NCBI RefSeq assembly: GCF_900113695.1
Contig: NZ_FOQH01000002.1
Location: forward strand, 620,001 to 684,000
Source: Albimonas pacifica
GTDB taxonomy: Bacteria; Pseudomonadota; Alphaproteobacteria; Rhodobacterales; Rhodobacteraceae
Reading direction: 5' to 3'
DNA length: 64,000 bases
Under the pieces are notes generated by a model. That model was not told the DNA's origin, searched no databases, and worked only from the letters and a program-made list of their open reading frames with translations. Shown here in pieces: positions 1-64,000 of this stretch. Position 1 is the stretch's first letter. Every line of letters starts with the position of its first letter. The position numbers were made by a program, and so were the translations under genes.

Positions 1-155
1 AGGGCGGCGGCGAAGGCGGCGGCGTCGGCGAAGGGGCGGCGTCGCGCGGCGCGGGCGGCCACCTCGGGCGAGCGCTCGATGAAGGGCAGGATCCGCGCCG
101 CGGCCTCGTCCGCGTCGCCCGCGTTGATCGCCTCCAGTGCCTCGGTCGCCGTCAT
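1..155 (-). CDS. uraD: OHCU decarboxylase (UraD), N-terminal part, cut by window edge
   Basis: Only the first 51 codons are inside the window; the gene runs off the left edge. Reading from the ATG at 155 the product begins MTATEALEAINAG and continues with FIERSPEVAARAA and RRPFADAAAF, which matches the start of 2-oxo-4-hydroxy-4-carboxy-5-ureidoimidazoline decarboxylase. That enzyme makes S-allantoin in uric acid breakdown. A GAGGGACG purine stretch precedes the start. It is divergent from the LysR gene at 266, with 110 bp between them, which fits shared control. The family call rests on a short fragment, so it is good but not certain. Confidence 0.72.
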   Translation of the reverse strand, partial: MTATEALEAINAGDADEAAARILPFIERSPEVAARAARRRPFADAAAFAAA

Positions 156-265
156 CGTCCCTCGCCCGTCGTCGGTGTCGTCGCGAAAGACGGTAGCCGC
201 GGGCTGGATTGCCATCCATGTCAAAATGGACAAGGCTGCGTTCTCATTCTGCGAACGGAGCGGCG
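156..265. promoter_or_regulatory. Divergent uraD / LysR promoter region
   Basis: This 110-bp gap between two divergent genes is noticeably less GC-rich than its surroundings. It contains a short dyad, TCCAT at 215-219 and ATGGA at 226-230, around GTCAAA. LysR regulators commonly bind such interrupted dyads in the shared promoter of the gene they control. No convincing -35/-10 pair can be named. The operator role is inference. Confidence 0.3.
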
Positions 266-1210
266 ATGTCCCTGCACCTCCTCCCCCGCCCCCTGCGCTA
301 TGTCGAGGCGGTGGCCGAGCATGGCTCGGTCCAGGCCGCCTCCCGCGCGCTGGGGATCGCCGCCTCGGCCATCGATCGCCAGATCCACGCGCTGGAGGAG
401 GCGAGCCAGACGCCGCTGTTCGAGCGTCTGCCCCGCGGCATGCGCCCCACCGCCGCCGGCGAGGCGGTGATCGTGATGGCGCGGCGCTGGCGCGCCGACG
501 CCGAGCGGCTGGACGACGGCCTGCGCGAGATGCGCGGGCAGGAGCGGGGCGTGGTGCGGCTGGCCGCCATGGACAGCCTCGCCAACGGCCTGCTGCCCGA
601 GCTCGCGGAATGGCTCCAGGCCGAGCATCCGCGCATCCAGCTCGCCTGCGACGTGCTGACCCCGCCCGACGCGGCCCGCGCGCTGGACGAGGGGACGGCC
701 GACCTCGCGCTGGCCTTCAACCTCTCCCCCAGCCGCAACCACCATGCGGCCTGGTCGACGGACCTGCCCTTCGGCTGCGTCGTGGCGCCCGCGCACCCGC
801 TGGCGGCGCTCGACGCGGTGACGGTCGCCGACCTCGCCCGCCACCCCACCGTCTCGCAAAGCGCGGTGCTACCCAGCCGGCGCTACCTCGAGACGCGCTA
901 CGGCTGGCTTTTCGCCGACAACCCGCCGGCGCTGCTGTCGAACTCGCTGCAGCTTCTGAAGGGGGCGCTGGCGGGGGGGCGGATGGCGATGCTGACCTCC
1001 GAGCTCGACGTGCTCCCGGAGCTGGAGCGGGGGACGCTGGTCTGGAAACCCTTGCGCGAGCCGGGCCTGAGGCCGCAGACCATCGCCCTGGCGGTGGACG
1101 CGCGCCGGCCGCTGACGCGCGCGGGACGCATCGTGCTGGAGCGGCTGGCCGCCCGCGCGCCCGAGCGGCTGGCCGCCCTGCGCGCGGCGCGCGAGGAGGG
1201 CGGGCGATGA
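266..1210 (+). CDS. LysR-family transcriptional regulator
   Basis: A 314-residue LysR regulator. The N-terminal winged helix-turn-helix is visible in VEAVAEHGSVQAASRALGIA with the recognition part ASAIDRQIHALEE, followed by the usual FERLPRGMRPTAAGE wing. The rest is a periplasmic-binding-protein-like effector domain. The ATG at 266 is chosen because GGAG lies about 8 nt upstream and the HTH begins in the usual place; an upstream ATG at 209 would add an implausible tail. The stop overlaps the next start (ATGA at 1207-1210), so it is translationally coupled to the deaminase. It probably controls the deaminase and/or the divergent uraD; the effector is unknown. Confidence 0.88.
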   Translation: MSLHLLPRPLRYVEAVAEHGSVQAASRALGIAASAIDRQIHALEEASQTPLFERLPRGMRPTAAGEAVIVMARRWRADAERLDDGLREMRGQERGVVRLAAMDSLANGLLPELAEWLQAEHPRIQLACDVLTPPDAARALDEGTADLALAFNLSPSRNHHAAWSTDLPFGCVVAPAHPLAALDAVTVADLARHPTVSQSAVLPSRRYLETRYGWLFADNPPALLSNSLQLLKGALAGGRMAMLTSELDVLPELERGTLVWKPLREPGLRPQTIALAVDARRPLTRAGRIVLERLAARAPERLAALRAAREEGGR

Positions 1211-1701
1211 CGAGCGACGCGGACTGGATCGCGCAGGCGGTGGCCCTCTCCGCCACGGCGCTGGAGCGGCCGGGGACCGAGCCCTTCGGCGCCCTGGTGG
1301 TGCGCGACGGGCAGGTGGTGGGGCGCGGGCTGAACCATTCGCTCGCCCGTCTCGACCCGACCTCCCACGGCGAGACCGAGGCGATCCGCGACGCCTGCCG
1401 CAGGCTGGGCACGCTCGACCTCTCCGACTGCGCGATCTATTCGAGCTGCGAGCCCTGTCCCCTGTGCCTCGCCGCCATCGAGATCGCGGGCATCCGCCGG
1501 GTCGGCTGGGCGCTGGGCCTCGCGGAGGCGAACGCGGCGCTGGCCGCGGTGCCGCCCTCGGTGCGCCGCGCGGGCGAGGTGGCGGAGCTGCGCCGCGTCG
1601 CGGCCGCGCCCGCCGCCGCCCGTCCCGGCGCCGTGCAGGCCGAGGTCGAGGGCGCCCTCGCGATCCTCGCGCGCTGGGCCGCGGCGCGCGCGGGGCGCTG
1701 A
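1207..1701 (+). CDS. Nucleoside/nucleobase deaminase (CDA fold, GuaD-like)
   Basis: A 164-residue zinc deaminase of the cytidine-deaminase-like fold. It shows the zinc ligand and proton-shuttle motif HGETEA (H, E) and the second zinc motif CEPCPLC (two Cys). The length and motif spacing match bacterial guanine deaminases and related nucleoside deaminases rather than TadA. The start overlaps the LysR stop. Together with uraD next door and a molybdenum purine hydroxylase module near 57-61 kb, this suggests a role in purine salvage or degradation. Substrate specificity (guanine versus others) cannot be read from sequence alone. Confidence 0.8.
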   Translation: MTSDADWIAQAVALSATALERPGTEPFGALVVRDGQVVGRGLNHSLARLDPTSHGETEAIRDACRRLGTLDLSDCAIYSSCEPCPLCLAAIEIAGIRRVGWALGLAEANAALAAVPPSVRRAGEVAELRRVAAAPAAARPGAVQAEVEGALAILARWAAARAGR

Positions 1702-1813
1702 CGCCCCTCCTCCGGCGCCGCGCGATTGCGGGGCAGGGGCCGCGACGCCCCCACGCTGGCATTCGCGGGCGGGTCGTGCTCCGCTCGCTCCGCAAGCCGA
1801 AGGGAGAGGGCGC

Positions 1814-3223
1814 ATGAGCCGGGACGACGCCATCGCGACAGCGCAGGCCTATTTCGACGCGGGCGGGTTCGAGGCGGACCTCGCCCGCCTCGTCGCCATC
1901 CCCTCCGAGAGCCAGACGCCGCAGGGCCTGCCCCACTGCCGGCGCTACCTCGACGAGGCGATGGCCCCGGCCTTCGCGGCGCTGGGCTTCGAGACCCGGA
2001 TCTTCGAGAACCCCGTCCCCGGCTGCGGCCCGGTGCTGCTGGCGACCCGCATCGAGGATCCCGCGCGGCCCACCGTGCTCGGCTACGGCCACGGCGACGT
2101 GGTGCGGGGGATGGAGGACCGCTGGACCCGCGGCGCCGGCCCCTGGCGCACGGCGCGGGAGGGCGATCGCCTCTACGGCCGCGGGACCGCCGACAACAAG
2201 TCCCAGCACTGGATCAACCTCAAGGCGCTGGAGGCGACCGCGGCGGCGCGCGGCGGCCGGCTCGGCTTCAACGTCAAGTGGATCGTGGAGACGGGGGAGG
2301 AGAACGGCTCCAAGGGCCTGGGCGAGGTGATCGCCTCCGACCCCGAGGCGTTCCGCGCCGACGTCTTCATCGCCTCCGACGGCCCGCGCACCACCGCGGC
2401 GCGCCCGACGGTGTCGCTGGGGGCGCGGGGCGGGCTGAATTTCGACCTCGTCTGCCGCCTGCGCGAGGGGGCGCACCACTCCGGCAACTGGGGGGGCGCG
2501 CTGGCCGATCCGGCGGCGATCCTCAGCCACGCCATCGCCTGCATCGTCTCGCCGACCGGGCGCATCGAGGTCGAGGCCTGGCGGCCCGAGCCGCCCTCCA
2601 ACCTCGTGCGCGCCCTGCTGGCGGACGTGGAGATCGAGCCCGGCCCCGACGGCCCCCGCCCCGACCCCGACTGGGGCGAGCCCGGCTTCTCGCCCGCCGA
2701 GAACGTCTACGCCTGGAACAGCTTCGCCGTCCTCGCGATGCTCGCCGGCGCCCCCGAAAGCCCGGTGAACGCGATCCAGCCCGAGGCGCGGGCGCATTGC
2801 CAGCTGCGCTACATCGCCGGCACGGATACGGACGACATCCTCCCCGGCCTGCGCCGCCACCTCGACGCCCACGGCTTCGCCGCCGTCGCCGTCGAGCAGG
2901 CCCCCGAGGAGAACCGCGGCGGCTTCGAGGCCTCCCGCACCGATCCCGACCACCCCTGGGCGATCTTCGTGCGCCGCTCGCTGGAGCGCACGGCCGGCGC
3001 CGCCCCGGCGGTGATCCCGCAGATGGGCGGCTCGATCTGCAACGAGCTGTTCACCGACCTGCTGGGCCTGCCGGCGATCTGGATCCCGCATTCCTACACC
3101 GCCTGCTCCCAGCACGCGCCCGACGAGCATGTCCTGCTGCTGCTCTGCCGCGAGGCGCTTGGCCTGATGGCGGGGCTGTGGTGGGACCTGGGCGAGGAGG
3201 GCCCGCCGACCGCCGACGGCTGA
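1814..3223 (+). CDS. M20-family metallopeptidase / amidohydrolase
   Basis: A 469-residue M20 enzyme. The dinuclear zinc site is visible: HGD near residues 93-95, GRGTADNK with the bridging Asp near 127, the catalytic and ligand Glu pair in ETGEENG near 160-164, and a C-terminal His in the HSYTACSQHAPDEH segment. No signal peptide, so cytosolic. M20 members cleave amide bonds in dipeptides, acyl amino acids or ureido compounds. It is 112 bp downstream of the deaminase and just upstream of a TAXI-TRAP transporter, so its substrate is probably what that transporter imports. Not close enough in architecture to call allantoate amidohydrolase. Confidence 0.85.
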   Translation: MSRDDAIATAQAYFDAGGFEADLARLVAIPSESQTPQGLPHCRRYLDEAMAPAFAALGFETRIFENPVPGCGPVLLATRIEDPARPTVLGYGHGDVVRGMEDRWTRGAGPWRTAREGDRLYGRGTADNKSQHWINLKALEATAAARGGRLGFNVKWIVETGEENGSKGLGEVIASDPEAFRADVFIASDGPRTTAARPTVSLGARGGLNFDLVCRLREGAHHSGNWGGALADPAAILSHAIACIVSPTGRIEVEAWRPEPPSNLVRALLADVEIEPGPDGPRPDPDWGEPGFSPAENVYAWNSFAVLAMLAGAPESPVNAIQPEARAHCQLRYIAGTDTDDILPGLRRHLDAHGFAAVAVEQAPEENRGGFEASRTDPDHPWAIFVRRSLERTAGAAPAVIPQMGGSICNELFTDLLGLPAIWIPHSYTACSQHAPDEHVLLLLCREALGLMAGLWWDLGEEGPPTADG

Positions 3224-3402
3224 GGCGCGGCCCCTCTTTCTCCCTGCCGGGGCGAAGCCTGTTGACGGCGCACACGCGCCGGGCGAGGCTGACGCTCGTC
3301 AGGACGCGGCCCCGGCCGCCCCCGACGGGGCCAGCGAAACATCGCGGCCCGCACGACCGAAAAGACGGCGGCCCTCGACGGTCGCCAAGGGAGGAGAGAA
3401 CC
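3224..3402 (+). promoter_or_regulatory. Upstream region of the TAXI-TRAP operon with a dyad
   Basis: The gap holds a perfect short dyad, CTGACG-CT-CGTCAG at 3289-3302, about 100 bp upstream of the binding-protein start. A TTGACG hexamer near 3261 could serve as a -35 element but no good -10 partner is evident. The dyad could be an operator. This is suggestive only. Confidence 0.25.
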
Positions 3403-4596
3403 ATGCCCAGCCTTGCACCCCGTGCAGGCGCCGTCGCCCTGTGGGCGACAGTCGCCGCGCTCGCCCTCGGCGCATCCGCCTCGGCCCAGGACTACGAATG
3501 GCCCCGCCTGCTGGTGATCGGCACGCCCGGCACCTCCAGCGGCAGCTTCGCCTCGACCAACGGCTGGGCCCCGATCCTGCAGAAGGAGACGGGCGCCGTG
3601 GTGCGCGTGGTGCCCGAGGACAACGAGCCGATGCGCTACCGCCGGCTGACCGACCGCAAGGACATCGCCATCTCCTCGGTCTCGGCCGCCGAGATGCGCT
3701 TCCAGATCCAGGGCATCGGCGGCTACGCGGCCGCGCCGCCCGCCGCCCAGCGGATGCTGTGGCACCACAACGACACCCCCTGGGGCTACGTCGTGGCCGG
3801 GGACTCGGAGGTCCAGAGCCTCGAGGACCTCAAGAAGGGCGGCGTGCGGGTGACCGAGGGCATGTTCTCGCCCCCGATGTCGCTGACCGTGACCAAGGCG
3901 CTGCCGGCCTTCCTCGGCATCAGCGAGGCGGAAGCGGCCGAGAAGATCACCTTCGTCCCCGCCTCCAGCTACGCCGAGAACTGCCGCTCGGTGGTCGAGG
4001 GCAAGTCGGACGTGGCCTATTGCGCGCCGATCTCCTCGGTGCTCTCGGAGATGGAGGGGGCGCCCGGCTCTATCCGCTGGCTGCCGATGCCGCTCGACGA
4101 CAAGGAGGGCTGGGACGGCTACCTCGCCCATCGCCCGATGCTGGTGCCCTCCAAGATCACCATGGGGGTGAAGACCGCCCACGGGATCGACGGCGTGACC
4201 TCGAACTTCATCTACGCGGTGCCGGCGGATGCGGACGCGGAGTTCGTCTACAACATCGTCAAGTGGCTCGACGAGTCCTACGACGCCTACAAGGACACCC
4301 ATCCGCTCGCCGCGCGCATGTCGCTGGAGCTGACCCGCGGCTACCTCGACCGCTCGCCGCTTCCGGTGCACGAGGGGACCGTGCGCTACCTGCGCGAGAT
4401 CGGGCAGTGGACCGAGGCCGACGACGCCTGGAACCAGGCCGCGATCGAGAAGATGGACGCCTGGATCTCGGCGCGGAAGGCCGCCATGGCCGAGGCGCAG
4501 GAGCAGGGCGTGCGCCCCGATTTCCAGGACGAGGCCTTCCTCGCCATCATCGAGAAGCACACCGAGGGGCTGGAAGGCTTCCGCTCGCGGCTCTGA
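3403..4596 (+). CDS. TAXI-family TRAP transporter solute-binding protein
   Basis: A 397-residue periplasmic binding protein. Residues 1-28 form a Sec signal peptide ending ASASAQ. The mature start LLVIGTPGTSSGSFAS matches the TAXI (TRAP-associated extracytoplasmic immunogenic) family, whose members capture glutamate, C4-dicarboxylate-like or other organic anions. The ATG at 3403 has a strong GGAGAG ribosome-binding site at 3392-3397. It lies 124 bp upstream of the fused TRAP permease, with a strong hairpin between them. The ligand is unknown; the adjacent M20 amidohydrolase suggests an acylated or amide-bonded compound. Confidence 0.88.
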   Translation: MPSLAPRAGAVALWATVAALALGASASAQDYEWPRLLVIGTPGTSSGSFASTNGWAPILQKETGAVVRVVPEDNEPMRYRRLTDRKDIAISSVSAAEMRFQIQGIGGYAAAPPAAQRMLWHHNDTPWGYVVAGDSEVQSLEDLKKGGVRVTEGMFSPPMSLTVTKALPAFLGISEAEAAEKITFVPASSYAENCRSVVEGKSDVAYCAPISSVLSEMEGAPGSIRWLPMPLDDKEGWDGYLAHRPMLVPSKITMGVKTAHGIDGVTSNFIYAVPADADAEFVYNIVKWLDESYDAYKDTHPLAARMSLELTRGYLDRSPLPVHEGTVRYLREIGQWTEADDAWNQAAIEKMDAWISARKAAMAEAQEQGVRPDFQDEAFLAIIEKHTEGLEGFRSRL

Positions 4597-4602
4597 GGCC
4601 GG

Positions 4603-4636
4603 GCGGCCGGGCGCGGAGCCGCCCGCGCCCGGCCGC
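4603..4636 (+). terminator. Strong hairpin right after the TAXI binding-protein gene
   Basis: A perfect 14-bp inverted repeat with a 6-nt loop (4603-4616 / 4623-4636) begins 7 nt after the stop codon. No T-run follows, so full intrinsic termination is unlikely. In transport operons such a hairpin commonly protects the binding-protein mRNA and lowers permease expression. The dyad is directly visible; the role is inferred. Confidence 0.6.
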
Positions 4637-4720
4637 GCGTTCCGACTTCGACGCCTCGCCCCGCGGCGCGCCGCGCGCCGGGGGGCCGCCTGATGTCTCC
4701 TGGACCCGGATCGCCTCCCC

Positions 4721-6667
4721 ATGACCGACCCCGTCGCCGCTCCCAAGCCGGAGGAGGCGCTGCCGCCCTCCGAGATCACCCGGCTGGGCGAGCTGTTCTC
4801 GCCCGTCAGCCTGGTCTTCGTCGCGCTGTGCGTGACGGGGCTGGGGATCGGGCTGTGCTACGCCTTCGGCATCCCCATCGCCGGGCAGAGGCTGCTGGAG
4901 GGCCAGTATTACTGGATCTTCATCGGCCTGTTCACCGCCGCCGCCTTCGTGGCGCTGCCCGCGGCGCCCAGCCAGCGCCATCTGCCGCTCTACGACATCG
5001 CGGCGGCGCTGGCGGCGCTGGGCATCAGCCTGTGGTTCGCCTGGCACGCCTGGGACATCCTGCAGATGGGCTGGACCAACATCCCCGCGGGCGTGGCGAT
5101 GTGGCTGCTGATGCTCGAGGTCGCGCGCCGCTCGGGCGGTCTGCCGTTCCTGCTGGTGGTGCTGCTGCTGGGGACCTACCCGCTGCTCGCTGACCGCTTC
5201 CCGGGCCTGCTGATGGGCATCCCCTACAGCTTCGACCGGATGATCGAGGCGCATGTCTTCCGCGCCGAGGGCATGATGGGCATCACCACCAAGATCGTGG
5301 CCGAGATCGTGCTGGGCTTCCTGGTCTTCGCCGGCGTGCTGCTCGCCACCGGCGCGGGGCAGTTCTTCATCGACCTCGCCAACGCGGGTTTCGGGAAATA
5401 TCGCGGCGGGCCCGCCAAGGTCTCGATCGTGGCGTCGGGGTTCTTCGGCTCGCTGTCGGGCTCGATCTTCTCGAACATCGCGGGGACCGGGTCGATCACC
5501 ATCCCCACGATGAAGAAGGTGGGCTATCCCGCCCACTACGCCGCCGCCATCGAGGCCTGCGCCTCGACCGGGGGCGTGGTGATGCCGCCGGTGATGGGGG
5601 CCATCGCCTTCGTCATGGCGATCACCATCGGGGTGGACTACGCCACCGTGATGGTGGCCGCGATCCTGCCCTCGCTGCTGTTCTACTTCGGGCTGATGCT
5701 GCAGGTGGACGCCTACGCCGCGCGCACCGGCATGAAGGGCGAGGCGGTCAACACCGGCCCCAGCCTGCGCCAGGTGCTGGTGCGGGGCTGGCCCTATCTC
5801 TCGGTGCTGTGCTTCCTGATCTGGGGCCTGCTCTACATGCGCTGGGAGTATTACGCCCCCTGGTACGCCTGCGTGCTGATGATCGCGCTGTCGTTCCTCA
5901 ACCGCGAGACGATGATGACCCCGCGCCGCCTGCTGGAGACGGCGCGCCAGGTGGGGATCCTGGTCACCCAGACCTCGGCGATCATCCTGCCCATCGCCTT
6001 CGTGGTCTCGGCGCTGACCATCACCGGGGTGACGGGGGCGCTGACCTCCGGTCTCGTGGCGATGGGGGGCGGCAACATCTACATGATCGTCTTCTTCGGG
6101 GTGCTGGCCTGCTTCGTGATGGGCATGGCGGGCCTCGCCATCGTGGCCTACATCTTCCTCGCCGTGACGCTGGCGCCCGCGATCATCGAGGTCGGCGGGC
6201 TGAACCAGATCGCGGTGCATTTCTTCATCGTCTACTACGCCATGCTCTCGGTGATCACGCCGCCCGTGGGCGCGGCCGCGTTCCTGGCCGCCACCATCGC
6301 CGGGGCGAAGCCGATGAAGACCTCCTTCACCGCGATGCGGCTCGGCGTGGTGATTTACTTCGTGCCGCTGTTCTTCCTGTTCCAGCCGGCGCTGGTCCTG
6401 CAGGGAGACCTGACGCCCCTGATCTGGGTTCTGCCCTCCATCGTCGTGGGCATCATCGTGCTCTCGGGCGGGCTCGAGGGCTGGCTGCTGGGCGTGGGCC
6501 GGGTGCGCCCGGCGCTGCGCCTGCCGCTGGCGGCGGCGGGCTTCGCCTTCTGCTTCCCCGGCCTCGCGACCACGCTGGCGGGGGGGCTCGCCTCCCTCGC
6601 GCTGGCGGCCTGGATCTGGCGCGACAACCGTCGGCCGGGTCTCGCCCCGACCCGGGCGCCGTCCTGA
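4721..6667 (+). CDS. TRAP transporter fused permease (DctQ-DctM, 4TM/12TM type)
   Basis: A 648-residue integral membrane protein with many hydrophobic helices. The N-terminal third has about four helices (DctQ-like) and the rest is DctM-like, with the conserved region GSLSGSIFSNIAGTGSITIP and the segment STGGVVMPPVMGAIAF. This fused arrangement is typical of permeases paired with TAXI binding proteins. It acts in the inner membrane as an ion-driven importer together with the protein encoded at 3403. ATG at 4721; the upstream spacer contains the hairpin noted above. Confidence 0.9.
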   Translation: MTDPVAAPKPEEALPPSEITRLGELFSPVSLVFVALCVTGLGIGLCYAFGIPIAGQRLLEGQYYWIFIGLFTAAAFVALPAAPSQRHLPLYDIAAALAALGISLWFAWHAWDILQMGWTNIPAGVAMWLLMLEVARRSGGLPFLLVVLLLGTYPLLADRFPGLLMGIPYSFDRMIEAHVFRAEGMMGITTKIVAEIVLGFLVFAGVLLATGAGQFFIDLANAGFGKYRGGPAKVSIVASGFFGSLSGSIFSNIAGTGSITIPTMKKVGYPAHYAAAIEACASTGGVVMPPVMGAIAFVMAITIGVDYATVMVAAILPSLLFYFGLMLQVDAYAARTGMKGEAVNTGPSLRQVLVRGWPYLSVLCFLIWGLLYMRWEYYAPWYACVLMIALSFLNRETMMTPRRLLETARQVGILVTQTSAIILPIAFVVSALTITGVTGALTSGLVAMGGGNIYMIVFFGVLACFVMGMAGLAIVAYIFLAVTLAPAIIEVGGLNQIAVHFFIVYYAMLSVITPPVGAAAFLAATIAGAKPMKTSFTAMRLGVVIYFVPLFFLFQPALVLQGDLTPLIWVLPSIVVGIIVLSGGLEGWLLGVGRVRPALRLPLAAAGFAFCFPGLATTLAGGLASLALAAWIWRDNRRPGLAPTRAPS

Positions 6668-6695
6668 GGTCCGGGCCCAGGCCCGACCCGACCCC

Positions 6696-6733
6696 CGCCG
6701 CGCCGGGCCCCTTTCGGGGCGCCCGGCGCGGCG
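6696..6733 (+). terminator. Hairpin after the TRAP permease
   Basis: A 13-bp perfect stem (6696-6708 / 6721-6733), with a further CCC/GGG pairing inside, lies 29 nt after the permease stop. There is no T-tract. A second shorter stem, GCCCCGC / GCGGGGC, is at 6794-6816. Likely the 3' end of the transporter transcript. The rest of the 268-bp gap up to sseA shows nothing else clear. Confidence 0.45.
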
Positions 6734-6935
6734 ACCGCGCCCGGCCGGCCGCCGCGGCGCCGCGTCCCGACCCCCTCCCGCACGCCCTTCGCGGCCCCGC
6801 GGCCCCCTTGCGGGGCGCATGCGGCTTGATCCCGCGGCGGGAGGAAGGCTAGAGACGCCTTTCGGGCCGGGCCTCGCAGCGCGCGCAGGCCGGCCCGACG
6901 GGTGGAACCGCACGTACGGGTGGAAGGAGAACCGC

Positions 6936-7796
6936 ATGGCCGCGAGCGACGATCGGCTGCTGGTGAGCACGGAGTGGCTGGCCGAGCATCTCGATGCGCC
7001 CGACGTACGCGTGCTGGACGCCTCGTGGTGGCTGCCCGCCGCGGGCCGCGACGCGAAGGCCGAGTACGCGCAGGCCCATATCCCCGGCGCCCAGTTCTTC
7101 GACATCGACGAGATCTCCGACAGCCGCTCCGAGCTGCCGCACATGGCCCCCCCGCAGGAGAAGTTCGTCTCCCGCGTGCGGGCCATGGGCATCGGCGACG
7201 CGCATCGGGTGGTGGTCTACGACGCGGCCGGCCTGTTCTCGGCCGCGCGGGTCTGGTGGCTGTTCCGGCTGTTCGGGCACCATGACGTGGCGGTGCTGGA
7301 CGGGGGCCTGCCCAAGTGGCTGGCCGAGGGCCGCCCGACCGAGGACATGGCCCCCCTGCCGCGCGACCGTCACTTCGTCGCCCGGCGCAACGCCATGCTG
7401 GTCAAGGATGTCACCCAGGTCGCCGCCGCCCTGAAGCTGGGCCGCGAGCAGATCGTGGACGCCCGCTCGGCCCCCCGCTTCGCGGGCGAACAGCCCGAGC
7501 CGCGCCCCGGTCTGCGCGCCGGCCACATTCCGGGCGCGCGCAACGTCCCCTACGACACGCTGCTGAACGCCGACGGCACGATGAAGGACCCGGACGCGCT
7601 GCGCGCCGTGTTCGAGGGCGCGGGCGTGGATCTCTCGCGCCCGGTGATCTCGTCCTGCGGCTCGGGCGTCACCGCCTGCGTGCTGGACCTGGCGCTGGAG
7701 CGGCTGGGCCACAAGCAGCACGCGGTCTACGACGGGTCCTGGGCCGAGTGGGGCGCCTATCCCGACCTCGCCATCGAGACCGGGCCGGCGCGGTGA
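6936..7796 (+). CDS. sseA: 3-mercaptopyruvate sulfurtransferase (tandem rhodanese)
   Basis: A 286-residue protein with two rhodanese domains. The N-terminal inactive-type domain contains AHIPGAQFFDIDEI; the C-terminal domain has a second AGHIPGARNVPYD and the catalytic loop CGSGVTAC, which is the mercaptopyruvate sulfurtransferase signature. It transfers sulfur from 3-mercaptopyruvate to thiols or cyanide in the cytosol. The ATG at 6936 follows GGAAGGAGA. The stop overlaps the GTG of the next gene. A second, more diverged rhodanese is encoded at 54698-55576. Confidence 0.92.
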   Translation: MAASDDRLLVSTEWLAEHLDAPDVRVLDASWWLPAAGRDAKAEYAQAHIPGAQFFDIDEISDSRSELPHMAPPQEKFVSRVRAMGIGDAHRVVVYDAAGLFSAARVWWLFRLFGHHDVAVLDGGLPKWLAEGRPTEDMAPLPRDRHFVARRNAMLVKDVTQVAAALKLGREQIVDARSAPRFAGEQPEPRPGLRAGHIPGARNVPYDTLLNADGTMKDPDALRAVFEGAGVDLSRPVISSCGSGVTACVLDLALERLGHKQHAVYDGSWAEWGAYPDLAIETGPAR

Positions 7797-8356
7797 CCAA
7801 CGCCGGCGGCATCACCGGGCGCGCCGGCGACCGGGTCTCGGTCGCGATCACCTGGCTGGAGATGGGGCGCCGCCCCGACGGCGCCCATCCGCCGCTGCCG
7901 ATGAACGCCCCCGTCGCGCTGGTGCGCGCCAAGGCGCCGCCGGCGGCCTATTTTCTCTACCTCTACCGCCTCGTGGGCGAGGCCTGGGAGTGGACGGACC
8001 GGCTCGACGACGACCCCGCCACGCTGGCCGCCGAGCTCGCGCGCGAGGACATGGCGCTCCACACCCTGATGTGGGAGGGCTGGCCCGCGGGCTTCTTCCT
8101 GCTCGACTGGCGCCAGGCGGGGGTCTGCGACCTCGGCTATTTCGGCCTGTGCGAGGCGACCCGGGGCAGGGGGCTGGCGCGCTGGCTCTTGTCCGAGGCG
8201 ATCCATGCCGGCTGGTCGCGGCCCGGCGTCGAGAAGATGACGGTCAACACCTGCGCGCTCGACCACCCCTCGGCGCTGCCGCTCTACCAGCGGGCCGGCT
8301 TCTCGCCGGTGCGCCGGACGGAGGTGGAGCGGGTGCTGACGCGCGACATCGGCTGA
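7793..8356 (+). CDS. GNAT-family N-acetyltransferase
   Basis: A 187-residue GNAT acetyltransferase. The acetyl-CoA pyrophosphate-binding loop reads ATRGRGLARWLL, preceded by the YFGL strand, and the C-terminal part has NTCALDHPSALPLYQRAGF, as usual for the fold. The start is taken as GTG at 7793 because it overlaps the sseA stop as GTGA and gives a normal-length N-terminus. Translational coupling to sseA is therefore likely. The acyl acceptor is unknown. A perfect hairpin follows 8 nt after the stop. Confidence 0.85.
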   Translation: MTNAGGITGRAGDRVSVAITWLEMGRRPDGAHPPLPMNAPVALVRAKAPPAAYFLYLYRLVGEAWEWTDRLDDDPATLAAELAREDMALHTLMWEGWPAGFFLLDWRQAGVCDLGYFGLCEATRGRGLARWLLSEAIHAGWSRPGVEKMTVNTCALDHPSALPLYQRAGFSPVRRTEVERVLTRDIG

Positions 8357-8363
8357 GCCTGTC

Positions 8364-8393
8364 GCCCGCCGCGGCGGCTGCGCCGCGGCGGGC
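8364..8393. terminator. Bidirectional hairpin between convergent genes
   Basis: A perfect 13-bp stem (8364-8376 / 8381-8393) with a GCTG tetraloop lies between the stop of the GNAT gene and the stop of the convergent VPLPA-CTERM gene. It has no T-run but its position between two converging genes supports a termination role for both strands. Confidence 0.65.
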
Positions 8394-8411
8394 GTCGCGC
8401 TCAGGCGCGGC

Positions 8412-9098
8412 TCAGCCCCGCCGGCGGCGGCGCAGGAGGCCGAAAGCCGCGACCCCGCCCGTCAGCAGCGCCGCGCCCGCCGGCAGCGGCACGGGGGCGG
8501 CCGAGGCGAAGGACAGGTCGGTCACGCTGTAGGCCTTGTTGGCGTCGAGGTCGTTCGGCCTTGCGACGAGGCCGACGACGGTGAACGCCGCCTCGCCCAG
8601 GATCCCGACGAAGCCGTCGGACTCCGGCCCCAGCACGGTGAAGATGTCGACGATCTCGAGCCCGGCGCCGTCGTAGTCGCCCTGGAGCTGCACGCCCGAG
8701 CCGGTCCCTTCGGCCCCCGCCCCGCCCTGGATGTCGATGCCGAAGCCGATGATCGCCGTCGGGAACAGCCAGCTCAGGTCGATGGTCCCGCCCGAGCCGT
8801 CGGGGTCGACGTTGGACGAGAAGGCGCCGCCGGAGATCTGGTTGATCGTCGAGAATTCGGCCCCGAGCGTGTAGGACGACACCACCCCGCTGTCGAAGAC
8901 GATCGACTTGGCCGAGGCCACGTCGGCGTCGAACGAATCGTCGGTGACGGCGTAGGCCGCGACGGCGGCCTCCCAGGCGCTGCGGTCGGTGTAGACCGTG
9001 AAGGCCGAGGCGGGCGCGGCCGCCGCGGCGGCCAGCGCGGCGGCGAGGGCGACGGGCGCGGCGCGGCCGGCCGCGCCGCGGAATGCGGACGTAGTCAC
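8412..9098 (-). CDS. VPLPA-CTERM sorting-signal surface protein
   Basis: A 228-residue secreted protein. It starts with a signal peptide (hydrophobic Ala/Leu stretch ending APASAF), has a beta-rich acidic central part, and ends with VPLPAGAALLTGGVAAFGLL followed by an Arg-rich tail. That tripartite tail (VPLPA motif, TM helix, basic end) is the VPLPA-CTERM sorting signal recognised by the XrtD-type exosortase of Rhodobacterales, so the protein is probably processed and displayed or released into the extracellular matrix. The start is GTG at 9098 with GGGGAG upstream. The exosortase gene is not in the window. Function of the central domain is unknown. Confidence 0.82.
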   Translation of the reverse strand: MTTSAFRGAAGRAAPVALAAALAAAAAAPASAFTVYTDRSAWEAAVAAYAVTDDSFDADVASAKSIVFDSGVVSSYTLGAEFSTINQISGGAFSSNVDPDGSGGTIDLSWLFPTAIIGFGIDIQGGAGAEGTGSGVQLQGDYDGAGLEIVDIFTVLGPESDGFVGILGEAAFTVVGLVARPNDLDANKAYSVTDLSFASAAPVPLPAGAALLTGGVAAFGLLRRRRRG

Positions 9099-9172
9099 GA
9101 GAGATCTCCCCACGAGTTCTGGATGAGAGAAGCCGCCGCCGGACGCCCCCCCCCGGGACGCGACGACCGGCT

Positions 9173-9189
9173 CGATCAACGGTTGATCG
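9173..9189. promoter_or_regulatory. 17-bp perfect palindrome upstream of the VPLPA gene
   Basis: CGATCAAC-G-GTTGATCG is a perfect dyad with a one-base centre, 75-91 bp upstream of the VPLPA-CTERM start. Its symmetry and promoter-proximal position suggest an operator. No regulator in the window can be tied to it. Confidence 0.45.
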
Positions 9190-9623
9190 CCGCAACGTAA
9201 CCCGGGCGCGCCTCCGCGCCAAGCGGTCTCGCGACTCGCCGGCGCCGCCCGGGCGCCGTCGCGGGGCGCGACGTCGTCGGGCGGGCGCCGTGGGGTCGGG
9301 GTTGCGACTCGTAGATTAATGTTCCTGTTTCGTGCCGTATCGCTCCGGACCCCACCCATGGGGCCTCGGCGCAGGTCAACGACTAAATCTAGCGAGATCG
9401 CAGAAAAACAGGGTTGTCGAGTCGGCCGGATTCCATAATCTAGGGCTCAGCAGGACGGAGCCGCCTACATCTGGTGGTCGCCGCCACCCCGGGGGCCTCG
9501 GCCACCCTACCGAACATCAAGATCCTGGCGCCTCTGGCGCCCCTGCCGCGCGGAGGGGTTCGCGCGGCCTCGTCACAAGCGTCTTAAGCGCCTGGAAAAC
9601 CAGGCCGAAGAGGGACAGACCAA
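9190..9623 (+). promoter_or_regulatory. nrdJ promoter region with two NrdR-like boxes
   Basis: This long AT-richer stretch upstream of nrdJ holds two similar decamers, CTAAATCTAG at 9383-9392 and CATAATCTAG at 9434-9443. They are 51 bp apart, close to five helical turns. Paired boxes of this kind at helical spacing are the hallmark of the ribonucleotide reductase repressor NrdR. The second box overlaps a plausible -10 (TAATCT) preceded by TTGTCG 16 bp upstream. No B12 riboswitch was recognised. The remaining 9444-9600 is leader sequence with no ORF I can support. Confidence 0.5.
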
Positions 9624-12600
9624 ATGCAGATCGACCGCCGTTTCACCGAAGCCGGCGCCTCCCCCTACGAGGCTTTCGAGTTCCGCAAAGCGGTCTCGGA
9701 GATCCGCAATCCCAACGGCTCGATCGTCTTCCAGCTCAAGGACATCGACGTCCCCGCCGCCTGGTCGCAGGTTGCCGCCGACGTGCTGGCCCAGAAGTAT
9801 TTCCGCAAGGCCGGCGTCCCCGCGCGCCTGAAGAAGGTCGCCGAAGAGGGCGTGCCGGAGTTCCTGTGGCGCTCGGTCCCCGACGAGGACGCGCTGAAGA
9901 AGCTGTCGCGCGACAAGCGCTTCGGCGGCGAGACCAAGGCCCAGCAGGTGTTCGACCGGCTCGCCGGCGCCTGGGCCTACTGGGGCTGGAAGGGCGGCTA
10001 CTTCACCTCCGAGGCCGACGCCCAGGCCTATTACGACGAGATGCGCCACATGCTCTGCGCGCAGATGGCCGCGCCGAACTCCCCGCAGTGGTTCAACACC
10101 GGCCTGCACTGGGCCTATGGCATCGACGGCCCCTCGCAGGGCCACTTCTACGTGGACTACCTCACCGGCGAGCTGGTGAAGTCCGCCTCGGCCTACGAGC
10201 ACCCGCAGCCCCACGCCTGCTTCATCCAGTCCGTCTCCGACGACCTGGTGAACGAGGGCGGGATCATGGACCTTTGGACCCGCGAGGCGCGGCTGTTCAA
10301 ATACGGCTCCGGCACCGGCACCAACTTCTCCTCCGTCCGCGCGGAGAACGAGTCCCTCGGCGGCGGCGGCCGCTCCTCGGGCCTGATGTCCTTCCTCAAG
10401 ATCGGCGACCGCGCCGCGGGCGCCATCAAGTCGGGCGGCACCACGCGGCGCGCCGCCAAGATGGTGATCTGCGACATGGATCACCCCGACGTGGAGGCCT
10501 TCATCAACTGGAAGGTCCGCGAGGAGCAGAAGGTCGCCTCCCTCGTCGCCGGCTCCAAGGCGCATGAGCGCCGCCTCAACGAGATCTTCGAGGGCATCCG
10601 CGCCTGGGACGGCGCCGAAGAGGACGCCACCGACCCCAAGAAGAACCCGTCGCTGAAGAAGGCCCTCAAGGCCGCCCGCCGCGACATGATCCCCGAGACC
10701 TACGTCAAGCGCGTCCTGCAGTACGCCGCCCAGGGCTACAGCTCGATCGAGTTCTCGACCTACGACACCGACTGGGACGGCGAGGCCTACCTGACGGTCT
10801 CCGGCCAGAACTCCAACAACTCGGTGCGCGTGACCGACGCCTTCCTCGAGGCGGTGCGCGAGGACAAGCCGTGGGAGCTGATCCGCCGGACCGACGGCAA
10901 GGTCGCCAAGACCGTCTCCGCGCGTGAGCTCTGGGACCAGATCGGCCATGCCGCCTGGGCCTGCGCCGACCCGGGCATCCAGTTCCACGACACGATCAAC
11001 GCCTGGCACACCTGCCCGGCGGACGGGCCGATCCGGGCGTCCAATCCGTGCTCGGAGTACATGTTCCTCGACGACACGGCCTGCAACCTGGCCTCGATGA
11101 ACCTGCTCGCCTTCCTCAACGCCGGCGAGTTCGACGTCGAGGGCTATGAGCACGCCACCCGCCTGTGGACCGTGACGCTCGAGATCTCGGTGCTGATGGC
11201 GCAGTTCCCCTCGAAGGAGATCGCGCAGCGCTCCTACGACTACCGCACGCTCGGCCTCGGCTACGCCAACATCGGCGGCCTGCTGATGAACATGGGCCTG
11301 GCCTATGACTCGGAGGAGGGCCGCGCCCTCGGCGGCGCCCTGACCGCGATCCTGACCGGCGTCGCCTACGCCACCTCCGCCCAGATGGCCGCCGAAGTGG
11401 GGCCGTTCCCCCGCTACGAGGCGAACGCCTCGGACATGCTGCGCGTGATCCGCAACCACCGCCGCGCCGCCTACGGCGAGACCCAGGGCTACGAGGGCCT
11501 GGCCGTGAACCCGGTGGCGCTGGACATCGAGAGCTGCCCCGACCAGCTGCTGGTCGAGCGCGCCCAGCGCGCCTGGGACGAGGCGCTGGCGCTGGGCGAG
11601 GCCCACGGTTTCCGGAATGCCCAGTCCTCGGTGATCGCCCCCACCGGCACCATCGGCCTGGTGATGGACTGCGACACGACGGGCATCGAGCCCGACTTCG
11701 CCCTGGTGAAATTCAAGAAGCTGGCCGGCGGCGGCTACTTCAAGATCATCAACCAGTCGGTCCCCGCCGCGCTGGAGGCCCTGGGCTACGACGAGGTCGC
11801 CATCGACCGGATCGTGCGCTACGCCGTCGGCCACGGCACGCTGTCGAACGCGCCGGGCGTGAACCTCGCCGCCCTCTCGGCCAAGGGCTTCGGCCCCGAG
11901 CAGCTCGAGAAGATCGAGGCCGCGACCGAGAGCGCCTTCGACATCTCCTTCGTCTTCAACCAGTTCACCCTGGGCCTGGAGTTCTGCCGCGACACGCTCG
12001 GCATTCCCGAGGCGAAGCTCAACGACCCGGCCTTCTCGCTGCTCAAGCACCTGGGCTTCTCGAAGGCCGACATCGAGGCCGCCAACCTCCATGTCTGCGG
12101 CACGATGACGGTCGAGGGCGCGCCGGGGCTCGACCCCGAGCATCTGCCGGTCTTCGACTGCGCCAACCCCTGCGGCAAGATCGGGGTGCGCTACCTCTCG
12201 GTCGAGAGCCACATCCGCATGATGGCGGCCGCCCAGTCCTTCATCTCGGGCGCGATCTCCAAGACCGTGAACATGCCCAACGAGGCCACGATCGAGGATT
12301 GCCTCGACGCCTATGAGCTGAGCTGGTCGCTGGGCGTGAAGGCCAACGCCCTCTACCGCGACGGCTCCAAGCTGTCGCAGCCCCTCTCGGCCTCGCTGAT
12401 CGAGGACGCCGACGAGGAGGAGGAGCTGATCGAGGCGCCGATGGCCGCCCGCGCGGAGATCATCGCCGAGAAGATCGTCGAGAAGGTGATCATCAAGGAG
12501 ATCCGCCGCCAGGCCGCCGACCGCCAGAAGCTGCCCGAGCGTCGCAAGGGCTACACCCAGAAGGCCATCGTCGGCGGGCACAAGGTCTACCTGCGCACCG

Positions 12601-13298
12601 GCGAGTACCAGGACGGGCGCCTGGGCGAGATCTTCATCGACATGCACAAGGAAGGCGCCGCCTTCCGCGCGATGATGAACAACTTCGCCATCGCGATCTC
12701 GGTCGGCCTCCAGTACGGCGTGCCGCTCGAGGAGTTCGTCGAGGCCTTCACCTTCACGCGCTTCGAGCCGGCCGGGCTGGTGCAGGGCAACGACTCGATC
12801 AAGAACGCGACCTCGATCCTCGACTACATCTTCCGCGAGCTGGCGGTGAGCTACCTCGACCGCACCGATCTCGCCCATGTGCAGCCCGAGGGCGTGCGCT
12901 TCGACGAGATGGGCCGCGGCGACGAGGAGGGGAAGCGCAACTTCGAGGAAGCGCCCGAGAGCGTGGCCGAGCAGGCGGTGGCGATGCTGCGCGAGATGAC
13001 CTCGCCCGGCTACACCCGCCAGCGGATGCCGCAGAACCTGCTGGTGCTGCGCGGCGGCCAGGACCGGTCCGAGACCTCGGTCGCCGCGGTCTCGACCACG
13101 GTCGAGGCGCAGCCGGTGGGCTCGGCGCTGGCCGACACGCTGGTGGCCCCCGCGCTCGCCCCGATGGACGACCGCGCCAAGGCCCGCATGCAGGGCTACG
13201 AGGGCGACCCCTGCGGCGAGTGCGGAAACTTCACGCTGGTGCGCAACGGCACCTGCCTGAAGTGCAACACCTGCGGCGGCACGTCGGGCTGCAGCTGA
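9624..13298 (+). CDS. nrdJ: Adenosylcobalamin-dependent class II ribonucleotide reductase
   Basis: A 1224-residue B12-dependent ribonucleotide reductase, the long alphaproteobacterial form. Visible features are the catalytic loop [19 protein letters not shown] (Asn, thiyl Cys, Glu), the substrate-reducing Cys region [12 protein letters not shown], the segment [12 protein letters not shown], and a C-terminal zinc-ribbon-like tail with [16 protein letters not shown] and a final GCS for reductant transfer. It makes deoxyribonucleotides without needing oxygen. ATG at 9624 follows AGAGGGA. It is a single-gene transcript by its own promoter and terminator, probably repressed by NrdR. Confidence 0.96.
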
Positions 13299-13313
13299 TC
13301 ACGAGGGACGACG

Positions 13314-13338
13314 GGAAGCGGCGGCGACCGCCGCTTCC
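13314..13338 (+). other. 11-bp perfect hairpin just after nrdJ
   Basis: GGAAGCGGCGG and its exact complement (13314-13324 / 13328-13338) surround a 3-base spacer CGA, 15 nt after the nrdJ stop. No T-run follows, so it is more likely a 3'-end stabilising structure than the terminator, which lies 70 bp further on. Confidence 0.45.
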
Positions 13339-13408
13339 GCACCGGAACAGGCCGCAGGCGAAAAAACCTACGAGCAGAAAGCGAGAGAAGCCTGATCCGA
13401 CCCGACTG

Positions 13409-13442
13409 GGGGAGGCGCCCGCCGCGCCTCCCCGTTTTCTTT
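13409..13442 (+). terminator. Rho-independent terminator of nrdJ
   Basis: A perfect 10-bp GC-rich stem (13409-13418 / 13424-13433) with a 5-nt loop is followed immediately by GTTTTCTTT. This is the most textbook intrinsic terminator in the window and sits about 110 bp after the nrdJ stop. Confidence 0.85.
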
Positions 13443-13986
13443 GCGAAGGCTTGGGCCCCGTTTCCCGTCGCTTAAGCCGGGGGCCGCGACTGTGGGCGGG
13501 CCAAGTCGCGGCGCGACGAGGACCTCTTGCGCGGGGTCCGGCCGGCGCGCGCGACAGTCGCGGGGCGGCGCGACTTGCGCCGGCGGGGGTCGGGGACAAG
13601 TCCCGGGGACGGCTTTAACGGTTCCTCAACGTTTCCTTGCGAAAACCGGAGTTCCGGCGGAACCGCCGGGGCCGGCCGCGAAGGCCGGCGGCGACCGCGG
13701 CGGACCCTCCGCCCGGTCGCGGAGGCGCCGAACGGCGCCCTCGGGTCGACGAACGGTCGACGGGCGCGGCGAAGGCCGCGTGCAATGCGTCTGAATCTCG
13801 CGCCGGAGGGCTGCGGTTCGACCCGCGGCGATCGTGCGGCGGTCTCAGGAATGAACTCCGGGTCGCCCGAAACCTGGCGACGCGCCCTGGCGGGCGCGGC
13901 GGATGCGGGGAGGTCTCCCCGCTCCCTGCGCGGCCGCCAGCGGACGTCTCGCCCGATGCGAGCCGGAGTTCGCTGGACCGAAGACC
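13443..13986. other. 544-bp gap between nrdJ terminator and SprA-like gene
   Basis: No coding frame here looks real: the open frames are GC-rich noise overlapping each other. Two interleaved inverted repeats are visible at 13484-13493 / 13554-13563 (CCGCGACTGT) and 13502-13510 / 13569-13577 (CAAGTCGCG), an A-B-A'-B' order. The promoter of the downstream gene probably lies in 13600-13980 but I cannot mark it. Confidence 0.3.
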
Positions 13987-14976
13987 ATGCTCGGGACCCT
14001 CTCGACCCATACGGCCCCGCCGGCCGCCCGTCGCGTCGACCCGATGGTCGCGCTGCGCGGCGCGTCCGGCCCGCCCGAGGCCGGAGCGCCGCCGCGTCAG
14101 GCGGCGCCCGACACCGCCATGCCCGAACAGGTGGCCGGCGCGCTCGCCGCCGTCGCGCGCAGCCGCGCCGAACCGGGCTCGGTCTTCGCCGCCCTCGCCC
14201 GCGGCGAGACCGGCGCGCCCCCGCGCAAGGGCCGCGCCCCGACGCCCGCAGGCGCCTCCGCCCCGACGCCCGCAGGCGCGCCCGCCCCGGCCTCCGCAGG
14301 CGCCGCCGCCCCCGCGTCCGCAGGCGCGCCCGCCCCGGCGTCCGGCGTGGGCGCCGTCGTCGCGACGCCCGCCCTCGCGGCATCGGCCGCCGCCGCCGCC
14401 GCGGGGCCGTCCGCCGCGGCCGTTCCCGGCGCCGCGCTCCTCGCCCTGCGCCGGGGGGGCCTTCCCTCGACCGCGGGGGAGGCGACGGTGGCCGCCGCCG
14501 CGGTGCAGGCCGGCGCGCCGCCCACGCCCGAGGCGCCCGCCCGCGCCGCCGACCCGCTGCAGTCGGGCCTGAGCGAGGAGGAGCTCGCCGCGGTCGCCGA
14601 GCTCGCCCAGCGCGACAGGGAAGTGCGCGAGCACGAGATGGCCCATGTCACCGCCGGCCGCCCCTGGGCGGGGCCGGCGGTCTATCTCTACCAGACGGGG
14701 CCGGACGGGCGGCGCTACGCCGTCGGCGGCTTCGCGCCCATCGACGTCTCGCCGATCGAGGGCAACCCCGAGGCCACCGCGGCCAAGATGCGCATCGTGA
14801 TCGAGAGCGCGCTGGCCGCGCAGCCGCCCTCGCCGGCCGATCGCCACGTGGCGGCCCTGGCCCAGGCGCGGCTGCAGGCGGCGCTGGCCGCGATCTCGGA
14901 GGCGAGCCGCATGGCGCGCCAGGGCGACGTCGTCGGCGCCGAGGAGGCCCGCGCCGCGGTCTCCGCCCGGGTCTGA
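13987..14976 (+). CDS. SprA-related putative zinc metalloprotease
   Basis: A 329-residue protein. The C-terminal half (about residues 195-305) is the SprA-related / CJM1_0395 family domain: it has LSEEELAAVAEL, then REVREHEMAHVTA with the zincin motif HEMAH at 216-220, and YQTGPDGRRYAVGG. The N-terminal 190 residues are low-complexity Ala/Pro and look disordered, including an octapeptide repeat. No signal peptide is evident. The family is widespread in proteobacteria and presumed to be a protease, without a clear substrate. ATG at 13987. Its neighbours give no functional hint. Confidence 0.75.
   Translation: MLGTLSTHTAPPAARRVDPMVALRGASGPPEAGAPPRQAAPDTAMPEQVAGALAAVARSRAEPGSVFAALARGETGAPPRKGRAPTPAGASAPTPAGAPAPASAGAAAPASAGAPAPASGVGAVVATPALAASAAAAAAGPSAAAVPGAALLALRRGGLPSTAGEATVAAAAVQAGAPPTPEAPARAADPLQSGLSEEELAAVAELAQRDREVREHEMAHVTAGRPWAGPAVYLYQTGPDGRRYAVGGFAPIDVSPIEGNPEATAAKMRIVIESALAAQPPSPADRHVAALAQARLQAALAAISEASRMARQGDVVGAEEARAAVSARV
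14236..14343 (+). repeat. In-frame 24-bp tandem repeat in the SprA-like gene
   Basis: About four and a half copies of a 24-bp unit encode the octapeptide series APTPAGAS, APTPAGAP, APASAGAA, APASAGAP, APAS (residues 84-119). It lies in the disordered N-terminal part. Copy number may vary between strains. Confidence 0.75.
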
Positions 14977-15366
14977 GCCGCCCGTGGCCCCCCCCGTGGC
15001 CCCCGCAGGCGCGCCGCGTCCCGCGCCCGTCCGCCCTCGCGGTTCCGCCCGCGGCGCGGGCCCGGCGCGGCGCCCGGTCCGACCGGCGCACGACGGCCCG
15101 CCTCGCGACCGAGGAGAGACCGGACCGCCAGGCCCGCCCGTCGCGACGCGCCGACCTCGCCCCGATCGCCTCCCGGTCGACCGCGCGCCCGGGCCCGCCC
15201 CGCGCGCCCTCGGCCTGCGACCCGCGCGCGCCCGGGCCTGGCGACCGACATCCGCCCCTGGCGACCGTCGCCCCATGCGCCCCCGCCGGGCCCGCGCCGC
15301 GGGCGGGGCGCGGGCCCCGGGCGGACGCGGGGCGCGGCGCCTCCGGCGCGGACGCCGGCGCCGCGC
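14977..15366. other. 390-bp intergenic region between convergent genes
   Basis: Extremely GC-rich, with no ORF I would accept. Near the end of the UbiH-like gene an 8-bp inverted repeat (GCGGCGCC at 15334-15341, complement at 15357-15364) could form a terminator hairpin for the minus-strand gene. Nothing else recognisable. Confidence 0.3.
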
Positions 15367-16614
15367 TCAGTCGCCGGGCGCCTCCGGCCCCGCCGGGCGG
15401 GCGCCCATGCCGAGCTGCATCACCCCCCGCCGCAGGGGCGCGAGGTCGTGGATCGCCTTCAGCCCCATCCGGCGCAGGTCGCGCAGCGGCGGGGCGCCCA
15501 GCATCGCCGCGCGGTTCAGCGCGTCGATCCCCGCCACCCGCGCCGCCATTTCCGGCCAGCGCGCGCGGTGGTAGGCGGCCAGCACCGTCGCCGCGCCCGG
15601 ATCGCCCCCGGCCCGCGCCGCGTCCCCCGCCAGCCGCGCCAGCACGGCGGCGTCGGCGATCGACATGTTCAGCCCCTGCGCCCCGATCGGCGGCACCACA
15701 TGCGCCGCCTCGCCCATCAGCGCCACCCGCGCCCCGTCGAGCCGCGGCGCCAGCTGCGCCACGATCGGCCAGACCGCCACCGGCGACACCGGCCGCAGCC
15801 AGCCCAGCACCCCGCAGGAGCGGGCGTTGAGCGCCTGCGCGAAACCCTCGGGATCCTCGCTCGCCATGCGGTGCAGGGCGGCGGCCCTGGGCCCCGCCTC
15901 CATCCACACGATCGAGGAGCGGTGGCGCCCCTCGGCGTCGTCGGGCAGGGGCACCAGGGTGAAGGGGCCGCCGGTGCGGTGGATCTCGGTCGAGACGTCG
16001 CGGTGCGGCTCGGGATGCGCCGCCGCCAGCACCAGCGCCTTCTGGGAATAGCTCCACCGCGGCGCCTCCAGCCCGGCCATGCGGCGGGTGGGGCTGTCGC
16101 GCCCGTCGGCGGCGACCACCAGCCGCGCGCGCACCTGGGTCCCGTCGGAGAGGGCGGCCAGCGCCTCGCGATCCCGCGTCACCAGGCGCGAGAGGGCGGC
16201 GGGCGCGCGCAGCGCGGCGCCGGGCAGGGCGGCCAGCCGTTCGGTCAGGGCGGCGCGGATGGCGAGGTTGGGCAGGTTCCAGCCGAAGGGCGCGTCCTGC
16301 ATCTCGGCGGAATCGAAATCCGCCGTCTCGCGGGGGGCCTCGGCCCGCCCGCCGGCGTCGACGAGGCGCATGATCTTCAGGGGCGCCGCGCGGGGCGCCA
16401 TCAGCGCCCAGGCCCCGCAGCGCTCCAGCGCCTCGACCGAGGGGGTCAGCAGGGCCGCGGTGCGGATGTCCGCGCCGGGCGCGTCGGGTCCCGCCGGCGG
16501 CGGGGCCGCGTCGACGCAGAGCGTCGTCAGCCCCTCGGCGGCGAAGAGGCAGGCGGCCGAGAGGCCCGCCGCCCCGCCGCCCACGACCAGGATGTCGACA
16601 TCGATCCGTTCCAT
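15367..16614 (-). CDS. UbiH/UbiF/Coq6-family FAD-dependent hydroxylase
   Basis: A 415-residue aromatic-ring flavin monooxygenase. The N-terminal dinucleotide fold is VDILVVGGGAAGLSAACLF, the DG motif is VVAADGRDSPTRR, and the second FAD motif is GEAAHVVPPIGAQGLNMSI. This combination is typical of ubiquinone ring hydroxylases that act at the inner membrane on polyprenylated intermediates. Which ring position it hydroxylates cannot be told from sequence. The ATG at 16614 gives the fold at the very N-terminus; an in-frame ATG 36 nt upstream is possible. It lies 115 bp downstream of the ABC transporter on the same strand. Confidence 0.85.
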   Translation of the reverse strand: MERIDVDILVVGGGAAGLSAACLFAAEGLTTLCVDAAPPPAGPDAPGADIRTAALLTPSVEALERCGAWALMAPRAAPLKIMRLVDAGGRAEAPRETADFDSAEMQDAPFGWNLPNLAIRAALTERLAALPGAALRAPAALSRLVTRDREALAALSDGTQVRARLVVAADGRDSPTRRMAGLEAPRWSYSQKALVLAAAHPEPHRDVSTEIHRTGGPFTLVPLPDDAEGRHRSSIVWMEAGPRAAALHRMASEDPEGFAQALNARSCGVLGWLRPVSPVAVWPIVAQLAPRLDGARVALMGEAAHVVPPIGAQGLNMSIADAAVLARLAGDAARAGGDPGAATVLAAYHRARWPEMAARVAGIDALNRAAMLGAPPLRDLRRMGLKAIHDLAPLRRGVMQLGMGARPAGPEAPGD

Positions 16615-16729
16615 GCCCAGGAGATAGCGCGCCCGGGCCCCGCGCGCCACGCGGCAAGGCGGCCGGCGCCTGACCGGCGGCGGGGCGACGCCCTGCGCCG
16701 CCCCCCTCGCCTCCGGCCGCCTCGCCGGC

Positions 16730-17521
16730 TCAGGGCTGGCGCGACAGCCGCGCCTGGATCGCCAGCCCCACGGCCAGCACCAGCCCGCCGGCCACCACGC
16801 TCAGGAAGCCCAGCGCCGGCACCATCGGCGTGTAGCCGCCGATCATCTTGCCGTAGAGCCACTCCGGCACGGTCACGTCGGCGCCCGAGGTGAAATAGCT
16901 CAGCGGGAAGTTCCCCCAGCTCAGCAGCACCGCGAACAGGAGCCCCGAGAACACCCCCGGCCACAGCAGCGGGAAGGTGACGTCCTTGAACACCATCCAC
17001 CGGGTCGCGCCGAGATCGCGCGCCGCCTCCTCGACCGAGGCGTCGTAGCCATAGGCCTGGATCGCCACCACCATGGTCACGATCGGCGCGATCCACACCA
17101 GGTGCGCGAAGACCGAGGCGTGCCAGGTCATGTCCAGCCCCAGCGTGTTGAACCACAGCTGCAACGCCAGCCCCAGCACCGACTGCGGGAAGAAGATCGG
17201 GGCCAGCACGATCTGCTGGTACCAGCCCTTCCCCGTCCAGTCGTGGCGCGCATAGGCCAGCGCCCCGAACACTGCCAGCACCGTGGCGATCACCCCCACC
17301 ACCGCCGCCAGCGCCACCGAGGTCCACAGCGCATCCCGGATCTGCAGCGAGGCGAAGCTCTCCTCATACCATTTCAGCGAGTACTTGCGGATCGGGAACA
17401 GGAAGAACCGGCTCTCGGACAGGGAGGCCAGCCCCACCGCCACCAGCGGCAGGTACAGCACGACCACCACGATCCACAGCCAGGCGGAGCGGAGGCGGTC
17501 GGCGAGCGAACGACGCTCCAT
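16730..17521 (-). CDS. Spermidine/putrescine-type ABC transporter permease (PotC-like)
   Basis: A 263-residue inner-membrane permease with about six helices. The EAA loop that contacts the ATPase reads VEEAARDLGATRWMVFKDVT. Size and sequence type match PotC-like permeases for polyamines or similar cations. The ATG overlaps the stop of the upstream permease (ATGA at 17518-17521), so the pair is coupled. Last gene of a four-gene ABC operon (binding protein, ATPase, two permeases). Confidence 0.88.
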   Translation of the reverse strand: MERRSLADRLRSAWLWIVVVVLYLPLVAVGLASLSESRFFLFPIRKYSLKWYEESFASLQIRDALWTSVALAAVVGVIATVLAVFGALAYARHDWTGKGWYQQIVLAPIFFPQSVLGLALQLWFNTLGLDMTWHASVFAHLVWIAPIVTMVVAIQAYGYDASVEEAARDLGATRWMVFKDVTFPLLWPGVFSGLLFAVLLSWGNFPLSYFTSGADVTVPEWLYGKMIGGYTPMVPALGFLSVVAGGLVLAVGLAIQARLSRQP

Positions 17522-18438
17522 CACTTCCTCCCCAGCATGGAATCGAGGTCCAGCCGGCGCAGCCCGAAGAAGGCCGCCGCCCCCGCCAGCACGATCACCA
17601 GCACCGACAGCGCCGAGCCGCGCGGCCAGTTCTGCCCGAAGGTGAAGGCGCTCTCGATGTCCTCGGAGACGGTGACGATCACGCCCTTGCCGAGGAACTT
17701 CGACTCCGAGAACGCGCCCAGCGAGATCACGAAGACCAGCAGCGCGCCGATGACCAGCCCGGGCGCGGCGAGCGGCAGTTCGATGTCGCGGAACTGCTGC
17801 CAGCGGCTGGCCCCGAGGTCCTGGGCCGCCTCCAGCGCCGCGGGGGGCACGTTGGCCAGCCCCAGCATCATCGGGAACAGCATGAAGGGCAGGTAGATGT
17901 AGACCATGCCGAACACCACCACCGGCACGTTGGCGGTCAGCGAGCCGGTGGAGAGCCCGACCGTCGCCTTCAGCCCCCCGTCCAGCAGCCCCGCCCGGTC
18001 GAGGAACAGCGACCAGCCCTGCAGGCGGATGTTCTCGGCCACGAACAGCGGCGCCACGATCAGCACCGTCAGCAGCAGCGCGCGCGAGGGCGAGAGCTTC
18101 TTGATCGAGACCGCCAGCGGCCAGCACACGGCCATCAGGATCACGGTGGTCAGCAGCGCCAGCCAGATCGACCACAGGAACGAGATGTGGAAGTTCTGCG
18201 CGACGATGTCGACGTAGTTCTCGAAGGTCGGCGCCGAGGTCAGGGAGAACGTCCCCCGCGGCATGAAGCTGTAGACCGCCACGATCAGCAGGGGCGCCAG
18301 GAACCCCAACCCCAGCAGAAGCAGCATCGGCAGGGCGCAGAGCAGCCCGGTCGAGGGCCGCCAGGCCGGGCGCGCCGGGGCCTCGGACGGGCGGGCGGAG
18401 GCGGCGGAGGCGGGCAGGGTCTCGGAGAGGTCGGTCAT
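17521..18438 (-). CDS. Spermidine/putrescine-type ABC transporter permease (PotB-like)
   Basis: A 305-residue permease. After a Pro/Ala-rich cytoplasmic N-terminus of about 30 residues it has roughly six membrane helices, with the EAA loop LEAAQDLGASRWQQFRDIE. This is PotB-like and forms the heterodimeric channel with the next gene. It starts 7 nt after the ATPase stop. The neighbouring copper amine oxidase and short-chain dehydrogenase suggest the substrate is an amine. Confidence 0.88.
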   Translation of the reverse strand: MTDLSETLPASAASARPSEAPARPAWRPSTGLLCALPMLLLLGLGFLAPLLIVAVYSFMPRGTFSLTSAPTFENYVDIVAQNFHISFLWSIWLALLTTVILMAVCWPLAVSIKKLSPSRALLLTVLIVAPLFVAENIRLQGWSLFLDRAGLLDGGLKATVGLSTGSLTANVPVVVFGMVYIYLPFMLFPMMLGLANVPPAALEAAQDLGASRWQQFRDIELPLAAPGLVIGALLVFVISLGAFSESKFLGKGVIVTVSEDIESAFTFGQNWPRGSALSVLVIVLAGAAAFFGLRRLDLDSMLGRK

Positions 18439-18445
18439 GCCGGGC

Positions 18446-19507
18446 TCACTCCGCGAACAGCAGGCTGTCGGCGGGCGAGAAGCTGAGCGCCACCTCGCGG
18501 GTTGCCGGGGGCTGCCCGCCCATGCCCTCGACCAGCAGGGTCGTTCCGCCGGCGCGCACCTGGTACTGCACGCGGCTGCCGAGAAGGTATTCGTTGAACA
18601 CCTCGCCCCGGATCGGCTCGGCCGCGGCGGGGTCGAAATGCAAGTGCTCGGGCCGCACGATCAGGGCGCCGGACTTGAAGCCGGCCGGCGCGTCCGGTGG
18701 CGGGTCGAAGGCCATGGCGAGGGGTTCGCACCACAGCCGGCCGTCCTTGGCCGTCACGGGGAAGGCGTTCACCTCGCCGAAGAACTCCGAGACGAAGCGG
18801 GTCCTGGGCCGGTCGTAGACCTCGCGCGGGGAGCCGACCTGCGCCAGGCGCCCGTCGCGCATCACCCCGATGCGGTCGGACATCACCATCGCCTCCTCGA
18901 GGGAATGGGTGATGTAGATGAAGGTCTTGCCGGTTTCCCGCTGGATGTCCTTCAGCTCCTTCTCCAGCGTCTTGCGCAGCCGGTAGTCGAGCGCGGAGAG
19001 CGGCTCGTCGAAGAACAGCACCTCGGGGTCGTAGGCGAGCGCGCGCGCCAGCGCCACGCGCTGCTTCTCGCCGCCGGAGCACTTGGTGACCGCGCGGTCG
19101 TAGTAGGAGGCGGGGAGGTGGGCGAGCGCCAGGCACTCCGTCGCCCGCTCGCGCCGTTCCTTCTTGCCGATGCCGCGGCATTTCAGGGAATAGGCCACGT
19201 TCTCGCCCACGGTCATGTGGGGGAACAGGGCCAGCGACTGGAACACCATGCAGAACGGGCGCTTGTTGGCGGGGGTCTCGTTGATGCGCTGGCCGCGCAG
19301 CAGGATCTCGCCGCGGGTGGGGGCGTCCATGCCCACCAGCATCCGGATCAGCGTCGTCTTGCCCGAGCCCGAGGGCCCGACGATGGTGAAGAACTCGCCC
19401 TCGGCGATCGAGAGATCGACCCGCTCGACCGCGGCGAAGTCGCCGAAGATCTTGTCGACGCCCCTCAGTTCCAGGATGGGGCTGCGCTCAAGGATGGGCT
19501 GCGGCAT
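18446..19507 (-). CDS. ABC transporter ATP-binding protein (PotA-like)
   Basis: A 353-residue ATPase. Walker A is GPSGSGKTT, the Q-loop is VFQSLALFPHMTV, the signature is CSGGEKQRVALARAL (an unusual Cys and Glu in place of LSGGQ), and Walker B is VLFFDEPLSALD. A C-terminal TOBE-type regulatory domain follows from about residue 235. The ATG at 19507 has GGGAGA upstream; longer in-frame extension is unsupported. Separated from the binding-protein gene by a strong hairpin. Confidence 0.88.
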   Translation of the reverse strand: MPQPILERSPILELRGVDKIFGDFAAVERVDLSIAEGEFFTIVGPSGSGKTTLIRMLVGMDAPTRGEILLRGQRINETPANKRPFCMVFQSLALFPHMTVGENVAYSLKCRGIGKKERRERATECLALAHLPASYYDRAVTKCSGGEKQRVALARALAYDPEVLFFDEPLSALDYRLRKTLEKELKDIQRETGKTFIYITHSLEEAMVMSDRIGVMRDGRLAQVGSPREVYDRPRTRFVSEFFGEVNAFPVTAKDGRLWCEPLAMAFDPPPDAPAGFKSGALIVRPEHLHFDPAAAEPIRGEVFNEYLLGSRVQYQVRAGGTTLLVEGMGGQPPATREVALSFSPADSLLFAE

Positions 19508-19580
19508 GCGCCGGTCTCCCGTCTCGTGATGGGCGCGCCTTGCGCGAGGATCATCGCGCGGAAGGGCGCGGAAAGGGGGA

Positions 19581-19632
19581 GGGCGGGGGCGGCCCGAGTT
19601 GACAGCTGTCAACTCTGCAACCGCCCCCGCCC
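19581..19632 (-). terminator. Two-tier hairpin between binding-protein and ATPase genes
   Basis: A perfect 18-bp palindrome (AGTTGACAGCTGTCAACT, 19597-19614) sits inside a perfect 12-bp outer inverted repeat (19581-19592 / 19621-19632). The structure starts 5 nt after the binding-protein stop on the minus strand. Only a weak T-stretch follows, so partial termination or protection of the upstream mRNA is more likely than a full stop. The central palindrome also contains TTGACA on both strands, so an operator or promoter role is a second option. Confidence 0.6.
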
Positions 19633-19637
19633 CTGGA

Positions 19638-20900
19638 TCAGAACCCGCGCGAGCGCTTGGCCTCGGTGTACATGTCGTGCATCGCGTCGTAGTCGGGGTT
19701 GATGTCGAAATCGATGCAGCGGTCGACGAGCGTCTTCAGCTCGGCCCCGTCGGCGCCCCACATCACCGCGTCGAGCTCGTCCTGCGAGAACAGCTCCAGC
19801 ACCGTCGGGTCGCCCATCTGCACCACCGGGTTCAGCGTGCCGGGCGCCATGGCGGCGACGCGGTGGCAGGCCTCGGGGGTGTGGCAGTAGATCAGGAAGG
19901 CCTCGGCCAGCGGCGTCGGGTCGGGGTGGTTCACCAGGCTGGTGACCTCGATCCAGATGATGCCGGACTTGCCGTCGGGGGTCTCGGCGGTCTTCGTCTC
20001 CTCGATGCCCATCTTGGGCAGGACGCAGGTGATCTCCGACATCCCCTCCATCCGCGCGGCGGAGACGGAGTAGAGCGAGCCGGGGAAGCAGCCCACGATC
20101 TCGCCGGTGATCATGTCGCGCGCGAGCGCCGCGGCGTCGGCCGAGATCTTCTTGGCGTTCTTCATCACCTTGAAGATCATCTCCTCGTAGGCGGCCATCT
20201 CGTCGGCGGTATGCTCGCGGAACGGCGAGAAGCCGGCGGCCATGCAGGCGTGCATGATCACCCAGTTTTCGTAGTCGAGGATGCCGTACTCGCCCGCGTG
20301 CCCGTCGATCAGGGCCGCGTAGCCGCCGTCCTCGATCTCGGCCGCGTCGATCAGCGAGGAGTTGATCGCAACCCCCGAGGGCCCGTAGCGCTGGATCATG
20401 CCCAGCAGGGCGCCGTCGTCGGCCATCGCCCATTTGTAGGGCCAGGCGAACTCGGGGACGTTCATGGCGTAGAGCGGCTCGAACTTCGCCTTGTCCAGCG
20501 GCACGATCAGGTCGTTGGGATAGAGGATCTTCCGCTGCCAGGCGTTGTTGAGGTTGATGATGTCCCAGGTATTGGTCCCGCCCGAGCGCAGGTTGTTCAC
20601 CGCCGACGGGTCCGAGATCAGCATCTGCGGGTTCACGTTGGCCCCGGTCTGGGTCGAGAACGGGTCGAGCACGGGCTCCTCAGTGTAGCCCTCCCAGGAG
20701 TGCAGGTTGAGGTCCATGCGGAAGGAGCCGGACTTCAGCTCCTCGACGGTCTTGGCCCAGAGGTCGTCGGCATAGGTCGCGCCCGGACCCGCCTTCACCC
20801 GGCCCCCGGTCAGCGAGGCGGCGAAGCCGGCCCCCAGGCCGGCGAGGACGGTGCGGCGCGACGGGCCCCGGTGCGGGGGCAGGAACTGGTTCTTGTTCAT
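19638..20900 (-). CDS. Extracellular solute-binding protein of the polyamine-type ABC transporter
   Basis: A 420-residue periplasmic binding protein. The N-terminus carries a twin-arginine signal (SRRTVLAGLGAGFAASL), so it is exported folded by Tat. The mature domain begins with LNLHSWEGYTEEPVLDPF, the usual PotD-like opening. It delivers the ligand to the permease pair at 16730-18438. The ligand is inferred to be an amine or amino alcohol from the adjacent oxidase, kinase and aminotransferase genes. Confidence 0.85.
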   Translation of the reverse strand: MNKNQFLPPHRGPSRRTVLAGLGAGFAASLTGGRVKAGPGATYADDLWAKTVEELKSGSFRMDLNLHSWEGYTEEPVLDPFSTQTGANVNPQMLISDPSAVNNLRSGGTNTWDIINLNNAWQRKILYPNDLIVPLDKAKFEPLYAMNVPEFAWPYKWAMADDGALLGMIQRYGPSGVAINSSLIDAAEIEDGGYAALIDGHAGEYGILDYENWVIMHACMAAGFSPFREHTADEMAAYEEMIFKVMKNAKKISADAAALARDMITGEIVGCFPGSLYSVSAARMEGMSEITCVLPKMGIEETKTAETPDGKSGIIWIEVTSLVNHPDPTPLAEAFLIYCHTPEACHRVAAMAPGTLNPVVQMGDPTVLELFSQDELDAVMWGADGAELKTLVDRCIDFDINPDYDAMHDMYTEAKRSRGF

Positions 20901-21083
20901 GCGGCGGTCTTTCCCTGTCGGTTGGCTCTCCGGCCGGGGTGTCTCCCCCGGTCCGCTCCTGATCGCGCCGCCGACCGCCCCTCGGCCGCCGGCGCTGTTC
21001 TCCTGGCGGCTCCCACCCCCTGGTTCCCGGGGGACCGCCTCACCCGCGGCGCAGCGGCCGCATCGCCCCCGGCTCGCGCCGGA
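20901..21083 (-). promoter_or_regulatory. Gap between amine oxidase and binding-protein gene
   Basis: 183 bp separating two minus-strand genes. It may hold the transporter promoter but no clear elements can be named; a weak inverted repeat around 21017-21041 (GGTTCCC / GGGGACC) is the only structure seen. Confidence 0.2.
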
Positions 21084-23021
21084 TCACTCGGCCGCCACGG
21101 AGCAGCAGCCCGCGTGGGTCGAGGCCTCGTTCTTCTCCGGCGGCATGTTCAGCGCCGGGTTCATGTCGAAGAAGCCGTTGGGCATCAGCGTGAAGCCGGT
21201 CCTGACCACCGGCTGCACGGGGAAATCCTCGAGCCGCGGCATGTGGTGCAGGCCGAAGACGTGCCAGGCGACGATGTCGGCGCCTTCCACCGGGCGCTGG
21301 CGGGCGACGTATTTCGGCAGCCCGTCGGTCCCGTCGGAGTGGTTCATGAACTCGCCGGCGGGGAAGCGCTCCTCCGGGTCGTAGGCGGTCACCCACAGGT
21401 CGTTGTAGATGAAGGGCATGCGCGAGCCGGACGGGCCCTCGGGCTTGTTGAAGGGCGTGATCGAGTGCACCGGCTCCAGCTTGAAGGCGGTGGGGCGGCC
21501 CATGCGGTTGCGCCCTTCGGCGGAGACGAATTTCCAGTAGCGCTCCTTTTCGGGGGCGCGCTTGCGGCCGCCCTCGGCCGTGATCGGCGTCTCCTGGATG
21601 TAGAAGGCGTTGCCGTAAGGATTCTCGGGGCCCATCGGGGGCGCGAGCGTGTCGCATTCGACGACCGAGCACTTGTCGCCGTCGACCGCCAGGTCGATGC
21701 GCGCGCAGAATGTGTGCTGGTGGATCTGGCCGAGCACGCCGGGGGCGACCTCGGTCCCGTATTTGCCGGGGTTCCCGGGCTCGCAGCCGACGGTGTTGAT
21801 GATGCCGGTGGCCTTCATCTCGAACTGGATCGTGCCGTCGAGCATGAAGTACCAGTAGGAGGCGTATTCGTAGTTCCCCACGGTGGAGATGGAAGAGATC
21901 ACCAGTTTCCGGGCGCGGCGCACTTCGGTGCGGTCGGTGCGGAAGTCCCAGTGCTTCCACAGGACGCCGTCGTCTTCCTCGTGGATGCAGATGGCGTTCT
22001 TGATCTTCTCGGGGCTGCCGTCGATGCCGGAGACGAAGCCGTCGAGATACTGGATCGCGCCGAGGCAGTCGCAGCCGAGCTCCAGCGAGTTCGCGAGCTT
22101 CCCGAGCCCATATTCGCCGATGTCGAAGACGTTCTTGCGCGCGTGCTGCCGGGCGGGGGAGCCGTAGGGGACCACCATCTCGGCGATCGAGAGGCGGTAG
22201 AAGGCGGGGCGGCCGTCGAGCTTCACGTCGTGGAGCGTCAGGCCCTCGCGGCCGTTGAAGCCGATGACCATGTCCCAGTCGGCCCAGGTGATGCGCCGGC
22301 CGTCCATGTCGAAGCTGACGCCCTCGGGCTGGACCACGTCGATGGGCTTGAGGTCCTTGCGGAACCCGTCCTGGAACTGGGCCTCGTAGTTGACGTCTTC
22401 CTTGGGGACCTCGCGGACGCCGTAGTCGTCGATGCGGATCACTTCCATCTTCTTGATGTCGACGACGGGGTTCAGGCCCTCGATCGGGTGGGCGTAGAGG
22501 TTGTCGTAGGGGCCGGACTTCACCCAGCAGAAGGTGTGGGCGACGTGTTTCCCTTCCTCGCCCTCGACGCCGAAGTTGCCGGCGGACCAGGGGTCGACGC
22601 AGACCAGGGAGACGTCCTCGATGCCGCGCTTGGCGCAGGCGGCCTGGAATTCGGGGTTCGCCTTCACCGTGGCTTCGATCTGGAGGAACTCCTCGGCCAT
22701 GATCATCGGGCGGGCGCTCTCGACGAAGGTCTCCGACAGGATCTTTCCGGCGGAGAGGGAGACGACGTATTTCCACACGCCGATCCGGCCCATCTCGAAG
22801 ACGTTGACGCGGGCCTCGCGGGGGAAGTCGTCGCCGGGGGAGAAGGCGCGGACGCGCTTCTTGGAGGGCTCCTTCAGCTCGATCATCTCGAAGCGCAGGG
22901 CCTCGGTCCTGCGGGCCGCGCGCACCAGCTGGGCGGCGTAGGCGATCTCGCTCTCGGTCAGGGGCTCCAGAGGATGGGTCGGCGCGTGGTCGGCGGCGAT
23001 GGGCGTCTCGGGCTTGTTCAT
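21084..23021 (-). CDS. Copper-containing primary amine oxidase (TPQ cofactor)
   Basis: A 645-residue quinoprotein amine oxidase close in size to the soluble Arthrobacter enzymes. The topaquinone precursor is Tyr384 in TVGNYEYASYWY, the catalytic base is Asp300 in FDIGEYGLG, and copper ligands are the two His of HQHTF (about 434 and 436) plus a later His in GLHHMPR. It oxidises primary amines to aldehydes with release of ammonia and peroxide. No signal peptide, so cytosolic. ATG at 23021 with GAGGA upstream. Next to a polyamine-type importer and an SDR, it likely starts breakdown of an imported amine. The C-terminus GCCSVAAE has an unusual Cys pair. Confidence 0.92.
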   Translation of the reverse strand: MNKPETPIAADHAPTHPLEPLTESEIAYAAQLVRAARRTEALRFEMIELKEPSKKRVRAFSPGDDFPREARVNVFEMGRIGVWKYVVSLSAGKILSETFVESARPMIMAEEFLQIEATVKANPEFQAACAKRGIEDVSLVCVDPWSAGNFGVEGEEGKHVAHTFCWVKSGPYDNLYAHPIEGLNPVVDIKKMEVIRIDDYGVREVPKEDVNYEAQFQDGFRKDLKPIDVVQPEGVSFDMDGRRITWADWDMVIGFNGREGLTLHDVKLDGRPAFYRLSIAEMVVPYGSPARQHARKNVFDIGEYGLGKLANSLELGCDCLGAIQYLDGFVSGIDGSPEKIKNAICIHEEDDGVLWKHWDFRTDRTEVRRARKLVISSISTVGNYEYASYWYFMLDGTIQFEMKATGIINTVGCEPGNPGKYGTEVAPGVLGQIHQHTFCARIDLAVDGDKCSVVECDTLAPPMGPENPYGNAFYIQETPITAEGGRKRAPEKERYWKFVSAEGRNRMGRPTAFKLEPVHSITPFNKPEGPSGSRMPFIYNDLWVTAYDPEERFPAGEFMNHSDGTDGLPKYVARQRPVEGADIVAWHVFGLHHMPRLEDFPVQPVVRTGFTLMPNGFFDMNPALNMPPEKNEASTHAGCCSVAAE

Positions 23022-23300
23022 GTCCGTCCTCGGGGGCTGGCGCCGGCCTTGGCGGCGCGAGGGTCTCCATAAGGCTGATGCGGGGCGCGAGGCCCCGGCA
23101 TGTTGCGCTCGCGAAGGCTGCGCCCGGGATCGACTTGATGTCGACAAAAAACGGGCACCTGCTCGGATCGTGCTGCAAATTTGCGCAGAAATGTCCAGAC
23201 ATGCCCGCGTTGAGGGCGCCCGCTTTCGCGGGGTGCGAAATCCCGATACGGGTCTCTTCCGCCGGGGCGCCCCGGCCCCCGGCGGAGGGCCTGCGGGGGC
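23022..23300 (-). promoter_or_regulatory. Promoter region of the amine oxidase
   Basis: This 279-bp gap contains the AT-richest stretch nearby. Three short palindromes are visible: TGTCGACA near 23142-23149, GCAAATTTGC at 23175-23184, and ATGTC-CA-GACAT at 23191-23202. They lie 120-180 bp upstream of the oxidase start and could be operator sites. The regulator is unknown; none is encoded in this island. Confidence 0.35.
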
Positions 23301-24074
23301 CTAGTCGAGCGCCTCCAGCGATTCGGGCAGGATCTGGCCGCCGTCGACCACCAGCGTCTGGCCGGTGATGTAGCCGGCCTCCTCGGAGGCGAAGAACAGC
23401 GCCGCATGCCCGATGTCGGCGACCGAGCCGATCTTCTTGAGCGGGATCGAGGCGGCCATGGTGGCGAGATAGTCCTCGCCCAGCCCGTCGAGCCCCTCGG
23501 TCATCACGTTGCCCGGCATCACCGCGTTGATCGTGGCGCCGAGCTTCGCGAGCTCGATGGCGGCGGTGCGCAGGAAGCCCAGCTGCCCCGCCTTGGAGGC
23601 GCCGTAGTGCGCCCAGCCGGGGAAGCCGGTCACCGGGCCGGTGATCGAGGAGGTCAGCACCACCCTGCCGCCGGGTTTCTTCGCGAACTCCGGCAGCACC
23701 GCCTTGGTGCACAGGAAGGCGCTGCGCAGGTTGGCGGCCATGACGGCGTCCCAGTCCTCGGGGCTCATTTCGGCGAGGCTCACCTGCGGGAAGACGCCGG
23801 CGTTGGCGCACATGACGTCGAGGCTTCCGAAGGTCTCGACGGTCGCCGCGACCAGGCCCTGCACCGCGTCCCAGTCGGAGACGTCGCAGACATGGGTCGC
23901 GACCGTCGCTCCGCCCGCCGCCAGCTCGGCCGCCGTCGCCTCCAGCGCCTCGGCCCCGCGGGCGGCGAGCATCACCTTCGCGCCGCGGTCGGCGAAGACC
24001 TTGGCGATGCCCTTGCCGATGCCCTTCGACGCCCCGGTCACCACCACGCCGCGTCCCTCGATCGATGTCAGCAC
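23301..24074 (-). CDS. Short-chain dehydrogenase/reductase (SDR)
   Basis: A 257-residue classical SDR. It shows the cofactor motif TGASKGIGKG, the NAG motif CANAGV, the catalytic Ser in VLTSSITG, and the YxxxK motif YGASK. The C-terminal VVDGG is typical. It reduces or oxidises a carbonyl with NAD(P). Lying upstream of the amine oxidase on the same strand, it may act on the aldehyde product or a hydroxy amine. Exact substrate unknown. ATG at 24074 faces the kinase gene divergently. Confidence 0.85.
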   Translation of the reverse strand: MLTSIEGRGVVVTGASKGIGKGIAKVFADRGAKVMLAARGAEALEATAAELAAGGATVATHVCDVSDWDAVQGLVAATVETFGSLDVMCANAGVFPQVSLAEMSPEDWDAVMAANLRSAFLCTKAVLPEFAKKPGGRVVLTSSITGPVTGFPGWAHYGASKAGQLGFLRTAAIELAKLGATINAVMPGNVMTEGLDGLGEDYLATMAASIPLKKIGSVADIGHAALFFASEEAGYITGQTLVVDGGQILPESLEALD

Positions 24075-24215
24075 GATCCCGTCTCCTTCGCTGCATTGCC
24101 GTCAGGACCGCGGCAATTCTTGTGCCATGCAGCAGGGCTCGCTAGCGTCCGGGCCTGTGGCGCCGGACTTGCAGGTCCGGACAAGCCTGCGGAACGGACG
24201 AGGGGAAGACGGCGG
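24075..24215. promoter_or_regulatory. Divergent promoter between SDR and kinase operons
   Basis: 141 bp with a dyad CCGGAC-N6-GTCCGG at 24163-24180 that repeats part of itself downstream (CCGGAC at 24177-24182). Could hold a common operator for the two arms of the amine island. No promoter hexamers can be assigned with confidence. Confidence 0.3.
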
Positions 24216-25211
24216 ATGACAGGGCTCTACACGGAGGCGTTCCTGGAGGACCTGCGCGCGCATGCGGGCGGGCTGGCGTCGCAGTGGGGCCTGTCGCCCG
24301 AGACGCAGGCGACCCTTCTGAACATCTCCGAGAACGCCACCTTCCGCCTCGACGACCCGCAGGCCGGGGCGCCGGTGGTGGTGCGCGTCCACCGCCCCGC
24401 CTATCACACCCCCGCCGAGATCGCCTCGGAGATCGCCTGGCTGGAGGCGCTGCGCGCCGAGCAGGTGGTCGCCACCCCCGCCATCCTGCCGGTCGCCGGC
24501 GGCGGCAAGGTCGCGACCTTCGTCCACGACGGCGAGACCCGCCACGCGGTCGCCTTCGAGTGGATGGAGGGCGCCGAGCCCCAGGCCGGCGCCGGCCTCG
24601 TCCCCGGTTTTCGGGATCTGGGCGCGATCTCGGCCCGCCTGCATGCGCATGTCCGGCGGTGGGCGAAGCCCACGGGGTTCATTCGAAAAACCTGGAACTG
24701 GGAGACGACGGTCGGCCCTGTGATGCACTGGGGCGACTGGCGCGACGCCGACGGGCTGGACGCGGAGGGCCGCGCGATCCTGGAGCGGACCGCGCAGGCG
24801 CTGCGCGCGCGGCTCGGGGCCTATGGCGAGGGGGCGGACCGTTTCGGGCTAATCCACGCCGACCTCAGGCTCGCGAACCTGCTGGAGGGGGACGGGCGGC
24901 TGGGGGTGATCGACTTCGACGACTGCGGCTTCGGCTGGTTCGCCTACGACTTCGCCGCCGCGATCTCGTTCCTGGAGACCGAGCCCTACATCCCCGACCT
25001 CGCGGCCGCCTGGCTGGAGGGCTACGCCGCCGTCGCCCCCCTGCCGCCGGAGGCCGAGGCGATGCTGCCCCACATGATCATGCTGCGCCGGATGCTGCTG
25101 ACCGCCTGGATCGCCAGCCACGCCGAGACGCCCACCGCGCAGGAGCTGGTGGCCGACGGCTACACGTCGGGCACGGTGGCGCTCGCTGAGCGCCATCTCG
25201 CCACCGTCTGA
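24216..25211 (+). CDS. APH-family small-molecule kinase (amino alcohol / hydroxylysine kinase-like)
   Basis: A 331-residue aminoglycoside-phosphotransferase-fold kinase. The catalytic Brenner motif reads GLIHADLRLANLL (H-D-N) and the metal motif is VIDFDDCGF. It lies 10 bp upstream of a class-III PLP enzyme. In several bacteria and in animals, an APH-type kinase works with a class-III PLP phospho-lyase on hydroxylysine or ethanolamine (hydroxylysine kinase with 5-phosphohydroxylysine phospho-lyase). The pairing here suggests the same logic, not antibiotic resistance. Substrate is inferred. ATG at 24216 with an AGGGGAAG upstream. Confidence 0.78.
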   Translation: MTGLYTEAFLEDLRAHAGGLASQWGLSPETQATLLNISENATFRLDDPQAGAPVVVRVHRPAYHTPAEIASEIAWLEALRAEQVVATPAILPVAGGGKVATFVHDGETRHAVAFEWMEGAEPQAGAGLVPGFRDLGAISARLHAHVRRWAKPTGFIRKTWNWETTVGPVMHWGDWRDADGLDAEGRAILERTAQALRARLGAYGEGADRFGLIHADLRLANLLEGDGRLGVIDFDDCGFGWFAYDFAAAISFLETEPYIPDLAAAWLEGYAAVAPLPPEAEAMLPHMIMLRRMLLTAWIASHAETPTAQELVADGYTSGTVALAERHLATV

Positions 25212-25221
25212 GGGAGATCCC

Positions 25222-26529
25222 ATGACCGCCGAGCCCCGCGCCATCCTGTCGATGAACGCCTTCTCGGGCGAGGCGGGGGACGACCCGCTGCTGGCCCGCA
25301 GGCTGGCGAACATGGGGGCGGCGGCGGTCCTGTTCTACGACAAGCCGGTGGAGATGGTTTCGGGGCAGGGCGCCTGGATGACGGACCGCTCGGGCGCGAC
25401 GTATCTGGATTTCTACAACAACGTCCCCTCGCTGGGGCATTGCCACGGGGCGGTGGTCGAGGCGGTGCGCGACCAGATCGGCCGGCTGAACATCAACAGC
25501 CGCTACATGGTCGAGATCGTGGACCGCTACATGGAGGCGCTGAAGGCCACCCTGCCTTCCGACCTGTCCAACGTGGTGCTGAGCTGCACCGGGTCCGAGG
25601 CCAACGACCTCGCCCTGCGGCTGGCCGAGGTCTGGACCGGCAGGCGCGGCTTCGTGGTCACGCAGACCGCCTATCACGGCAACACCGCCGCCACGACCGA
25701 GATCTCGCCGAGCGCCTACAAGAAGGGCGGCGGCTCGCCGCGCATCCGCACCGTCCCGGCGCCGGACCCGGCCGTCTACGGGGAGGATCTGGCGGGAGGC
25801 TTCGCGAAGGCGGTGGCCGAGGCGGCCGCCGACCTGGAAGCCTCGGGGCATGGTTTCGCGGGGATGATCTGGGACTCGATCTTCTCCTCGGACGGCGTGC
25901 ATGCCGATCCGCAGGGGTTCCTGAAGGCGGCCGAGGGCGCGGTCCACGCCGCCGGCGGCCTGCTGATCGCCGACGAGGTGCAGCCGGGTTTCGGGCGCAC
26001 CGGGGTGATGTGGGGGTTCGAGCGGCACGGCCTCGCGCCCGATATCGTCACCACCGGCAAGCCGATGGGCAACGGGTTCCCCATGGCCGGGACCATGACC
26101 CGGCCCGAGATCCTGTCGCGCTTCGTCGAGGAGTTCGGCTATTTCAACACCTTCGGCGCCAACCCCGTGGCGGCCGCCGCGGGGCTGGCGGTGGTCGAGA
26201 CCCTGCGCTCCGAGGGGCTGATCGCCCGCTGCGCCGCCGCGGGCGCGACGCTGAAGGCGGAGCTCGAGGCGCTGGCCGCGCGCGATCCCCGCATCGCGGC
26301 GGTGCGCGGGGCGGGGCTGTTCCTGGGCGTCTCGCTGGGGCGCGAGGACGCGCCGGACGGGGCGCTGGTGCGCGCGGTGCTGGCGGGGCTCGGGCGGCGG
26401 CGGGTGCTGATCGGCGCCGCCGGGCGCTATGGCGAGACGCTGAAGCTGCGCCCGCCGCTGATCCTCTCGGACGCCGAGATCGACCATTTCGTCCAGGCGC
26501 TGGCCGACACGCTGGCCGAAACCCCCTGA
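25222..26529 (+). CDS. Class-III PLP-dependent aminotransferase / phospho-lyase
   Basis: A 435-residue fold-type I PLP enzyme of aminotransferase class III. The Asp motif is LLIADEVQPGFGRTG and the Schiff-base Lys lies in TTGKPMGNGFP. The early NNVPSLGHCH matches the family. The group includes omega-transaminases and the ammonia-phospho-lyases that act on phosphoethanolamine and 5-phosphohydroxylysine. Adjacent kinase (10 bp upstream) favours the lyase reading; a transaminase remains possible. AGGGAG ribosome-binding site precedes the ATG. Confidence 0.85.
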   Translation: MTAEPRAILSMNAFSGEAGDDPLLARRLANMGAAAVLFYDKPVEMVSGQGAWMTDRSGATYLDFYNNVPSLGHCHGAVVEAVRDQIGRLNINSRYMVEIVDRYMEALKATLPSDLSNVVLSCTGSEANDLALRLAEVWTGRRGFVVTQTAYHGNTAATTEISPSAYKKGGGSPRIRTVPAPDPAVYGEDLAGGFAKAVAEAAADLEASGHGFAGMIWDSIFSSDGVHADPQGFLKAAEGAVHAAGGLLIADEVQPGFGRTGVMWGFERHGLAPDIVTTGKPMGNGFPMAGTMTRPEILSRFVEEFGYFNTFGANPVAAAAGLAVVETLRSEGLIARCAAAGATLKAELEALAARDPRIAAVRGAGLFLGVSLGREDAPDGALVRAVLAGLGRRRVLIGAAGRYGETLKLRPPLILSDAEIDHFVQALADTLAETP

Positions 26530-26549
26530 TCCCGCGAAGGAGCCTCCCG

Positions 26550-27434
26550 ATGCCCCAGTTCGCCGCCCCCGACGAGACCACGCGCATCCCGCTCGACACC
26601 GGGCACGAGGTGGTCGCCTATTCCTGGGGGGAGGGCGAGCCGGTGATGCTGCTCTCGGGCGGGCCGGGCCTGCCGTGCCGCTACCTCGCCGAGCCGCATC
26701 TGCGGCTGGTCGACGAGGGGTTCCGGGTGGTGAGCTACGACCAGCTCGGCACCGGCGCCTCGGACCGGCCGGACGATCCGAAGCTGTGGCACGTGGCGCG
26801 GTTCGCGACCGAGGTCGACCAGGTGCTGCGGGCGCTCTCGCTCGAACGCCCGCACCTGCTGGGCCATTCCTGGGGCGGCTGGCTCGGGATGGAGTTCGCC
26901 GTCGCGTATCCCGGCAGGCTGAAGAGCCTGACGCTCGCCGACACCGCCGGCGACATCCCGCATCTGGTCTCGGAGCTCGATCGCCTGCGCGAGGGGCTGG
27001 GGATCGAGACGGTGCGCATGATGCAGCGGCGCGAGGCGCTGGGGCAGTACGAGCACCCCGAGTATCTCGCCGCCATCACGCTCCTGAACTACCGCCACAT
27101 GTGCCGGCTGGACGAATGGCCCGAGCCGATGACCGCCTCGGTCGCCGACTGGAACATGGCCCCCTATTTCGAGGTGCAGGGGCCCAACGAGTTCCACTAC
27201 ATCGGCAATCTCAGCGACTGGACCCGGCTGGAGGAGCTGGGGGCCTTCGACGCCCCGGCCCTGGTCCTCTGCGGCGCCCATGACGAGATGACCCCGGCCT
27301 GCGCCCGGCGTCTCGCCGCGGCGATCCCGGGGGCGGAGATCGAGGTCTTTCCCAACAGCGCCCACTGCCCCTTCTACGAGGAGCCGGAGGCCTATTTCGC
27401 CCGCGTCGCGGGCTTCCTGAAGGCGGCCGGCTGA
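26550..27434 (+). CDS. S33-family alpha/beta hydrolase (proline iminopeptidase-like)
   Basis: A 294-residue alpha/beta hydrolase. It has the oxyanion motif SGGPGLPC, the nucleophile elbow GHSWGGW, and a late His in NSAHCPFYEEP. This pattern is that of proline iminopeptidases and tricorn-interacting F1 type peptidases, though related enzymes cleave amides or lactones. It lies 20 bp after the PLP gene with an AAGGAG site, so same operon. It may release the amine or amino acid handled by the kinase and lyase. Start ATG at 26550. Confidence 0.83.
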   Translation: MPQFAAPDETTRIPLDTGHEVVAYSWGEGEPVMLLSGGPGLPCRYLAEPHLRLVDEGFRVVSYDQLGTGASDRPDDPKLWHVARFATEVDQVLRALSLERPHLLGHSWGGWLGMEFAVAYPGRLKSLTLADTAGDIPHLVSELDRLREGLGIETVRMMQRREALGQYEHPEYLAAITLLNYRHMCRLDEWPEPMTASVADWNMAPYFEVQGPNEFHYIGNLSDWTRLEELGAFDAPALVLCGAHDEMTPACARRLAAAIPGAEIEVFPNSAHCPFYEEPEAYFARVAGFLKAAG

Positions 27435-27437
27435 CCG

Positions 27438-27479
27438 CGCCCCCCCGCGCCCCGGGCGATCCGGGACGCGGGGGGGGCG
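27438..27479. terminator. Long hairpin between convergent genes
   Basis: A near-perfect C/G-rich inverted repeat (about 18 bp with one bulge and one mismatch, 5-nt loop GCGAT) fills the whole 45-bp space between the hydrolase stop and the convergent acidic-protein stop. It probably ends transcription on both strands. Confidence 0.55.
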
Positions 27480-28124
27480 TCAGGGCAGGTCGATCGGGCG
27501 CTCGATGGGCGGGGCGGCGGGAGGCTCCTCGCCGTCCTCCTCGTCTTCGGGCGCCGCGATCTCGTAGTCGCCCAGGTCGCCGTCCGCGGCGGGGGCGAGC
27601 GGGGCGAGCGCCTCGGGCCGGGGGGTGGCTTCGGCCGCGAAGGGCAGAGGGGCCGCGGCGGGCAGGTCGAAGGCGTCGAGGTCGAAGTCCAGCCGCAGCG
27701 ACAGCCTGTCCAGCGCCCAGGCCTTCAGCGTCGCCAGGAACTCGGGCGCGTTGCGCGGGATGCGGCGGTGCTGGACCCCGCCGGGGAAGTCGGTCGAGGG
27801 CTCCTTCACCGCGAGGTCCTCGGCGGCGTTCAGCGGGTCGATCAGGCCGGCGAGATAGTCGGCCATCCCGGGCCGGGCGGTCACGACCGCGATCCGGCCG
27901 AGCGCGTCGATCCGCCCTTCGCCCAGCGGCGTGGCGCCGCCCTGGGGGTCGATCCAGGCGATCGAGACGGGCGTCGAGGGGGCGTCGTCGCGGGCGGCGT
28001 CCGTGTCCGGGGTCGACATCTGCGGGCTCTCCTGGGCCGAGGTCTGCTGGGCGGGGCTTTCGGGGACGGGGCCCTCGGCGACGGGACTCTCGGGGACGGG
28101 GCTCTCATGGGCAGGGGGCGGCAT
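27480..28124 (-). CDS. Acidic Pro-rich protein, partner of the giant repeat protein (unknown)
   Basis: A 214-residue protein I do not recognise. The first 35 residues are a low-complexity series of PVPES-like pentads; residues 50-160 look globular (VSIAWIDPQGG, PLNAAEDLAVKEPS, FLATLKAWALDRLSLRLDFDLDAFDLP); the rest is acidic and Pro-rich. No signal peptide or TM. Its ribosome-binding site GAGGAGG overlaps the stop region of the giant gene 13 nt upstream, so the two are tightly coupled. That position and acidity would suit an immunity protein, chaperone or adaptor for the upstream product, but this is inference. Confidence 0.7.
   Translation of the reverse strand: MPPPAHESPVPESPVAEGPVPESPAQQTSAQESPQMSTPDTDAARDDAPSTPVSIAWIDPQGGATPLGEGRIDALGRIAVVTARPGMADYLAGLIDPLNAAEDLAVKEPSTDFPGGVQHRRIPRNAPEFLATLKAWALDRLSLRLDFDLDAFDLPAAAPLPFAAEATPRPEALAPLAPAADGDLGDYEIAAPEDEEDGEEPPAAPPIERPIDLP
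28057..28116 (-). repeat. 15-bp tandem repeat encoding PVPES-like pentads
   Basis: Four consecutive 15-bp units (boundaries 28057, 28072, 28087, 28102) encode the repeated pentapeptide PVPES / PVAEG at the N-terminus of the acidic protein. Prone to copy-number change. Confidence 0.7.
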
Positions 28125-28137
28125 GGTCGCGTCCTCC

Positions 28138-31100
28138 TCAGACCGTGGCGGGGGCGGCCTGGGAGGCGCGCGCGTCGGCGTCGTCCGGGTCGCCCGTCAT
28201 CGGCGGCGGCGGCGGGCCCTGCACCAGCCTGCGCACGCCCTTGCCGACGGCCCAGGCCTCGGCCTCGATGGGCTGGGCCTTGTAGGCGTGGTGGTCGTCC
28301 TGGGGGACCACATAGCCGCCGGCCCCCTTGTTCGCCGCGAAGATCCGGGCCTGATCGTACTCCGGATCGCCGGGCTCGAGCAGGCCTTCGTCGAGCTGGC
28401 GCACCAGCGCCTCCTGGTAGTTGTGCACGTTCTCGTGGACGACGGTGTCGAGCATCTCGAGGAAGTCGTCCATCATCGCGGTCGGGTGGCCGTTCACGCG
28501 GATCACGCGCATCGAGGCGTTGTAGTAGCCCGAGGAGGCGGGCATCGCCGCCTCGAAGATCTCCACCGCCACCGGGTCCATGCCGTAGATCTCGCACTCC
28601 ACCGCCACGGTGCGCTGCAGGGCCTTCAGCCGGTCGGCCAGGGACAGGGTCGCCCATTCGGCGCGCGCGGCCTGCAGGTCGTCGTCCTCGGCGATGCGGT
28701 CGGCGAGCTCCTGCTGGCGCTCCGCCTCCAGCGCCTGGAATTCGGGGCTGGGGGTCATCGCCTGGTAGAGCTTGTTCTGCAGCGCCCGCTCGTCGGGCTC
28801 GAGCGCGTTTCGCCCGGCGCGCAGGGCGTCGAGCAGGTCGAGCTTGCGGTCCGCGCTCAGCGCCTGCAGGTCGGCGGGCGAGATCGCGTCGAGCTCGGCC
28901 TTCGCCTCGGCGCGCGCGGTCTCGGCCTTCGCCGCCTCGACCTCGTAGAGCTCGGCGTCCGCGTCGGCGGCCAGCACCGAGCCGTCGCGGGGGTCGACCG
29001 AGCCGGCGGGCAGGGTCACCCGGGCGCGGGCGGCGGCGAGCTGGGCCTGCACCGCGGTCTCGAGCGCGGGGACCGCGGCGACCGCGGCGGGGAAGTCGAG
29101 CTCGTAGCGCAGCCGATCGACCGTGCCGTAGGCCTCTTCGCGCGCACGGGCCAGCCGCCTGAGCTCGGGCGTCAGCGGGCGCAGCGCCTCGGCGGCCTTG
29201 CGGTCGGCCCGCCCGGGGGCGAGCGCGGCCGTCACGGCGTCGTAGCCGGCGCGGGCGGCGTCATGCTCGGCCTTGCGGGCGAGCAGGGCGTCGACCGCGA
29301 CCACGACTTCGGGCCAGGCGGCGTTGGCCTCGGCGTAGCGCTTTGCGTTCGCCGCGATGCTGAAGACCTGGTAGCGGCGGCTCAGCACCGCCAGGTCGCG
29401 CGCCACCTCCGGCGTGCAGGCCTTCATGTCCAGCGCCGCGCGGACGTCGGCCTCGCGGGCGGCCCAGGCGGATTCGAACGTCTGCATCTCCGGCAGGGCC
29501 GCGTTGTAGGTCGGCGCGAAGGCGGCGGCGTCGGTCAGGGTGCGGTCGATCTCGTCGAGCTTCTGCTCCGCCTCGTGCCAGCGGCTCGCGCCGGTCAGCG
29601 CGTTCAGCTCCTGCGCCTGCGCGACGACCTGGTCCTGCAGCTCGCCGATCCGGGGATGGACCCGGCGGAGCAGCTGGGTGACCGTCACGATGTCGGCCTT
29701 GAGCAGGGGCGTGAGCCGCGCCCTCACCCGGGCCGCGACGCCGTTGGTCTTGGTCACCGCCTGCTTGCGCACCGACTTGATCCAGTCGGCGACCTTGCGG
29801 GCTTCCGCGCGCAGGGCGATCGCCTCCATCCAGCGCAGGTCGGAGGCCGCGGCGTCGGCGGCGGCGAGCTTGCGCTCCAGGTCCGCCAGGGCCTTGTCGA
29901 GCGCGGGGCGGTTGGCCTCGGCGATGGCGCGGGCGGCGGCGCAGACCGGGTCGGTCTTGCGGATCGCGGTCTGCAGCGCCTCGTAGGTCTTGGTCGAGGC
30001 CCTGGTCTCGGCCTCCGCGCGGGCGAGCAGGTCGCGGGCGGCGGCCTTCAGCGCCTCGAGGCGCTGGGGCCAGTCGAGGGCGCCGCCGACGTTGGCGGCC
30101 TGGAAGGCGTCGAAGGCGCGGCGCAGCGCGCGCTGCAGCTCCAGCCCCTTGGGCGTGGCGACGCGCATGTCGAGCGCGCGCTGGATGCCCGGGGCCACCC
30201 GGCGATAGGCGGCGTAGGAGTCGGACTGGCGCCGGACCGCCTGGGCCTCGGCGTCCGCGATCGCGTCCACGTCGGCGATCGCGGCCTCCATCCGCCGGAC
30301 CACGTCCTCGGCCGCGTCGACGTCGGCGGCGCGCTCGGCGGCCTCGAAGTCGCGCCCGAGGCCGCGGACCCTTTCCTTCCAGGCCTCGACGCCCGGATCG
30401 ACGCTGACGCCGCGCGGGACGCGCACCAGCGCGCCGACCGCGGCGTTCCAGCGCTGGAGGGCGTCGCGGAACCGCGGCACGGCGGCGTCGGCGTCGGCCT
30501 GGACGCGCAGGAGCTCGGGCATCGAGGCGATCCAGAGGTCCGCGCTGCGGATGCAGGCGGCCCAGTCGTGCCTGGCCTGCGCCTCGGCCAGCGCCTTCCA
30601 GTGCTTGCGGTATTCCGCGAGCGCGGCCTTCGCCTCGGGCGTGGACTCGGGGATGCGGGGGAGCGCGGCGGCCTGCCGTTTGGCCTCGCGGATGCGGTCC
30701 AGGGCCGTGGTCTCGGCGGCCTTCAGCGTGTCGAACTCGGGCTTGCGCGCCACCAGCCGCCGGGCGTCGTCCACGGCGAAGGCCAACGCCTGGCGGGCGG
30801 CGGCGTATTCGTGGCGGGCGAGCTTCTGGTGGAACAGGGCGTCGGCGTTCTCGAAGACGCGGATGTCCTCGCCGAGCGCGCCGCCGATGTCGTAGATCGC
30901 GCGCGCCTCGTCGAACAGGGCGGCGTGGCGGGCGGCCTCGGTCATGAGCTGTTCGCGCTCGATCTCGGCCTGGCGCACCAGGGCCGCCTCGACGTCGATC
31001 AGGTCCGCCACGGTCTTCATCTGCGCGACCACGTCGGCGGGGGCGGCGGCGGGATCGCGGGAGGCGACCATCTTGTCGAAGCGCAGCTTCAGGCGTTCGA

Positions 31101-32148
31101 GCCTGCGGTGCAGCTTCTCGGCCTCGCGGGTGCCGCGGGGCACGGCGGCGGCGCGCTCGACGTCCTCGCGGATGCCGTCGAAATCGGCCAGGGCGCCGGC
31201 GATGCGCGCCTCGGCGGCCTGCGCGTCCTGCAGCGGCTCGGCGGCGGCGTCGGGCTGCGCGTTGGGGAGCGGGTTCTCCCTGACCAGCTTCGCGACCGTC
31301 AGCAGCGCCCGGTTCGCCTTGGCGTGATCGCCCCCGGCGGCGGCGAATTCGGCGAAGGCGAGCGCCTCGCGGATCATCGCCTTGCCGGGCACGTCGGCCT
31401 GCATCGCCGCCTGCGCCTTGGGCTCGAGCTCGGCATGGGCGCGGGCGTAGCGGGCGGCGTGCTCCTGGCCGCGGCGGGCGGCGTCGATCTCGGTCAGGCG
31501 GGGCTCGAGCCGGCCGGCGATGCGCATCGCGCGCACGAAGTCGCCCCGGCCGGCGGCATCCTGGGCCATCGCCAGCATGTCGCGCACCGTCTGCGGGTTG
31601 CCGGCGCGCCCGGCGAAGGTCTTCTCGAGCAGGGTCTTCAGGCGGCCGGGCGCGGAGGCCCACTGCGCCTTCGCCTCGGCCTGGGCCTTCGCCTCGGCCT
31701 CCAGGCGCAGGCGGGCCTCGAGCGCGTCGGCGTCGGCCTCGGGGTCGCCGCCGTCGTCGGTTCCGGCGAGGGTTTCGGCGTCGTCGTCCTCGCCCTGCTC
31801 CAGCACCGCGCCAGCGTCGTCGCAGACCTCGACCTTGCGCGAGACGCCGACGACCTTCCTCAGGAACGCCTGGATCTTGCCCGCGAGGCCGGTGGGGGGG
31901 CGTTCGGCGCAGAACAGGCGCAGCACGCCGCCGTCGAGCGTCATCTCGCCGCGCGCGGTTTCGGTGCGGCCGGTGCGCTGCTTGGCGGTGCGCTCCATCT
32001 CGGTGGGGCGCAGGCCGCGGCCGCCGAAGAACACGGTCTCGGCCGGGTTCGCGCCGATGCACAGGCCGAAGGGGCGGCGCGCGCCGGCGCTGTCGCCGAT
32101 CGCGCGCTTGAGGTCCTTGGCCTCCTGTTCGGACATCGGCTGGGGCAT
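28138..32148 (-). CDS. Giant helical-repeat protein with C-terminal HExxH zincin-like domain (unknown)
   Basis: A 1336-residue protein without a family I can name. Residues 20-117 form a compact mixed domain (FGLCIGANPAETVFFGG, ending AGAVLEQ), then an acidic linker to about 140. From about 165 to 1045 there are roughly eleven helical repeats whose core (xD-aromatic-xxAxxxL) recurs near 202, 273, 364, 446, 527, 608, 691, 770, 855, 936 and 1017, that is about every 81 residues. Residues 1180-1310 hold HENVHNYQ (H1238, E1239, H1242) and a downstream IEAEAWA Glu, a metallopeptidase-like site. No signal peptide or TM. ATG at 32148 has AAGGAG 7 nt upstream. Coupled to the acidic gene downstream; the layout recalls polymorphic toxins. 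Confidence 0.8.
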   Translation of the reverse strand: MPQPMSEQEAKDLKRAIGDSAGARRPFGLCIGANPAETVFFGGRGLRPTEMERTAKQRTGRTETARGEMTLDGGVLRLFCAERPPTGLAGKIQAFLRKVVGVSRKVEVCDDAGAVLEQGEDDDAETLAGTDDGGDPEADADALEARLRLEAEAKAQAEAKAQWASAPGRLKTLLEKTFAGRAGNPQTVRDMLAMAQDAAGRGDFVRAMRIAGRLEPRLTEIDAARRGQEHAARYARAHAELEPKAQAAMQADVPGKAMIREALAFAEFAAAGGDHAKANRALLTVAKLVRENPLPNAQPDAAAEPLQDAQAAEARIAGALADFDGIREDVERAAAVPRGTREAEKLHRRLERLKLRFDKMVASRDPAAAPADVVAQMKTVADLIDVEAALVRQAEIEREQLMTEAARHAALFDEARAIYDIGGALGEDIRVFENADALFHQKLARHEYAAARQALAFAVDDARRLVARKPEFDTLKAAETTALDRIREAKRQAAALPRIPESTPEAKAALAEYRKHWKALAEAQARHDWAACIRSADLWIASMPELLRVQADADAAVPRFRDALQRWNAAVGALVRVPRGVSVDPGVEAWKERVRGLGRDFEAAERAADVDAAEDVVRRMEAAIADVDAIADAEAQAVRRQSDSYAAYRRVAPGIQRALDMRVATPKGLELQRALRRAFDAFQAANVGGALDWPQRLEALKAAARDLLARAEAETRASTKTYEALQTAIRKTDPVCAAARAIAEANRPALDKALADLERKLAAADAAASDLRWMEAIALRAEARKVADWIKSVRKQAVTKTNGVAARVRARLTPLLKADIVTVTQLLRRVHPRIGELQDQVVAQAQELNALTGASRWHEAEQKLDEIDRTLTDAAAFAPTYNAALPEMQTFESAWAAREADVRAALDMKACTPEVARDLAVLSRRYQVFSIAANAKRYAEANAAWPEVVVAVDALLARKAEHDAARAGYDAVTAALAPGRADRKAAEALRPLTPELRRLARAREEAYGTVDRLRYELDFPAAVAAVPALETAVQAQLAAARARVTLPAGSVDPRDGSVLAADADAELYEVEAAKAETARAEAKAELDAISPADLQALSADRKLDLLDALRAGRNALEPDERALQNKLYQAMTPSPEFQALEAERQQELADRIAEDDDLQAARAEWATLSLADRLKALQRTVAVECEIYGMDPVAVEIFEAAMPASSGYYNASMRVIRVNGHPTAMMDDFLEMLDTVVHENVHNYQEALVRQLDEGLLEPGDPEYDQARIFAANKGAGGYVVPQDDHHAYKAQPIEAEAWAVGKGVRRLVQGPPPPPMTGDPDDADARASQAAPATV

Positions 32149-32385
32149 CGCCTGCTCCTTCTCCAGCGGGGTCTGTCCGTTGGTGCCCGCGGGGGCGGAG
32201 AAGGTTCACGGGGAAGGGGCGCGCGTCGGGCCTCGGGGGCGGGGCGCCGCGTCGGGCGTCGCGCGGGCCGCGCCCGCCCGCCCGCGGCGCGGCGGCGGCG
32301 TCGCGCCCGGGGCGGGCGGGCGGCGCAGGGCGCGCCGGATCGGGGAGGGGCGGGGCCCGCGGCGGAGGGGCCGCGGCGCGCGCGC
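32149..32385 (-). other. 237-bp gap with a 13-bp hairpin upstream of the giant gene
   Basis: Nearly pure G/C. A perfect 13-bp inverted repeat (32271-32283 / 32310-32322) with a 26-nt loop lies between the protease-like gene and the giant gene. The gap may separate two transcripts or attenuate read-through into the giant gene. No ORF is supported. Confidence 0.4.
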
Positions 32386-33219
32386 TCAGTCGGCGATGCG
32401 GGTGGCGAGGCGGTAGCGGGTCAGCTCCTCCTCGACCAGCAGGTACATGTCCTCGGGCGGGGTCTGGAGCGAGTGCACCAGCATCACCGGGTCCACCCCC
32501 ATCTCGGACAGATAGGCGAGGGTCTCGCCCTGGCCGCGCTGGATGTTCTCGACCGCCAGGAAGGCGGGGAGGATCGTGGACTCGTCGTAGTAGTGCTGGT
32601 GCAGGCCGACCCAGGCGGTGCGCGAGACCACGCGCTCGACCCCGCCCGCCAGCGCGTAGGGGCAGGCCGACAGGCACGCCGCGTCGGGCAGGGCGAGGGT
32701 GGTCAGCTCCAGCTCCCGCAGCCGCCGGCCGATGGCGAGCGCCTGGTCCACCGAGCCGCCGGGGGAGTGCAGGGCCACCGCGTCGGGCGGCTCGGGCAGG
32801 CTCTCGACATAGCCGCGCAGGCGGGCGGCGGCGCCCTCGTCGATGCCGCCCGTCGCCAGCATCACCCGGCCGAACGCCTCGGTCTCGTGCATCGAGAACT
32901 CGAGCCGCGGGGGCAGGGTGGCGGGCAGGGGGACGGGACCGGTGGAGGGCTGCTCGGGCCCCAGGCGCGAGGGCACGCGGCCTGGCGAGAACGGCCGGCG
33001 CTGGTCGCCGGGCGAGACCGGGGTCTCGGGCGCCGTGCGGATGCCCTCGCGCCCGGGCAGGCGCAGCTCCCCCCAGCCGGTCTCGACCGCCAGCAGAACC
33101 GCCACCAGCACCTGGGCCGCGAGGCAGAGCCGCAGCACCAGCCGCGCCGAGGGCAGGCGGGAGAAGGGCGGGCGCGGCGTTGGGGCCTCGGCGTCCGCGG
33201 CGGGGGCCTGGGCGCTCAC
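32386..33219 (-). CDS. Membrane-anchored ClpP/crotonase-fold protease-like protein
   Basis: A 277-residue protein with one N-terminal TM helix (about 27-46), a Pro-rich spacer, and a C-terminal domain resembling periplasmic ClpP-like proteins (COG3904 type). The oxyanion loop is LHSPGGSVDQAL (151-162), the presumed nucleophile is Ser184 in CLSACPYAL, and the presumed His lies in VGLHQHYYD (207 or 209). The domain is predicted to face the periplasm. Start is GTG at 33219, one base after the stop of the upstream membrane gene, so they are coupled. Proteolytic activity is inferred from conserved residues. Confidence 0.75.
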   Translation of the reverse strand: MSAQAPAADAEAPTPRPPFSRLPSARLVLRLCLAAQVLVAVLLAVETGWGELRLPGREGIRTAPETPVSPGDQRRPFSPGRVPSRLGPEQPSTGPVPLPATLPPRLEFSMHETEAFGRVMLATGGIDEGAAARLRGYVESLPEPPDAVALHSPGGSVDQALAIGRRLRELELTTLALPDAACLSACPYALAGGVERVVSRTAWVGLHQHYYDESTILPAFLAVENIQRGQGETLAYLSEMGVDPVMLVHSLQTPPEDMYLLVEEELTRYRLATRIAD

Positions 33220-33220
33220 C

Positions 33221-34627
33221 CTACTCGGCCGCGTCGATCTTCAGGCGGGAGGGGCCGCGGGGGCCGGGGGCGGGCTCCGCCTCGGGCTCGGTCTCGGGCC
33301 GGAGATCGGGGCGCGGGTCGGGTCGGGCGTCGGGGCGGGGCTCCGGGCCATGGGGGGCGGCGCGCCCGGGGGCGTCCCCGCGTGCGTGGCGGGCGTGTTC
33401 GGCGGCGCCCATGGCGCCCTCGATGTCCTTCATCGCGCGCATGGCGGCGCGCAGGTCCGCGAGCGTCAGGGTCGCCTCGGCGCCCGCCCCCTCCTTGCCG
33501 CGCCGGATCGCGGCCTGGGTGACGGCGAGGATGAAGACCAGCACCCCGGGCAGCAGGTCGATGGCGATGGCGCCGGCCCAGGAGGGGGCGAAGTTGCCGG
33601 CATAGCGGATCACCGCGTCGGCCGAGGAGATCGGGGTGTAGGTCGTCTCCTGCGGCGGCGGCATCGCCAGCACTTCCTCGGCCGCCGTGCGCAGCGTCGC
33701 CGCGCGCCCGTCCAGCGCCTCGAGCACCGAGCCGATGGTGGCGGCCTGGTCCTGGCGCACGCCGGCGGAGGCGCCGTCGAGCTCCGGCAGCACCACCGAG
33801 GCGCGCAGGTCCTCGGCGGCGCGGGCCACGAGCTGGGCGACCTGGAGCTGGCGCAGGGTGGTGATGACGCCGGCGAGGCGGACGGATTCCTCGGAGAAGG
33901 TGACCGAGCGCTGGTCGACCGGCCCCTGCGCCACGATCAGCGCGCGCATCCGGGAGAGGATGTCGTTGCCCTCCTCGAAGGCCGCCTGGATGGGCTGGTT
34001 CTGGGCGGCGATCTGCGCCTCCAGCGCGCGCAGCTCGTCGGCCTTCTGGTTCAGGAGGCGGAACACGGCGCCCCGGCCGGCGGCGCCGGAGAGCTCTCCC
34101 GCCCGCTCCTGCTCGGAGAGGTCCTCGAAGGAGGTGCGGGCGCGGGCCACGTCGCGCTCCAGCCCCTGGGCGGAGACGGCGATCAGGTGGGCGCGCTCGA
34201 GGCTCGCCTGGTAGTCCTGCACGGTGCGGGCGAGGTGCTGTTCCACCGCGGCGCCCCCGGCGAGGGCGGCCGCGTTCAGCCAGCTCGACATCGCCACGAT
34301 GGCGACGGAGCCCACCAGCGTGGCGATGGAGAGCCCCACGAAGCCGCCGGCGGTGCGCATGGCGGGCAGCAGGCGGAGCAGGTAGCTCCAGAACACGAAG
34401 ATGCCGACGGAGACGGCGATGGAATAGGCGACGGCGGCGAGGAAGCTCATCGCGCCGGTGTCCTTCAGCAGGGAGGAGACGCCCAGATAGGTGTAGATGC
34501 CCGAGGCGACGGCCAGCACCCCCAGCGCCGCGGGGGTGAAGGCGTCGAGCCAGGTGAGGTGGCCCTCGAGCTCGCGGGCGGAGCGAAGTCCGTTGACCTC
34601 GTCCCGCGTCAGATCCTGTTCGCTCAA
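33221..34627 (-). CDS. Four-TM membrane protein with long coiled-coil domain (unknown)
   Basis: A 468-residue inner-membrane protein I cannot assign to a family. Predicted TM helices are at about 31-50, 62-85, 94-116 and 350-373. Between the third and fourth lies a helical, coiled-coil-like segment (about 125-320), probably on one face of the membrane. The C-terminal tail is Pro/Asp/Arg/Glu-rich and disordered. Start is TTG at 34627 with GGAG upstream. It heads the four-gene unknown locus and directly precedes the ClpP-like gene, so it could be the membrane platform or sensor for the system. Confidence 0.72.
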   Translation of the reverse strand: MSEQDLTRDEVNGLRSARELEGHLTWLDAFTPAALGVLAVASGIYTYLGVSSLLKDTGAMSFLAAVAYSIAVSVGIFVFWSYLLRLLPAMRTAGGFVGLSIATLVGSVAIVAMSSWLNAAALAGGAAVEQHLARTVQDYQASLERAHLIAVSAQGLERDVARARTSFEDLSEQERAGELSGAAGRGAVFRLLNQKADELRALEAQIAAQNQPIQAAFEEGNDILSRMRALIVAQGPVDQRSVTFSEESVRLAGVITTLRQLQVAQLVARAAEDLRASVVLPELDGASAGVRQDQAATIGSVLEALDGRAATLRTAAEEVLAMPPPQETTYTPISSADAVIRYAGNFAPSWAGAIAIDLLPGVLVFILAVTQAAIRRGKEGAGAEATLTLADLRAAMRAMKDIEGAMGAAEHARHARGDAPGRAAPHGPEPRPDARPDPRPDLRPETEPEAEPAPGPRGPSRLKIDAAE

Positions 34628-34749
34628 TCGTCGCTCCCACTCGCCCCCAGGGGAGATATGGGGGCGACGCGCGCGTCATCAACGCGCGGGGCGTTCACCG
34701 ATTTGCCAACGCGGCGCGGCCGGGGGGCTGCGCGCCGTCCGCGACACGG

Positions 34750-34887
34750 GCGCCCCGGGCTTGACCCGGGGCCTCTCGGCGCCTGCAGCGGGCGCGCCGC
34801 CGGGGCATGGCGCGGCGGCGCCGCCTGCCTCCCGCCATGGCGCCGGCCGCGCGCTCGGGCGGAGGCCCCGGGTCGAGCCCGGGGCGC
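34750..34887. repeat. Dispersed palindromic element with 26-bp inverted arms, copy 1
   Basis: Arms at 34750-34775 and 34862-34887 are inverted copies matching at 25 of 26 positions; each arm itself is a near palindrome around CCCGGG. The spacer resembles that of the copy at 38461-38584 (a shared GGCGGCGCCGC stretch). It lies in the 281-bp gap between the unknown locus and ggt, on no gene. Related single arms occur at 48695 and 53926. Confidence 0.8.
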
Positions 34888-34908
34888 CCCCGGGGCGGGC
34901 CGGGGCGC

Positions 34909-36504
34909 TCAGAAGCCGACGGCGCAGCCGTCCTTGCGGGGGTCGGAGCCCGCCGAATACCCGCCGCCGGGCAGGCGGCGGATCAGCTGGGCGCCGCCGA
35001 AGCCGAAGGAGACGTCGGGGGTCTCGAGCGTGATCTGGTGGCCCAGCGCGCGCAGGGCCTCGACCAGGCCCGGGTCCATCGCCTGCTCGCAGGCGACGCC
35101 GAGGCCATGGGTGATGCGCCAGCGCGGCGCGTCGGCGGCGCTCTGGACGTCCTGGTCCCAGAGCTGGGTGCGCAGGACCATCTGCACGTGCCCCTGCGCC
35201 TGCATCGGGCCGCCCATCACGCCGAAGGACATCTCGGGGGCGCCGTTCTTCATCACGAAGCCGGGGATGATGGTGTGGAAGGGGCGCTTGCGGGGGCCGA
35301 CCCGGTTCTGCGAGCCGGGGGCGAGCGAGAAGCCGCAGCCGCGGTTCTGCAGGCTGACGCCGGTGCCCTCGGGCACCACGCCGGAGCCGAAGCCCATGTA
35401 GTTCGACTGGATGAAGGAGATCATCATTCCCGAGGCGTCGGCGGCGGTCAGGTAGACCGTGCCGCCCGCCTTCGGCGCCCCCGCGCCGAAGTCCTGCGCC
35501 CGGCCCGGGTCGACCATCGCCGCGCGCGTCGCGAGATAGCCCGGCGCCAGCAGGTCCTCGACCCCGACCGAGGTCATGTGGCCGAGGTCGGCCACGTATT
35601 CCTCGGCGTCGCGGAGCGCGAGCTTCATCGCCTCGATCATCAGGTGGACGGCCTCGGGCTCGTCGGGGCCGAAGCAGCGCACGGGCAGGTGCTCGAGGAT
35701 CCCCAGCGCCATGCAGGCCGCGATGCCCTGGCCGTTGGGGGGGATCTCGTGCAGCTCGGCGGCGTCGAAGGATCCGCGGACGGTGCCGCACCAGTCGGGC
35801 GCCTCGGCGGCGAGGTCGTCCAGCGTCATCGCGCCGCCATGGCGGGCGGCGTCGGCGACGATGCGCTCGGCGATCTCGCCGCGGTAGAAGGCCTCGCCCT
35901 TCGTGGCCGCGATCAGGCGGAGGTCGGCGGCGGCGGCGGGATTGGAAAAACGCTCGCCGGGGGCGGGGGCGCGGCCGCCCGGCAGGAAGGTGCGGGCGAA
36001 GCCGGGCTGGTCCTTGAGGGTGGCGACGCTGCGGGCCCAGGTGGCGGCGACCATCGGGGTGACGGGGTAGCCGCCTTCCGCGAGGCGGATGGCGGGGGCG
36101 AGCAGCGTCTCGAACGGGAGGGTTCCGAAGCGGGCGTTCAGCGCCATCCAGGCGCCGACGGCGCCGGGGACGGTGACGGCCTCCCAGCCGCGCTCGGGCA
36201 TGGCGGAGCGGCCGGCGAAGCGCTCAGGCGTCCAGGCGGCGGGGGAGCGGCCCGAGGCGTTGAGGCCGTGCAGGGCCGACCCGTCCCAGAGGATCGCGAA
36301 GGCGTCGGAGCCCAGGCCGTTGCCGGTCGGCTCGACCACCGTCAGGGCGGCGGCGGCGGCGAGCGCCGCGTCGACCGCGTTGCCGCCCAGCCGCAGCATC
36401 TCCAGCCCCGCCTGGGCGGCCAGCGGCTGCGAGGTCGCCACCACGTTGTCGGCCATCACCGGCGAGCGGCGGGAGGGGTAGGGGGCGACGATGGGGAAGG
36501 TCAT
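34909..36504 (-). CDS. Gamma-glutamyltransferase-family protein
   Basis: A 531-residue Ntn-hydrolase of the gamma-glutamyltransferase family. The autocatalytic, catalytic Thr is Thr349 in KAGGTVYLTAADASG, followed by SFIQSNYMGFGSG; the N-terminal half has MLRLGGNAVDAALAA. There is no signal peptide, so a cytosolic enzyme is expected, unlike classical periplasmic Ggt. It hydrolyses or transfers gamma-glutamyl groups from glutathione or similar amides. It is the last gene of the dipeptide ABC operon, 19 bp after the permease stop, and so probably processes the imported compound. Confidence 0.88.
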   Translation of the reverse strand: MTFPIVAPYPSRRSPVMADNVVATSQPLAAQAGLEMLRLGGNAVDAALAAAAALTVVEPTGNGLGSDAFAILWDGSALHGLNASGRSPAAWTPERFAGRSAMPERGWEAVTVPGAVGAWMALNARFGTLPFETLLAPAIRLAEGGYPVTPMVAATWARSVATLKDQPGFARTFLPGGRAPAPGERFSNPAAAADLRLIAATKGEAFYRGEIAERIVADAARHGGAMTLDDLAAEAPDWCGTVRGSFDAAELHEIPPNGQGIAACMALGILEHLPVRCFGPDEPEAVHLMIEAMKLALRDAEEYVADLGHMTSVGVEDLLAPGYLATRAAMVDPGRAQDFGAGAPKAGGTVYLTAADASGMMISFIQSNYMGFGSGVVPEGTGVSLQNRGCGFSLAPGSQNRVGPRKRPFHTIIPGFVMKNGAPEMSFGVMGGPMQAQGHVQMVLRTQLWDQDVQSAADAPRWRITHGLGVACEQAMDPGLVEALRALGHQITLETPDVSFGFGGAQLIRRLPGGGYSAGSDPRKDGCAVGF

Positions 36505-36523
36505 GGAAAGCTCCGGGAAGGGC

Positions 36524-37411
36524 CTAGAGGCTCTGGCGCACGTCGAGCGCGTCGCGCAGCCAGTCGCCGATGAAATTGATCGCCAGCACCACCAGCATGA
36601 TCGCGAGCCCCGGGAACACCCCCAGCCACCAGGCCTGGCTGACGAAGCCCCGCCCGTCGGCCAGGATCAGGCCCCAGGTGGGCGTGGTCGCCTCGACGCC
36701 GAGGCCGAGGAACGACAGCGTCGCCTCGCCCAGGATCGCGTAGCTGACCGAGACGGTCGCCTGCACGATGATCGGGGCCATGGCGCTGGGCAGGATGTGG
36801 CGCACGAGGATGCGCGCGTCGGAAAAGCCCATGGTGCGGGCGGCGTCGACGAACTGCTCCTCGCGGATGGTCAGGGTCATGGAGCGCGCGATCCGGGCGA
36901 AGTCGTCGAGGAAGGCGAGCGACACCGCCACGATCACGTTGACCAGACCGGTGCCGAAGACGGCGACCAGGTAGACCGCGATGATGAAGTTCGGGAACGC
37001 CCACTGCAGGTCGATGTAGCGCATGATCACGAGGTCGAGCCAGCCCCCGTACCAGCCCGCCGCCATGCCCAGCGCGACCCCCAGAACCAGCGCGATCAGC
37101 ACCGTCGAGACGCCGATCAGCAGCGACACCCGCGTCCCGTGCAGGATGCGCGAGAGCAGGTCGCGCCCGAGGTCGTCGGTGCCCAGCGGGTGGATCCAGC
37201 TCGGCCCGCTCATCATCTCGAGCGTCATCTCGTTGGGATCGTAGGGCGAGATCAGCGAGGCGAAGGCCATGCCGATCACGAAGACCGCCAGCACCGCCAG
37301 CCCCACCTGCGCCTTGCGGTCCTTCTTCAGGGCCTGCCAGAGGCGGCCGCGGCGGCGGGGGGGCAGGGCCTCGGTCTCGGCCTCGGTCGCGACATAGGCT
37401 GCGTCGGTCAT
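36524..37411 (-). CDS. Dipeptide/oligopeptide ABC transporter permease (DppC-like)
   Basis: A 295-residue permease with an N-terminal cytoplasmic segment and about six helices. HPLGTDDLGRDLLSRILHG is the DppC/OppC hallmark and the EAA loop is FVDAARTMGFSDARIL. The ATG overlaps the stop of the DppB-like gene (37408-37411). It imports peptides or glutathione-like compounds. Confidence 0.92.
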   Translation of the reverse strand: MTDAAYVATEAETEALPPRRRGRLWQALKKDRKAQVGLAVLAVFVIGMAFASLISPYDPNEMTLEMMSGPSWIHPLGTDDLGRDLLSRILHGTRVSLLIGVSTVLIALVLGVALGMAAGWYGGWLDLVIMRYIDLQWAFPNFIIAVYLVAVFGTGLVNVIVAVSLAFLDDFARIARSMTLTIREEQFVDAARTMGFSDARILVRHILPSAMAPIIVQATVSVSYAILGEATLSFLGLGVEATTPTWGLILADGRGFVSQAWWLGVFPGLAIMLVVLAINFIGDWLRDALDVRQSL

Positions 37412-38358
37412 CAGTCGTACCGGATGCGCGGGTCGAGGGCGCCGTAGAGCATGTCGACCAGCAGGTTGGAGAACACGAAGAAGGCCGAGATCACCAGGAT
37501 CGCGCCCTGCACGACGGGGTAGTCGCGGGCCTGGATGCCGCCGATCAGCACCCGGCCCAGGCCCTTGATGGCGAAGACGTTCTCGACCACCACCGCGCCC
37601 GAGATCAGCAGCGCGAAGGCGATGCCCACCACCGTGACCACCGGGATCATCGCGTTGGGCATGGCGTGGCCCCAGAGCATCGCGCGCTCCTTCAGCCCCT
37701 TGGCCTTGGCGGTGCGCATGTAGTCGGCCTTCAGCACCTCCAGCAGGGAGGAGCGGATCATCCGCGCGATGATCGCCGAGAAGGCGGTGCCGACCGCGAT
37801 GGAGGGCAGGATCAGATGCTCGAGCCAGCCCCAGAAGCTCTCGGACAGGGGCACGTAGCCGATGGCGGGCAGCCATTGCAGGTTGGCCGCGAAGACGATG
37901 ATCAGCAGGATCGCCAGCCAGAAGTCGGGCATCGAGAGGCCGAGGAAGGCGCCGAGGCTCACGGCCGCGTCGGCGGGCGTGTTGCGCCGCGTGGCCGAGA
38001 TGATGCCCGCCGGCACCGCGATCACCACCGCCACCAGGAAGGAGAGCAGCGCCAGCGACATGGTGCGGGGCAGCGCCTCGGCCAGGATGGTGCGCACCGG
38101 CTGGTTGGAGCCGTAGATGGAGGCGCCGAGGTCGCCCTGCAGCGCGTTCCACATCCACAGCCCGTATTGCACCACCAGCGGCTGGTCGAGACCGAGCTTG
38201 GCGCGCAGGGCGGCCTCGGCCTCGGGGCCGGCGGCGTCGGCGAGCATCGCGGCGATCGGATCGCCCGGCACCAGCCGCAGCATGAAGAACACCAGCGTCG
38301 CCACCGCCCACATCACGGCGATCGCGCCCAGCGTTCGGCGGATCAGGAAGGCGGTCAT
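37411..38358 (-). CDS. Dipeptide/oligopeptide ABC transporter permease (DppB-like)
   Basis: A 315-residue permease with six predicted helices. It begins MTAFLIRRTLGAIAVMWAV and has LGLDQPLVVQYGLWMWNALQ, both characteristic of DppB/OppB/GsiC permeases, and an EAA loop YMRTAKAKGLKERAML. It follows the binding-protein gene after a 406-bp gap containing hairpins. Pairs with the DppC-like product. Confidence 0.92.
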   Translation of the reverse strand: MTAFLIRRTLGAIAVMWAVATLVFFMLRLVPGDPIAAMLADAAGPEAEAALRAKLGLDQPLVVQYGLWMWNALQGDLGASIYGSNQPVRTILAEALPRTMSLALLSFLVAVVIAVPAGIISATRRNTPADAAVSLGAFLGLSMPDFWLAILLIIVFAANLQWLPAIGYVPLSESFWGWLEHLILPSIAVGTAFSAIIARMIRSSLLEVLKADYMRTAKAKGLKERAMLWGHAMPNAMIPVVTVVGIAFALLISGAVVVENVFAIKGLGRVLIGGIQARDYPVVQGAILVISAFFVFSNLLVDMLYGALDPRIRYD

Positions 38359-38460
38359 CGCCCGGCCTCCGGTTGCGGTCCCTCGACCGACGCTCTGGAC
38401 TGGGCCCGGCCCCGGATCGAGGCCGCGCCGGGGGTTCGTCGCCCCCGCGTCGGGCGGGAG

Positions 38461-38584
38461 GCGCCCCGGGCTCGCCCCGGGGCCTCGCGCGGCCTGCCGC
38501 GGGCGGGCGGCTGGCGGCGCCGCTTCGCCCCCGGCCCAGCGCCGGTCGCGGGCGGCGAGAGGCCCCGGGGCGAGCCCGGGGCGC
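38461..38584. repeat. Dispersed palindromic element with 26-bp inverted arms, copy 2
   Basis: Arms 38461-38486 and 38559-38584 are perfect inverted copies of each other, separated by 72 bp. Sequence and layout match copy 1 near 34.8 kb. Transcribed as RNA this would form a very stable long-range hairpin. Confidence 0.85.
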
Positions 38585-38722
38585 CCGTGGGGCGGGCGGC
38601 GCGCGGAAGGTCGCCGGGACGCGCGGTCTGTCCTGCCCGCGCGTCCCGGCCCCGCGCTGACGACCCCTCGGCGGAGCGGACCCCTCGCCCGGCCTCCGCC
38701 CGTCGTCGCGGCGGGACGCCGA

Positions 38723-38746
38723 CGGCCGCCCCCTCCCGGGCGGCCG
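38723..38746 (-). terminator. Hairpin after the dipeptide binding-protein gene
   Basis: CGGCCGCCC and its exact complement flank a 6-nt loop, 19 nt after the binding-protein stop on the minus strand. No T-run. Likely a 3'-end stabiliser or weak terminator, like the structures after the two other binding-protein genes in the window. Confidence 0.5.
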
Positions 38747-38764
38747 CCGCACGTGGCGCGCGCG

Positions 38765-40537
38765 TCAGCCCAGGGTGACGCGGTCCAGGTCCACGAGGCC
38801 GGGGATCCGGCTTTCGGCGGGGTAGTCGACGGTGCTGGCGCGGACCAGCACGTCGACGGGGTGATAGAGGAAGCCGCAGGTCACCTTGTCGGAGGTGATC
38901 TTGTTGGCCTCCATCACCAGGCCCTTGCGGGCCTCGGGGTCCGGGGTCACCGACTGCTTCGCCGACAGCTCGTCCACCTTGGGGTCGGAGAAGTAGCCGA
39001 AGGGCATCGTCTCCTTGTCGCGGGTGCGGCCGTTGAACTTGCAGGTGGTGGTCATCCAGTCCTCGAGCGCGTCGTCGGGGTCGTAGTCGCCGCCCGAGCC
39101 GGTCAGGGTCATCTGGAAGTCCATCGCCTGGAAGCGCTCGAGCTGGACGGTGAACTCCATCACCTCCACCTTCACGGTGATCCCCAGCACCTGCTTGAGG
39201 ATGTTGGCCACCACCAGCCCGTCGCGCTTGTGGGACGAGCGCACGTGCAGGCTGATCTCGGGGAAGCCCTCGCCGTTCGGATAGCCCGCGGCGGCCAGCA
39301 GCTCCTTGGCGCCGTCGGGGTCGTAGGCCTGCTCGGAGGTCTGCGCGATGGCGTCGTCGTAGTAGTAGGCCATGGCGGCGTTGACCGAGCCGTAGGCGGG
39401 CAGGCCGTAGCCGAAGCGGGCCTGCTTGACGAAGAGATCGCGGTCCAGCGCCTTGGCGAGCGCGAGGCGCACCATGAAGCCGGGCTCCTTCTTCAGCTCC
39501 TCCAGCGGCTTGTCGAAGCTCTCGACCCGCATCGGCTCGACCCAGGGGTTCAGCCAGACCGACTGGAAGCCCGGCCCGGGCTTGATGTCGGTGATCAGGT
39601 CGGGGTTGGACTTGAAGCGGTCGATGAGCTGGGCGGCGATGGGGTTGCCGCCGACGAGATGGATGTCGCCCGCCTCGACGGCGGCGGCCAGCGGCTCGAC
39701 CCCGTCGACGGGCTGGATGACGACCTTGTCGAGCTTCGGCCGCTCGGGGTCGAAATAGCCCGCGTGCTTCTCCAGCACCACGCCCTGGCCGAGCACGTGG
39801 GAGGCGATTTTGAACGGCCCGGTGCCGACGGGGGCGAGGCCGTAGGCGGCGTCGCCCATCTCCTCCAGCGCGCGCTTGGAGACGATGGAGAGCACCCGGC
39901 CAGAGGCGCGCTCGGTGGTCTTGGTCAGGAAGGACGCCTGCGGGGCCTTGAGGGTGAACTTCACCTCGTAGTCCGACAGCTTCTCCAGCGAGGCGACGTT
40001 GGCGAGGTTGGCCGAGTGGATCGACTTCGAGGGGTCCGAGGAGCGCTCGAACGTATAGAGCACGTCGTCGGCGGTGAAGGCGTCGCCGTTGTGGAAGGTG
40101 GCGTTCTCGCGCAGCTTGAAGGTGTAGACGAGGCCGTCCTCGGAGATCTCCCAGCTTTCGGCGAGGTCGCCCTCGGCGATCAGGTCCGGCTTGATATGGG
40201 TCAGGCCCGAGAGGACGTTGGAGGTGATCTGGAACTGCAGCACCTGGGTCATCTGGCCGGGATCCAGCGTCACGATCTCGGCCACGCCCGCCCAGGCGCA
40301 GTTCAGCGTGCCGCCGGTCTTGCCCTGCGCCAGCGCCTTCGTCAGGCCGCCGGGCGCGAGGCTCGCGGCCGTCAGCGCGCCGCCCGCGGCCAGCAGGCGC
40401 AGCGTGGCGCGGCGCGAGAGGCGGGGGCCCGAGAGCTCGTCCCGGCGCAGGCCGAAGAGGGGGTCGCGGGGGTCGAAGTCATGGGCCTCGGCCAGCTGGG
40501 CCTTCAGCTCGGCGTCGGTGGGGGGCTTGTCGATCAT
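38765..40537 (-). CDS. Dipeptide/oligopeptide ABC transporter substrate-binding protein
   Basis: A 590-residue family-5 extracellular solute-binding protein. It has an extended N-terminus and a twin-arginine signal (LSRRATLRLLAAGGALTAASL, about residues 40-60), so Tat export is likely. The mature part shows TLDPGQMTQVLQFQITSNVL and the conserved GTGPFKIASH and AKALDRDLFV segments. The start overlaps the ATPase stop (ATGA at 40534-40537). It selects peptides or gamma-glutamyl compounds. Confidence 0.9.
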   Translation of the reverse strand: MIDKPPTDAELKAQLAEAHDFDPRDPLFGLRRDELSGPRLSRRATLRLLAAGGALTAASLAPGGLTKALAQGKTGGTLNCAWAGVAEIVTLDPGQMTQVLQFQITSNVLSGLTHIKPDLIAEGDLAESWEISEDGLVYTFKLRENATFHNGDAFTADDVLYTFERSSDPSKSIHSANLANVASLEKLSDYEVKFTLKAPQASFLTKTTERASGRVLSIVSKRALEEMGDAAYGLAPVGTGPFKIASHVLGQGVVLEKHAGYFDPERPKLDKVVIQPVDGVEPLAAAVEAGDIHLVGGNPIAAQLIDRFKSNPDLITDIKPGPGFQSVWLNPWVEPMRVESFDKPLEELKKEPGFMVRLALAKALDRDLFVKQARFGYGLPAYGSVNAAMAYYYDDAIAQTSEQAYDPDGAKELLAAAGYPNGEGFPEISLHVRSSHKRDGLVVANILKQVLGITVKVEVMEFTVQLERFQAMDFQMTLTGSGGDYDPDDALEDWMTTTCKFNGRTRDKETMPFGYFSDPKVDELSAKQSVTPDPEARKGLVMEANKITSDKVTCGFLYHPVDVLVRASTVDYPAESRIPGLVDLDRVTLG

Positions 40538-41589
40538 CGGTGCATCTCCTGTCGGACTTGGGCCGGGTTCGGCGAAAGGTCGACGGGTTTCCCGTCATGT
40601 TGGCCGGTCCCGCCGGTCGAGGACCGGGCGAGCCAGCAGGCGGCGCCGTGCCCGGCGCCGACCGGCGCAAGCGCCGGGATTTCCTGGGAACAGCGCGCGA
40701 CCGCGATCGGGCAGCGCGGGTGGAAGGCGCAGCCGGGCGGGGGCGCGGCGGGGCTGGGCGCCTCGCCCTGCAGGGGGATCACCTCGTGAGCGCGGGCGAG
40801 CTCGGGGTCGGGCTCGGGCGCCGCGTCGATCAGGGCGCGGGTGTAGGGGTGCTGCGGATCGGCGAAGAGCGCGTCGGAGGGCCCCTGTTCCACCACCCGG
40901 CCCAGATACATCACCGCCACCCGGTCGCAGAGGTAGCGCACCACCGAGAGGTCGTGGCCGATGAAGAGGTAGGTGAGGCCGAGTTCGCGCCGCAGCTCCG
41001 CCAGCAGGTTGATGACCTGCGCCTGCACCGAGACGTCGAGGGCCGAGACCGCCTCGTCGCACACGATCAGCTCGGGCTCCATGGCGAGCGCGCGGGCGAT
41101 GCCGATGCGCTGGCGCTGGCCGCCGGACATCTCGTGGGGATAGAGCTCCATGAACCGGGCGGGGAGACCGCAGAGGTCCATCAGCTCCGCCACCCGCTTC
41201 TTCACCTCCCGGCGGGGGCGCAGGCGGTGGACGCGGATCGGCTCGCCCACGATGTCGCCGGCGGTCATGCGCGGGTTCAGGGAGGAGAACGGGTCCTGGA
41301 AGATCGCCTGCACCCGCCTGCGGAAGGCGGAGCGGTCGTGCCGGGTCTTGATGTGGCGGCCGTCGAAGAGGATCTCGCCCTCGCTCGCGGGCTGAAGCTG
41401 AAGGGCGGCGCGGGCGAGGGTGGTCTTGCCGCAGCCGCTTTCGCCCACCAGCCCCAGCGCCTCGCCCCGCGCGATCTTGAGGGAGACGCCGGAGACGGCG
41501 CGGACCTGGCCCGTCTCGCGCCGCAGGATGCCCGAGCGGATCGGGAAGCGGACGTGGAGGTCGGCGATCTCCAGCAGCGGCAGGCTCAT
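40534..41589 (-). CDS. Peptide ABC transporter ATP-binding protein (OppF/DppF-like)
   Basis: A 351-residue ATPase. Walker A is GESGCGKTT, the Q-loop follows in FQDPFSSLNPRM, the signature is MSGGQRQRIGIARAL, and Walker B is LIVCDEAVSALD. The C-terminal oligopeptide/dipeptide domain has the Cys-containing CAFHPRCPIAVARC, often linked to an iron-sulfur cluster in DppD/F. The ATG at 41589 overlaps the stop of the OppD-like gene. Confidence 0.92.
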   Translation of the reverse strand: MSLPLLEIADLHVRFPIRSGILRRETGQVRAVSGVSLKIARGEALGLVGESGCGKTTLARAALQLQPASEGEILFDGRHIKTRHDRSAFRRRVQAIFQDPFSSLNPRMTAGDIVGEPIRVHRLRPRREVKKRVAELMDLCGLPARFMELYPHEMSGGQRQRIGIARALAMEPELIVCDEAVSALDVSVQAQVINLLAELRRELGLTYLFIGHDLSVVRYLCDRVAVMYLGRVVEQGPSDALFADPQHPYTRALIDAAPEPDPELARAHEVIPLQGEAPSPAAPPPGCAFHPRCPIAVARCSQEIPALAPVGAGHGAACWLARSSTGGTGQHDGKPVDLSPNPAQVRQEMHR

Positions 41590-42596
41590 TCCGCGGGCTC
41601 CGAGACCGGGGCGGGAAGGGGGCGCCAGCAGGCGAAGAGGCGGCCGTCCTGCACCTCGGCGGGCGGTTCCTCGGCCCGGCAGCGGGCCTCGGCGCGGGCG
41701 CAGCGGGGGTGGAAGCGGCAGCCGGGTACGGGGCGCATCGGGTCGGGGGGCGAGCCGGGGATCGGGTGCAGCCCGTGGCTGCGGTCGAGGTCGAGCCGCG
41801 GCACGCTGTCGAGCAGCCCGCGGGTGTAGGGATGGCGCGGCGCGCGGTAGAGGGCGCGGGCCTCGCCGGCCTCGACCACGCCGCCGGCATACATCACGCA
41901 GACGCGGTCGGCGTAGCGCGCGACGATGCCGAGGTTGTGGGTGATCAGCACCAGCCCCACCCCGTTCTCGCGGCACAGCTTCGCGGTCAGCGCCAGGATC
42001 TGCGCCTGGATGGTGACGTCGAGCGCGGTGGTCGGCTCGTCGGCCAGGATCAGCTTCGGCCGGCAGGCGAGCGCCATGGCGATCACCACCCGCTGGCGCA
42101 TGCCGCCCGAGAACTCGTGCGGATACTGGGTCAGCCGGCGGGCGGGGTCGGTGACGCCGACCTGGGTCAGCAGCTCGACGGCGCGGGCGTTGGCCTCGGA
42201 TTTCGAGATGCCCAGCTTGGCGCGCATGCCCTCGGTCAGCTGCCGGCCGATGGAGAGCACCGGGTTCAGGGCCGTCATCGGCTCCTGGAAGATCATCGCC
42301 ATGTCGCCGCCGCGCAGGATGCGGCGGTCTTCCTCCGTCAGCTCCGCGAGGTCCCGGCCCTCGAAGCGGATGCGCCCGGCGCCGATGCTCAGCTCCTCGG
42401 GCAGCAGGCCCATGGCGGCGAGCGCGGTCAGGGACTTGCCCGAGCCGGATTCGCCCACCACCGCCACGGTTTCGCCCTCCTCGACGCTCAGGGAGGCGCC
42501 GTGCACCAGGCGGCGGCGCGCGCCGTCGCGCGCCAGGTCGATGGCCAGGTCCTCGATCTCAAGCAGCGGCAAGGCCTTGGGTCTCCGCGCAGTCAA
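41586..42596 (-). CDS. Peptide ABC transporter ATP-binding protein (OppD/DppD-like)
   Basis: A 336-residue ATPase, first gene of the operon. Walker A is GESGSGKSLT, the Q-loop is FQEPMTALNPV, the signature is FSGGMRQRVVIAMAL, and Walker B is LILADEPTTALD. The C-terminal CRFHPRCARAEARC is again the Cys-rich peptide-transport tail. The start is uncertain: a TTG at 42596 gives the longest form, while a TTG at 42572 has GGAG about 10 nt upstream and gives the usual PLLEIEDL beginning. Divergent from the GntR gene across a palindromic operator. Confidence 0.88.
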   Translation of the reverse strand: MTARRPKALPLLEIEDLAIDLARDGARRRLVHGASLSVEEGETVAVVGESGSGKSLTALAAMGLLPEELSIGAGRIRFEGRDLAELTEEDRRILRGGDMAMIFQEPMTALNPVLSIGRQLTEGMRAKLGISKSEANARAVELLTQVGVTDPARRLTQYPHEFSGGMRQRVVIAMALACRPKLILADEPTTALDVTIQAQILALTAKLCRENGVGLVLITHNLGIVARYADRVCVMYAGGVVEAGEARALYRAPRHPYTRGLLDSVPRLDLDRSHGLHPIPGSPPDPMRPVPGCRFHPRCARAEARCRAEEPPAEVQDGRLFACWRPLPAPVSEPAE

Positions 42597-42674
42597 GGGT
42601 CAGGACCCCCGGAAGGGGCTGGAACGGAAGGCGGCGCAGGGCGCGCGCCCGACTCGACAGGCCCCTTCGGAGCG

Positions 42675-42692
42675 ATTATCGATATCGATAAT
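42675..42692. promoter_or_regulatory. 18-bp perfect palindrome, candidate GntR operator
   Basis: ATTATCGATATCGATAAT lies in the 122-bp divergent space between the peptide transporter operon and the GntR gene, in an AT-rich stretch against a very GC-rich background. Perfect symmetry and position strongly suggest it is the binding site for the adjacent FadR-type regulator, controlling both directions. Confidence 0.7.
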
Positions 42693-42718
42693 ACGGGACC
42701 AGTTTCGGGGGGGAGTCA

Positions 42719-43456
42719 ATGCAGTCGTCACCGGGGGCCGCGCCGAGGGCGGCCGAGGCGCAGTCCAGGACCCCCGCCGCCGGCCGCCGCGCCGATCAGG
42801 TGCACCTCGCGCTGCGCCGCGCGGTCCTGTTCCGAAACCTGCTGCCCGGCGACCACCTGCTGGAGCAGACGCTGGCCGCCGAGCATGGCTGCAGCCAGGG
42901 CACCGTGCGCGAGGCGCTGCTGCGCCTGGCCGAGGAGGGGCTGGTCGAGCGGCGCGGCTATCGCGGCACGGTGGTCACCGACACCTCGCTGCCCGAGGCC
43001 GCCGGCATGGTGCGTGTGCGCCTGTCGATCGAGCGGGGCGTCGCCCATCGCCTCGCGGCGGGGGAGGGGGACCTTTCCGACCCGCGCCTCGCCAGGATCC
43101 TCGACGCCATGGACGCGGCCCATGCGGCGGGGGACCTTTACCTCTGCTCGGAGCTCGACCGCGAATTCCACGCGGCGCTGGCCGAGGTGGCGGGCATGGG
43201 CCTGCTGCGCCCGATGCTGTGGCGCTGCGCCCTGCACATCCACCGCTACACCCTGGGCGGGCTCGAGGTGCCGCGGCCCTTCTTCCAGGAGGCCGGGGTG
43301 GGCGACGAGCATCGCGCGCTGCTCGCGCAGCTTTCGTCCGGCGACGCCGCGGCGGCGGCGCACGCGATGGCCGACCACCTCGCCCAGGTGCTGCGGCGCT
43401 GGGCGCCCTCGCTGCTCGCCGCCGCGGGGGGCGAGGCGGCCTTCGGCCCCGCCTGA
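42719..43456 (+). CDS. GntR-family (FadR/FCD) transcriptional regulator
   Basis: A 245-residue regulator. The winged helix is at about 25-90, with LAAEHGCSQGTVREALLRL as the recognition region and GLVERRGYRGTVV as the wing. The C-terminal part is an all-helical FCD ligand domain with ELDREFHAALAEVAG and a later EHRALLAQL, positions where FCD proteins bind a metal and a carboxylate ligand. ATG at 42719 with GGGGGAG upstream. Likely a repressor of the divergent dipeptide/ggt operon and of the DUF1028 gene that follows by 13 bp. Confidence 0.9.
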   Translation: MQSSPGAAPRAAEAQSRTPAAGRRADQVHLALRRAVLFRNLLPGDHLLEQTLAAEHGCSQGTVREALLRLAEEGLVERRGYRGTVVTDTSLPEAAGMVRVRLSIERGVAHRLAAGEGDLSDPRLARILDAMDAAHAAGDLYLCSELDREFHAALAEVAGMGLLRPMLWRCALHIHRYTLGGLEVPRPFFQEAGVGDEHRALLAQLSSGDAAAAAHAMADHLAQVLRRWAPSLLAAAGGEAAFGPA

Positions 43457-43469
43457 CAGGAGACCGGCC

Positions 43470-44219
43470 ATGACCTATTCCATCGTCGCCCGAAACCCGG
43501 CCACCGGCGAATTCGGCGTCGGCGTCGCCAGCCGCTTCTTCGCGGTCGGCGCGCTGGTCCCCCATATCCGTCCCGGCGCCGCGGTCGCGACCCAGGCCTT
43601 CGTGAACCCGCTGTGGGGGGCCGAGGGCGCGGACCGCATCGCGGCGGGCGAGGCGCCGGACGCGGTGCTCGCCGATTTCATCGCCCGCGACGCCGGCGCC
43701 CCGCAGCGCCAGTGGCACGCGATCGACGCGCAGGGCCACGTGGCCGCCCATACCGGCGCCGCCTGCGTGGACTGGGCGGGGCAGGCGGCGGGCGAGGACG
43801 TCTCGGTCGCCGGCAACATGCTTGCAGGGCCCGCGGTGATCGCGGCGGCGCTGGAGGCCTGGACCGCGGCGCCGGAGCTGCCGATGCCCGACCGGCTGCT
43901 GGCGGCGATGGTCGCCGCCGAGGCCGCGGGCGGCGACAAGCGCGGCCGCCAGTCGGCCGCGATCCGGGTGCATGACGGCGAGGTCTATCCCCGGCTCGAC
44001 CTGCGGGTGGACGACCACGCCGCCCCGCTCGACGAGCTCGCCCGCCTGCTGGCGGTGGCCCGCGAGCGGTTCACGCTGTTCTCCGCCAACATGGGCCGGG
44101 CGGCGGCTTTCTCGGGCCAGACCGACCGCGGGCCGCTGGACGCGGCGCTGGCGACGCTGGAGGCCGAGCGCGCGGCGCGCGGCGAGGCCAGCCGCTCCTT
44201 CGCCTCCGACCCCGGCTGA
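43470..44219 (+). CDS. DUF1028-family Ntn-hydrolase-like protein
   Basis: A 249-residue protein of the DUF1028 family. It begins MTYSIVARNPATGEFGVGVAS and has VATQAFVNPLWGAEG and VSVAGNMLAG, both conserved in the family. DUF1028 proteins are predicted Ntn-like hydrolases and are often found next to peptide transport or amidase genes. It follows the GntR gene by 13 bp with AGGAGA, so same transcript. With the Ggt-like enzyme across the locus it probably cleaves an imported amide. Confidence 0.85.
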   Translation: MTYSIVARNPATGEFGVGVASRFFAVGALVPHIRPGAAVATQAFVNPLWGAEGADRIAAGEAPDAVLADFIARDAGAPQRQWHAIDAQGHVAAHTGAACVDWAGQAAGEDVSVAGNMLAGPAVIAAALEAWTAAPELPMPDRLLAAMVAAEAAGGDKRGRQSAAIRVHDGEVYPRLDLRVDDHAAPLDELARLLAVARERFTLFSANMGRAAAFSGQTDRGPLDAALATLEAERAARGEASRSFASDPG

Positions 44220-44229
44220 GCGGCGCGGC

Positions 44230-45327
44230 TCAGTCCGGCGTCCAGGCCGCGCCGCCGCCGTCCTCCGGGCCCGCGGCCTTGCGCGCGGCGAAGACGTAGC
44301 CGGCGGCGGTCATCGCCTCGACCGCCGGCAGGGCCTGGCGCTGGGCCAGCGCGGCCTGCACCGCGGGGCCGAGCGCGTAGTCGCCGCGCGATCCGAAGCA
44401 GCGGGCGACGACGCCGACGAGATCGGGCCGCACCTCCAGCGCCGCGCCCAGCGTCTCGACGATACGGGCGCGCAGCGCGGGGGAGGCGGCCTCGGCCTGC
44501 ACGGCCAGCGCCTCGACGACGGGCAGCAGGTCGAGCGGGGCCAGGGTCCGCGGGTCCGCGCGCAGAAAGCGGTCGGCCAGCGTCTCGACCCCCGCCTCGC
44601 CCTGCAGCTCCACCAGCGCCACCGCCCAGGCGCCCGTGGCGGGCGAGATCGCCTCGCCGGGGACGAGGGCGCTCAGCCGGCCCTCGACCAGCGCCTCGGC
44701 CCGCGGGCCGCCGGCGAGGCCCAGCAGCAGGGCGTGGATCGGCTCCATCTGCCCGGCGGCGGGGTCCTTGAGGCTCTCGGCCAGGGCGTCGGCGTCGAGC
44801 GGCAGGGGCAGGCCGCGCAGCACCGGGTAGGGCGCGCGGTCGAGCTCGCGCAGCGCCAGGCGGCGCAGGCGGCCGTCGCGCTCGCCCAGCATCGCGGCCG
44901 CCATCTCGAAGCGGGCGGGGTCGAGCGGGTCCTGCCAGCCGTGGGCGGCGGCGAGGATGCGCTCCACCGCCGGGCGGGTGACGCGGTCCACCACCTCCAG
45001 CCGCCGCCAGACGTCGTCGAGCGGATCGTGGGCGAAGAGCACCGCCTCGTCGGCATCCAGCGCCGGAGGCCGGGCGTCGGCCCCCGCGGCGAGGAAGGCG
45101 GCGGGGTCGGGCGCGTAGGGCGTGGCCGAGACCGCGGGCGGCGCCGCGACGAGGATCCAGCGGGCCGGGTCCGCGGGGTCGGCCACGGCCAGCGCCACGG
45201 CGTCGGCGTCGAACAGCCGGTCGACCAGGGTCAGCGGCGGCAGCCAGGCGTCGAAGGCGCAGGACAGCGCCGGCTGCCCGACCGCCAGCCCCAGCGCGAA
45301 CGCCAGCGCCGCGGCCCGGCGTCTCAA
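44230..45327 (-). CDS. Secreted protein coupled to the zinc-uptake operon (unknown)
   Basis: A 365-residue protein with a signal peptide (ALAFALGLAVGQPALSCAF). The remainder is helical and repetitive in character, possibly HEAT-like, with no motif I recognise. Start is TTG at 45327, overlapping the stop of the DUF3299 gene (TTGA) and preceded by GGAG, so it is translated as part of the zinc operon. By position it may be the counterpart of the fifth Zrg component, but I see no sequence basis for that beyond location. Predicted periplasmic. Confidence 0.65.
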   Translation of the reverse strand: MRRRAAALAFALGLAVGQPALSCAFDAWLPPLTLVDRLFDADAVALAVADPADPARWILVAAPPAVSATPYAPDPAAFLAAGADARPPALDADEAVLFAHDPLDDVWRRLEVVDRVTRPAVERILAAAHGWQDPLDPARFEMAAAMLGERDGRLRRLALRELDRAPYPVLRGLPLPLDADALAESLKDPAAGQMEPIHALLLGLAGGPRAEALVEGRLSALVPGEAISPATGAWAVALVELQGEAGVETLADRFLRADPRTLAPLDLLPVVEALAVQAEAASPALRARIVETLGAALEVRPDLVGVVARCFGSRGDYALGPAVQAALAQRQALPAVEAMTAAGYVFAARKAAGPEDGGGAAWTPD

Positions 45328-45854
45328 CTGTAGGGCTCCACCCGCTCGGCCGAGAGGGAATAGCCCACGTCGGCGAGCTGGGTCTCGGCCGCCGCGGCGC
45401 CGAACATGCCGGTGACGATCACCGGCTCGAACATGTCCTTCAGCTCGTAGGGCGTCTGCGTGGTGACGAAGACGATCTGGTTGGGCGGCGGCGGCGGCAC
45501 GTGGATGCAGGCGCCCACGAAGGGGACCAGCAGGAAGGCGGTGGTGCCCGTGCCATCGTAGTCGAGCGGCACCACGAAGCCCGGCAGGCGCACCCGCTTG
45601 CCGTCGTACTCGCGGGTGACGGCGGCGGCGGTCTCCTGCTCGAAGGGGGAGGACATCTCGCCGTGCTGGACCACGCCCAGCTCGCTCAGGCGCTTGTAGG
45701 TCTCGCCCTGGCCGAGGGCAGGCACCAGGTCGCCCCAGTTCAGGTCGAGGGTCTCCTCGGCCCGCAGGCGGCCCGCCAGCAGCGCCAGCGCCAGCGCGCC
45801 GAGGCCGGCCAGGACCCCGCGGCGGGCGGGCGTGAAGGGGGAGCGTCGAAGCAT
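45324..45854 (-). CDS. DUF3299 periplasmic protein (ZrgD-like)
   Basis: A 176-residue exported protein. It has a Tat-like signal (ARRGVLAGLGALALALLAG), then LPGFVVPLDYDG, FLLVPFVGACIHVPPPPPN and VTGMF, which are the DUF3299 hallmarks. DUF3299 proteins accompany DUF2796 proteins and a MacB-like ABC transporter in zinc-regulated operons, as in the ZrgABCDE system of Vibrio. It lies 23 bp downstream of the permease gene. The start is the ATG at 45854. Confidence 0.82.
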   Translation of the reverse strand: MLRRSPFTPARRGVLAGLGALALALLAGRLRAEETLDLNWGDLVPALGQGETYKRLSELGVVQHGEMSSPFEQETAAAVTREYDGKRVRLPGFVVPLDYDGTGTTAFLLVPFVGACIHVPPPPPNQIVFVTTQTPYELKDMFEPVIVTGMFGAAAAETQLADVGYSLSAERVEPYS

Positions 45855-45877
45855 CTCTCTCGGGCCTCCGGCCGGGG

Positions 45878-47134
45878 TCAGGTTCGGATGGTCATGCCGT
45901 CGGCCAGCGACATGCGCCATGCGCGGATCGCGGGCGGCAGGCCGGCCAGCGCGCCCGCCGCGGCCACCGCGGCCAGCAGCGCCAGCTCCCGCGCCCCCGG
46001 CGCGGAGACAGGCAACCACAAGCCCCAGGCGGAGTCGATCCACGGACGCGCGATCAGCAGCAGCGCGTAGAGCAGCCCCAGCCCCGCGAGCGCGCCGGCG
46101 AGCGAGAGCATCGTCGCCTCCAGCACCAGAAGACCGAGGATGGTCGAGGGCCGCGCGCCCACCGCGCGCAGGATCGCCATCTCGCGCCGCCGGGCGTCGA
46201 GGCCCGCGAAGACCATGGCGGCGAGCCCGATCAGCGCCGTCGCCACCACCATGCCCGAGACCGCGACCAGCGCCGTCTCGGCCACGCCGACGATGGCCCA
46301 CAGCTCCTGCAAAGCGACGCCGGGCAGGACGGCCAGCAGCGGCTCCTGGGGGTATTCGTTGATCCAGCGCTGCAGGCCGAAGATCTGCAGGCGCGACTTC
46401 ACCCCGACCAGGGCCGCGGTGATCGCCTGGGGCCGGAGGTCCATCGCCCGCACCTCGTCGGCCGAGACGCGCGCGCCTTCGGGGGCCTGCGCCCCGCGGG
46501 TCCAGTCGACGTGGATCGCCTCGATGGCGCGCAGGGAGACGTGCACGGTGCGGTCCACCGGCGTGCCCGTGCGCTCCAGGATCCCCGCGACGCGGAAGGG
46601 CTTGTCCCCGTGCTCGGAGAAGGAGGCGAGGCCGTGGGCCACCACGATCTCGTCGCCGAGGACGTAGCCCAGCGTCTCGGCGACCTCGGCCCCGATGACG
46701 GCGTCGAAGAGGTCGTCGAAAGGGGCGCCCGCTGCGAAGCCCAGCGGGCGGCCGCCGCGGTAGCGGTAGCGCTCGAAATACTCGCCCGTCGTCCCCAGCA
46801 CCCGGAAGCCGCGGTGGCTGTCGCCGAGCGACAGGGGGACGATCCAGTCGACCTCGGGCCGCGCCGCGATCTCCTCGTAGCTCTCCCAGGTCAAGTTGGC
46901 GGTGGCGTCGCCGATGCGGAACACCGAGTAGAGCAGAAGCTGCACCGAGCCCGAGCGCGCCCCCACGATCAGGTCGGTCCCCGATACGGTGTCGGCGAAG
47001 GAGGCTTTCGCCCCGGTCCTCACCGTCTCCACCCCCAGCAGCAGGCAGGTCGAGAGCGCGATCGCCGCCGCCGTCAGCAGCGCCGTGACGCGCCGGTTGA
47101 GGAGCGAGAGGAACGCCAGCCGCATCAGGCTCAT
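45878..47134 (-). CDS. FtsX/MacB-type ABC permease of the zinc operon (ZrgC-like)
   Basis: A 418-residue membrane protein. One TM helix near the N-terminus (ALLTAAAIALSTCLLLG), a large periplasmic domain (about 45-280), then three C-terminal helices including AIVGVAETALVAVSGMVV and the coupling segment ARRREMAILRAVGARPSTIL. That is the FtsX-like fold. Start overlaps the ATPase stop (ATGA). It works with the ATPase at 47131 and the zinc-binding DUF2796 protein. Confidence 0.88.
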   Translation of the reverse strand: MSLMRLAFLSLLNRRVTALLTAAAIALSTCLLLGVETVRTGAKASFADTVSGTDLIVGARSGSVQLLLYSVFRIGDATANLTWESYEEIAARPEVDWIVPLSLGDSHRGFRVLGTTGEYFERYRYRGGRPLGFAAGAPFDDLFDAVIGAEVAETLGYVLGDEIVVAHGLASFSEHGDKPFRVAGILERTGTPVDRTVHVSLRAIEAIHVDWTRGAQAPEGARVSADEVRAMDLRPQAITAALVGVKSRLQIFGLQRWINEYPQEPLLAVLPGVALQELWAIVGVAETALVAVSGMVVATALIGLAAMVFAGLDARRREMAILRAVGARPSTILGLLVLEATMLSLAGALAGLGLLYALLLIARPWIDSAWGLWLPVSAPGARELALLAAVAAAGALAGLPPAIRAWRMSLADGMTIRT

Positions 47135-47910
47135 GCCGCGGCCTCCCGCGAGGTCCGCGCGATCTGCGTCAGCGCCACCGAGCGGTCGAAGCGGGCGGCC
47201 AGCGCGGGGTCGTGGCTGACCATCAGCACCGTCGCCCCCGCCGACTCGGCCTGCGCGAACATCAGCTCGAGGAAGGCGCCCTGGGCGGCGACGTCGAGGG
47301 CCGAGGTCGGCTCGTCCGCCACGATCAGTCCCGGCCCCCCGATCAGGGCGCGCGCCACCGCCACCCGCTGCTGCTGGCCGACCGAGAGCTCGGCCGCCGG
47401 CGCGCGCAGGACCAGCGCCTCCGGCAGGCCCAGGGCCTGCGCCAGGCGCAGCGCCTCGGCCCGCGCGCCGCGGCCGACGCGGGCGCGGCGGGCGGGGGCG
47501 AAGCGCAGGGGCAGCAGGATGTTGTCGAGCGCGCTGGCGTAGGGCAGCAGGTTGAACATCTGGAAGACCACGCCGATCCGCTCTGCCCGGAAGCGGTCGC
47601 GGCGGGCGGGGGAGAGGGCCGAGAGCGCCTCGCCTTCCACCTCCACCCGGCCGGCCTGGGGCGCGGCCACCCCGCAGATCAGGGCGAGCAGCGTCGACTT
47701 GCCCGAGCCGGACGGCCCGTGCAGGAACACCCGCTCGCCCCGCGCGATCTCCAGCGCGTCGACCTCCAGCGCGAAGCCGCCCCGGGCGCGGCTCTTCGCG
47801 CCCGAGACGGATCCGGGGGCGCGGTTCCCCGCGCCCGAGACGGATTCGGGGGCGCGGTTCCCCGCGCCCCAGGCGTATCGCACCCCCTCCAGCCGCAGCG
47901 CCGGCGCCAT
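47131..47910 (-). CDS. LolD/MacB-like ABC ATPase of the zinc operon (ZrgB-like)
   Basis: A 259-residue ATPase. Walker A is GPSGSGKSTLL, the Q-loop is VFQMFNLLPY, the signature is LSVGQQQRVAVARAL (Val for Gly) and Walker B is LIVADEPTSALD. Near residues 12-42 it carries an extra three-fold repeat (GAGNRAPESVS-like) not found in relatives, splitting the first beta-sheet region. The rest of the fold looks intact, so the gene is probably functional. Follows the DUF2796 gene by 3 bp. Confidence 0.85.
   Translation of the reverse strand: MAPALRLEGVRYAWGAGNRAPESVSGAGNRAPGSVSGAKSRARGGFALEVDALEIARGERVFLHGPSGSGKSTLLALICGVAAPQAGRVEVEGEALSALSPARRDRFRAERIGVVFQMFNLLPYASALDNILLPLRFAPARRARVGRGARAEALRLAQALGLPEALVLRAPAAELSVGQQQRVAVARALIGGPGLIVADEPTSALDVAAQGAFLELMFAQAESAGATVLMVSHDPALAARFDRSVALTQIARTSREAAA
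47788..47870 (-). repeat. 33-bp palindromic repeat inserted in the zinc ATPase gene
   Basis: Two full 33-bp units (47788-47820, 47821-47853) and a partial third are in frame, adding an 11-residue repeat. Each junction contains a GC-rich hairpin (GGGGCGCGG-TTCC-CCGCGCCCC). This resembles intragenic palindromic element insertions. No other copy of the unit was seen in the window. Confidence 0.75.
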
Positions 47911-47913
47911 CGC

Positions 47914-48552
47914 TCAGAGCGCGCCGTCGAGGTCGAGCTCCGGCGCCGCGCGCTCGACCTCGAAGACCCGGGCGCCGGCCTCGGAGACGACCTGCACGGC
48001 CAGGTTCTGCGCGCCCTCGAACCGCTCGAAATAGGGGAAGGCGAGGGCGTCGACGGCGTCCGCGTCGGCGCAGCTCAGCTCCCACAGCGCGCGGAACTCG
48101 GCGTGGCCGCCCCCAGCGTCGTCGTGATCGTCGTGGGCGTGCGCCGCGTCGTCATGGGCGTGATCGTCGTCATGGGCATGATCCTCGTCATGCGCGTGCG
48201 CCTCGTCGTGGTCGTCGTCGCCGTGATCGTCGCCCACCAGCTCCGCGGCGACCTCGAGCACCTCGCAGCCGGCGGCCTCGGGGAAGGCGACCAGCTCCAG
48301 CGGGCGGGAGAGCAGGTCGAGCGCGCGCTCGACCGCGGCGCGGTCGGCCGCGCTTTCGGGGGCGTGCTCGAAGCCCACCACGTCGGCGCCGGGCGCCTCG
48401 AGCGCGAGCGCGATGCGGTCGCCCTCGCGCGCGATGTCGAGCCGGCCGTGGCCGTGGACATGGGCGCCGAGCTCGCGACGCTCCTGCGCGAGCGCGGGCT
48501 GGGCGGCGAGACCGAGGGCGAGAAGGGCGAGGGGCGCGAGGCGGCGGGTCAT
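47914..48552 (-). CDS. DUF2796 zinc-binding periplasmic protein (ZrgA-like)
   Basis: A 212-residue exported protein of the DUF2796 family. Signal peptide LALGLAAQPALAQ, then ELGAHVHGHGRLDIA, typical of the family start. Residues about 108-150 are an extreme His/Asp stretch (repeated HD and DDHAHD pairs), a clear metal-binding loop. In Vibrio ZrgA is the zinc-capturing component of ZrgABCDE. First gene of a five-gene operon, 68 bp downstream of a Zur-like box. ATG at 48552 with AAAGGA. Confidence 0.88.
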   Translation of the reverse strand: MTRRLAPLALLALGLAAQPALAQERRELGAHVHGHGRLDIAREGDRIALALEAPGADVVGFEHAPESAADRAAVERALDLLSRPLELVAFPEAAGCEVLEVAAELVGDDHGDDDHDEAHAHDEDHAHDDDHAHDDAAHAHDDHDDAGGGHAEFRALWELSCADADAVDALAFPYFERFEGAQNLAVQVVSEAGARVFEVERAAPELDLDGAL

Positions 48553-48614
48553 GGGGGTCCTTTCCGGATCTGGGGGCGGAATCGCCGACGGCGGCGACGG
48601 TAGTGGATCGGGAT

Positions 48615-48632
48615 GCAATGTTATAGCATAAC
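48615..48632. promoter_or_regulatory. Zur-like box upstream of the DUF2796 operon
   Basis: GCAATGTTATAGCATAAC, with the dyad GTTAT-N3-ATAAC at 48620-48632. It is an AT-rich island in very GC-rich DNA. The same dyad is in front of the second zinc operon at 51221. Zinc-repressed control by Zur is the natural reading. Confidence 0.75.
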
Positions 48633-48694
48633 TTTCGCGACGCCCTCGCGACGCCCCGGCCCGGCGCCGGCGGCTCCGCGATCACGTCCTGCCG

Positions 48695-48720
48695 GAGGCC
48701 CGGGGTCAAGCCCGGGGCGC
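48695..48720. repeat. Single arm of the dispersed palindromic element
   Basis: 26 bp closely matching the right-hand arm found at 34862 and 38559 (GAGGCCC...GGGGCGC with CAAG centre). No second arm is nearby. Confidence 0.65.
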
Positions 48721-48820
48721 CCTCGGGGGTGGGCATGGCGACCGGCGTCGCAGGGGTCGCGGCGGTGGCGCGCGGCGGCGCGGCGCCCCCGGGTCGTCCC
48801 TGGAGGGCGGACGGGGCGCG

Positions 48821-49174
48821 TCAGGTCAGGCCGAGGCGGCGGGCCTGCAGGGCGTCGAGCGCGGCGAGCGCCGCGGCCTCGTCCCCGCCGCTGGCGCGCC
48901 GGGCGCGGGCCCAGGCGCGGGCGGCGGAGCGGGGGCTCCAGGGCAGGGCGGCCTCGGCCAGCCAGCGGCGCAGGGCGGGGGGCAGGCGGTCGAACTCGGC
49001 CATCGGGTCGCCCGCGCGGCGCCGCGCCCTGAGCGGGACGGCGCCGCGGTTGCCGGGCGCGGCCGGGCGCGGGGGACCGGCCGCCGCCTCGCCGCGCATG
49101 GCGCCGCCCCCGCCGCGGGGGGCGGGAGGCGGGAGCGCGGGGCCCGCGCCGGCCGGGGCCGTGGGCGCACTCAT
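48821..49174 (-). CDS. Small protein overlapping the COG0523 gene (DUF6525-like)
   Basis: A 117-residue protein with a Pro/Gly-rich N-terminus of about 55 residues and a helical C-terminal part ([35 protein letters not shown]). From memory this resembles the short Rhodobacterales family DUF6525; I could not verify it. No signal peptide. The ATG overlaps the stop of the metallochaperone gene (49171-49174), so it is probably translated with it and zinc-regulated. Function unknown. Confidence 0.6.
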
Positions 49175-50388
49175 GCCGCCTGCCGGCCCCAGGCGGGGAA
49201 CGGGTCGGGAAGGGCGCGCCAGGCCTCGGGCGTGAAGGCGGGGGCCTCGGCCTCGGTCAGGAGGGCCGCGTCGAGCGTCCCGGTGATCCGCGCGCGGTCG
49301 AGGCCGACGCCGATGAACACCAGCTCCTGGCGGCGGTCGCCCCAGGGGTCCTGCCAGCGCTCCAGGGTGCGGGCGACGGACTCGGGGTGCTCGGGCCAGC
49401 GGTCGCGGGGGACCGAGGCCCACCAGCCGCCCAGCGGGCGCACGGAGGAGATCGCGCCGGCGAGGCTGAACTCGGCGACCCACTGGGGACGCGTGGCGAT
49501 CCAGAAGTGGCCCTTGGCCCGGATCGCGCCGGGCAGCGGGCCGTTGAGGGCGGCGTGGATGCGCTCGGGGTGGAACGGGCGCCGGGCGCGGTAGACGAAG
49601 GAGGTCACGCCGTATTCCTCCGTCTCGGGCACGTGGTCGGCGAAGCCGTGCAGCTCCTTGGCCCAGAGGGGGTGCAGGTGGGCGCGTTCGAAGTCGAAGA
49701 GGCCGGTTTCGAAGACGTCGGCAAGGGGCGCCTGGGCCCAGTCGGCCTCGACCAGGCGGGCCTCGGCGTTGAGGCTGCGCACGATGGCGCGGGCGGCGGC
49801 GGCGCGATCCGGGCCGGCGAGGCCGATCTTGTTGAGGACCACCACGTCGGCGAACTCGATCTGGTCGGTCAGCAGGTCGACGAGGGTGCGCTGGTCGGCT
49901 TCCCCCAGGGATTCGCCCCGGTCGCCGATGAAGTCGTGGCTGGCGAAGTCGGCGGCGAGCGCGGCGGCGTCCACCACCGTCACCATCGCGTCCAGCCGGG
50001 CGACGTCGGCGAGGCTGCGGCCCTCCTCGTCGCGGAACTCGAAGGTGGCGGCGACGGGGAGGGGCTCGGCGATGCCGGTCGATTCGATCAGCAGGTGGTC
50101 GAAGCGACCCTCGGCGGCGAGGCGCGAGACCTCGGTCAGCAGGTCTTCGCGCAGCGTGCAGCAGATGCAGCCGTTGGTCATCTCCACCAGCGTCTCGTCG
50201 GCGCGGGAGAGCTCGGCGCCGCCCTCGCGCACGAGGTCCGCGTCGATGTTCACCTCGGACATGTCGTTGACCAGCACCGCGACCCGCCGCCCCTCGCGGT
50301 TGGCGAGGACGTGGTTGAGCAGCGTGGTCTTGCCGGCGCCGAGGAAGCCGGAGAGCACGGTCACCGGCAGGCGGGGGTCGCGGGACAT
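49171..50388 (-). CDS. COG0523 GTPase, zinc metallochaperone
   Basis: A 405-residue G3E-family GTPase. Walker A is [15 protein letters not shown], the metal motif CxCC appears in [12 protein letters not shown], Walker B/G3 in [12 protein letters not shown], and NKIG is the nucleotide-specificity motif. The C-terminal CobW domain is present. Zur-regulated COG0523 proteins hand zinc to essential enzymes during zinc starvation. It follows the outer-membrane-like gene by 11 bp. Confidence 0.9.
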
Positions 50389-50399
50389 GGGGGCCTCCT

Positions 50400-51182
50400 T
50401 CAGAAGCTCAGTTCGAGGTTGAGGGAGAGGGCGGCGTCGGCCGCCCCGTCGGTCAGGCCGAACAGCACCGCCGCGCGGGGCGTCAGGCTGCGGCCGTCGA
50501 GGTCGAAGGTCGCGGCGAGCGCGGGGCCCGCGTAATGCGCCTGGTCGCCGAAGGCGGGGGTGTCGCCGAAGGCGTCCTCGACGCCGCCATGAGCCTCGAA
50601 GCCGGCCTGCACCCCGCCGCCGATCCCGGCCATGGCCGAGACGGCGTAGGCGAGGCCGGGGTCCTCGTCGCCGAAGGGGGTTTCGAGGAACAGGTTGCCG
50701 ATCAGCGTGACGCCGTGGGCCGAGACCTCGGCGACCGGGCCGAAGACCAGGGCGCCGTCGCCGATGCCGCCCTCGAAGGGCGCCTCCAGCCTGGCGTAGA
50801 CGCCGGCGGACCAGGCGAAGGCCGCGTCATGGGCATGGGCATGGGAATGGCCGTGGGCGTGGGCGCCGGGGCCCTCGCCGACGGGGAGCATGAACAGGTT
50901 CTCCCACTCCAGCGCCTCGGCCTCGACGCCGCCGCCCTGGAGGTTGGCGAGCTCCACCGCCAGGGTGGTCTTCCAGAACGAGGTCACGCCGTAGCCCAGC
51001 GCGAGCTCGTGGACCGAACGCTCCTCGCCCCCGGGGACCGGGCCGAGCGAGACGGCATTGAGCGATTCCAGCTCGAACGCCCCGCGGGAGACGCCGGGGT
51101 GGACGACGTGGAAGGCGCCCTCGGCCAGCGCCGGGGAGGAGAGGAGGAGCAGGGCGGAGGCGGGGGCGAGGCTGCGAAGCAC
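50400..51182 (-). CDS. His-rich outer-membrane beta-barrel-like protein
   Basis: A 260-residue exported protein. Signal peptide [13 protein letters not shown], followed by a pattern of alternating strands. A loop near 105-120 contains [11 protein letters not shown], a metal-binding stretch. The C-terminus LSLNLELSF ends in Phe, as in proteins inserted by the BAM complex. First gene of the second Zur-box operon. It may be an outer-membrane zinc-capturing barrel. Start is GTG at 51182 with GGAG upstream. Family not recognised by name. Confidence 0.72.
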
Positions 51183-51215
51183 GGCGAGGGATCTCCGGGG
51201 CGTGGTCGTCGAATC

Positions 51216-51235
51216 GTTACGTTATAACATAACGT
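51216..51235. promoter_or_regulatory. Zur-like box upstream of the second zinc operon
   Basis: GTTACGTTATAACATAAC (51216-51233) contains the perfect dyad ACGTTAT-N3-ATAACGT at 51219-51235. It is 34-53 bp upstream of the GTG at 51182. The core matches the box at 48620, so a common zinc repressor is strongly suggested. Confidence 0.8.
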
Positions 51236-51411
51236 CTCGCCTTCTCGCGGAAACGCCGGCGCGTCGCAACCCCGCCGCGGGGGCCTTTGCGCAGCGTCAT
51301 GGGCGGGCGGTCTTCCCCTGCGGCCGGCGGATTGCGTCCCGCTTGCCCCTTGGAGCGGGCCCTGCGCTTCGCTATCCCCTGCGGTCCGAGACCCCGCAGG
51401 GAGACCCCGCC

Positions 51412-53853
51412 TTGGACACGTCCGCCGACAGCCCGACCCCCGCCGCTTCGGAAGCTCACGTCGCCCAGAAGATCGCCCGGCTGATCGCCGAGGAGATCGG
51501 CGCCCGCCCCCCCCAGGTCGCCGCCGCGGTGGATCTGCTGGACGGGGGGGCGACGGTTCCCTTCGTCGCCCGCTACCGCAAGGAGGTGACGGGCGGGCTC
51601 GACGACGCCCAGCTGCGCACGCTGGCCGACCGGCTGACCTACCTGCGCGAGCTGGAGGCGCGGCGCACGGCGATCCTCAAGTCGATCTCCGAGCAGGGGA
51701 AGCTGACCGACGACCTGGGCCGCGCCATCGCCGGGGCCGAGACGAAGGCGACGCTCGAGGACCTGTATCTCCCCTACAAGCCCAAGCGCCGCACCAAGGC
51801 GATGATCGCGCGGGAGAACGGGCTGGAGCCCCTGCTGCGCGCCATCCAGGAGCAGCGGGGCGCCGAGCCCGAGGCGCTGGCCGCGGCCTACGTGACCGAG
51901 GCGGTGAAGGACGTGAAGGCCGCGCTCGACGGCGCCCGCGACATCCTGGTGGAGGAGCTGGCGGAGAACGCCGACCTGCTGGGGCGGTTGCGCACGCTGA
52001 TGCAGACGACGGGCGTGGTCTCGGCGACGGTGGTTCCGGGGAAGGAGGCGGAGGGGGCCAAGTTCTCGGACTACTTCGCGCATTCGGAGAAATGGGCGAC
52101 GATGCCCTCGCACCGGGCGCTGGCGATCATGCGCGCCCAGAACGAGGAGATCGTGACCGTCGCCATCGCGCCGGAGCCCGAGACCGGCGAGGCGCAGGTG
52201 GAGGCCGCGGTCGCCGCCGCCGTGGGGATCCGGGGCGAGGGTCCCGGCGACCAGTGGCTGAAGAAGACCGCGGGCTGGGCCTGGCGGGTGAAGCTGAGCC
52301 TGACGATGTATCTCGACCTGATGGGCGAGCTGCGCCGGCGCGCGCATGAGGAAGCCATCGCGGTCTTCGCGCGCAATCTCAAGGACCTGCTGCTGGCGGC
52401 GCCGGCGGGGCCGCGGGCGACGCTGGGGCTCGACCCCGGCATCCGCACCGGGGTGAAGGCCGCGGTGGTGGATGCGACGGGCAAGCTGCTGGAGACGGCG
52501 ACGCTCTACCCGTTCCAGCCCAGGAAGGACGTGCGCGGGGCCGAGGCGAAGATCGTCGAGATGGTGCGCAGACACGGCGTCGACCTGGTCGCCATCGGCA
52601 ACGGCACCGCCTCGCGCGAGACCGAGCGGCTGGTGGCCGATGCGCTGAAGCTGCTGCCCGCGGGGGGGAAGACGCCCACCAAGGTGGTGGTGTCGGAGGC
52701 GGGGGCCTCGGTCTATTCGGCCTCCGAGCTCGCCTCGAAGGAGTTCCCGGATCTGGACGTGTCGCTGCGCGGCGCGGTCTCGATCGCGCGGCGGCTGCAG
52801 GACCCGCTGGCGGAGCTGGTGAAAATCGAGCCGAAGTCGATCGGCGTCGGCCAGTACCAGCACGACGTCGACCAGCACCGGCTGGCGAAGGCGCTGGACG
52901 GGGTGGTCGAGGATGCGGTGAACGCGGTGGGCGTGGATCTGAACACCGCCTCGGCGCCGCTGCTGGCGCGGGTGGCGGGCGTGGGGCCCTCGCTGGCGCA
53001 GAACATCGTGGGGCATCGCGACGCCAACGGCGCGTTCCCGTCCCGCAAGGCGCTGAAGAAAGTCTCGGGCCTGGGGCCCAAGGCCTTCGAGCAGTGCGCG
53101 GGCTTCCTGCGGGTGCAGGGGGGCGAGGAGCCGCTCGACGCCTCCGCCGTGCACCCCGAGGCCTACGATCTGGCGCGGGCCATCGTGAAGGCCTGCGGGC
53201 GCGACATCCGGGCGATCCAGGCCGACGGCTCGGCGCTGAAGCGGCTGGACCCCGAGGACTTCGTGACCGAGGCCTTCGGCCTGCCCACCGTGCGCGACAT
53301 CCTGGGCGAGCTGGAAAAACCCGGCCGCGACCCCCGGCCGGAGTTCAGGACGGCGTCCTTCGCCGATGGCGTGGAAGAGATCTCGGACCTGCGCGAGGGC
53401 ATGCTGCTGGAGGGCACGGTGACCAACGTGGCCGCCTTCGGCGCCTTCGTGGACATCGGCGTGCACCAGGACGGGCTGGTGCATATCAGCCAGCTCGCGG
53501 ACCGGTTCGTGAAGGACCCGCACGAGGTGGTGAAGGCCGGCGACGTCGTGAAGGTCCGGGTGATGGAGGTCGACGCGCCGCGCAAGCGCATCGCGCTCTC
53601 GATGCGCAAGCAGGCCTCGGCCGAGGACGGCGCACGGGGCGAGGCGCGCCGCGGCGGCGGTCCGCGCGACGACCGGCAGGGCCGCGGCCGCGGCCCGGGC
53701 GGGCCCGGCGGCAAGGGGCCGGACGGGCGCGGCCCGCAGGGCGGCGGCCGCGGCCCCGGCAAGGGCCCGGGCGGCGGCGGCGGCAAGCCCGCGGGCCCCG
53801 GCGAGGGCGCGCTGAGCGCGGCGCTCCTCGACGCCATGCGCAAGCGCGGCTGA
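51412..53853 (+). CDS. tex: Tex, S1-domain RNA-binding transcription accessory protein
   Basis: An 813-residue Tex protein. The N-terminal helical domain has [23 protein letters not shown], the YqgF-like core is [17 protein letters not shown], a helix-hairpin-helix region includes [16 protein letters not shown], and the S1 domain is at about 655-725 ([19 protein letters not shown]). The last 85 residues are Gly/Arg/Pro-rich and disordered. Tex binds RNA/DNA and affects transcription. Start is TTG at 51412 with GGGA upstream; no better ATG exists in frame. Divergent from the zinc operon. Confidence 0.94.
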
Positions 53854-54306
53854 GGGCGCCTCCGCCGCCGGTCCTCAGGCGCGCCCCGCCTCGCGGGATC
53901 GCGCCGAACGCCCGCCCCCGGGCTCGCCCCGGGCTCGACCCGGGGCCTCTCCCCGGCCGGCGTCCTGCGTGGGCGCTGCGCGATATGGCCGACGCCGGCC
54001 CCGGGCCGGCCCGCCGGATGCGCCGCGTCGGCCGTCCCGCCCGCGGCTGGCGTTGGGCCCGCGGCGCAGGGCGGAGGCGGCGCCGGGGGGCGACCGCCGC
54101 GGGCGGCGGATGGCGCGCCGGGTCGGCGGTCGGGCGCGCGGGCGGCGACCGGGGACGCCCGCCGCGAGCGCTCCGCCCGCCCCGCGCCGCGGGCCCGCGG
54201 CCAGCCCCGGGGCGCGGCCGCCGACGCGGCGCCCCGCGGGAGGCTGGCGCGCGGTGGGCGGGGCGTGGCAGGCTCGCCGCCAGGCCCGCGCACAGGGAGA
54301 CCGCGC
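53854..54306. other. 453-bp gap with a palindromic-element arm
   Basis: No real gene is visible; open frames are short or GC-driven. At 53926-53949 there is a 24-bp arm of the dispersed element (GCCCCGGGCTCG..CCTC), preceded by a partial tandem duplicate of its left end (CCGGGCTC). Confidence 0.4.
53926..53949. repeat. Single arm of the dispersed palindromic element
   Basis: Matches the left-hand arm seen at 34750 and 38461, truncated by two bases. It is flanked on the left by a second copy of the CCGGGCTCG stretch, suggesting a small tandem duplication or deletion event. Confidence 0.6.
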
Positions 54307-54690
54307 ATGACCGACATCGAGGGCGGCTGCCTCTGCGGCGACGTCCGCATCGCCGCCTCCGGCGCGCCGTTGCGGGTGGGGCTGTGCCACTGCCTCGACT
54401 GCCGCAAGCACCACGGGGCGGCCTTCTTCGCCGCCGCGATCTTCCCCGCCGCGGCCGTCGCGGTCTCGGGCGAGACCAACGCCTTCCGGGGCCGGCGGTT
54501 CTGCCCGCGCTGCGGCTCCTCGGTGTTCTCCGTCTCGGGCGACGAGGTCGAGCTGCATCTGGGCGCGCTGGACGAACCCAGCCGCTTCGCCCCGACCTAC
54601 GAGCTCTGGACCTGCCGGCGCGAGGGCTGGCTGCCCGAGTTCCCCGGGCTGGCCAGGTTCGAGCGGGACGAGGCCCCGCCCGGGACCTGA
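54307..54690 (+). CDS. GFA-family zinc-binding protein
   Basis: A 127-residue protein of the glutathione-dependent formaldehyde-activating enzyme (GFA/CENP-V) family. The zinc Cys are in GGCLCGDVR, LCHCLDCRKHHG and FCPRCGSS. Function in most bacteria is unknown; formaldehyde-glutathione condensation is claimed for only some. ATG at 54307 after a GGGAG sequence. Confidence 0.88.
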   Translation: MTDIEGGCLCGDVRIAASGAPLRVGLCHCLDCRKHHGAAFFAAAIFPAAAVAVSGETNAFRGRRFCPRCGSSVFSVSGDEVELHLGALDEPSRFAPTYELWTCRREGWLPEFPGLARFERDEAPPGT

Positions 54691-54697
54691 CCCAGGG

Positions 54698-55576
54698 TCA
54701 GCCCGCCTCGATCGGCAGGCTCTCGTCCATCGCCCATTCGGACATCGAGGCGTCGTAGACCGCCACGTCCTCGAACCCGAGCTGGTGCTGGAGGAAGGCG
54801 TCGAGCGTCGCGGCGATGCCCCCGCCGCAGTAGTTCAGCACCCGCTTGCCGGGCGCCGCCCCCGCCGCCGCGAAGGCCGCCGCGGCGGCCTCGGGCGAGA
54901 CCAGCCGCTTGGTCTGCGGATCCACCAGCGAGCCCGCCGGCACGTTGGCCGAGCCGGGGATGCGGCCCGGGCGGCCGTAGCGGGCGTTCTGGCCCGAATG
55001 CAGGTCCGGGCTCAGCGCGTTCAGCGAACAGACCGCGCCGTCGCCGATGGCGGCCAGCATCTCGGCCTTGCCCACGAAGAGGCCGGGGCGCTCGCGCGCG
55101 GTCAGGGACCCGGCGGGGTAGTCGACGGGTTCGGTCGCGACGGGCCGGCCCTCCGCCTCCCACAGGTCGAAGCCGCCGTCGAGGATGGCGGCGTCGTCGA
55201 AGCCGATCCAGCGCAGCAGCCACCACACCCGCGTCGCCCACTGCGGGGTGCCGCGGGAGTAGAGGACCACCTTCGTCCCCTCCGAGACGCCGGCGCGGGC
55301 GAAGGCGTCGGCCAGTTCCTGCGGCGGCAGGCGCATGAAGCGGGTGGGGGCGTCGTCCTGCGAGAGCTCGTCCTGCAGGTCGAGGAAGCGGGCGCCGGGG
55401 ATGTGGCCGGTCTCGTAGTCGGCCCGGCCGCTCTCGACGCGGTAGGGGCGGCCGGTGTTCTCCTCGTAGCGCAGGTAGACGGTGCAGTCGTAGATCCGCA
55501 GGGACGGGTCGCCGAGACGGGCCTGCAGGCTCGCGCCGTCGACGATCGCCTCGGGGCGACGCCAGGAATGGGTCAT
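54698..55576 (-). CDS. Sulfurtransferase, tandem rhodanese
   Basis: A 292-residue two-domain rhodanese. First domain contains HIPGARFLDLQDELSQ, second contains RIPGSANVPAGS and the active loop YCGGGIAATLD with the catalytic Cys. The loop differs from the mercaptopyruvate type CGSGVTA seen in sseA, so thiosulfate is a more likely donor. ATG at 55576 with GGAGGAGAG. Convergent with the GFA gene. Confidence 0.88.
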   Translation of the reverse strand: MTHSWRRPEAIVDGASLQARLGDPSLRIYDCTVYLRYEENTGRPYRVESGRADYETGHIPGARFLDLQDELSQDDAPTRFMRLPPQELADAFARAGVSEGTKVVLYSRGTPQWATRVWWLLRWIGFDDAAILDGGFDLWEAEGRPVATEPVDYPAGSLTARERPGLFVGKAEMLAAIGDGAVCSLNALSPDLHSGQNARYGRPGRIPGSANVPAGSLVDPQTKRLVSPEAAAAAFAAAGAAPGKRVLNYCGGGIAATLDAFLQHQLGFEDVAVYDASMSEWAMDESLPIEAG

Positions 55577-55678
55577 GGTCTCTCCTCCGGGCCGGTCTGA
55601 GCGCCGGCGCTCCGCAGGCACCCTGCCGGGAGCGCGGCCGGGCCTCAAGAGCGACGGCCCCCCGGCCGGACGCGGGAA

Positions 55679-55705
55679 GGCCGCGCCGGGGCGTCCGGCG
55701 CGGCC
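55679..55705 (-). terminator. Hairpin after the NCS2 permease gene
   Basis: An 11-bp perfect stem (55679-55689 / 55695-55705) with a 5-nt loop lies 34-60 nt after the permease stop on the minus strand. No T-run of note. Probable end of the purine operon transcript. Confidence 0.5.
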
Positions 55706-55738
55706 TGCGGTTTCGTCCGGGGCCCCGGGGGGGCCGGG

Positions 55739-57346
55739 TCACTCGGCGGGCGTCGGGCGGCCCTGCGGGGGGACCTCGTCGACGGCGGCGCCGCTCCTCT
55801 CGGCGGCCTTGTCGCCCATCGCCAGCGGGTAGATCAGGAAGAAGGCCGCGGCCACCAGGTAGCCCCCCGTCGGCCCGCCCAGCGAGGGCCAGTGCAGCGC
55901 CGCGCCGTGGATGATCCCGACCGAGGACATCGCGGCGCCCGCCAGCGTGAAGCCGCCCGCCACCTTGAAGTTCCCGTCGATCAGCGAGGCGACGATCGCG
56001 CCCCACACCAGCCCCGTCAGGATCGCCCCCTGGCTGAGCGCCAGGTGGCCGGTGTAGTGCGCCCCCTGCTGGAGCAGGGCCGCGGTCAGCGCCGGATCGC
56101 CGAGCTGCGGCAGCCCCTCGACGCCGGACGCCCCCAGCGCCCCCATCAGCGAGCCCCACTTGGTGATCAGGAAATCCGAGACATGGGGCAGCATGGCGAA
56201 GCCGACGGCGGCCATGTGCTCGGGCCGGATCGACTGGGCGGTGTTGGCGATCAGCGACAGCGCCACGAAGACCAGCACCGGCGCGGCCGCGGCCACCGGC
56301 ATCAGGTCGCCCAGGAAGGCGAGCAGGCCGAAGATCGCCGCCAGCGGGATCACCACGCCCACGCCCATGACATAGCCCGCGTGCGCCCCCATCCGCTTGT
56401 AGGCCGGGTGGCCGATGTAGGCGGTGGTGGGGAAGGGCGAGCCGAAGAGCGCGCCCACCATCGTGCCCGCGCCGTCGGTGAGCTGGCACAGGGCGACGGG
56501 GTAGGGGTCGCCCGCGGCCTCGGCGCTTTCGACGTTGTTCATGGTCTCGATGAAGTTGTAGATCTGCACCGGGATCAGGACGAGGAACAGCTCGGGGTTC
56601 GCCCACAGATGCTGCACGCCGGCGACGAGATCGCCGAACCAGGGCAGCGGCGGGTAGAAGCCCAGGCCCTCGACCGAGATCGTCGACTCGCCCAGGACCA
56701 TCGCGATCAGCACGCCGACCACCAGCGCCAGGAGGCCGGCGGGCATGTCGAAGGGCAGCCTGAAGCGCCCCACCAGCCCCCACAGGATGATGGCGAGCGA
56801 GGCGAAGCCGACCAGCGGCTTCTCGAACACCTCCGCCAGGGGCACGGCGCCGATGTAGACCAGCGCGATGCCGCACAGCGTGCCGAGCATGCCCGCGCGC
56901 GGGGTGACGGCCTTCAGCATCGGGCCGACGACGGCGCCGAGCGCGGCGACGATGCCGCCGATGAAGCCCGCGCCGATGCCAACCTGCCAGGCCAGCAGCG
57001 GGTCCTGCGTCGCCCAGTAGATCGGGCCGATCACGCCGAAGAGGTAGACGAACATCACCGGGGTCGAGATGCCGTAGGGCAGGGCGGTGACGTCGCGCCC
57101 CGCCTTCGCCGCGGCGCGTTTCGCGAGCCAGGTGTAGACGACGACCCCGAAGACGATCGCCACCGCCGCGCCGGGCAGGATCCGCCCGAAGACGATCTCG
57201 CCCGGCATCCCGAACACGAAGCGGCAGATGCCCGAGAGCACCAGCAGGTTGATCAGGTTGTCGGTGAACAGGGCCCAGAAGGCGCTGTAGTCGCTCTTGT
57301 GGAACAGCTTGTAGCTGTAGCTAGCTCCCGGCGGGGTGGCGCTCAC
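55739..57346 (-). CDS. NCS2-family purine permease
   Basis: A 535-residue transporter with about 12-14 hydrophobic helices. DVTALPYGISTPVMFVYLFG and NNVESAEAAGDP are typical of NCS2/AzgA-like nucleobase transporters. It probably imports xanthine, hypoxanthine or guanine in symport with protons. Start is GTG at 57346 with GAGGAG upstream. Its 5' end overlaps the 3' end of the Mo hydroxylase gene by 26 bp, so both are in one operon. Confidence 0.87.
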   Translation of the reverse strand: MSATPPGASYSYKLFHKSDYSAFWALFTDNLINLLVLSGICRFVFGMPGEIVFGRILPGAAVAIVFGVVVYTWLAKRAAAKAGRDVTALPYGISTPVMFVYLFGVIGPIYWATQDPLLAWQVGIGAGFIGGIVAALGAVVGPMLKAVTPRAGMLGTLCGIALVYIGAVPLAEVFEKPLVGFASLAIILWGLVGRFRLPFDMPAGLLALVVGVLIAMVLGESTISVEGLGFYPPLPWFGDLVAGVQHLWANPELFLVLIPVQIYNFIETMNNVESAEAAGDPYPVALCQLTDGAGTMVGALFGSPFPTTAYIGHPAYKRMGAHAGYVMGVGVVIPLAAIFGLLAFLGDLMPVAAAAPVLVFVALSLIANTAQSIRPEHMAAVGFAMLPHVSDFLITKWGSLMGALGASGVEGLPQLGDPALTAALLQQGAHYTGHLALSQGAILTGLVWGAIVASLIDGNFKVAGGFTLAGAAMSSVGIIHGAALHWPSLGGPTGGYLVAAAFFLIYPLAMGDKAAERSGAAVDEVPPQGRPTPAE

Positions 57347-60263
57347 GATCGGTCTCCTCGGTCCTGAAGTCTGGCTGGGTGAAATCGGGCTCCGCCGCGC
57401 GGGCGCGCATCGCCGCGTGGATCCGGTCGGCGAGGAAGGGCGTGGCGGTCATCCGCAGGCCCGTCGCGTCGCGGATGGCCGAGGCGAGGGCGGCGGCGAC
57501 GGGGTTGAAGGGGCTCTCGGACATCGACTTGGCGCCGAGCGGCCCGAGGCGGTCGTGGGTCCGGGCGAAATGCACCTCGGTCACGGGAAGGTCGCCCATC
57601 GCGGGCAGGCGGTAGCCGCGGAAGGCGGGCGTCTCGACCCGGCCCTCGCCGTCGAGACGCACCTCCTCCCACAGGGCGGCGCCGATCGCCTGGGCGACGC
57701 CGCCCTCGATCTGGCCGCGGCACTGGCGGGGGTTCACCACGAAGCCCGCGTCGGCGGCGTGGACCGAGCGCAGGATCTTCAGCGTGCCGTAGCGGCGGTG
57801 CACCGCCACCACGAAGCCCTGCACGTTGAAGGCGACCGAGCGCGGCGTGCCGTCCGCGCGGCCCTCGGCCGAGACGCCCGCCAGCGTCGAGAGGCGCACC
57901 GTGCGCCGGCCGTCGGTGACCCCGCCGGCGCCCAGCACGCATTCCTCGACCGCCGCCCCCAGCCGCTCGGCCGCCGCCCGGCGCAGGGCGTCGGCGAGCG
58001 CCTGCGCCGCGCGCAGCGTCGCCTGCCCCGCCACCACCGTGCCGGTCGAGCCGAAGGCGCCGGTGTCGTGCGCGCCGAGGTCCGTATCCGACTGCTGCAG
58101 CCGGATCCGGTCGGGCGAGACCCCCAGCGCCTGCGCCGCGATCTGCACGTGCACCGTCGAGGTCCCGGCGCCGAACTCCGCCGTGCCGACCGTGAGGAGA
58201 TAATGCTCCCCGTCCAGCGCGATGCGGCTGTGGGCGACATGGCCGCGCGGGGGGATGGTGTCGATCATCCCCACCGCCATGCCCCGCCCCACCAGCCAGT
58301 CGCCGGCGGCGCCTTCCCCGGCGCCCCCGACGGCCGGCCGCTCGCCGGAGACCCCCTCCCCGGGGCCCCCGACGGCGGGAGGCGTCGCCCCAGCGGACGC
58401 CTCCCCGACCGGCGCCGCCCCAGACGGCGCCGGGCCCGGCCGCTCCCCAGCGGCGCGGGCGACGGGGGGCCGCCTCCCAGCGGGCGCCCCCCCGATGCGA
58501 TGATCTTCGGCCAGGGCGCGCTCGACCCGGTCCAGGCACTGGTCGAGCCCGTAGCTGCCGAACTCGACGTCGTGGGGGCCCGCGTCGAGCGACACCATCG
58601 GGTCGCCCGGGACCACCACGTTGCGCCGGCGGAAGGCGAAGGGATCCATGCCCAGCCGGCGGGCGAGTTCGTCCATCGCGCTCTCGACCGCGAAACCGGT
58701 CTGGCTGAGGCCGTAGCCCCGGAACGCGCCCGACGGGACCTGGTTGGTGTAGACCGCCCAGCCGTCGATCTTCTTGTTGGGGCAGCGGTAGAGCGCCACG
58801 GCCTCGCCGGCCGCGTGGAACAGCACCCCCGGCGCGTGGTTGCCGTAGGCGCCGGTGTCTGCGACGATCCGCATCTCGATCGCGGTCAGCGCGCCGTCGG
58901 CCTTCGCCCCGACCTTCACCCGCACCTTCATCGGGTGGCGGGTGGTGGTCATGGTGAACTGCTCGGCGCGGGTCAGCTCCAGCTTCGCGGGCCGGCCGGT
59001 GCGCAGGACGGCGAGGGCCACCAGGTCCTCGACCAGCATCTCCTGCTTGCCGCCGAAGCCGCCGCCCACGCGCCCGCAGACCACCCGCACCCGTTCCGGG
59101 GGCAGGTCGTAGAGCCGGGCCAGCGCGTCGCGGGTCAGGAACGGGGTCTGGGAGGAGGTGCGGATCACCAGCCGCCCGTTGCGGATCCAGCCGACGGCGC
59201 CGTGGGTCTCGAGCTGGGCGTGGCTGACCCGCTGGCTTTCGTAGACGCCCTCGTGGATCGCGTCGGCCTCGGCGAAGCCCGCGGCGACGTCGCCGACGCC
59301 GCCGTGGACCTCGGCCGCGACGTTGCGCGCGGGGTCGGCGATGCGCGAGACGGCGGCCGGCTTGTCGTGGATCACCGGGGCGCCGGGGGCCATCGCCGCC
59401 TCGGGGTCGAAGACCGCGGGCAGGATCTCGTAGTCCACCGCGATCAGGTCGCGGGCGCGCTCGGCGGCGGCCTCGGTCTCGGCCACCACCGCGGCCACGC
59501 GCTGGCCGGCGAAGCGGATCACCGGGTCGAGCACGCGGGTGTCGTCCACGTCGTCGAGCGGGTTCTCGTGCCGCGCGGTCGAGAAGCAGGCCGCCGGCGC
59601 GTCGCGGTGGGTCAGCACCGCCAGCACGCCGGGAACCGCCATCGCCGCGGCGACGTCGATGCGCCGGATCCGGGCCGAGGCGTGGGGGCTCTGCAGGACC
59701 TTGATGTGGCTCAGCCGCTCGACCGCCACGTCCATCGTGAAGCGCGCGGTCCCGTCGACCACGCCGCGGCCTCCCGGGGCCTGCACGTCGCGCGAACCGG
59801 CGGCGGGGATCTCGCCCTGCACCGCCTCGCGGATCGCGCGGTAGCCGGTGCAGCGGCAGAGGTTGCCCTTCAGCAGCCGGTCCGGCCGCGCGCGCTGCGC
59901 GGGGTCGAGGGCCGCGGCGGTCATCACCATGCCCGGCGTGCAGAAGCCGCACTGGAAGGCCTGGGCGTCGAGGAACCGCTGCTGGACCGGGTGCAGGCGC
60001 CCGCAGCAGGAGAGCCCCTCGATCGTGGTCACCTCGCGCCCCTCGGCGCGGTGGGCGGGCAGCAGGCAGGCGTGCACCGGCCGGCCGTCGAGATGCACCG
60101 TGCAGGCGCCGCAGTCGCCGGAATCGCAGCCCTTCTTGACGCCGAAGCGGCCCTGCTCGCGCAGGAAGGTGCGCAGGCACTGGCCGGGACGGGGCGTCGC
60201 GTCGATCGTCTCGCCGTCGATGCGGAACGTGGCGGGCTGGAAGCTCGTGGGCTGGAAGCTCAT
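57321..60263 (-). CDS. Molybdenum hydroxylase, [2Fe-2S] and Moco domains fused (XdhD-like)
   Basis: A 980-residue xanthine dehydrogenase family enzyme. Residues 10-165 hold two [2Fe-2S] sites: CDSGDCGAC for the ferredoxin-type cluster and CGFCTPG plus CRCTGY for the second. The remainder is the Moco domain, with GGGFGGKQE (the Q/G loop), GAFRGYG and GAKSMSESP. Separate FAD subunit plus fused FeS-Moco is the XdhD/YgfM layout rather than the classical XdhAB. Purine hydroxylation is likely from the adjacent purine permease. A low-complexity insertion lies between residues about 590 and 655. Start ATG at 60263. Confidence 0.9.
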   Translation of the reverse strand: MSFQPTSFQPATFRIDGETIDATPRPGQCLRTFLREQGRFGVKKGCDSGDCGACTVHLDGRPVHACLLPAHRAEGREVTTIEGLSCCGRLHPVQQRFLDAQAFQCGFCTPGMVMTAAALDPAQRARPDRLLKGNLCRCTGYRAIREAVQGEIPAAGSRDVQAPGGRGVVDGTARFTMDVAVERLSHIKVLQSPHASARIRRIDVAAAMAVPGVLAVLTHRDAPAACFSTARHENPLDDVDDTRVLDPVIRFAGQRVAAVVAETEAAAERARDLIAVDYEILPAVFDPEAAMAPGAPVIHDKPAAVSRIADPARNVAAEVHGGVGDVAAGFAEADAIHEGVYESQRVSHAQLETHGAVGWIRNGRLVIRTSSQTPFLTRDALARLYDLPPERVRVVCGRVGGGFGGKQEMLVEDLVALAVLRTGRPAKLELTRAEQFTMTTTRHPMKVRVKVGAKADGALTAIEMRIVADTGAYGNHAPGVLFHAAGEAVALYRCPNKKIDGWAVYTNQVPSGAFRGYGLSQTGFAVESAMDELARRLGMDPFAFRRRNVVVPGDPMVSLDAGPHDVEFGSYGLDQCLDRVERALAEDHRIGGAPAGRRPPVARAAGERPGPAPSGAAPVGEASAGATPPAVGGPGEGVSGERPAVGGAGEGAAGDWLVGRGMAVGMIDTIPPRGHVAHSRIALDGEHYLLTVGTAEFGAGTSTVHVQIAAQALGVSPDRIRLQQSDTDLGAHDTGAFGSTGTVVAGQATLRAAQALADALRRAAAERLGAAVEECVLGAGGVTDGRRTVRLSTLAGVSAEGRADGTPRSVAFNVQGFVVAVHRRYGTLKILRSVHAADAGFVVNPRQCRGQIEGGVAQAIGAALWEEVRLDGEGRVETPAFRGYRLPAMGDLPVTEVHFARTHDRLGPLGAKSMSESPFNPVAAALASAIRDATGLRMTATPFLADRIHAAMRARAAEPDFTQPDFRTEETDRERHPAGS
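58290..58498 (-). repeat. Low-complexity in-frame insertion in the Moco domain
   Basis: About 65 residues of Gly/Pro/Ala/Arg-rich sequence, including near repeats of PAVGG-GEG, interrupt the conserved domain just before WLVGRGMAVGM. GC content is visibly higher than in the rest of the gene. The frame stays open and both flanks are conserved, so it is a tolerated expansion, probably a surface loop. Confidence 0.65.
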
Positions 60264-61087
60264 CGGGGCGACCCCAGCTCCGCCGCGATCTCGGCGGCGA
60301 ACTCGCCCGAGACGGCGCGCCGCCAGGCGGGCGCGCCGTGGAGGTCGTCGAACCACTGGCCCTCGGCCGCCGCGTCCACCGCCGCCGCCGCCTCGGCGGG
60401 GGAGGGCAGGGCCGCGAAGGCGACCCGGACCGGCCGCCGCACGGCGCCGGTCAGGGTCAGGTCGAGCCCCGCCTCGCTCCGCGTGCCGATCATCAGCGCC
60501 CCGGTGCGCCCCATCGGCGACAGCGAGATCCGCCGGAACGCCGCCCGCCGGCGCAGCCGCCCGGCCGGGATGCGGACCGCGCGCAGCAGCTCGCCCGGCG
60601 CCAGCGCCGTGCGCTGCGGGCCCTGCACGAAGTCGAGCGCGGGGACCTCCCGCTCGGCGCCGTCGCGCCCGATGATCCGGCAGACCCCGTCGAGCGACGC
60701 GGTCAGCGCGATTATCGGCCCGGCCGGCAGGCCCATGCACAGGTTGCCGCCGACGGTGGCGACGTTCCAGATCTTGAACGAGGCGAGGAACGCCCGGCAG
60801 CAGCGGCCGATCAGGGCGGCGGCCCGCCAGTCGGGCGGCGCCTCGAACGCGTCCAGCTCGGCGACGGTGCAGGTGGCGGCGATCTCCAGCCCCTCGGGCG
60901 TGACGGTCAGCGGCGGCCAGCCGGCCCGCTCCAGGTCCACGAGGCGGCGCAGGCCGGGCTGAGGCTCCGAGAACAGCCAGGTGCCGCCGGCGAGCCAGGC
61001 CTCGCCCTCGGCCAGCCGCCCCGCCCGCGCGGCCACCGCCGCCGGACCCTCGGGCCGCTCCAGCGCCTCGACGCCGTTCAGATCCAT
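60260..61087 (-). CDS. FAD-binding subunit of molybdenum hydroxylase (YgfM-like)
   Basis: A 275-residue CoxM/XdhB-type FAD subunit. EAWLAGGTWLFSE and IWNVATVGGNLCMGLPAG are the FAD pyrophosphate-binding and adenine-binding segments. Its stop overlaps the start of the XdhD-like gene (ATGA at 60260-60263). It carries electrons from the FeS clusters to NAD or another acceptor. ATG at 61087 is chosen to give a normal N-terminus. Confidence 0.88.
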   Translation of the reverse strand: MDLNGVEALERPEGPAAVAARAGRLAEGEAWLAGGTWLFSEPQPGLRRLVDLERAGWPPLTVTPEGLEIAATCTVAELDAFEAPPDWRAAALIGRCCRAFLASFKIWNVATVGGNLCMGLPAGPIIALTASLDGVCRIIGRDGAEREVPALDFVQGPQRTALAPGELLRAVRIPAGRLRRRAAFRRISLSPMGRTGALMIGTRSEAGLDLTLTGAVRRPVRVAFAALPSPAEAAAAVDAAAEGQWFDDLHGAPAWRRAVSGEFAAEIAAELGSPR

Positions 61088-61391
61088 TCGCCCACGCCTC
61101 CGCCGCGCGGCGCCGCGCAGGCGCCGCCGGTCCCAACCGTCGTCGGTCTTTCCGAATTCCCTCGCGCCGGGCCCCTCGACCCGGCCGCCGCGGCGCCCCT
61201 GGCGTCCGTCGACCCGTTCATAATAGCGCAGGCTTGAGAATTTGATATTTTCAATAAGAGATCGGTATGATGCCGGACCGGCAACACTCCCCGACAGTTC
61301 CCATGCCGGCAACACCCGCCCCCGGCGCGCCGCGCCGGCAACACCCGCTCCCGGCGCGCCGCGCCGGCGACCCCTGCCAAGAGCCCCCCCG
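61088..61391. promoter_or_regulatory. Divergent promoter region with LysR-type dyad and 29-bp repeats
   Basis: The 304-bp space between the xdh operon and its LysR regulator contains an AT-rich dyad at 61234-61254 that starts TTGA and ends TCAA, with 16 of 21 symmetric positions. This is the shape of a LysR operator. Closer to the LysR gene there are two full copies and one partial copy of a 29-bp repeat (61305-61333, 61334-61362, 61363-61378). Confidence 0.6.
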
Positions 61392-62393
61392 ATGTCCCAT
61401 GTCGACGCGCCCGCCGAGCTGGAAGACGAAGACCGCCCCCGCAAGGACGCGCTCTCGCCCGCGCTGCTCGCGCGGGTGTTCCACCAGCCCGCCCTGATCT
61501 ATTTCAACGCCGCCGCCGAGCATCTCTCGATCCGCGAGGCGGCGCGCCGGCTCAACGTCGCCTCCTCGGCCGTCTCGCGCCAGATCAGCCAGCTCGAGGA
61601 TGCGCTGGGCCTCGAGCTCTTCGAGCGCGAGGCGCGGCGGCTGAAGCTGGCCCCGGCCGGCGAGATCCTGTTCCGTCATACCCGCCGCATCGCGGCGCCG
61701 CTGGAGTCCGCCGTGGCCGAGCTCGACATGCTTCGCGGCCTGCGCACCGGCCGGGTGCGCATCGCCACCATCGAGAGCGTGGGGCTGAGCTTCCTGCCCC
61801 TGCTGATCGCCGAATTCGGCCGGCGCCACCCGCGCATCCACCTCGACGTGGCGGTGCTGCCGGCCGCCGAGGTGATCTCGCGCCTCGCGGCGGGCGAGGT
61901 GGACGTGGGCTTCGGCTTCATCGCCGTGGCGCCGCCGGCGCGCATCGACGTGGCCCTGCGCCGCGACGTGCGCATCGGGGCGCTGATGCGGCCCGACCAT
62001 CCGCTCGCCGACACGCCCCACCTGACCATCGCCGACTGCGTCTCGCATCCGCTGGCGGTGGCCAAGCCCGAGATCTCGATCCGCTCGGTGATCGAGCCGT
62101 TCCTGCTGCGCGCCGCCCCGTCGCTGCCGCCGCTGGTTGAGGCGGATTCGATCCGCATGCTGGTGGAGCTGGCGCGGTCGGGCCGCTACGCCTCGGTGAT
62201 GACGCCGATCGGCGCGCAGTCCGAGATCGCCTCGGGCGCGCTGCGCTTCCGCCGGCTCGAGGACCCGGGCCTGCCCAGCAACCGCTTCGCGCTGATGACC
62301 GGGGCGGGGGGCGGCCTGCGCTTCGCCCCGGCGGCGTTCTTCGAGCACGCCAAGCACTTCCTCTCGACCATCGAGCTGCCGGGCGCCGTCTGA
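61392..62393 (+). CDS. LysR-family regulator of the purine hydroxylase operon
   Basis: A 333-residue LysR protein with a 30-residue N-terminal extension before the helix-turn-helix (HLSIREAARRLNVASSAVSRQISQLE). The effector domain follows (VRIATIESVGLSFLPLLIAEFG). It is divergent from the YgfM-XdhD-NCS2 operon, which it probably activates in response to a purine or its product. ATG at 61392, downstream of the 29-bp repeats. Ribosome-binding site is weak (GAGCC). Lies next to the mobile-element boundary. Confidence 0.9.
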   Translation: MSHVDAPAELEDEDRPRKDALSPALLARVFHQPALIYFNAAAEHLSIREAARRLNVASSAVSRQISQLEDALGLELFEREARRLKLAPAGEILFRHTRRIAAPLESAVAELDMLRGLRTGRVRIATIESVGLSFLPLLIAEFGRRHPRIHLDVAVLPAAEVISRLAAGEVDVGFGFIAVAPPARIDVALRRDVRIGALMRPDHPLADTPHLTIADCVSHPLAVAKPEISIRSVIEPFLLRAAPSLPPLVEADSIRMLVELARSGRYASVMTPIGAQSEIASGALRFRRLEDPGLPSNRFALMTGAGGGLRFAPAAFFEHAKHFLSTIELPGAV

Positions 62394-62609
62394 GCGCGCC
62401 GCCGCCCGCGCCCCGCGCCGGGACGCGCGGCATCGACGCCGGGCGAGGGGCCTGAGCCGACGTCTCGGCCGCCGCGGTCGGCGGCGCAGCGGCGGAGCGC
62501 CGCCCGGCGAGGCGGCGGCGATCGCCGCACGCCCGGGCCGCCCGGGCCGCGCATCGCGACGGCTCGCGCAGAGGCCGGAGCCGGTCAGGGATCGTCGGTC
62601 GATGGGGGG
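62394..62609. other. Boundary region of a mobilisable element, possible oriT
   Basis: After the LysR gene the GC-rich background ends near 62560 and lower-GC mobilisation genes begin. The gap contains several small inverted repeats (GCCGCC/GGCGGC near 62470-62485 and CGCCGC/GCGGCG near 62500-62518), as expected near an origin of transfer. The exact integration site or oriT cannot be defined. Confidence 0.35.
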
Positions 62610-62717
62610 ATGGCGCACCCTGACGAAGAAACTTCGAACGACCTGTTCGAGGTTCTGGAGGACTGGGAACATCAGCTTCGCCATGTGGAACATGACTGGT
62701 CGGGGCCGCAGCCATGA
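62610..62717 (+). CDS. 35-residue small protein before mobC (unknown)
   Basis: A short acidic ORF starting MAHPDEETSNDLFEVLEDWE and ending DWSGPQP. Its stop overlaps the mobC start as ATGA at 62714-62717. No start codon exists further upstream in frame. It is GC-poorer than the surrounding genome, like its neighbours. The coupling suggests it is translated, but there is no strong ribosome-binding site and no family match. Confidence 0.5.
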   Translation: MAHPDEETSNDLFEVLEDWEHQLRHVEHDWSGPQP

Positions 62718-63169
62718 CCGGAAAGCCGCGTGATCCTGCCCCGAATGCGTCCGCCGACTTCGATGCGGCGGCCTGCAAACGCACCGCACGACCGGCAAAG
62801 AAAAAGACGTCTCCCCCCTTCTCGCTGCGCCTCAGCCCTGAGGAGCGGGCACGCCTTGAAGCCGCCGCCGCAGGCGAGCCGCTCGGCGCCTTCATCCGTC
62901 GAAAGGTGTTCGAGGATGATCTCATGGTTCGGACGCGTCGCCGACCGGCGCCGGTCAAGGATCATGCGGCTCTGGCTCAGACTCTGGGAATGCTTGGCCA
63001 CATGCGCATCGCGAACAACCTCAACCAGCTGGCCCGCGCCGCCAACATCGGCGCCCTGCCGCTGACGCGGGAGGTCGAGGAGGATCTCTTCCGTGCCTGC
63101 GCCGCCGTCCTCGCGATGAAGGCGGAACTGATGCGCGCCCTTGGCTATCCGGCGGAGGGCGACGAGTGA
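62714..63169 (+). CDS. MobC-like mobilisation protein
   Basis: A 151-residue protein with a Lys-rich N-terminus, a ribbon-helix-helix-like segment (FSLRLSPEERARLEAAA) and the helical mark NNLNQLARAANIG near residue 100, which is typical of MobC relaxosome accessory proteins. MobC helps the relaxase open DNA at oriT. Its stop overlaps the relaxase start. ATG at 62714. Confidence 0.82.
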   Translation: MTGKPRDPAPNASADFDAAACKRTARPAKKKTSPPFSLRLSPEERARLEAAAAGEPLGAFIRRKVFEDDLMVRTRRRPAPVKDHAALAQTLGMLGHMRIANNLNQLARAANIGALPLTREVEEDLFRACAAVLAMKAELMRALGYPAEGDE

Positions 63170-64000
63170 TCCTCAAGGGATCCCAGCGAGGCGGGGCGGC
63201 GAAGCTTGCCGCCCATCTCATGCGATTGGATGAGAACGATCATGTCGAGCTCCATGAGCTGCGGGGCGTCTCGGCCGGAACGCTGCGCGGAGCGTTGCGC
63301 GAGATGGAGGCGGTGGCCAAGGGCACGCGCTGCCGCCAGCACATGTTCTCTCTCAGCCTGAGTCCGCCGGAGAATGAGGTGGTTCCGGTTGCGGTTTTCG
63401 AGGCCGCGCTCGAGCGGATCGAGACGAAGCTCGGGCTTTCAGGCCAGCCCCGCGCGGTGGTGTTCCATGAGAAGGAAGGCCGCCGTCACGCTCATGCGGT
63501 GTGGTCGCGGATCGATGTCGAGAAGATGACGGCGATCAACCTGGCCTTCTTCAAGCGTCGCCTGAGCGAGGTATCGCGCGAACTCTACCTGGACAACAGC
63601 TGGCGCCTTCCCAACGGCCTGCGTGACCAAGCGAACAGAAACCCCATGAACTTCTCCCGCGAGGAGTGGCAGCAGGCGAAACGGACGAAGCAGGACCCGC
63701 AGGCTCTGAAGCTGCTGTTCCGGGAATGCTGGGCAGCTTCAGACAGCGGCGAGGCGCTCAAGGGGGCACTTGACGAGAAGGGATTCCTCCTTGCCCGAGG
63801 AGATCGCCGAGGTTTCGTCGCCGTCGACTGGCGGTGTGAGCCCTATTCGCTTTCCCGCTGGACCGGCGAAACCGCAAAGGCGGTGAAGAACCGTGTCAGC
63901 GACGTAGCCGACCTGCCGAACATCACAGACGCCCAGGCGATGATCGCCGCGCGGATGAGCGAGAGGCTCATTCGCTTCCTCCGCGAGGAAGAAGCGGCAT
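63166..64000 (+). CDS. Relaxase / mobilisation nuclease (MobA/VirD2-like), cut by window edge
   Basis: The first 278 codons of a relaxase; it runs past the window end. Start is GTG at 63166, overlapping the MobC stop (GTGA). The nuclease region contains AVVFHEKEGRRHAHAVWSRI, the His cluster of relaxases that nick oriT. The upstream segment GSQRGGAAKLAAHLMR resembles the start of VirD2/MobA-type relaxases of alphaproteobacterial integrative elements. Codon use differs from the GC-rich core genes. Indicates a mobilisable island continuing to the right. Confidence 0.85.
   Translation, partial: MILKGSQRGGAAKLAAHLMRLDENDHVELHELRGVSAGTLRGALREMEAVAKGTRCRQHMFSLSLSPPENEVVPVAVFEAALERIETKLGLSGQPRAVVFHEKEGRRHAHAVWSRIDVEKMTAINLAFFKRRLSEVSRELYLDNSWRLPNGLRDQANRNPMNFSREEWQQAKRTKQDPQALKLLFRECWAASDSGEALKGALDEKGFLLARGDRRGFVAVDWRCEPYSLSRWTGETAKAVKNRVSDVADLPNITDAQAMIAARMSERLIRFLREEEAA

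What the first reader, a model, noticed from the sequence alone, without database searches (positions are those of the whole stretch)
27480..34627. Unrecognised four-gene locus: TM/coiled-coil protein, ClpP-like protease, giant zincin-repeat protein, acidic partner
Four minus-strand genes with short spacing, or coupled starts, encode a set of proteins that would make sense as one machine: a membrane platform, a periplasm-facing serine protease-like protein, a giant repeat protein with a metallopeptidase-like end, and a small acidic coupled protein. I recognise none of the outer two and no named system with this combination. Seen: gene order, motifs, coupling. Inferred: that they work together.
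Basis: partly seen in the sequence, partly recalled or inferred. Interest (0 to 1): 0.8.

Follow-up and report, generated by a model that had tools for sequence, protein, structure and literature searches.

The report
Roseobacter type VI zincin effector pair
Two of the four neighbouring genes look like a bacterial injected protein-cutting toxin and its matching partner, carrying a previously unnamed front domain that marks a family of likely weapons of one kind of bacterial injection machine; the other two genes are an unrelated pair.

Summary
The four ORFs are real but form two units. A+B (TM/coiled-coil and ClpP-like proteins) are a conserved pair: A in 43 of 195 related genomes, B downstream of A in 20 of 20 loci held, C in none of these but our own. 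C+D are a rare accessory module.

C has a new ~120-aa N-terminal domain without Pfam/NCBIfam match, a helical middle and a C-terminal HENVH zincin. A profile of that domain hits 33 of 394 family genomes, up to 11 copies each. Of these, 32 have a type VI secretion system (T6SS; background 101 of 394), all with a second divergent TssC-like sheath protein: 32 of 39 such genomes against 1 of 355 others. C-termini are polymorphic; four classes have their own downstream partner family. D homologues directly follow C's zincin in 4 of 4 close relatives, window included; in two, the N-terminal domain is a separate neighbouring gene.

Best reading: C is a T6SS cargo effector (metallopeptidase toxin), D its cognate immunity protein, and the N-terminal domain a new lineage-specific T6SS secretion domain. 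Secretion, toxicity and immunity are inferred, not tested.

The parts
28138..32148 (-). Gene C: candidate T6SS cargo effector, 1336 aa (new N-terminal domain + helical middle + C-terminal zincin)
   Evidence: ORF; N-terminal domain profile hit; relatives
31780..32148 (-). N-terminal domain of C (about residues 1-123), member of a T6SS-linked domain family
   Evidence: Profile A1 matched 31780-32139 at E 3e-38 (this sequence is itself in the profile); found first by single-sequence similarity; AF2 alpha/beta model pLDDT 78
28969..31701 (-). Helical, weakly repetitive middle of C (about residues 150-1060)
   Evidence: Weak self-similarity; aligned middle in L016; helical character by sequence reading
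28141..28971 (-). C-terminal region with zincin-like metallopeptidase domain (residues 1060-1336)
   Evidence: 44% identity to L016 over the domain; AF2 pLDDT 84.5; Foldseek list rich in HExxH metallopeptidases but no E below 0.001
28423..28437 (-). HENVH zinc-binding motif (residues 1238-1242); candidate third ligand E1295 in YKAQPIEAEAW at 28264-28266
   Evidence: H1238, E1239, H1242, Y1289, P1293, E1295 invariant in 4 of 4 aligned rows with L016, L017, L022 and in 4 of 4 with L172-L174
27480..28124 (-). Gene D: acidic 214-aa partner, candidate immunity protein; a second possible start is the ATG at 28019
   Evidence: D homologues of 147-149 aa directly downstream of the zincin gene in L172, L173, L174; pI 4.05
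28133..28138 (-). AGGAGG Shine-Dalgarno sequence for D, overlapping the stop codon of C
   Evidence: Sequence
33221..34627 (-). Gene A: membrane/coiled-coil protein. NOT part of the module; first gene of a separate conserved pair
   Evidence: 43 of 195 relatives; B downstream in 20 of 20 loci
32386..33219 (-). Gene B: ClpP-like protein with one N-terminal hydrophobic segment. NOT part of the module; second gene of the A-B pair

Best explanation
C and D are an effector-immunity type module of a type VI secretion system. C's ~120-residue N-terminal domain (called NTD here) is a lineage-specific T6SS secretion or loading domain. It couples cargo to the T6SS encoded about 300 kb away on the same contig, whose cluster carries a second, TssB-TssC fusion sheath protein. 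C's long helical middle is a spacer or scaffold, and its C-terminal zincin cleaves a target in the recipient cell. D, translated right behind C, binds and neutralises the zincin in the producer and its kin. In relatives the same job is split between a short NTD protein (adaptor), a separate zincin and D; in this genome adaptor and toxin are fused. Genes A and B upstream are an unrelated conserved pair. Shown: domain family, co-occurrence, adjacency, partner specificity, split and fused forms. Inferred: secretion, loading, catalysis, toxicity, immunity.
For: (1) NTD profile: 33 of 394 family genomes, 86 places, up to 11 per genome; 2 of 337 class genomes, our own and G433. (2) TssC (PF05943): 101 of 394 overall, 32 of 33 NTD-positive genomes; Fisher p = 5e-20. 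By subtype: NTD in 32 of 39 genomes with a second divergent TssC-like match, 0 of 62 with TssC but without it, 1 of 293 without TssC; p = 4e-39. G433, outside the family, has NTD and TssC. The p-values ignore relatedness, but the 33 genomes are from 33 genera. (3) 20 of 80 NTD loci hold T6SS core genes in the fetched stretch; in 18 of them the NTD gene is next to tssA and divergent. One such place is an annotated Leisingera caerulea T6SS cluster, where the gene is 'hypothetical protein'. (4) The own genome has TssC and a second TssC match; by sequence reading the cluster also holds TssA, B, Hcp, E, F, a TssB-TssC fusion, VgrG, PAAR, FHA and TssK. (5) C-terminal ends of 80 of 86 NTD proteins (6 too short) fall into 24 classes, including DUF4781 + Endonuclea_NS_2 over cut-off in 2 proteins; CdiA_C over cut-off lies in the gene next to a tandem-NTD gene. 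(6) Class-specific partners: 9 of 10, 5 of 5, 5 of 5 and 2 of 2 for four C-terminal classes. (7) D homologue directly after this zincin in 4 of 4 loci; the profile was built from two of them, L173 and L174 are independent hits; none in the other 80 NTD loci. L173 and L174 carry a separate NTD gene beside D, and both genomes have the two-TssC T6SS. (8) Second split/fused case: G433 has an NTD gene, a separate HEVGH protein and a CpXC partner in a row, where Rhodobacterales have a fused giant.
Against: No secretion, toxicity or immunity was tested. G029, which has the best full-length match to C with a D homologue and an NTD giant elsewhere, has no TssC hit (98% complete) and no NTD gene near its zincin. 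7 of 39 two-TssC genomes show no NTD (two of them 76% complete). More distant zincin relatives L017 and L022 have no D homologue, so D goes with the close zincin relatives only. Other NTD classes do not have one partner each: the commonest (28 proteins) has mixed neighbours, and so have classes of 7 and 4. C's own genome has no NTD gene inside its T6SS cluster. No VgrG or PAAR match lies in the fetched stretches of the 80 loci, so the loading platform is unknown. The zincin fold matches have no E below 0.001 and the first-ranked is a transcriptional regulator. C's NTD is a long branch (1.57), its place in the tree unresolved, and it is only 31-34% identical to the separate adaptors. The fusion of TssB and TssC was seen by reading in the own genome only; elsewhere I saw just a second TssC match in frames of 554-1781 aa. 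D could equally be a chaperone.
Confidence: 0.74

Rival explanations
1. NTD proteins are T6SS assembly or regulatory factors (chaperones, adaptors, baseplate accessories) that stay inside the cell; the zincin of C processes or activates other secreted proteins, and D regulates it.
For: The commonest NTD class is short (257-639 aa) and often encoded beside T6SS genes. Many short NTD proteins are followed by a large separate protein.
Against: Up to 11 copies per genome with unrelated C-termini, nuclease domains over cut-off, and class-specific small partners are expected of polymorphic effectors, not of a core assembly factor.
Confidence: 0.17
2. One reading: A, B, C and D form one membrane-anchored proteolytic machine.
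For: Same strand and contiguous in this genome; A and B are 1 nt apart, C and D 13 nt.
Against: A-B occur without C in the 1.5-kb flanks of the 19 other loci held, including two congeners that lack C altogether; B-C gap of 237 nt; no A or B match in L016 or L172-L174; A and the NTD share only 3 of 40 A-positive genomes.
Confidence: 0.03
3. C-D is a toxin module exported by something other than the T6SS, or used as an intracellular toxin-antitoxin; the T6SS link of the NTD holds for other family members only.
For: G029 has the zincin, a D homologue and an NTD giant but no TssC hit; the zincins of L172-L174 lack the NTD.
Against: C itself carries the NTD; three of four genomes with zincin + D have the two-TssC T6SS; C has no 19-residue hydrophobic segment that could act as signal or anchor.
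Confidence: 0.06

Closest known systems
RIX domain effectors and secreted adaptors (Vibrionaceae; PMC10435454: abstract, sections 7 and 10 read)
   Same: N-terminal domain defines polymorphic T6SS proteins; found fused to toxins and in secreted adaptors; orphan genes; restricted to one bacterial lineage; 97.7% of the genomes carry a T6SS; antibacterial members precede a possible immunity gene.
   Different: RIX is 55 residues, arginine-rich, two helices, in Vibrionaceae and Moritellaceae; the NTD is about 120 residues, lysine-rich (Arg 4.7%, Lys 12.5% on average), alpha/beta in the model, in Rhodobacterales and one Hyphomicrobiales genome, and one copy often sits inside the T6SS cluster. Secretion was shown for RIX, not here.
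MIX, FIX, PIX and WHIX T6SS secretion domains (WHIX paper PMC12135965: abstract and introduction read; MIX motif recalled)
   Same: Modular cargo effectors with a secretion domain and variable toxic domains, with cognate immunity genes.
   Different: No match of 12 NTDs to any Pfam or NCBIfam model; MIX-type motif as recalled absent in 86 of 86; FIX, PIX and WHIX not compared directly.
TssCL-type roseobacter T6SS (PMC9515649: section 12 and passages read)
   Same: The T6SS of our genome has a TssB-TssC fusion besides TssB and TssC, as described there for Leisingera and others.
   Different: Section 12 reports an effector search of one strain against known effectors and says no function is described for these T6SSs; it names no such domain family. 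The present finding supplies a candidate repertoire.
HExxH metallopeptidases with minigluzincin/zincin folds (jannalysin 4jix, 6mdx, IrrE/PprI) and Pfam Tox-MPTase2
   Same: HExxH on a helix with strands before it; Foldseek probability 0.98 for jannalysin and 0.96 for 6mdx (a SprT-type domain, recalled).
   Different: No Foldseek E below 0.001; Tox-MPTase2 score 11.9 against a cut-off of 25.

Membership tests
RIX-type T6SS secretion domain | 55-residue arginine-rich two-helix domain of Vibrionaceae | tested here: not met
   NTD 98-125 residues matched, Arg 4.7% on average over 86; alpha/beta model; Rhodobacterales
MIX-type T6SS secretion domain | hRxGhhYhh-type motif (recalled) | tested here: not met
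   0 of 86 NTD proteins, strict or loose pattern; pattern from memory
WHIX, FIX, PIX domains | Sequence similarity to these domains | tested here: inconclusive
   No Pfam or NCBIfam hit for 12 of 12 NTDs; the domains themselves were not compared
Polymorphic T6SS cargo effector class (generic) | Shared N-terminal domain with diverse C-terminal domains, some recognised toxins | tested here: met
   80 of 86 proteins clustered into 24 C-terminal classes; Endonuclea_NS_2 over cut-off in 2. The domain begins within about 40 codons of the longest ORF's start in 74 of 86; in 12 the start is uncertain
Polymorphic T6SS cargo effector class (generic) | Genomic link to T6SS | tested here: met
   32 of 33 NTD-positive against 101 of 394 overall; 20 of 80 loci hold T6SS core genes
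Polymorphic T6SS cargo effector class (generic) | T6SS-dependent secretion | not testable with these tools
   Needs a secretion assay
Effector-immunity pair (C-D) | Cognate partner gene directly downstream and specific to the toxin domain | tested here: met
   4 of 4 close zincin loci have a D homologue next to them; none in the other 80 NTD loci. Not found with the distant zincins L017 and L022
Effector-immunity pair (C-D) | Partner neutralises the toxin | not testable with these tools
   Needs co-expression
HExxH metallopeptidase (zincin) | HExxH and conserved third ligand in a zincin fold | tested here: inconclusive
   Motif conserved in 4 of 4 and 4 of 4 rows; AF2 pLDDT 84.5; many PDB matches are metallopeptidases but all E are 0.14 or more
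Pfam Tox-MPTase2 | Score above the curated cut-off | tested here: not met
   11.9 bits against 25
Four-gene A-B-C-D system | Conserved gene set in the same order | tested here: not met
   A-B without C in the flanks of 19 of 19 other loci held; no A or B in L016, L172-L174

The most novel reading that the evidence does not exclude
The NTD is a dedicated secretion domain of the roseobacter T6SS with the TssB-TssC fusion sheath. Many such systems have an NTD hub protein encoded beside TssA and a dispersed, rapidly diversifying arsenal of NTD-fused toxins and NTD adaptors with separate toxins. C is a fusion in which adaptor and metallopeptidase toxin became one protein. This would be the first effector family of that T6SS subtype.
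Probability: 0.55. Interest if true: 0.82.

Novelty: new variant of a known kind. Interest (0 to 1): 0.7.

Why it matters
A T6SS subtype with a fused sheath protein has been described in roseobacters, but the paper (section 12 read) states that no function was known for any roseobacter T6SS (PMC9515649). The NTD gives a search handle for its likely effectors: 82 candidate proteins in 33 genomes here, most outside T6SS clusters and 'hypothetical protein' in the named records seen (one row has no annotated gene). It bears out the speculation in the RIX paper that other bacterial families have their own T6SS secretion domains. It makes testable how large effectors are loaded, what the fused-sheath T6SS attacks, and what the partner proteins (D, CpXC-type and others) do.

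Tried and rejected
Rejected: the four-gene machine. Rejected: an anti-phage system or a phage protein family; no PADLOC hit for the four proteins, no PHROGs hit for C or D and only an E 0.008 hit for one adaptor, and no C relative in 50,697 phage or 72,556 plasmid records at E 1e-5. Led nowhere: solved-structure sequence search with the NTD and zincin profiles (the 3bc1 hit at E 0.0019 covers a 50-residue stretch before the zincin core and was taken as chance); Foldseek with the NTD (best E 0.08, coactosin/ADF-H-like, not accepted); NTD tree too shallow to place C; repeats of C only weakly demonstrable. Literature: (no paper with all five terms); none of the titles and abstract starts listed there describes this NTD, and PMC9515649 is the one listed paper on the TssCL T6SS. 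PMC10673891: abstract only.

Limits of counts: my gene caller is a simple heuristic, so start sites, neighbours and gaps are approximate. The two-TssC class was assembled by hand from the listing (which was cut off) and completed for three genomes: G354 was added. Left out were genomes whose second match is far away or of another kind (G396, G006, G326, G109), lies directly beside the first (G024, G065, G247, G249, G328, G389), or is a fragment (G192); counting G396 in would give 32 of 40. In five NTD genomes (G070, G115, G257, G290, G330) the two matches are on different contigs. Fisher tests ignore relatedness. The 40 A-positive genomes of the control are the 43 less three that I took to lie outside the set. 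The NTD profile contains C's own NTD. The 86 NTD proteins are all 86 places (82 proteins after merging tandem copies) plus 4 proteins of G433. In one search I trimmed each protein to the nearest ATG, so one search's finding that the NTD is always N-terminal is partly built in; one search gives the untrimmed figure (74 of 86 within 40 codons). T6SS labels in L160/L161 other than PF05943 are by reading.
Full report
What was checked. The four minus-strand ORFs are at the stated coordinates and look coding by codon-position G+C. A (33221-34627) and B (32386-33219) are 1 nt apart; C (28138-32148) and D (27480-28124) are 13 nt apart, and the AGGAGG in front of D overlaps C's stop codon. Between B and C lie 237 nt. 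No family of Pfam or NCBIfam reaches its cut-off in any of the four, and PADLOC gives no hit.

Two units, not one. A matched 43 of 195 related genomes (three of the hits are weak). In the 20 loci held, B lies downstream of A on the same strand in 20 of 20, including both congeners (in L041 after a gap of roughly 0.5 kb); C appears in the 1.5-kb flank only in our own. Gene maps of the congeners show other genes after B, and neither has a C match in its genome. C matched 2 of 61 and 15 of 394 genomes, own included. Of the other 14, one match covers residues 309-1315 (G029), ten cover only the N-terminus, two only the C-terminal end, one a middle stretch. C is therefore modular, accessory and distributed unlike A. 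A and B have no match around C's closest relatives.

The N-terminal domain family. Twelve N-termini gave a 121-position profile (A1), and none of the 12 has a Pfam or NCBIfam match. The profile hits 33 of 394 family genomes at 86 places, up to 11 in one genome, but only our own and one other of 337 class genomes. I fetched these places and found 86 proteins carrying the domain: 82 from the family, window included, and 4 from G433. Six have it twice. In 74 of 86 the domain lies within about 40 codons of the longest ORF's start; in 12 it lies 44-275 codons in and the true start is uncertain.

Link to the type VI system. TssC (PF05943) occurs in 101 of 394 of the same genomes and in 32 of the 33 domain-positive ones. 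The exception is G029. The link is to one subtype: I counted 39 genomes with a second, divergent TssC-like match, and 32 of these have the domain; 0 of the 62 other TssC genomes and 1 of the 293 without TssC have it (hand-made class, see the limits in Tried and rejected). As a control, gene A is found with TssC at the background rate (10 of 40). G433, from another family, has the domain and TssC. In 20 of 80 loci T6SS core genes lie in the fetched stretch; in 18 the domain's gene is next to tssA and divergent from it. In Leisingera caerulea this arrangement is annotated as a T6SS cluster with our gene as hypothetical protein. Our own genome encodes such a T6SS about 300 kb from C on the same contig, including a 1044-aa TssB-TssC fusion by reading. 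A fusion of this type has been described as TssCL in roseobacters (PMC9515649, section 12 read).

Polymorphic C-termini with matching partners. Clustering the last 130 residues of 80 of the 86 proteins (6 were too short) gives 24 classes, 16 of them single proteins. Four multi-member classes have one downstream partner family each: HExxH-type giants of 967-1945 aa with a CpXC-type protein (9 of 10), 1160-1351 aa proteins with a 144-148 aa protein (5 of 5), about 440 aa proteins with a 93-107 aa protein (5 of 5), and DUF4781/Endonuclea_NS_2 proteins with a 130-133 aa protein (2 of 2). The other multi-member classes (28, 7, 4 and 3 proteins) do not show this: their neighbours are mixed, T6SS-cluster genes, or large separate proteins. 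One giant (L024) has HQLGR in place of HExxH. A protein next to a tandem-domain gene carries CdiA_C over cut-off.

In all three a D homologue of 147-149 aa directly follows the zincin gene; with the window that is 4 of 4. The D profile was built from the window and G029, so the other two are the independent hits; it hits in none of the other 80 domain loci and not at the more distant zincins L017 and L022. In Ruegeria sp. HKCCD8929 and a Paracoccaceae MAG the zincin has no N-terminal domain; a separate short domain protein lies next to D, convergent, and both genomes have the two-TssC T6SS. In G029 no domain gene is near. C thus looks like a fusion of adaptor and toxin. G433 gives a second case: a domain protein, a separate HEVGH protein of the giants' type and a CpXC partner in a row.

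Structure. AlphaFold models: domain pLDDT 78.4, alpha/beta, no confident PDB match; zincin region pLDDT 84.5, with HENVH in a long helix after three strands. Foldseek's list for the zincin is rich in HExxH metallopeptidases (jannalysin, 6mdx, IrrE/PprI, MATCAP, deuterolysin), but no E-value is below 0.001 and the first-ranked entry is a transcriptional regulator. C and D lack hydrophobic 19-mers.

Mechanism. Most likely C is loaded on the T6SS through its N-terminal domain, delivered into a neighbour, and cuts a target with its zincin, while D protects the producer. Shown: anatomy, genomic association, partner specificity, split and fused forms. Inferred: loading, delivery, cleavage, immunity. 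Whether the domain is bound by VgrG, PAAR, Hcp or the sheath is unknown; no VgrG or PAAR match lies in the fetched stretches of the 80 loci.

Against. G029 lacks TssC; seven two-TssC genomes lack the domain; our own T6SS cluster has no domain gene; the place of C's domain in the tree is unresolved; no function was tested.

Known or new. The kind (N-terminal secretion domain with polymorphic toxins, and adaptors) is known from MIX, RIX, PIX and WHIX (PMC10435454 and PMC12135965, parts read). This domain differs from RIX in size, composition and predicted fold, is unnamed in the libraries searched, and is tied to another T6SS subtype. I saw no paper on it in the listings.

Noticed in passing
window 32386-34627 (genes A and B): Conserved two-gene unit (membrane/coiled-coil protein with three hydrophobic segments + ClpP-like protein with one N-terminal hydrophobic segment); A is 62-85% identical in its strong hits within the family, no family name; function open.
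   Followed up: partly
L161 4042-7176 (own genome, contig C31 about 342-345 kb): T6SS cluster of the window's genome encodes a 1044-aa TssB-TssC fusion besides separate TssB and TssC, like the published TssCL.
   Followed up: partly
L019, L024, L026, L103, L105, L107, L111, L142, L148, L151, L165, L166, L168; L182 9406-11008: Beside the T6SS genes of this subtype lie ExbB/ExbD-like proton channel genes and a caspase-family gene, near the domain gene.
   Followed up: no
L020, L028, L029, L108, L109: Short domain proteins followed by two or three large genes of 482-1231 aa; the 7 scanned, from L020, L028, L029 and L108, have no Pfam match over cut-off.
   Followed up: partly
L140 2742-5837: Protein downstream of a domain gene carries a serine/threonine kinase domain over cut-off.
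   Followed up: no
L017 7102-9072 and L022 5535-8006: More distant relatives of C's zincin end (HEMGH, HEVGH) without the N-terminal domain and without a D homologue; L017's downstream small gene looks by reading as if it has a signal peptide.
   Followed up: partly
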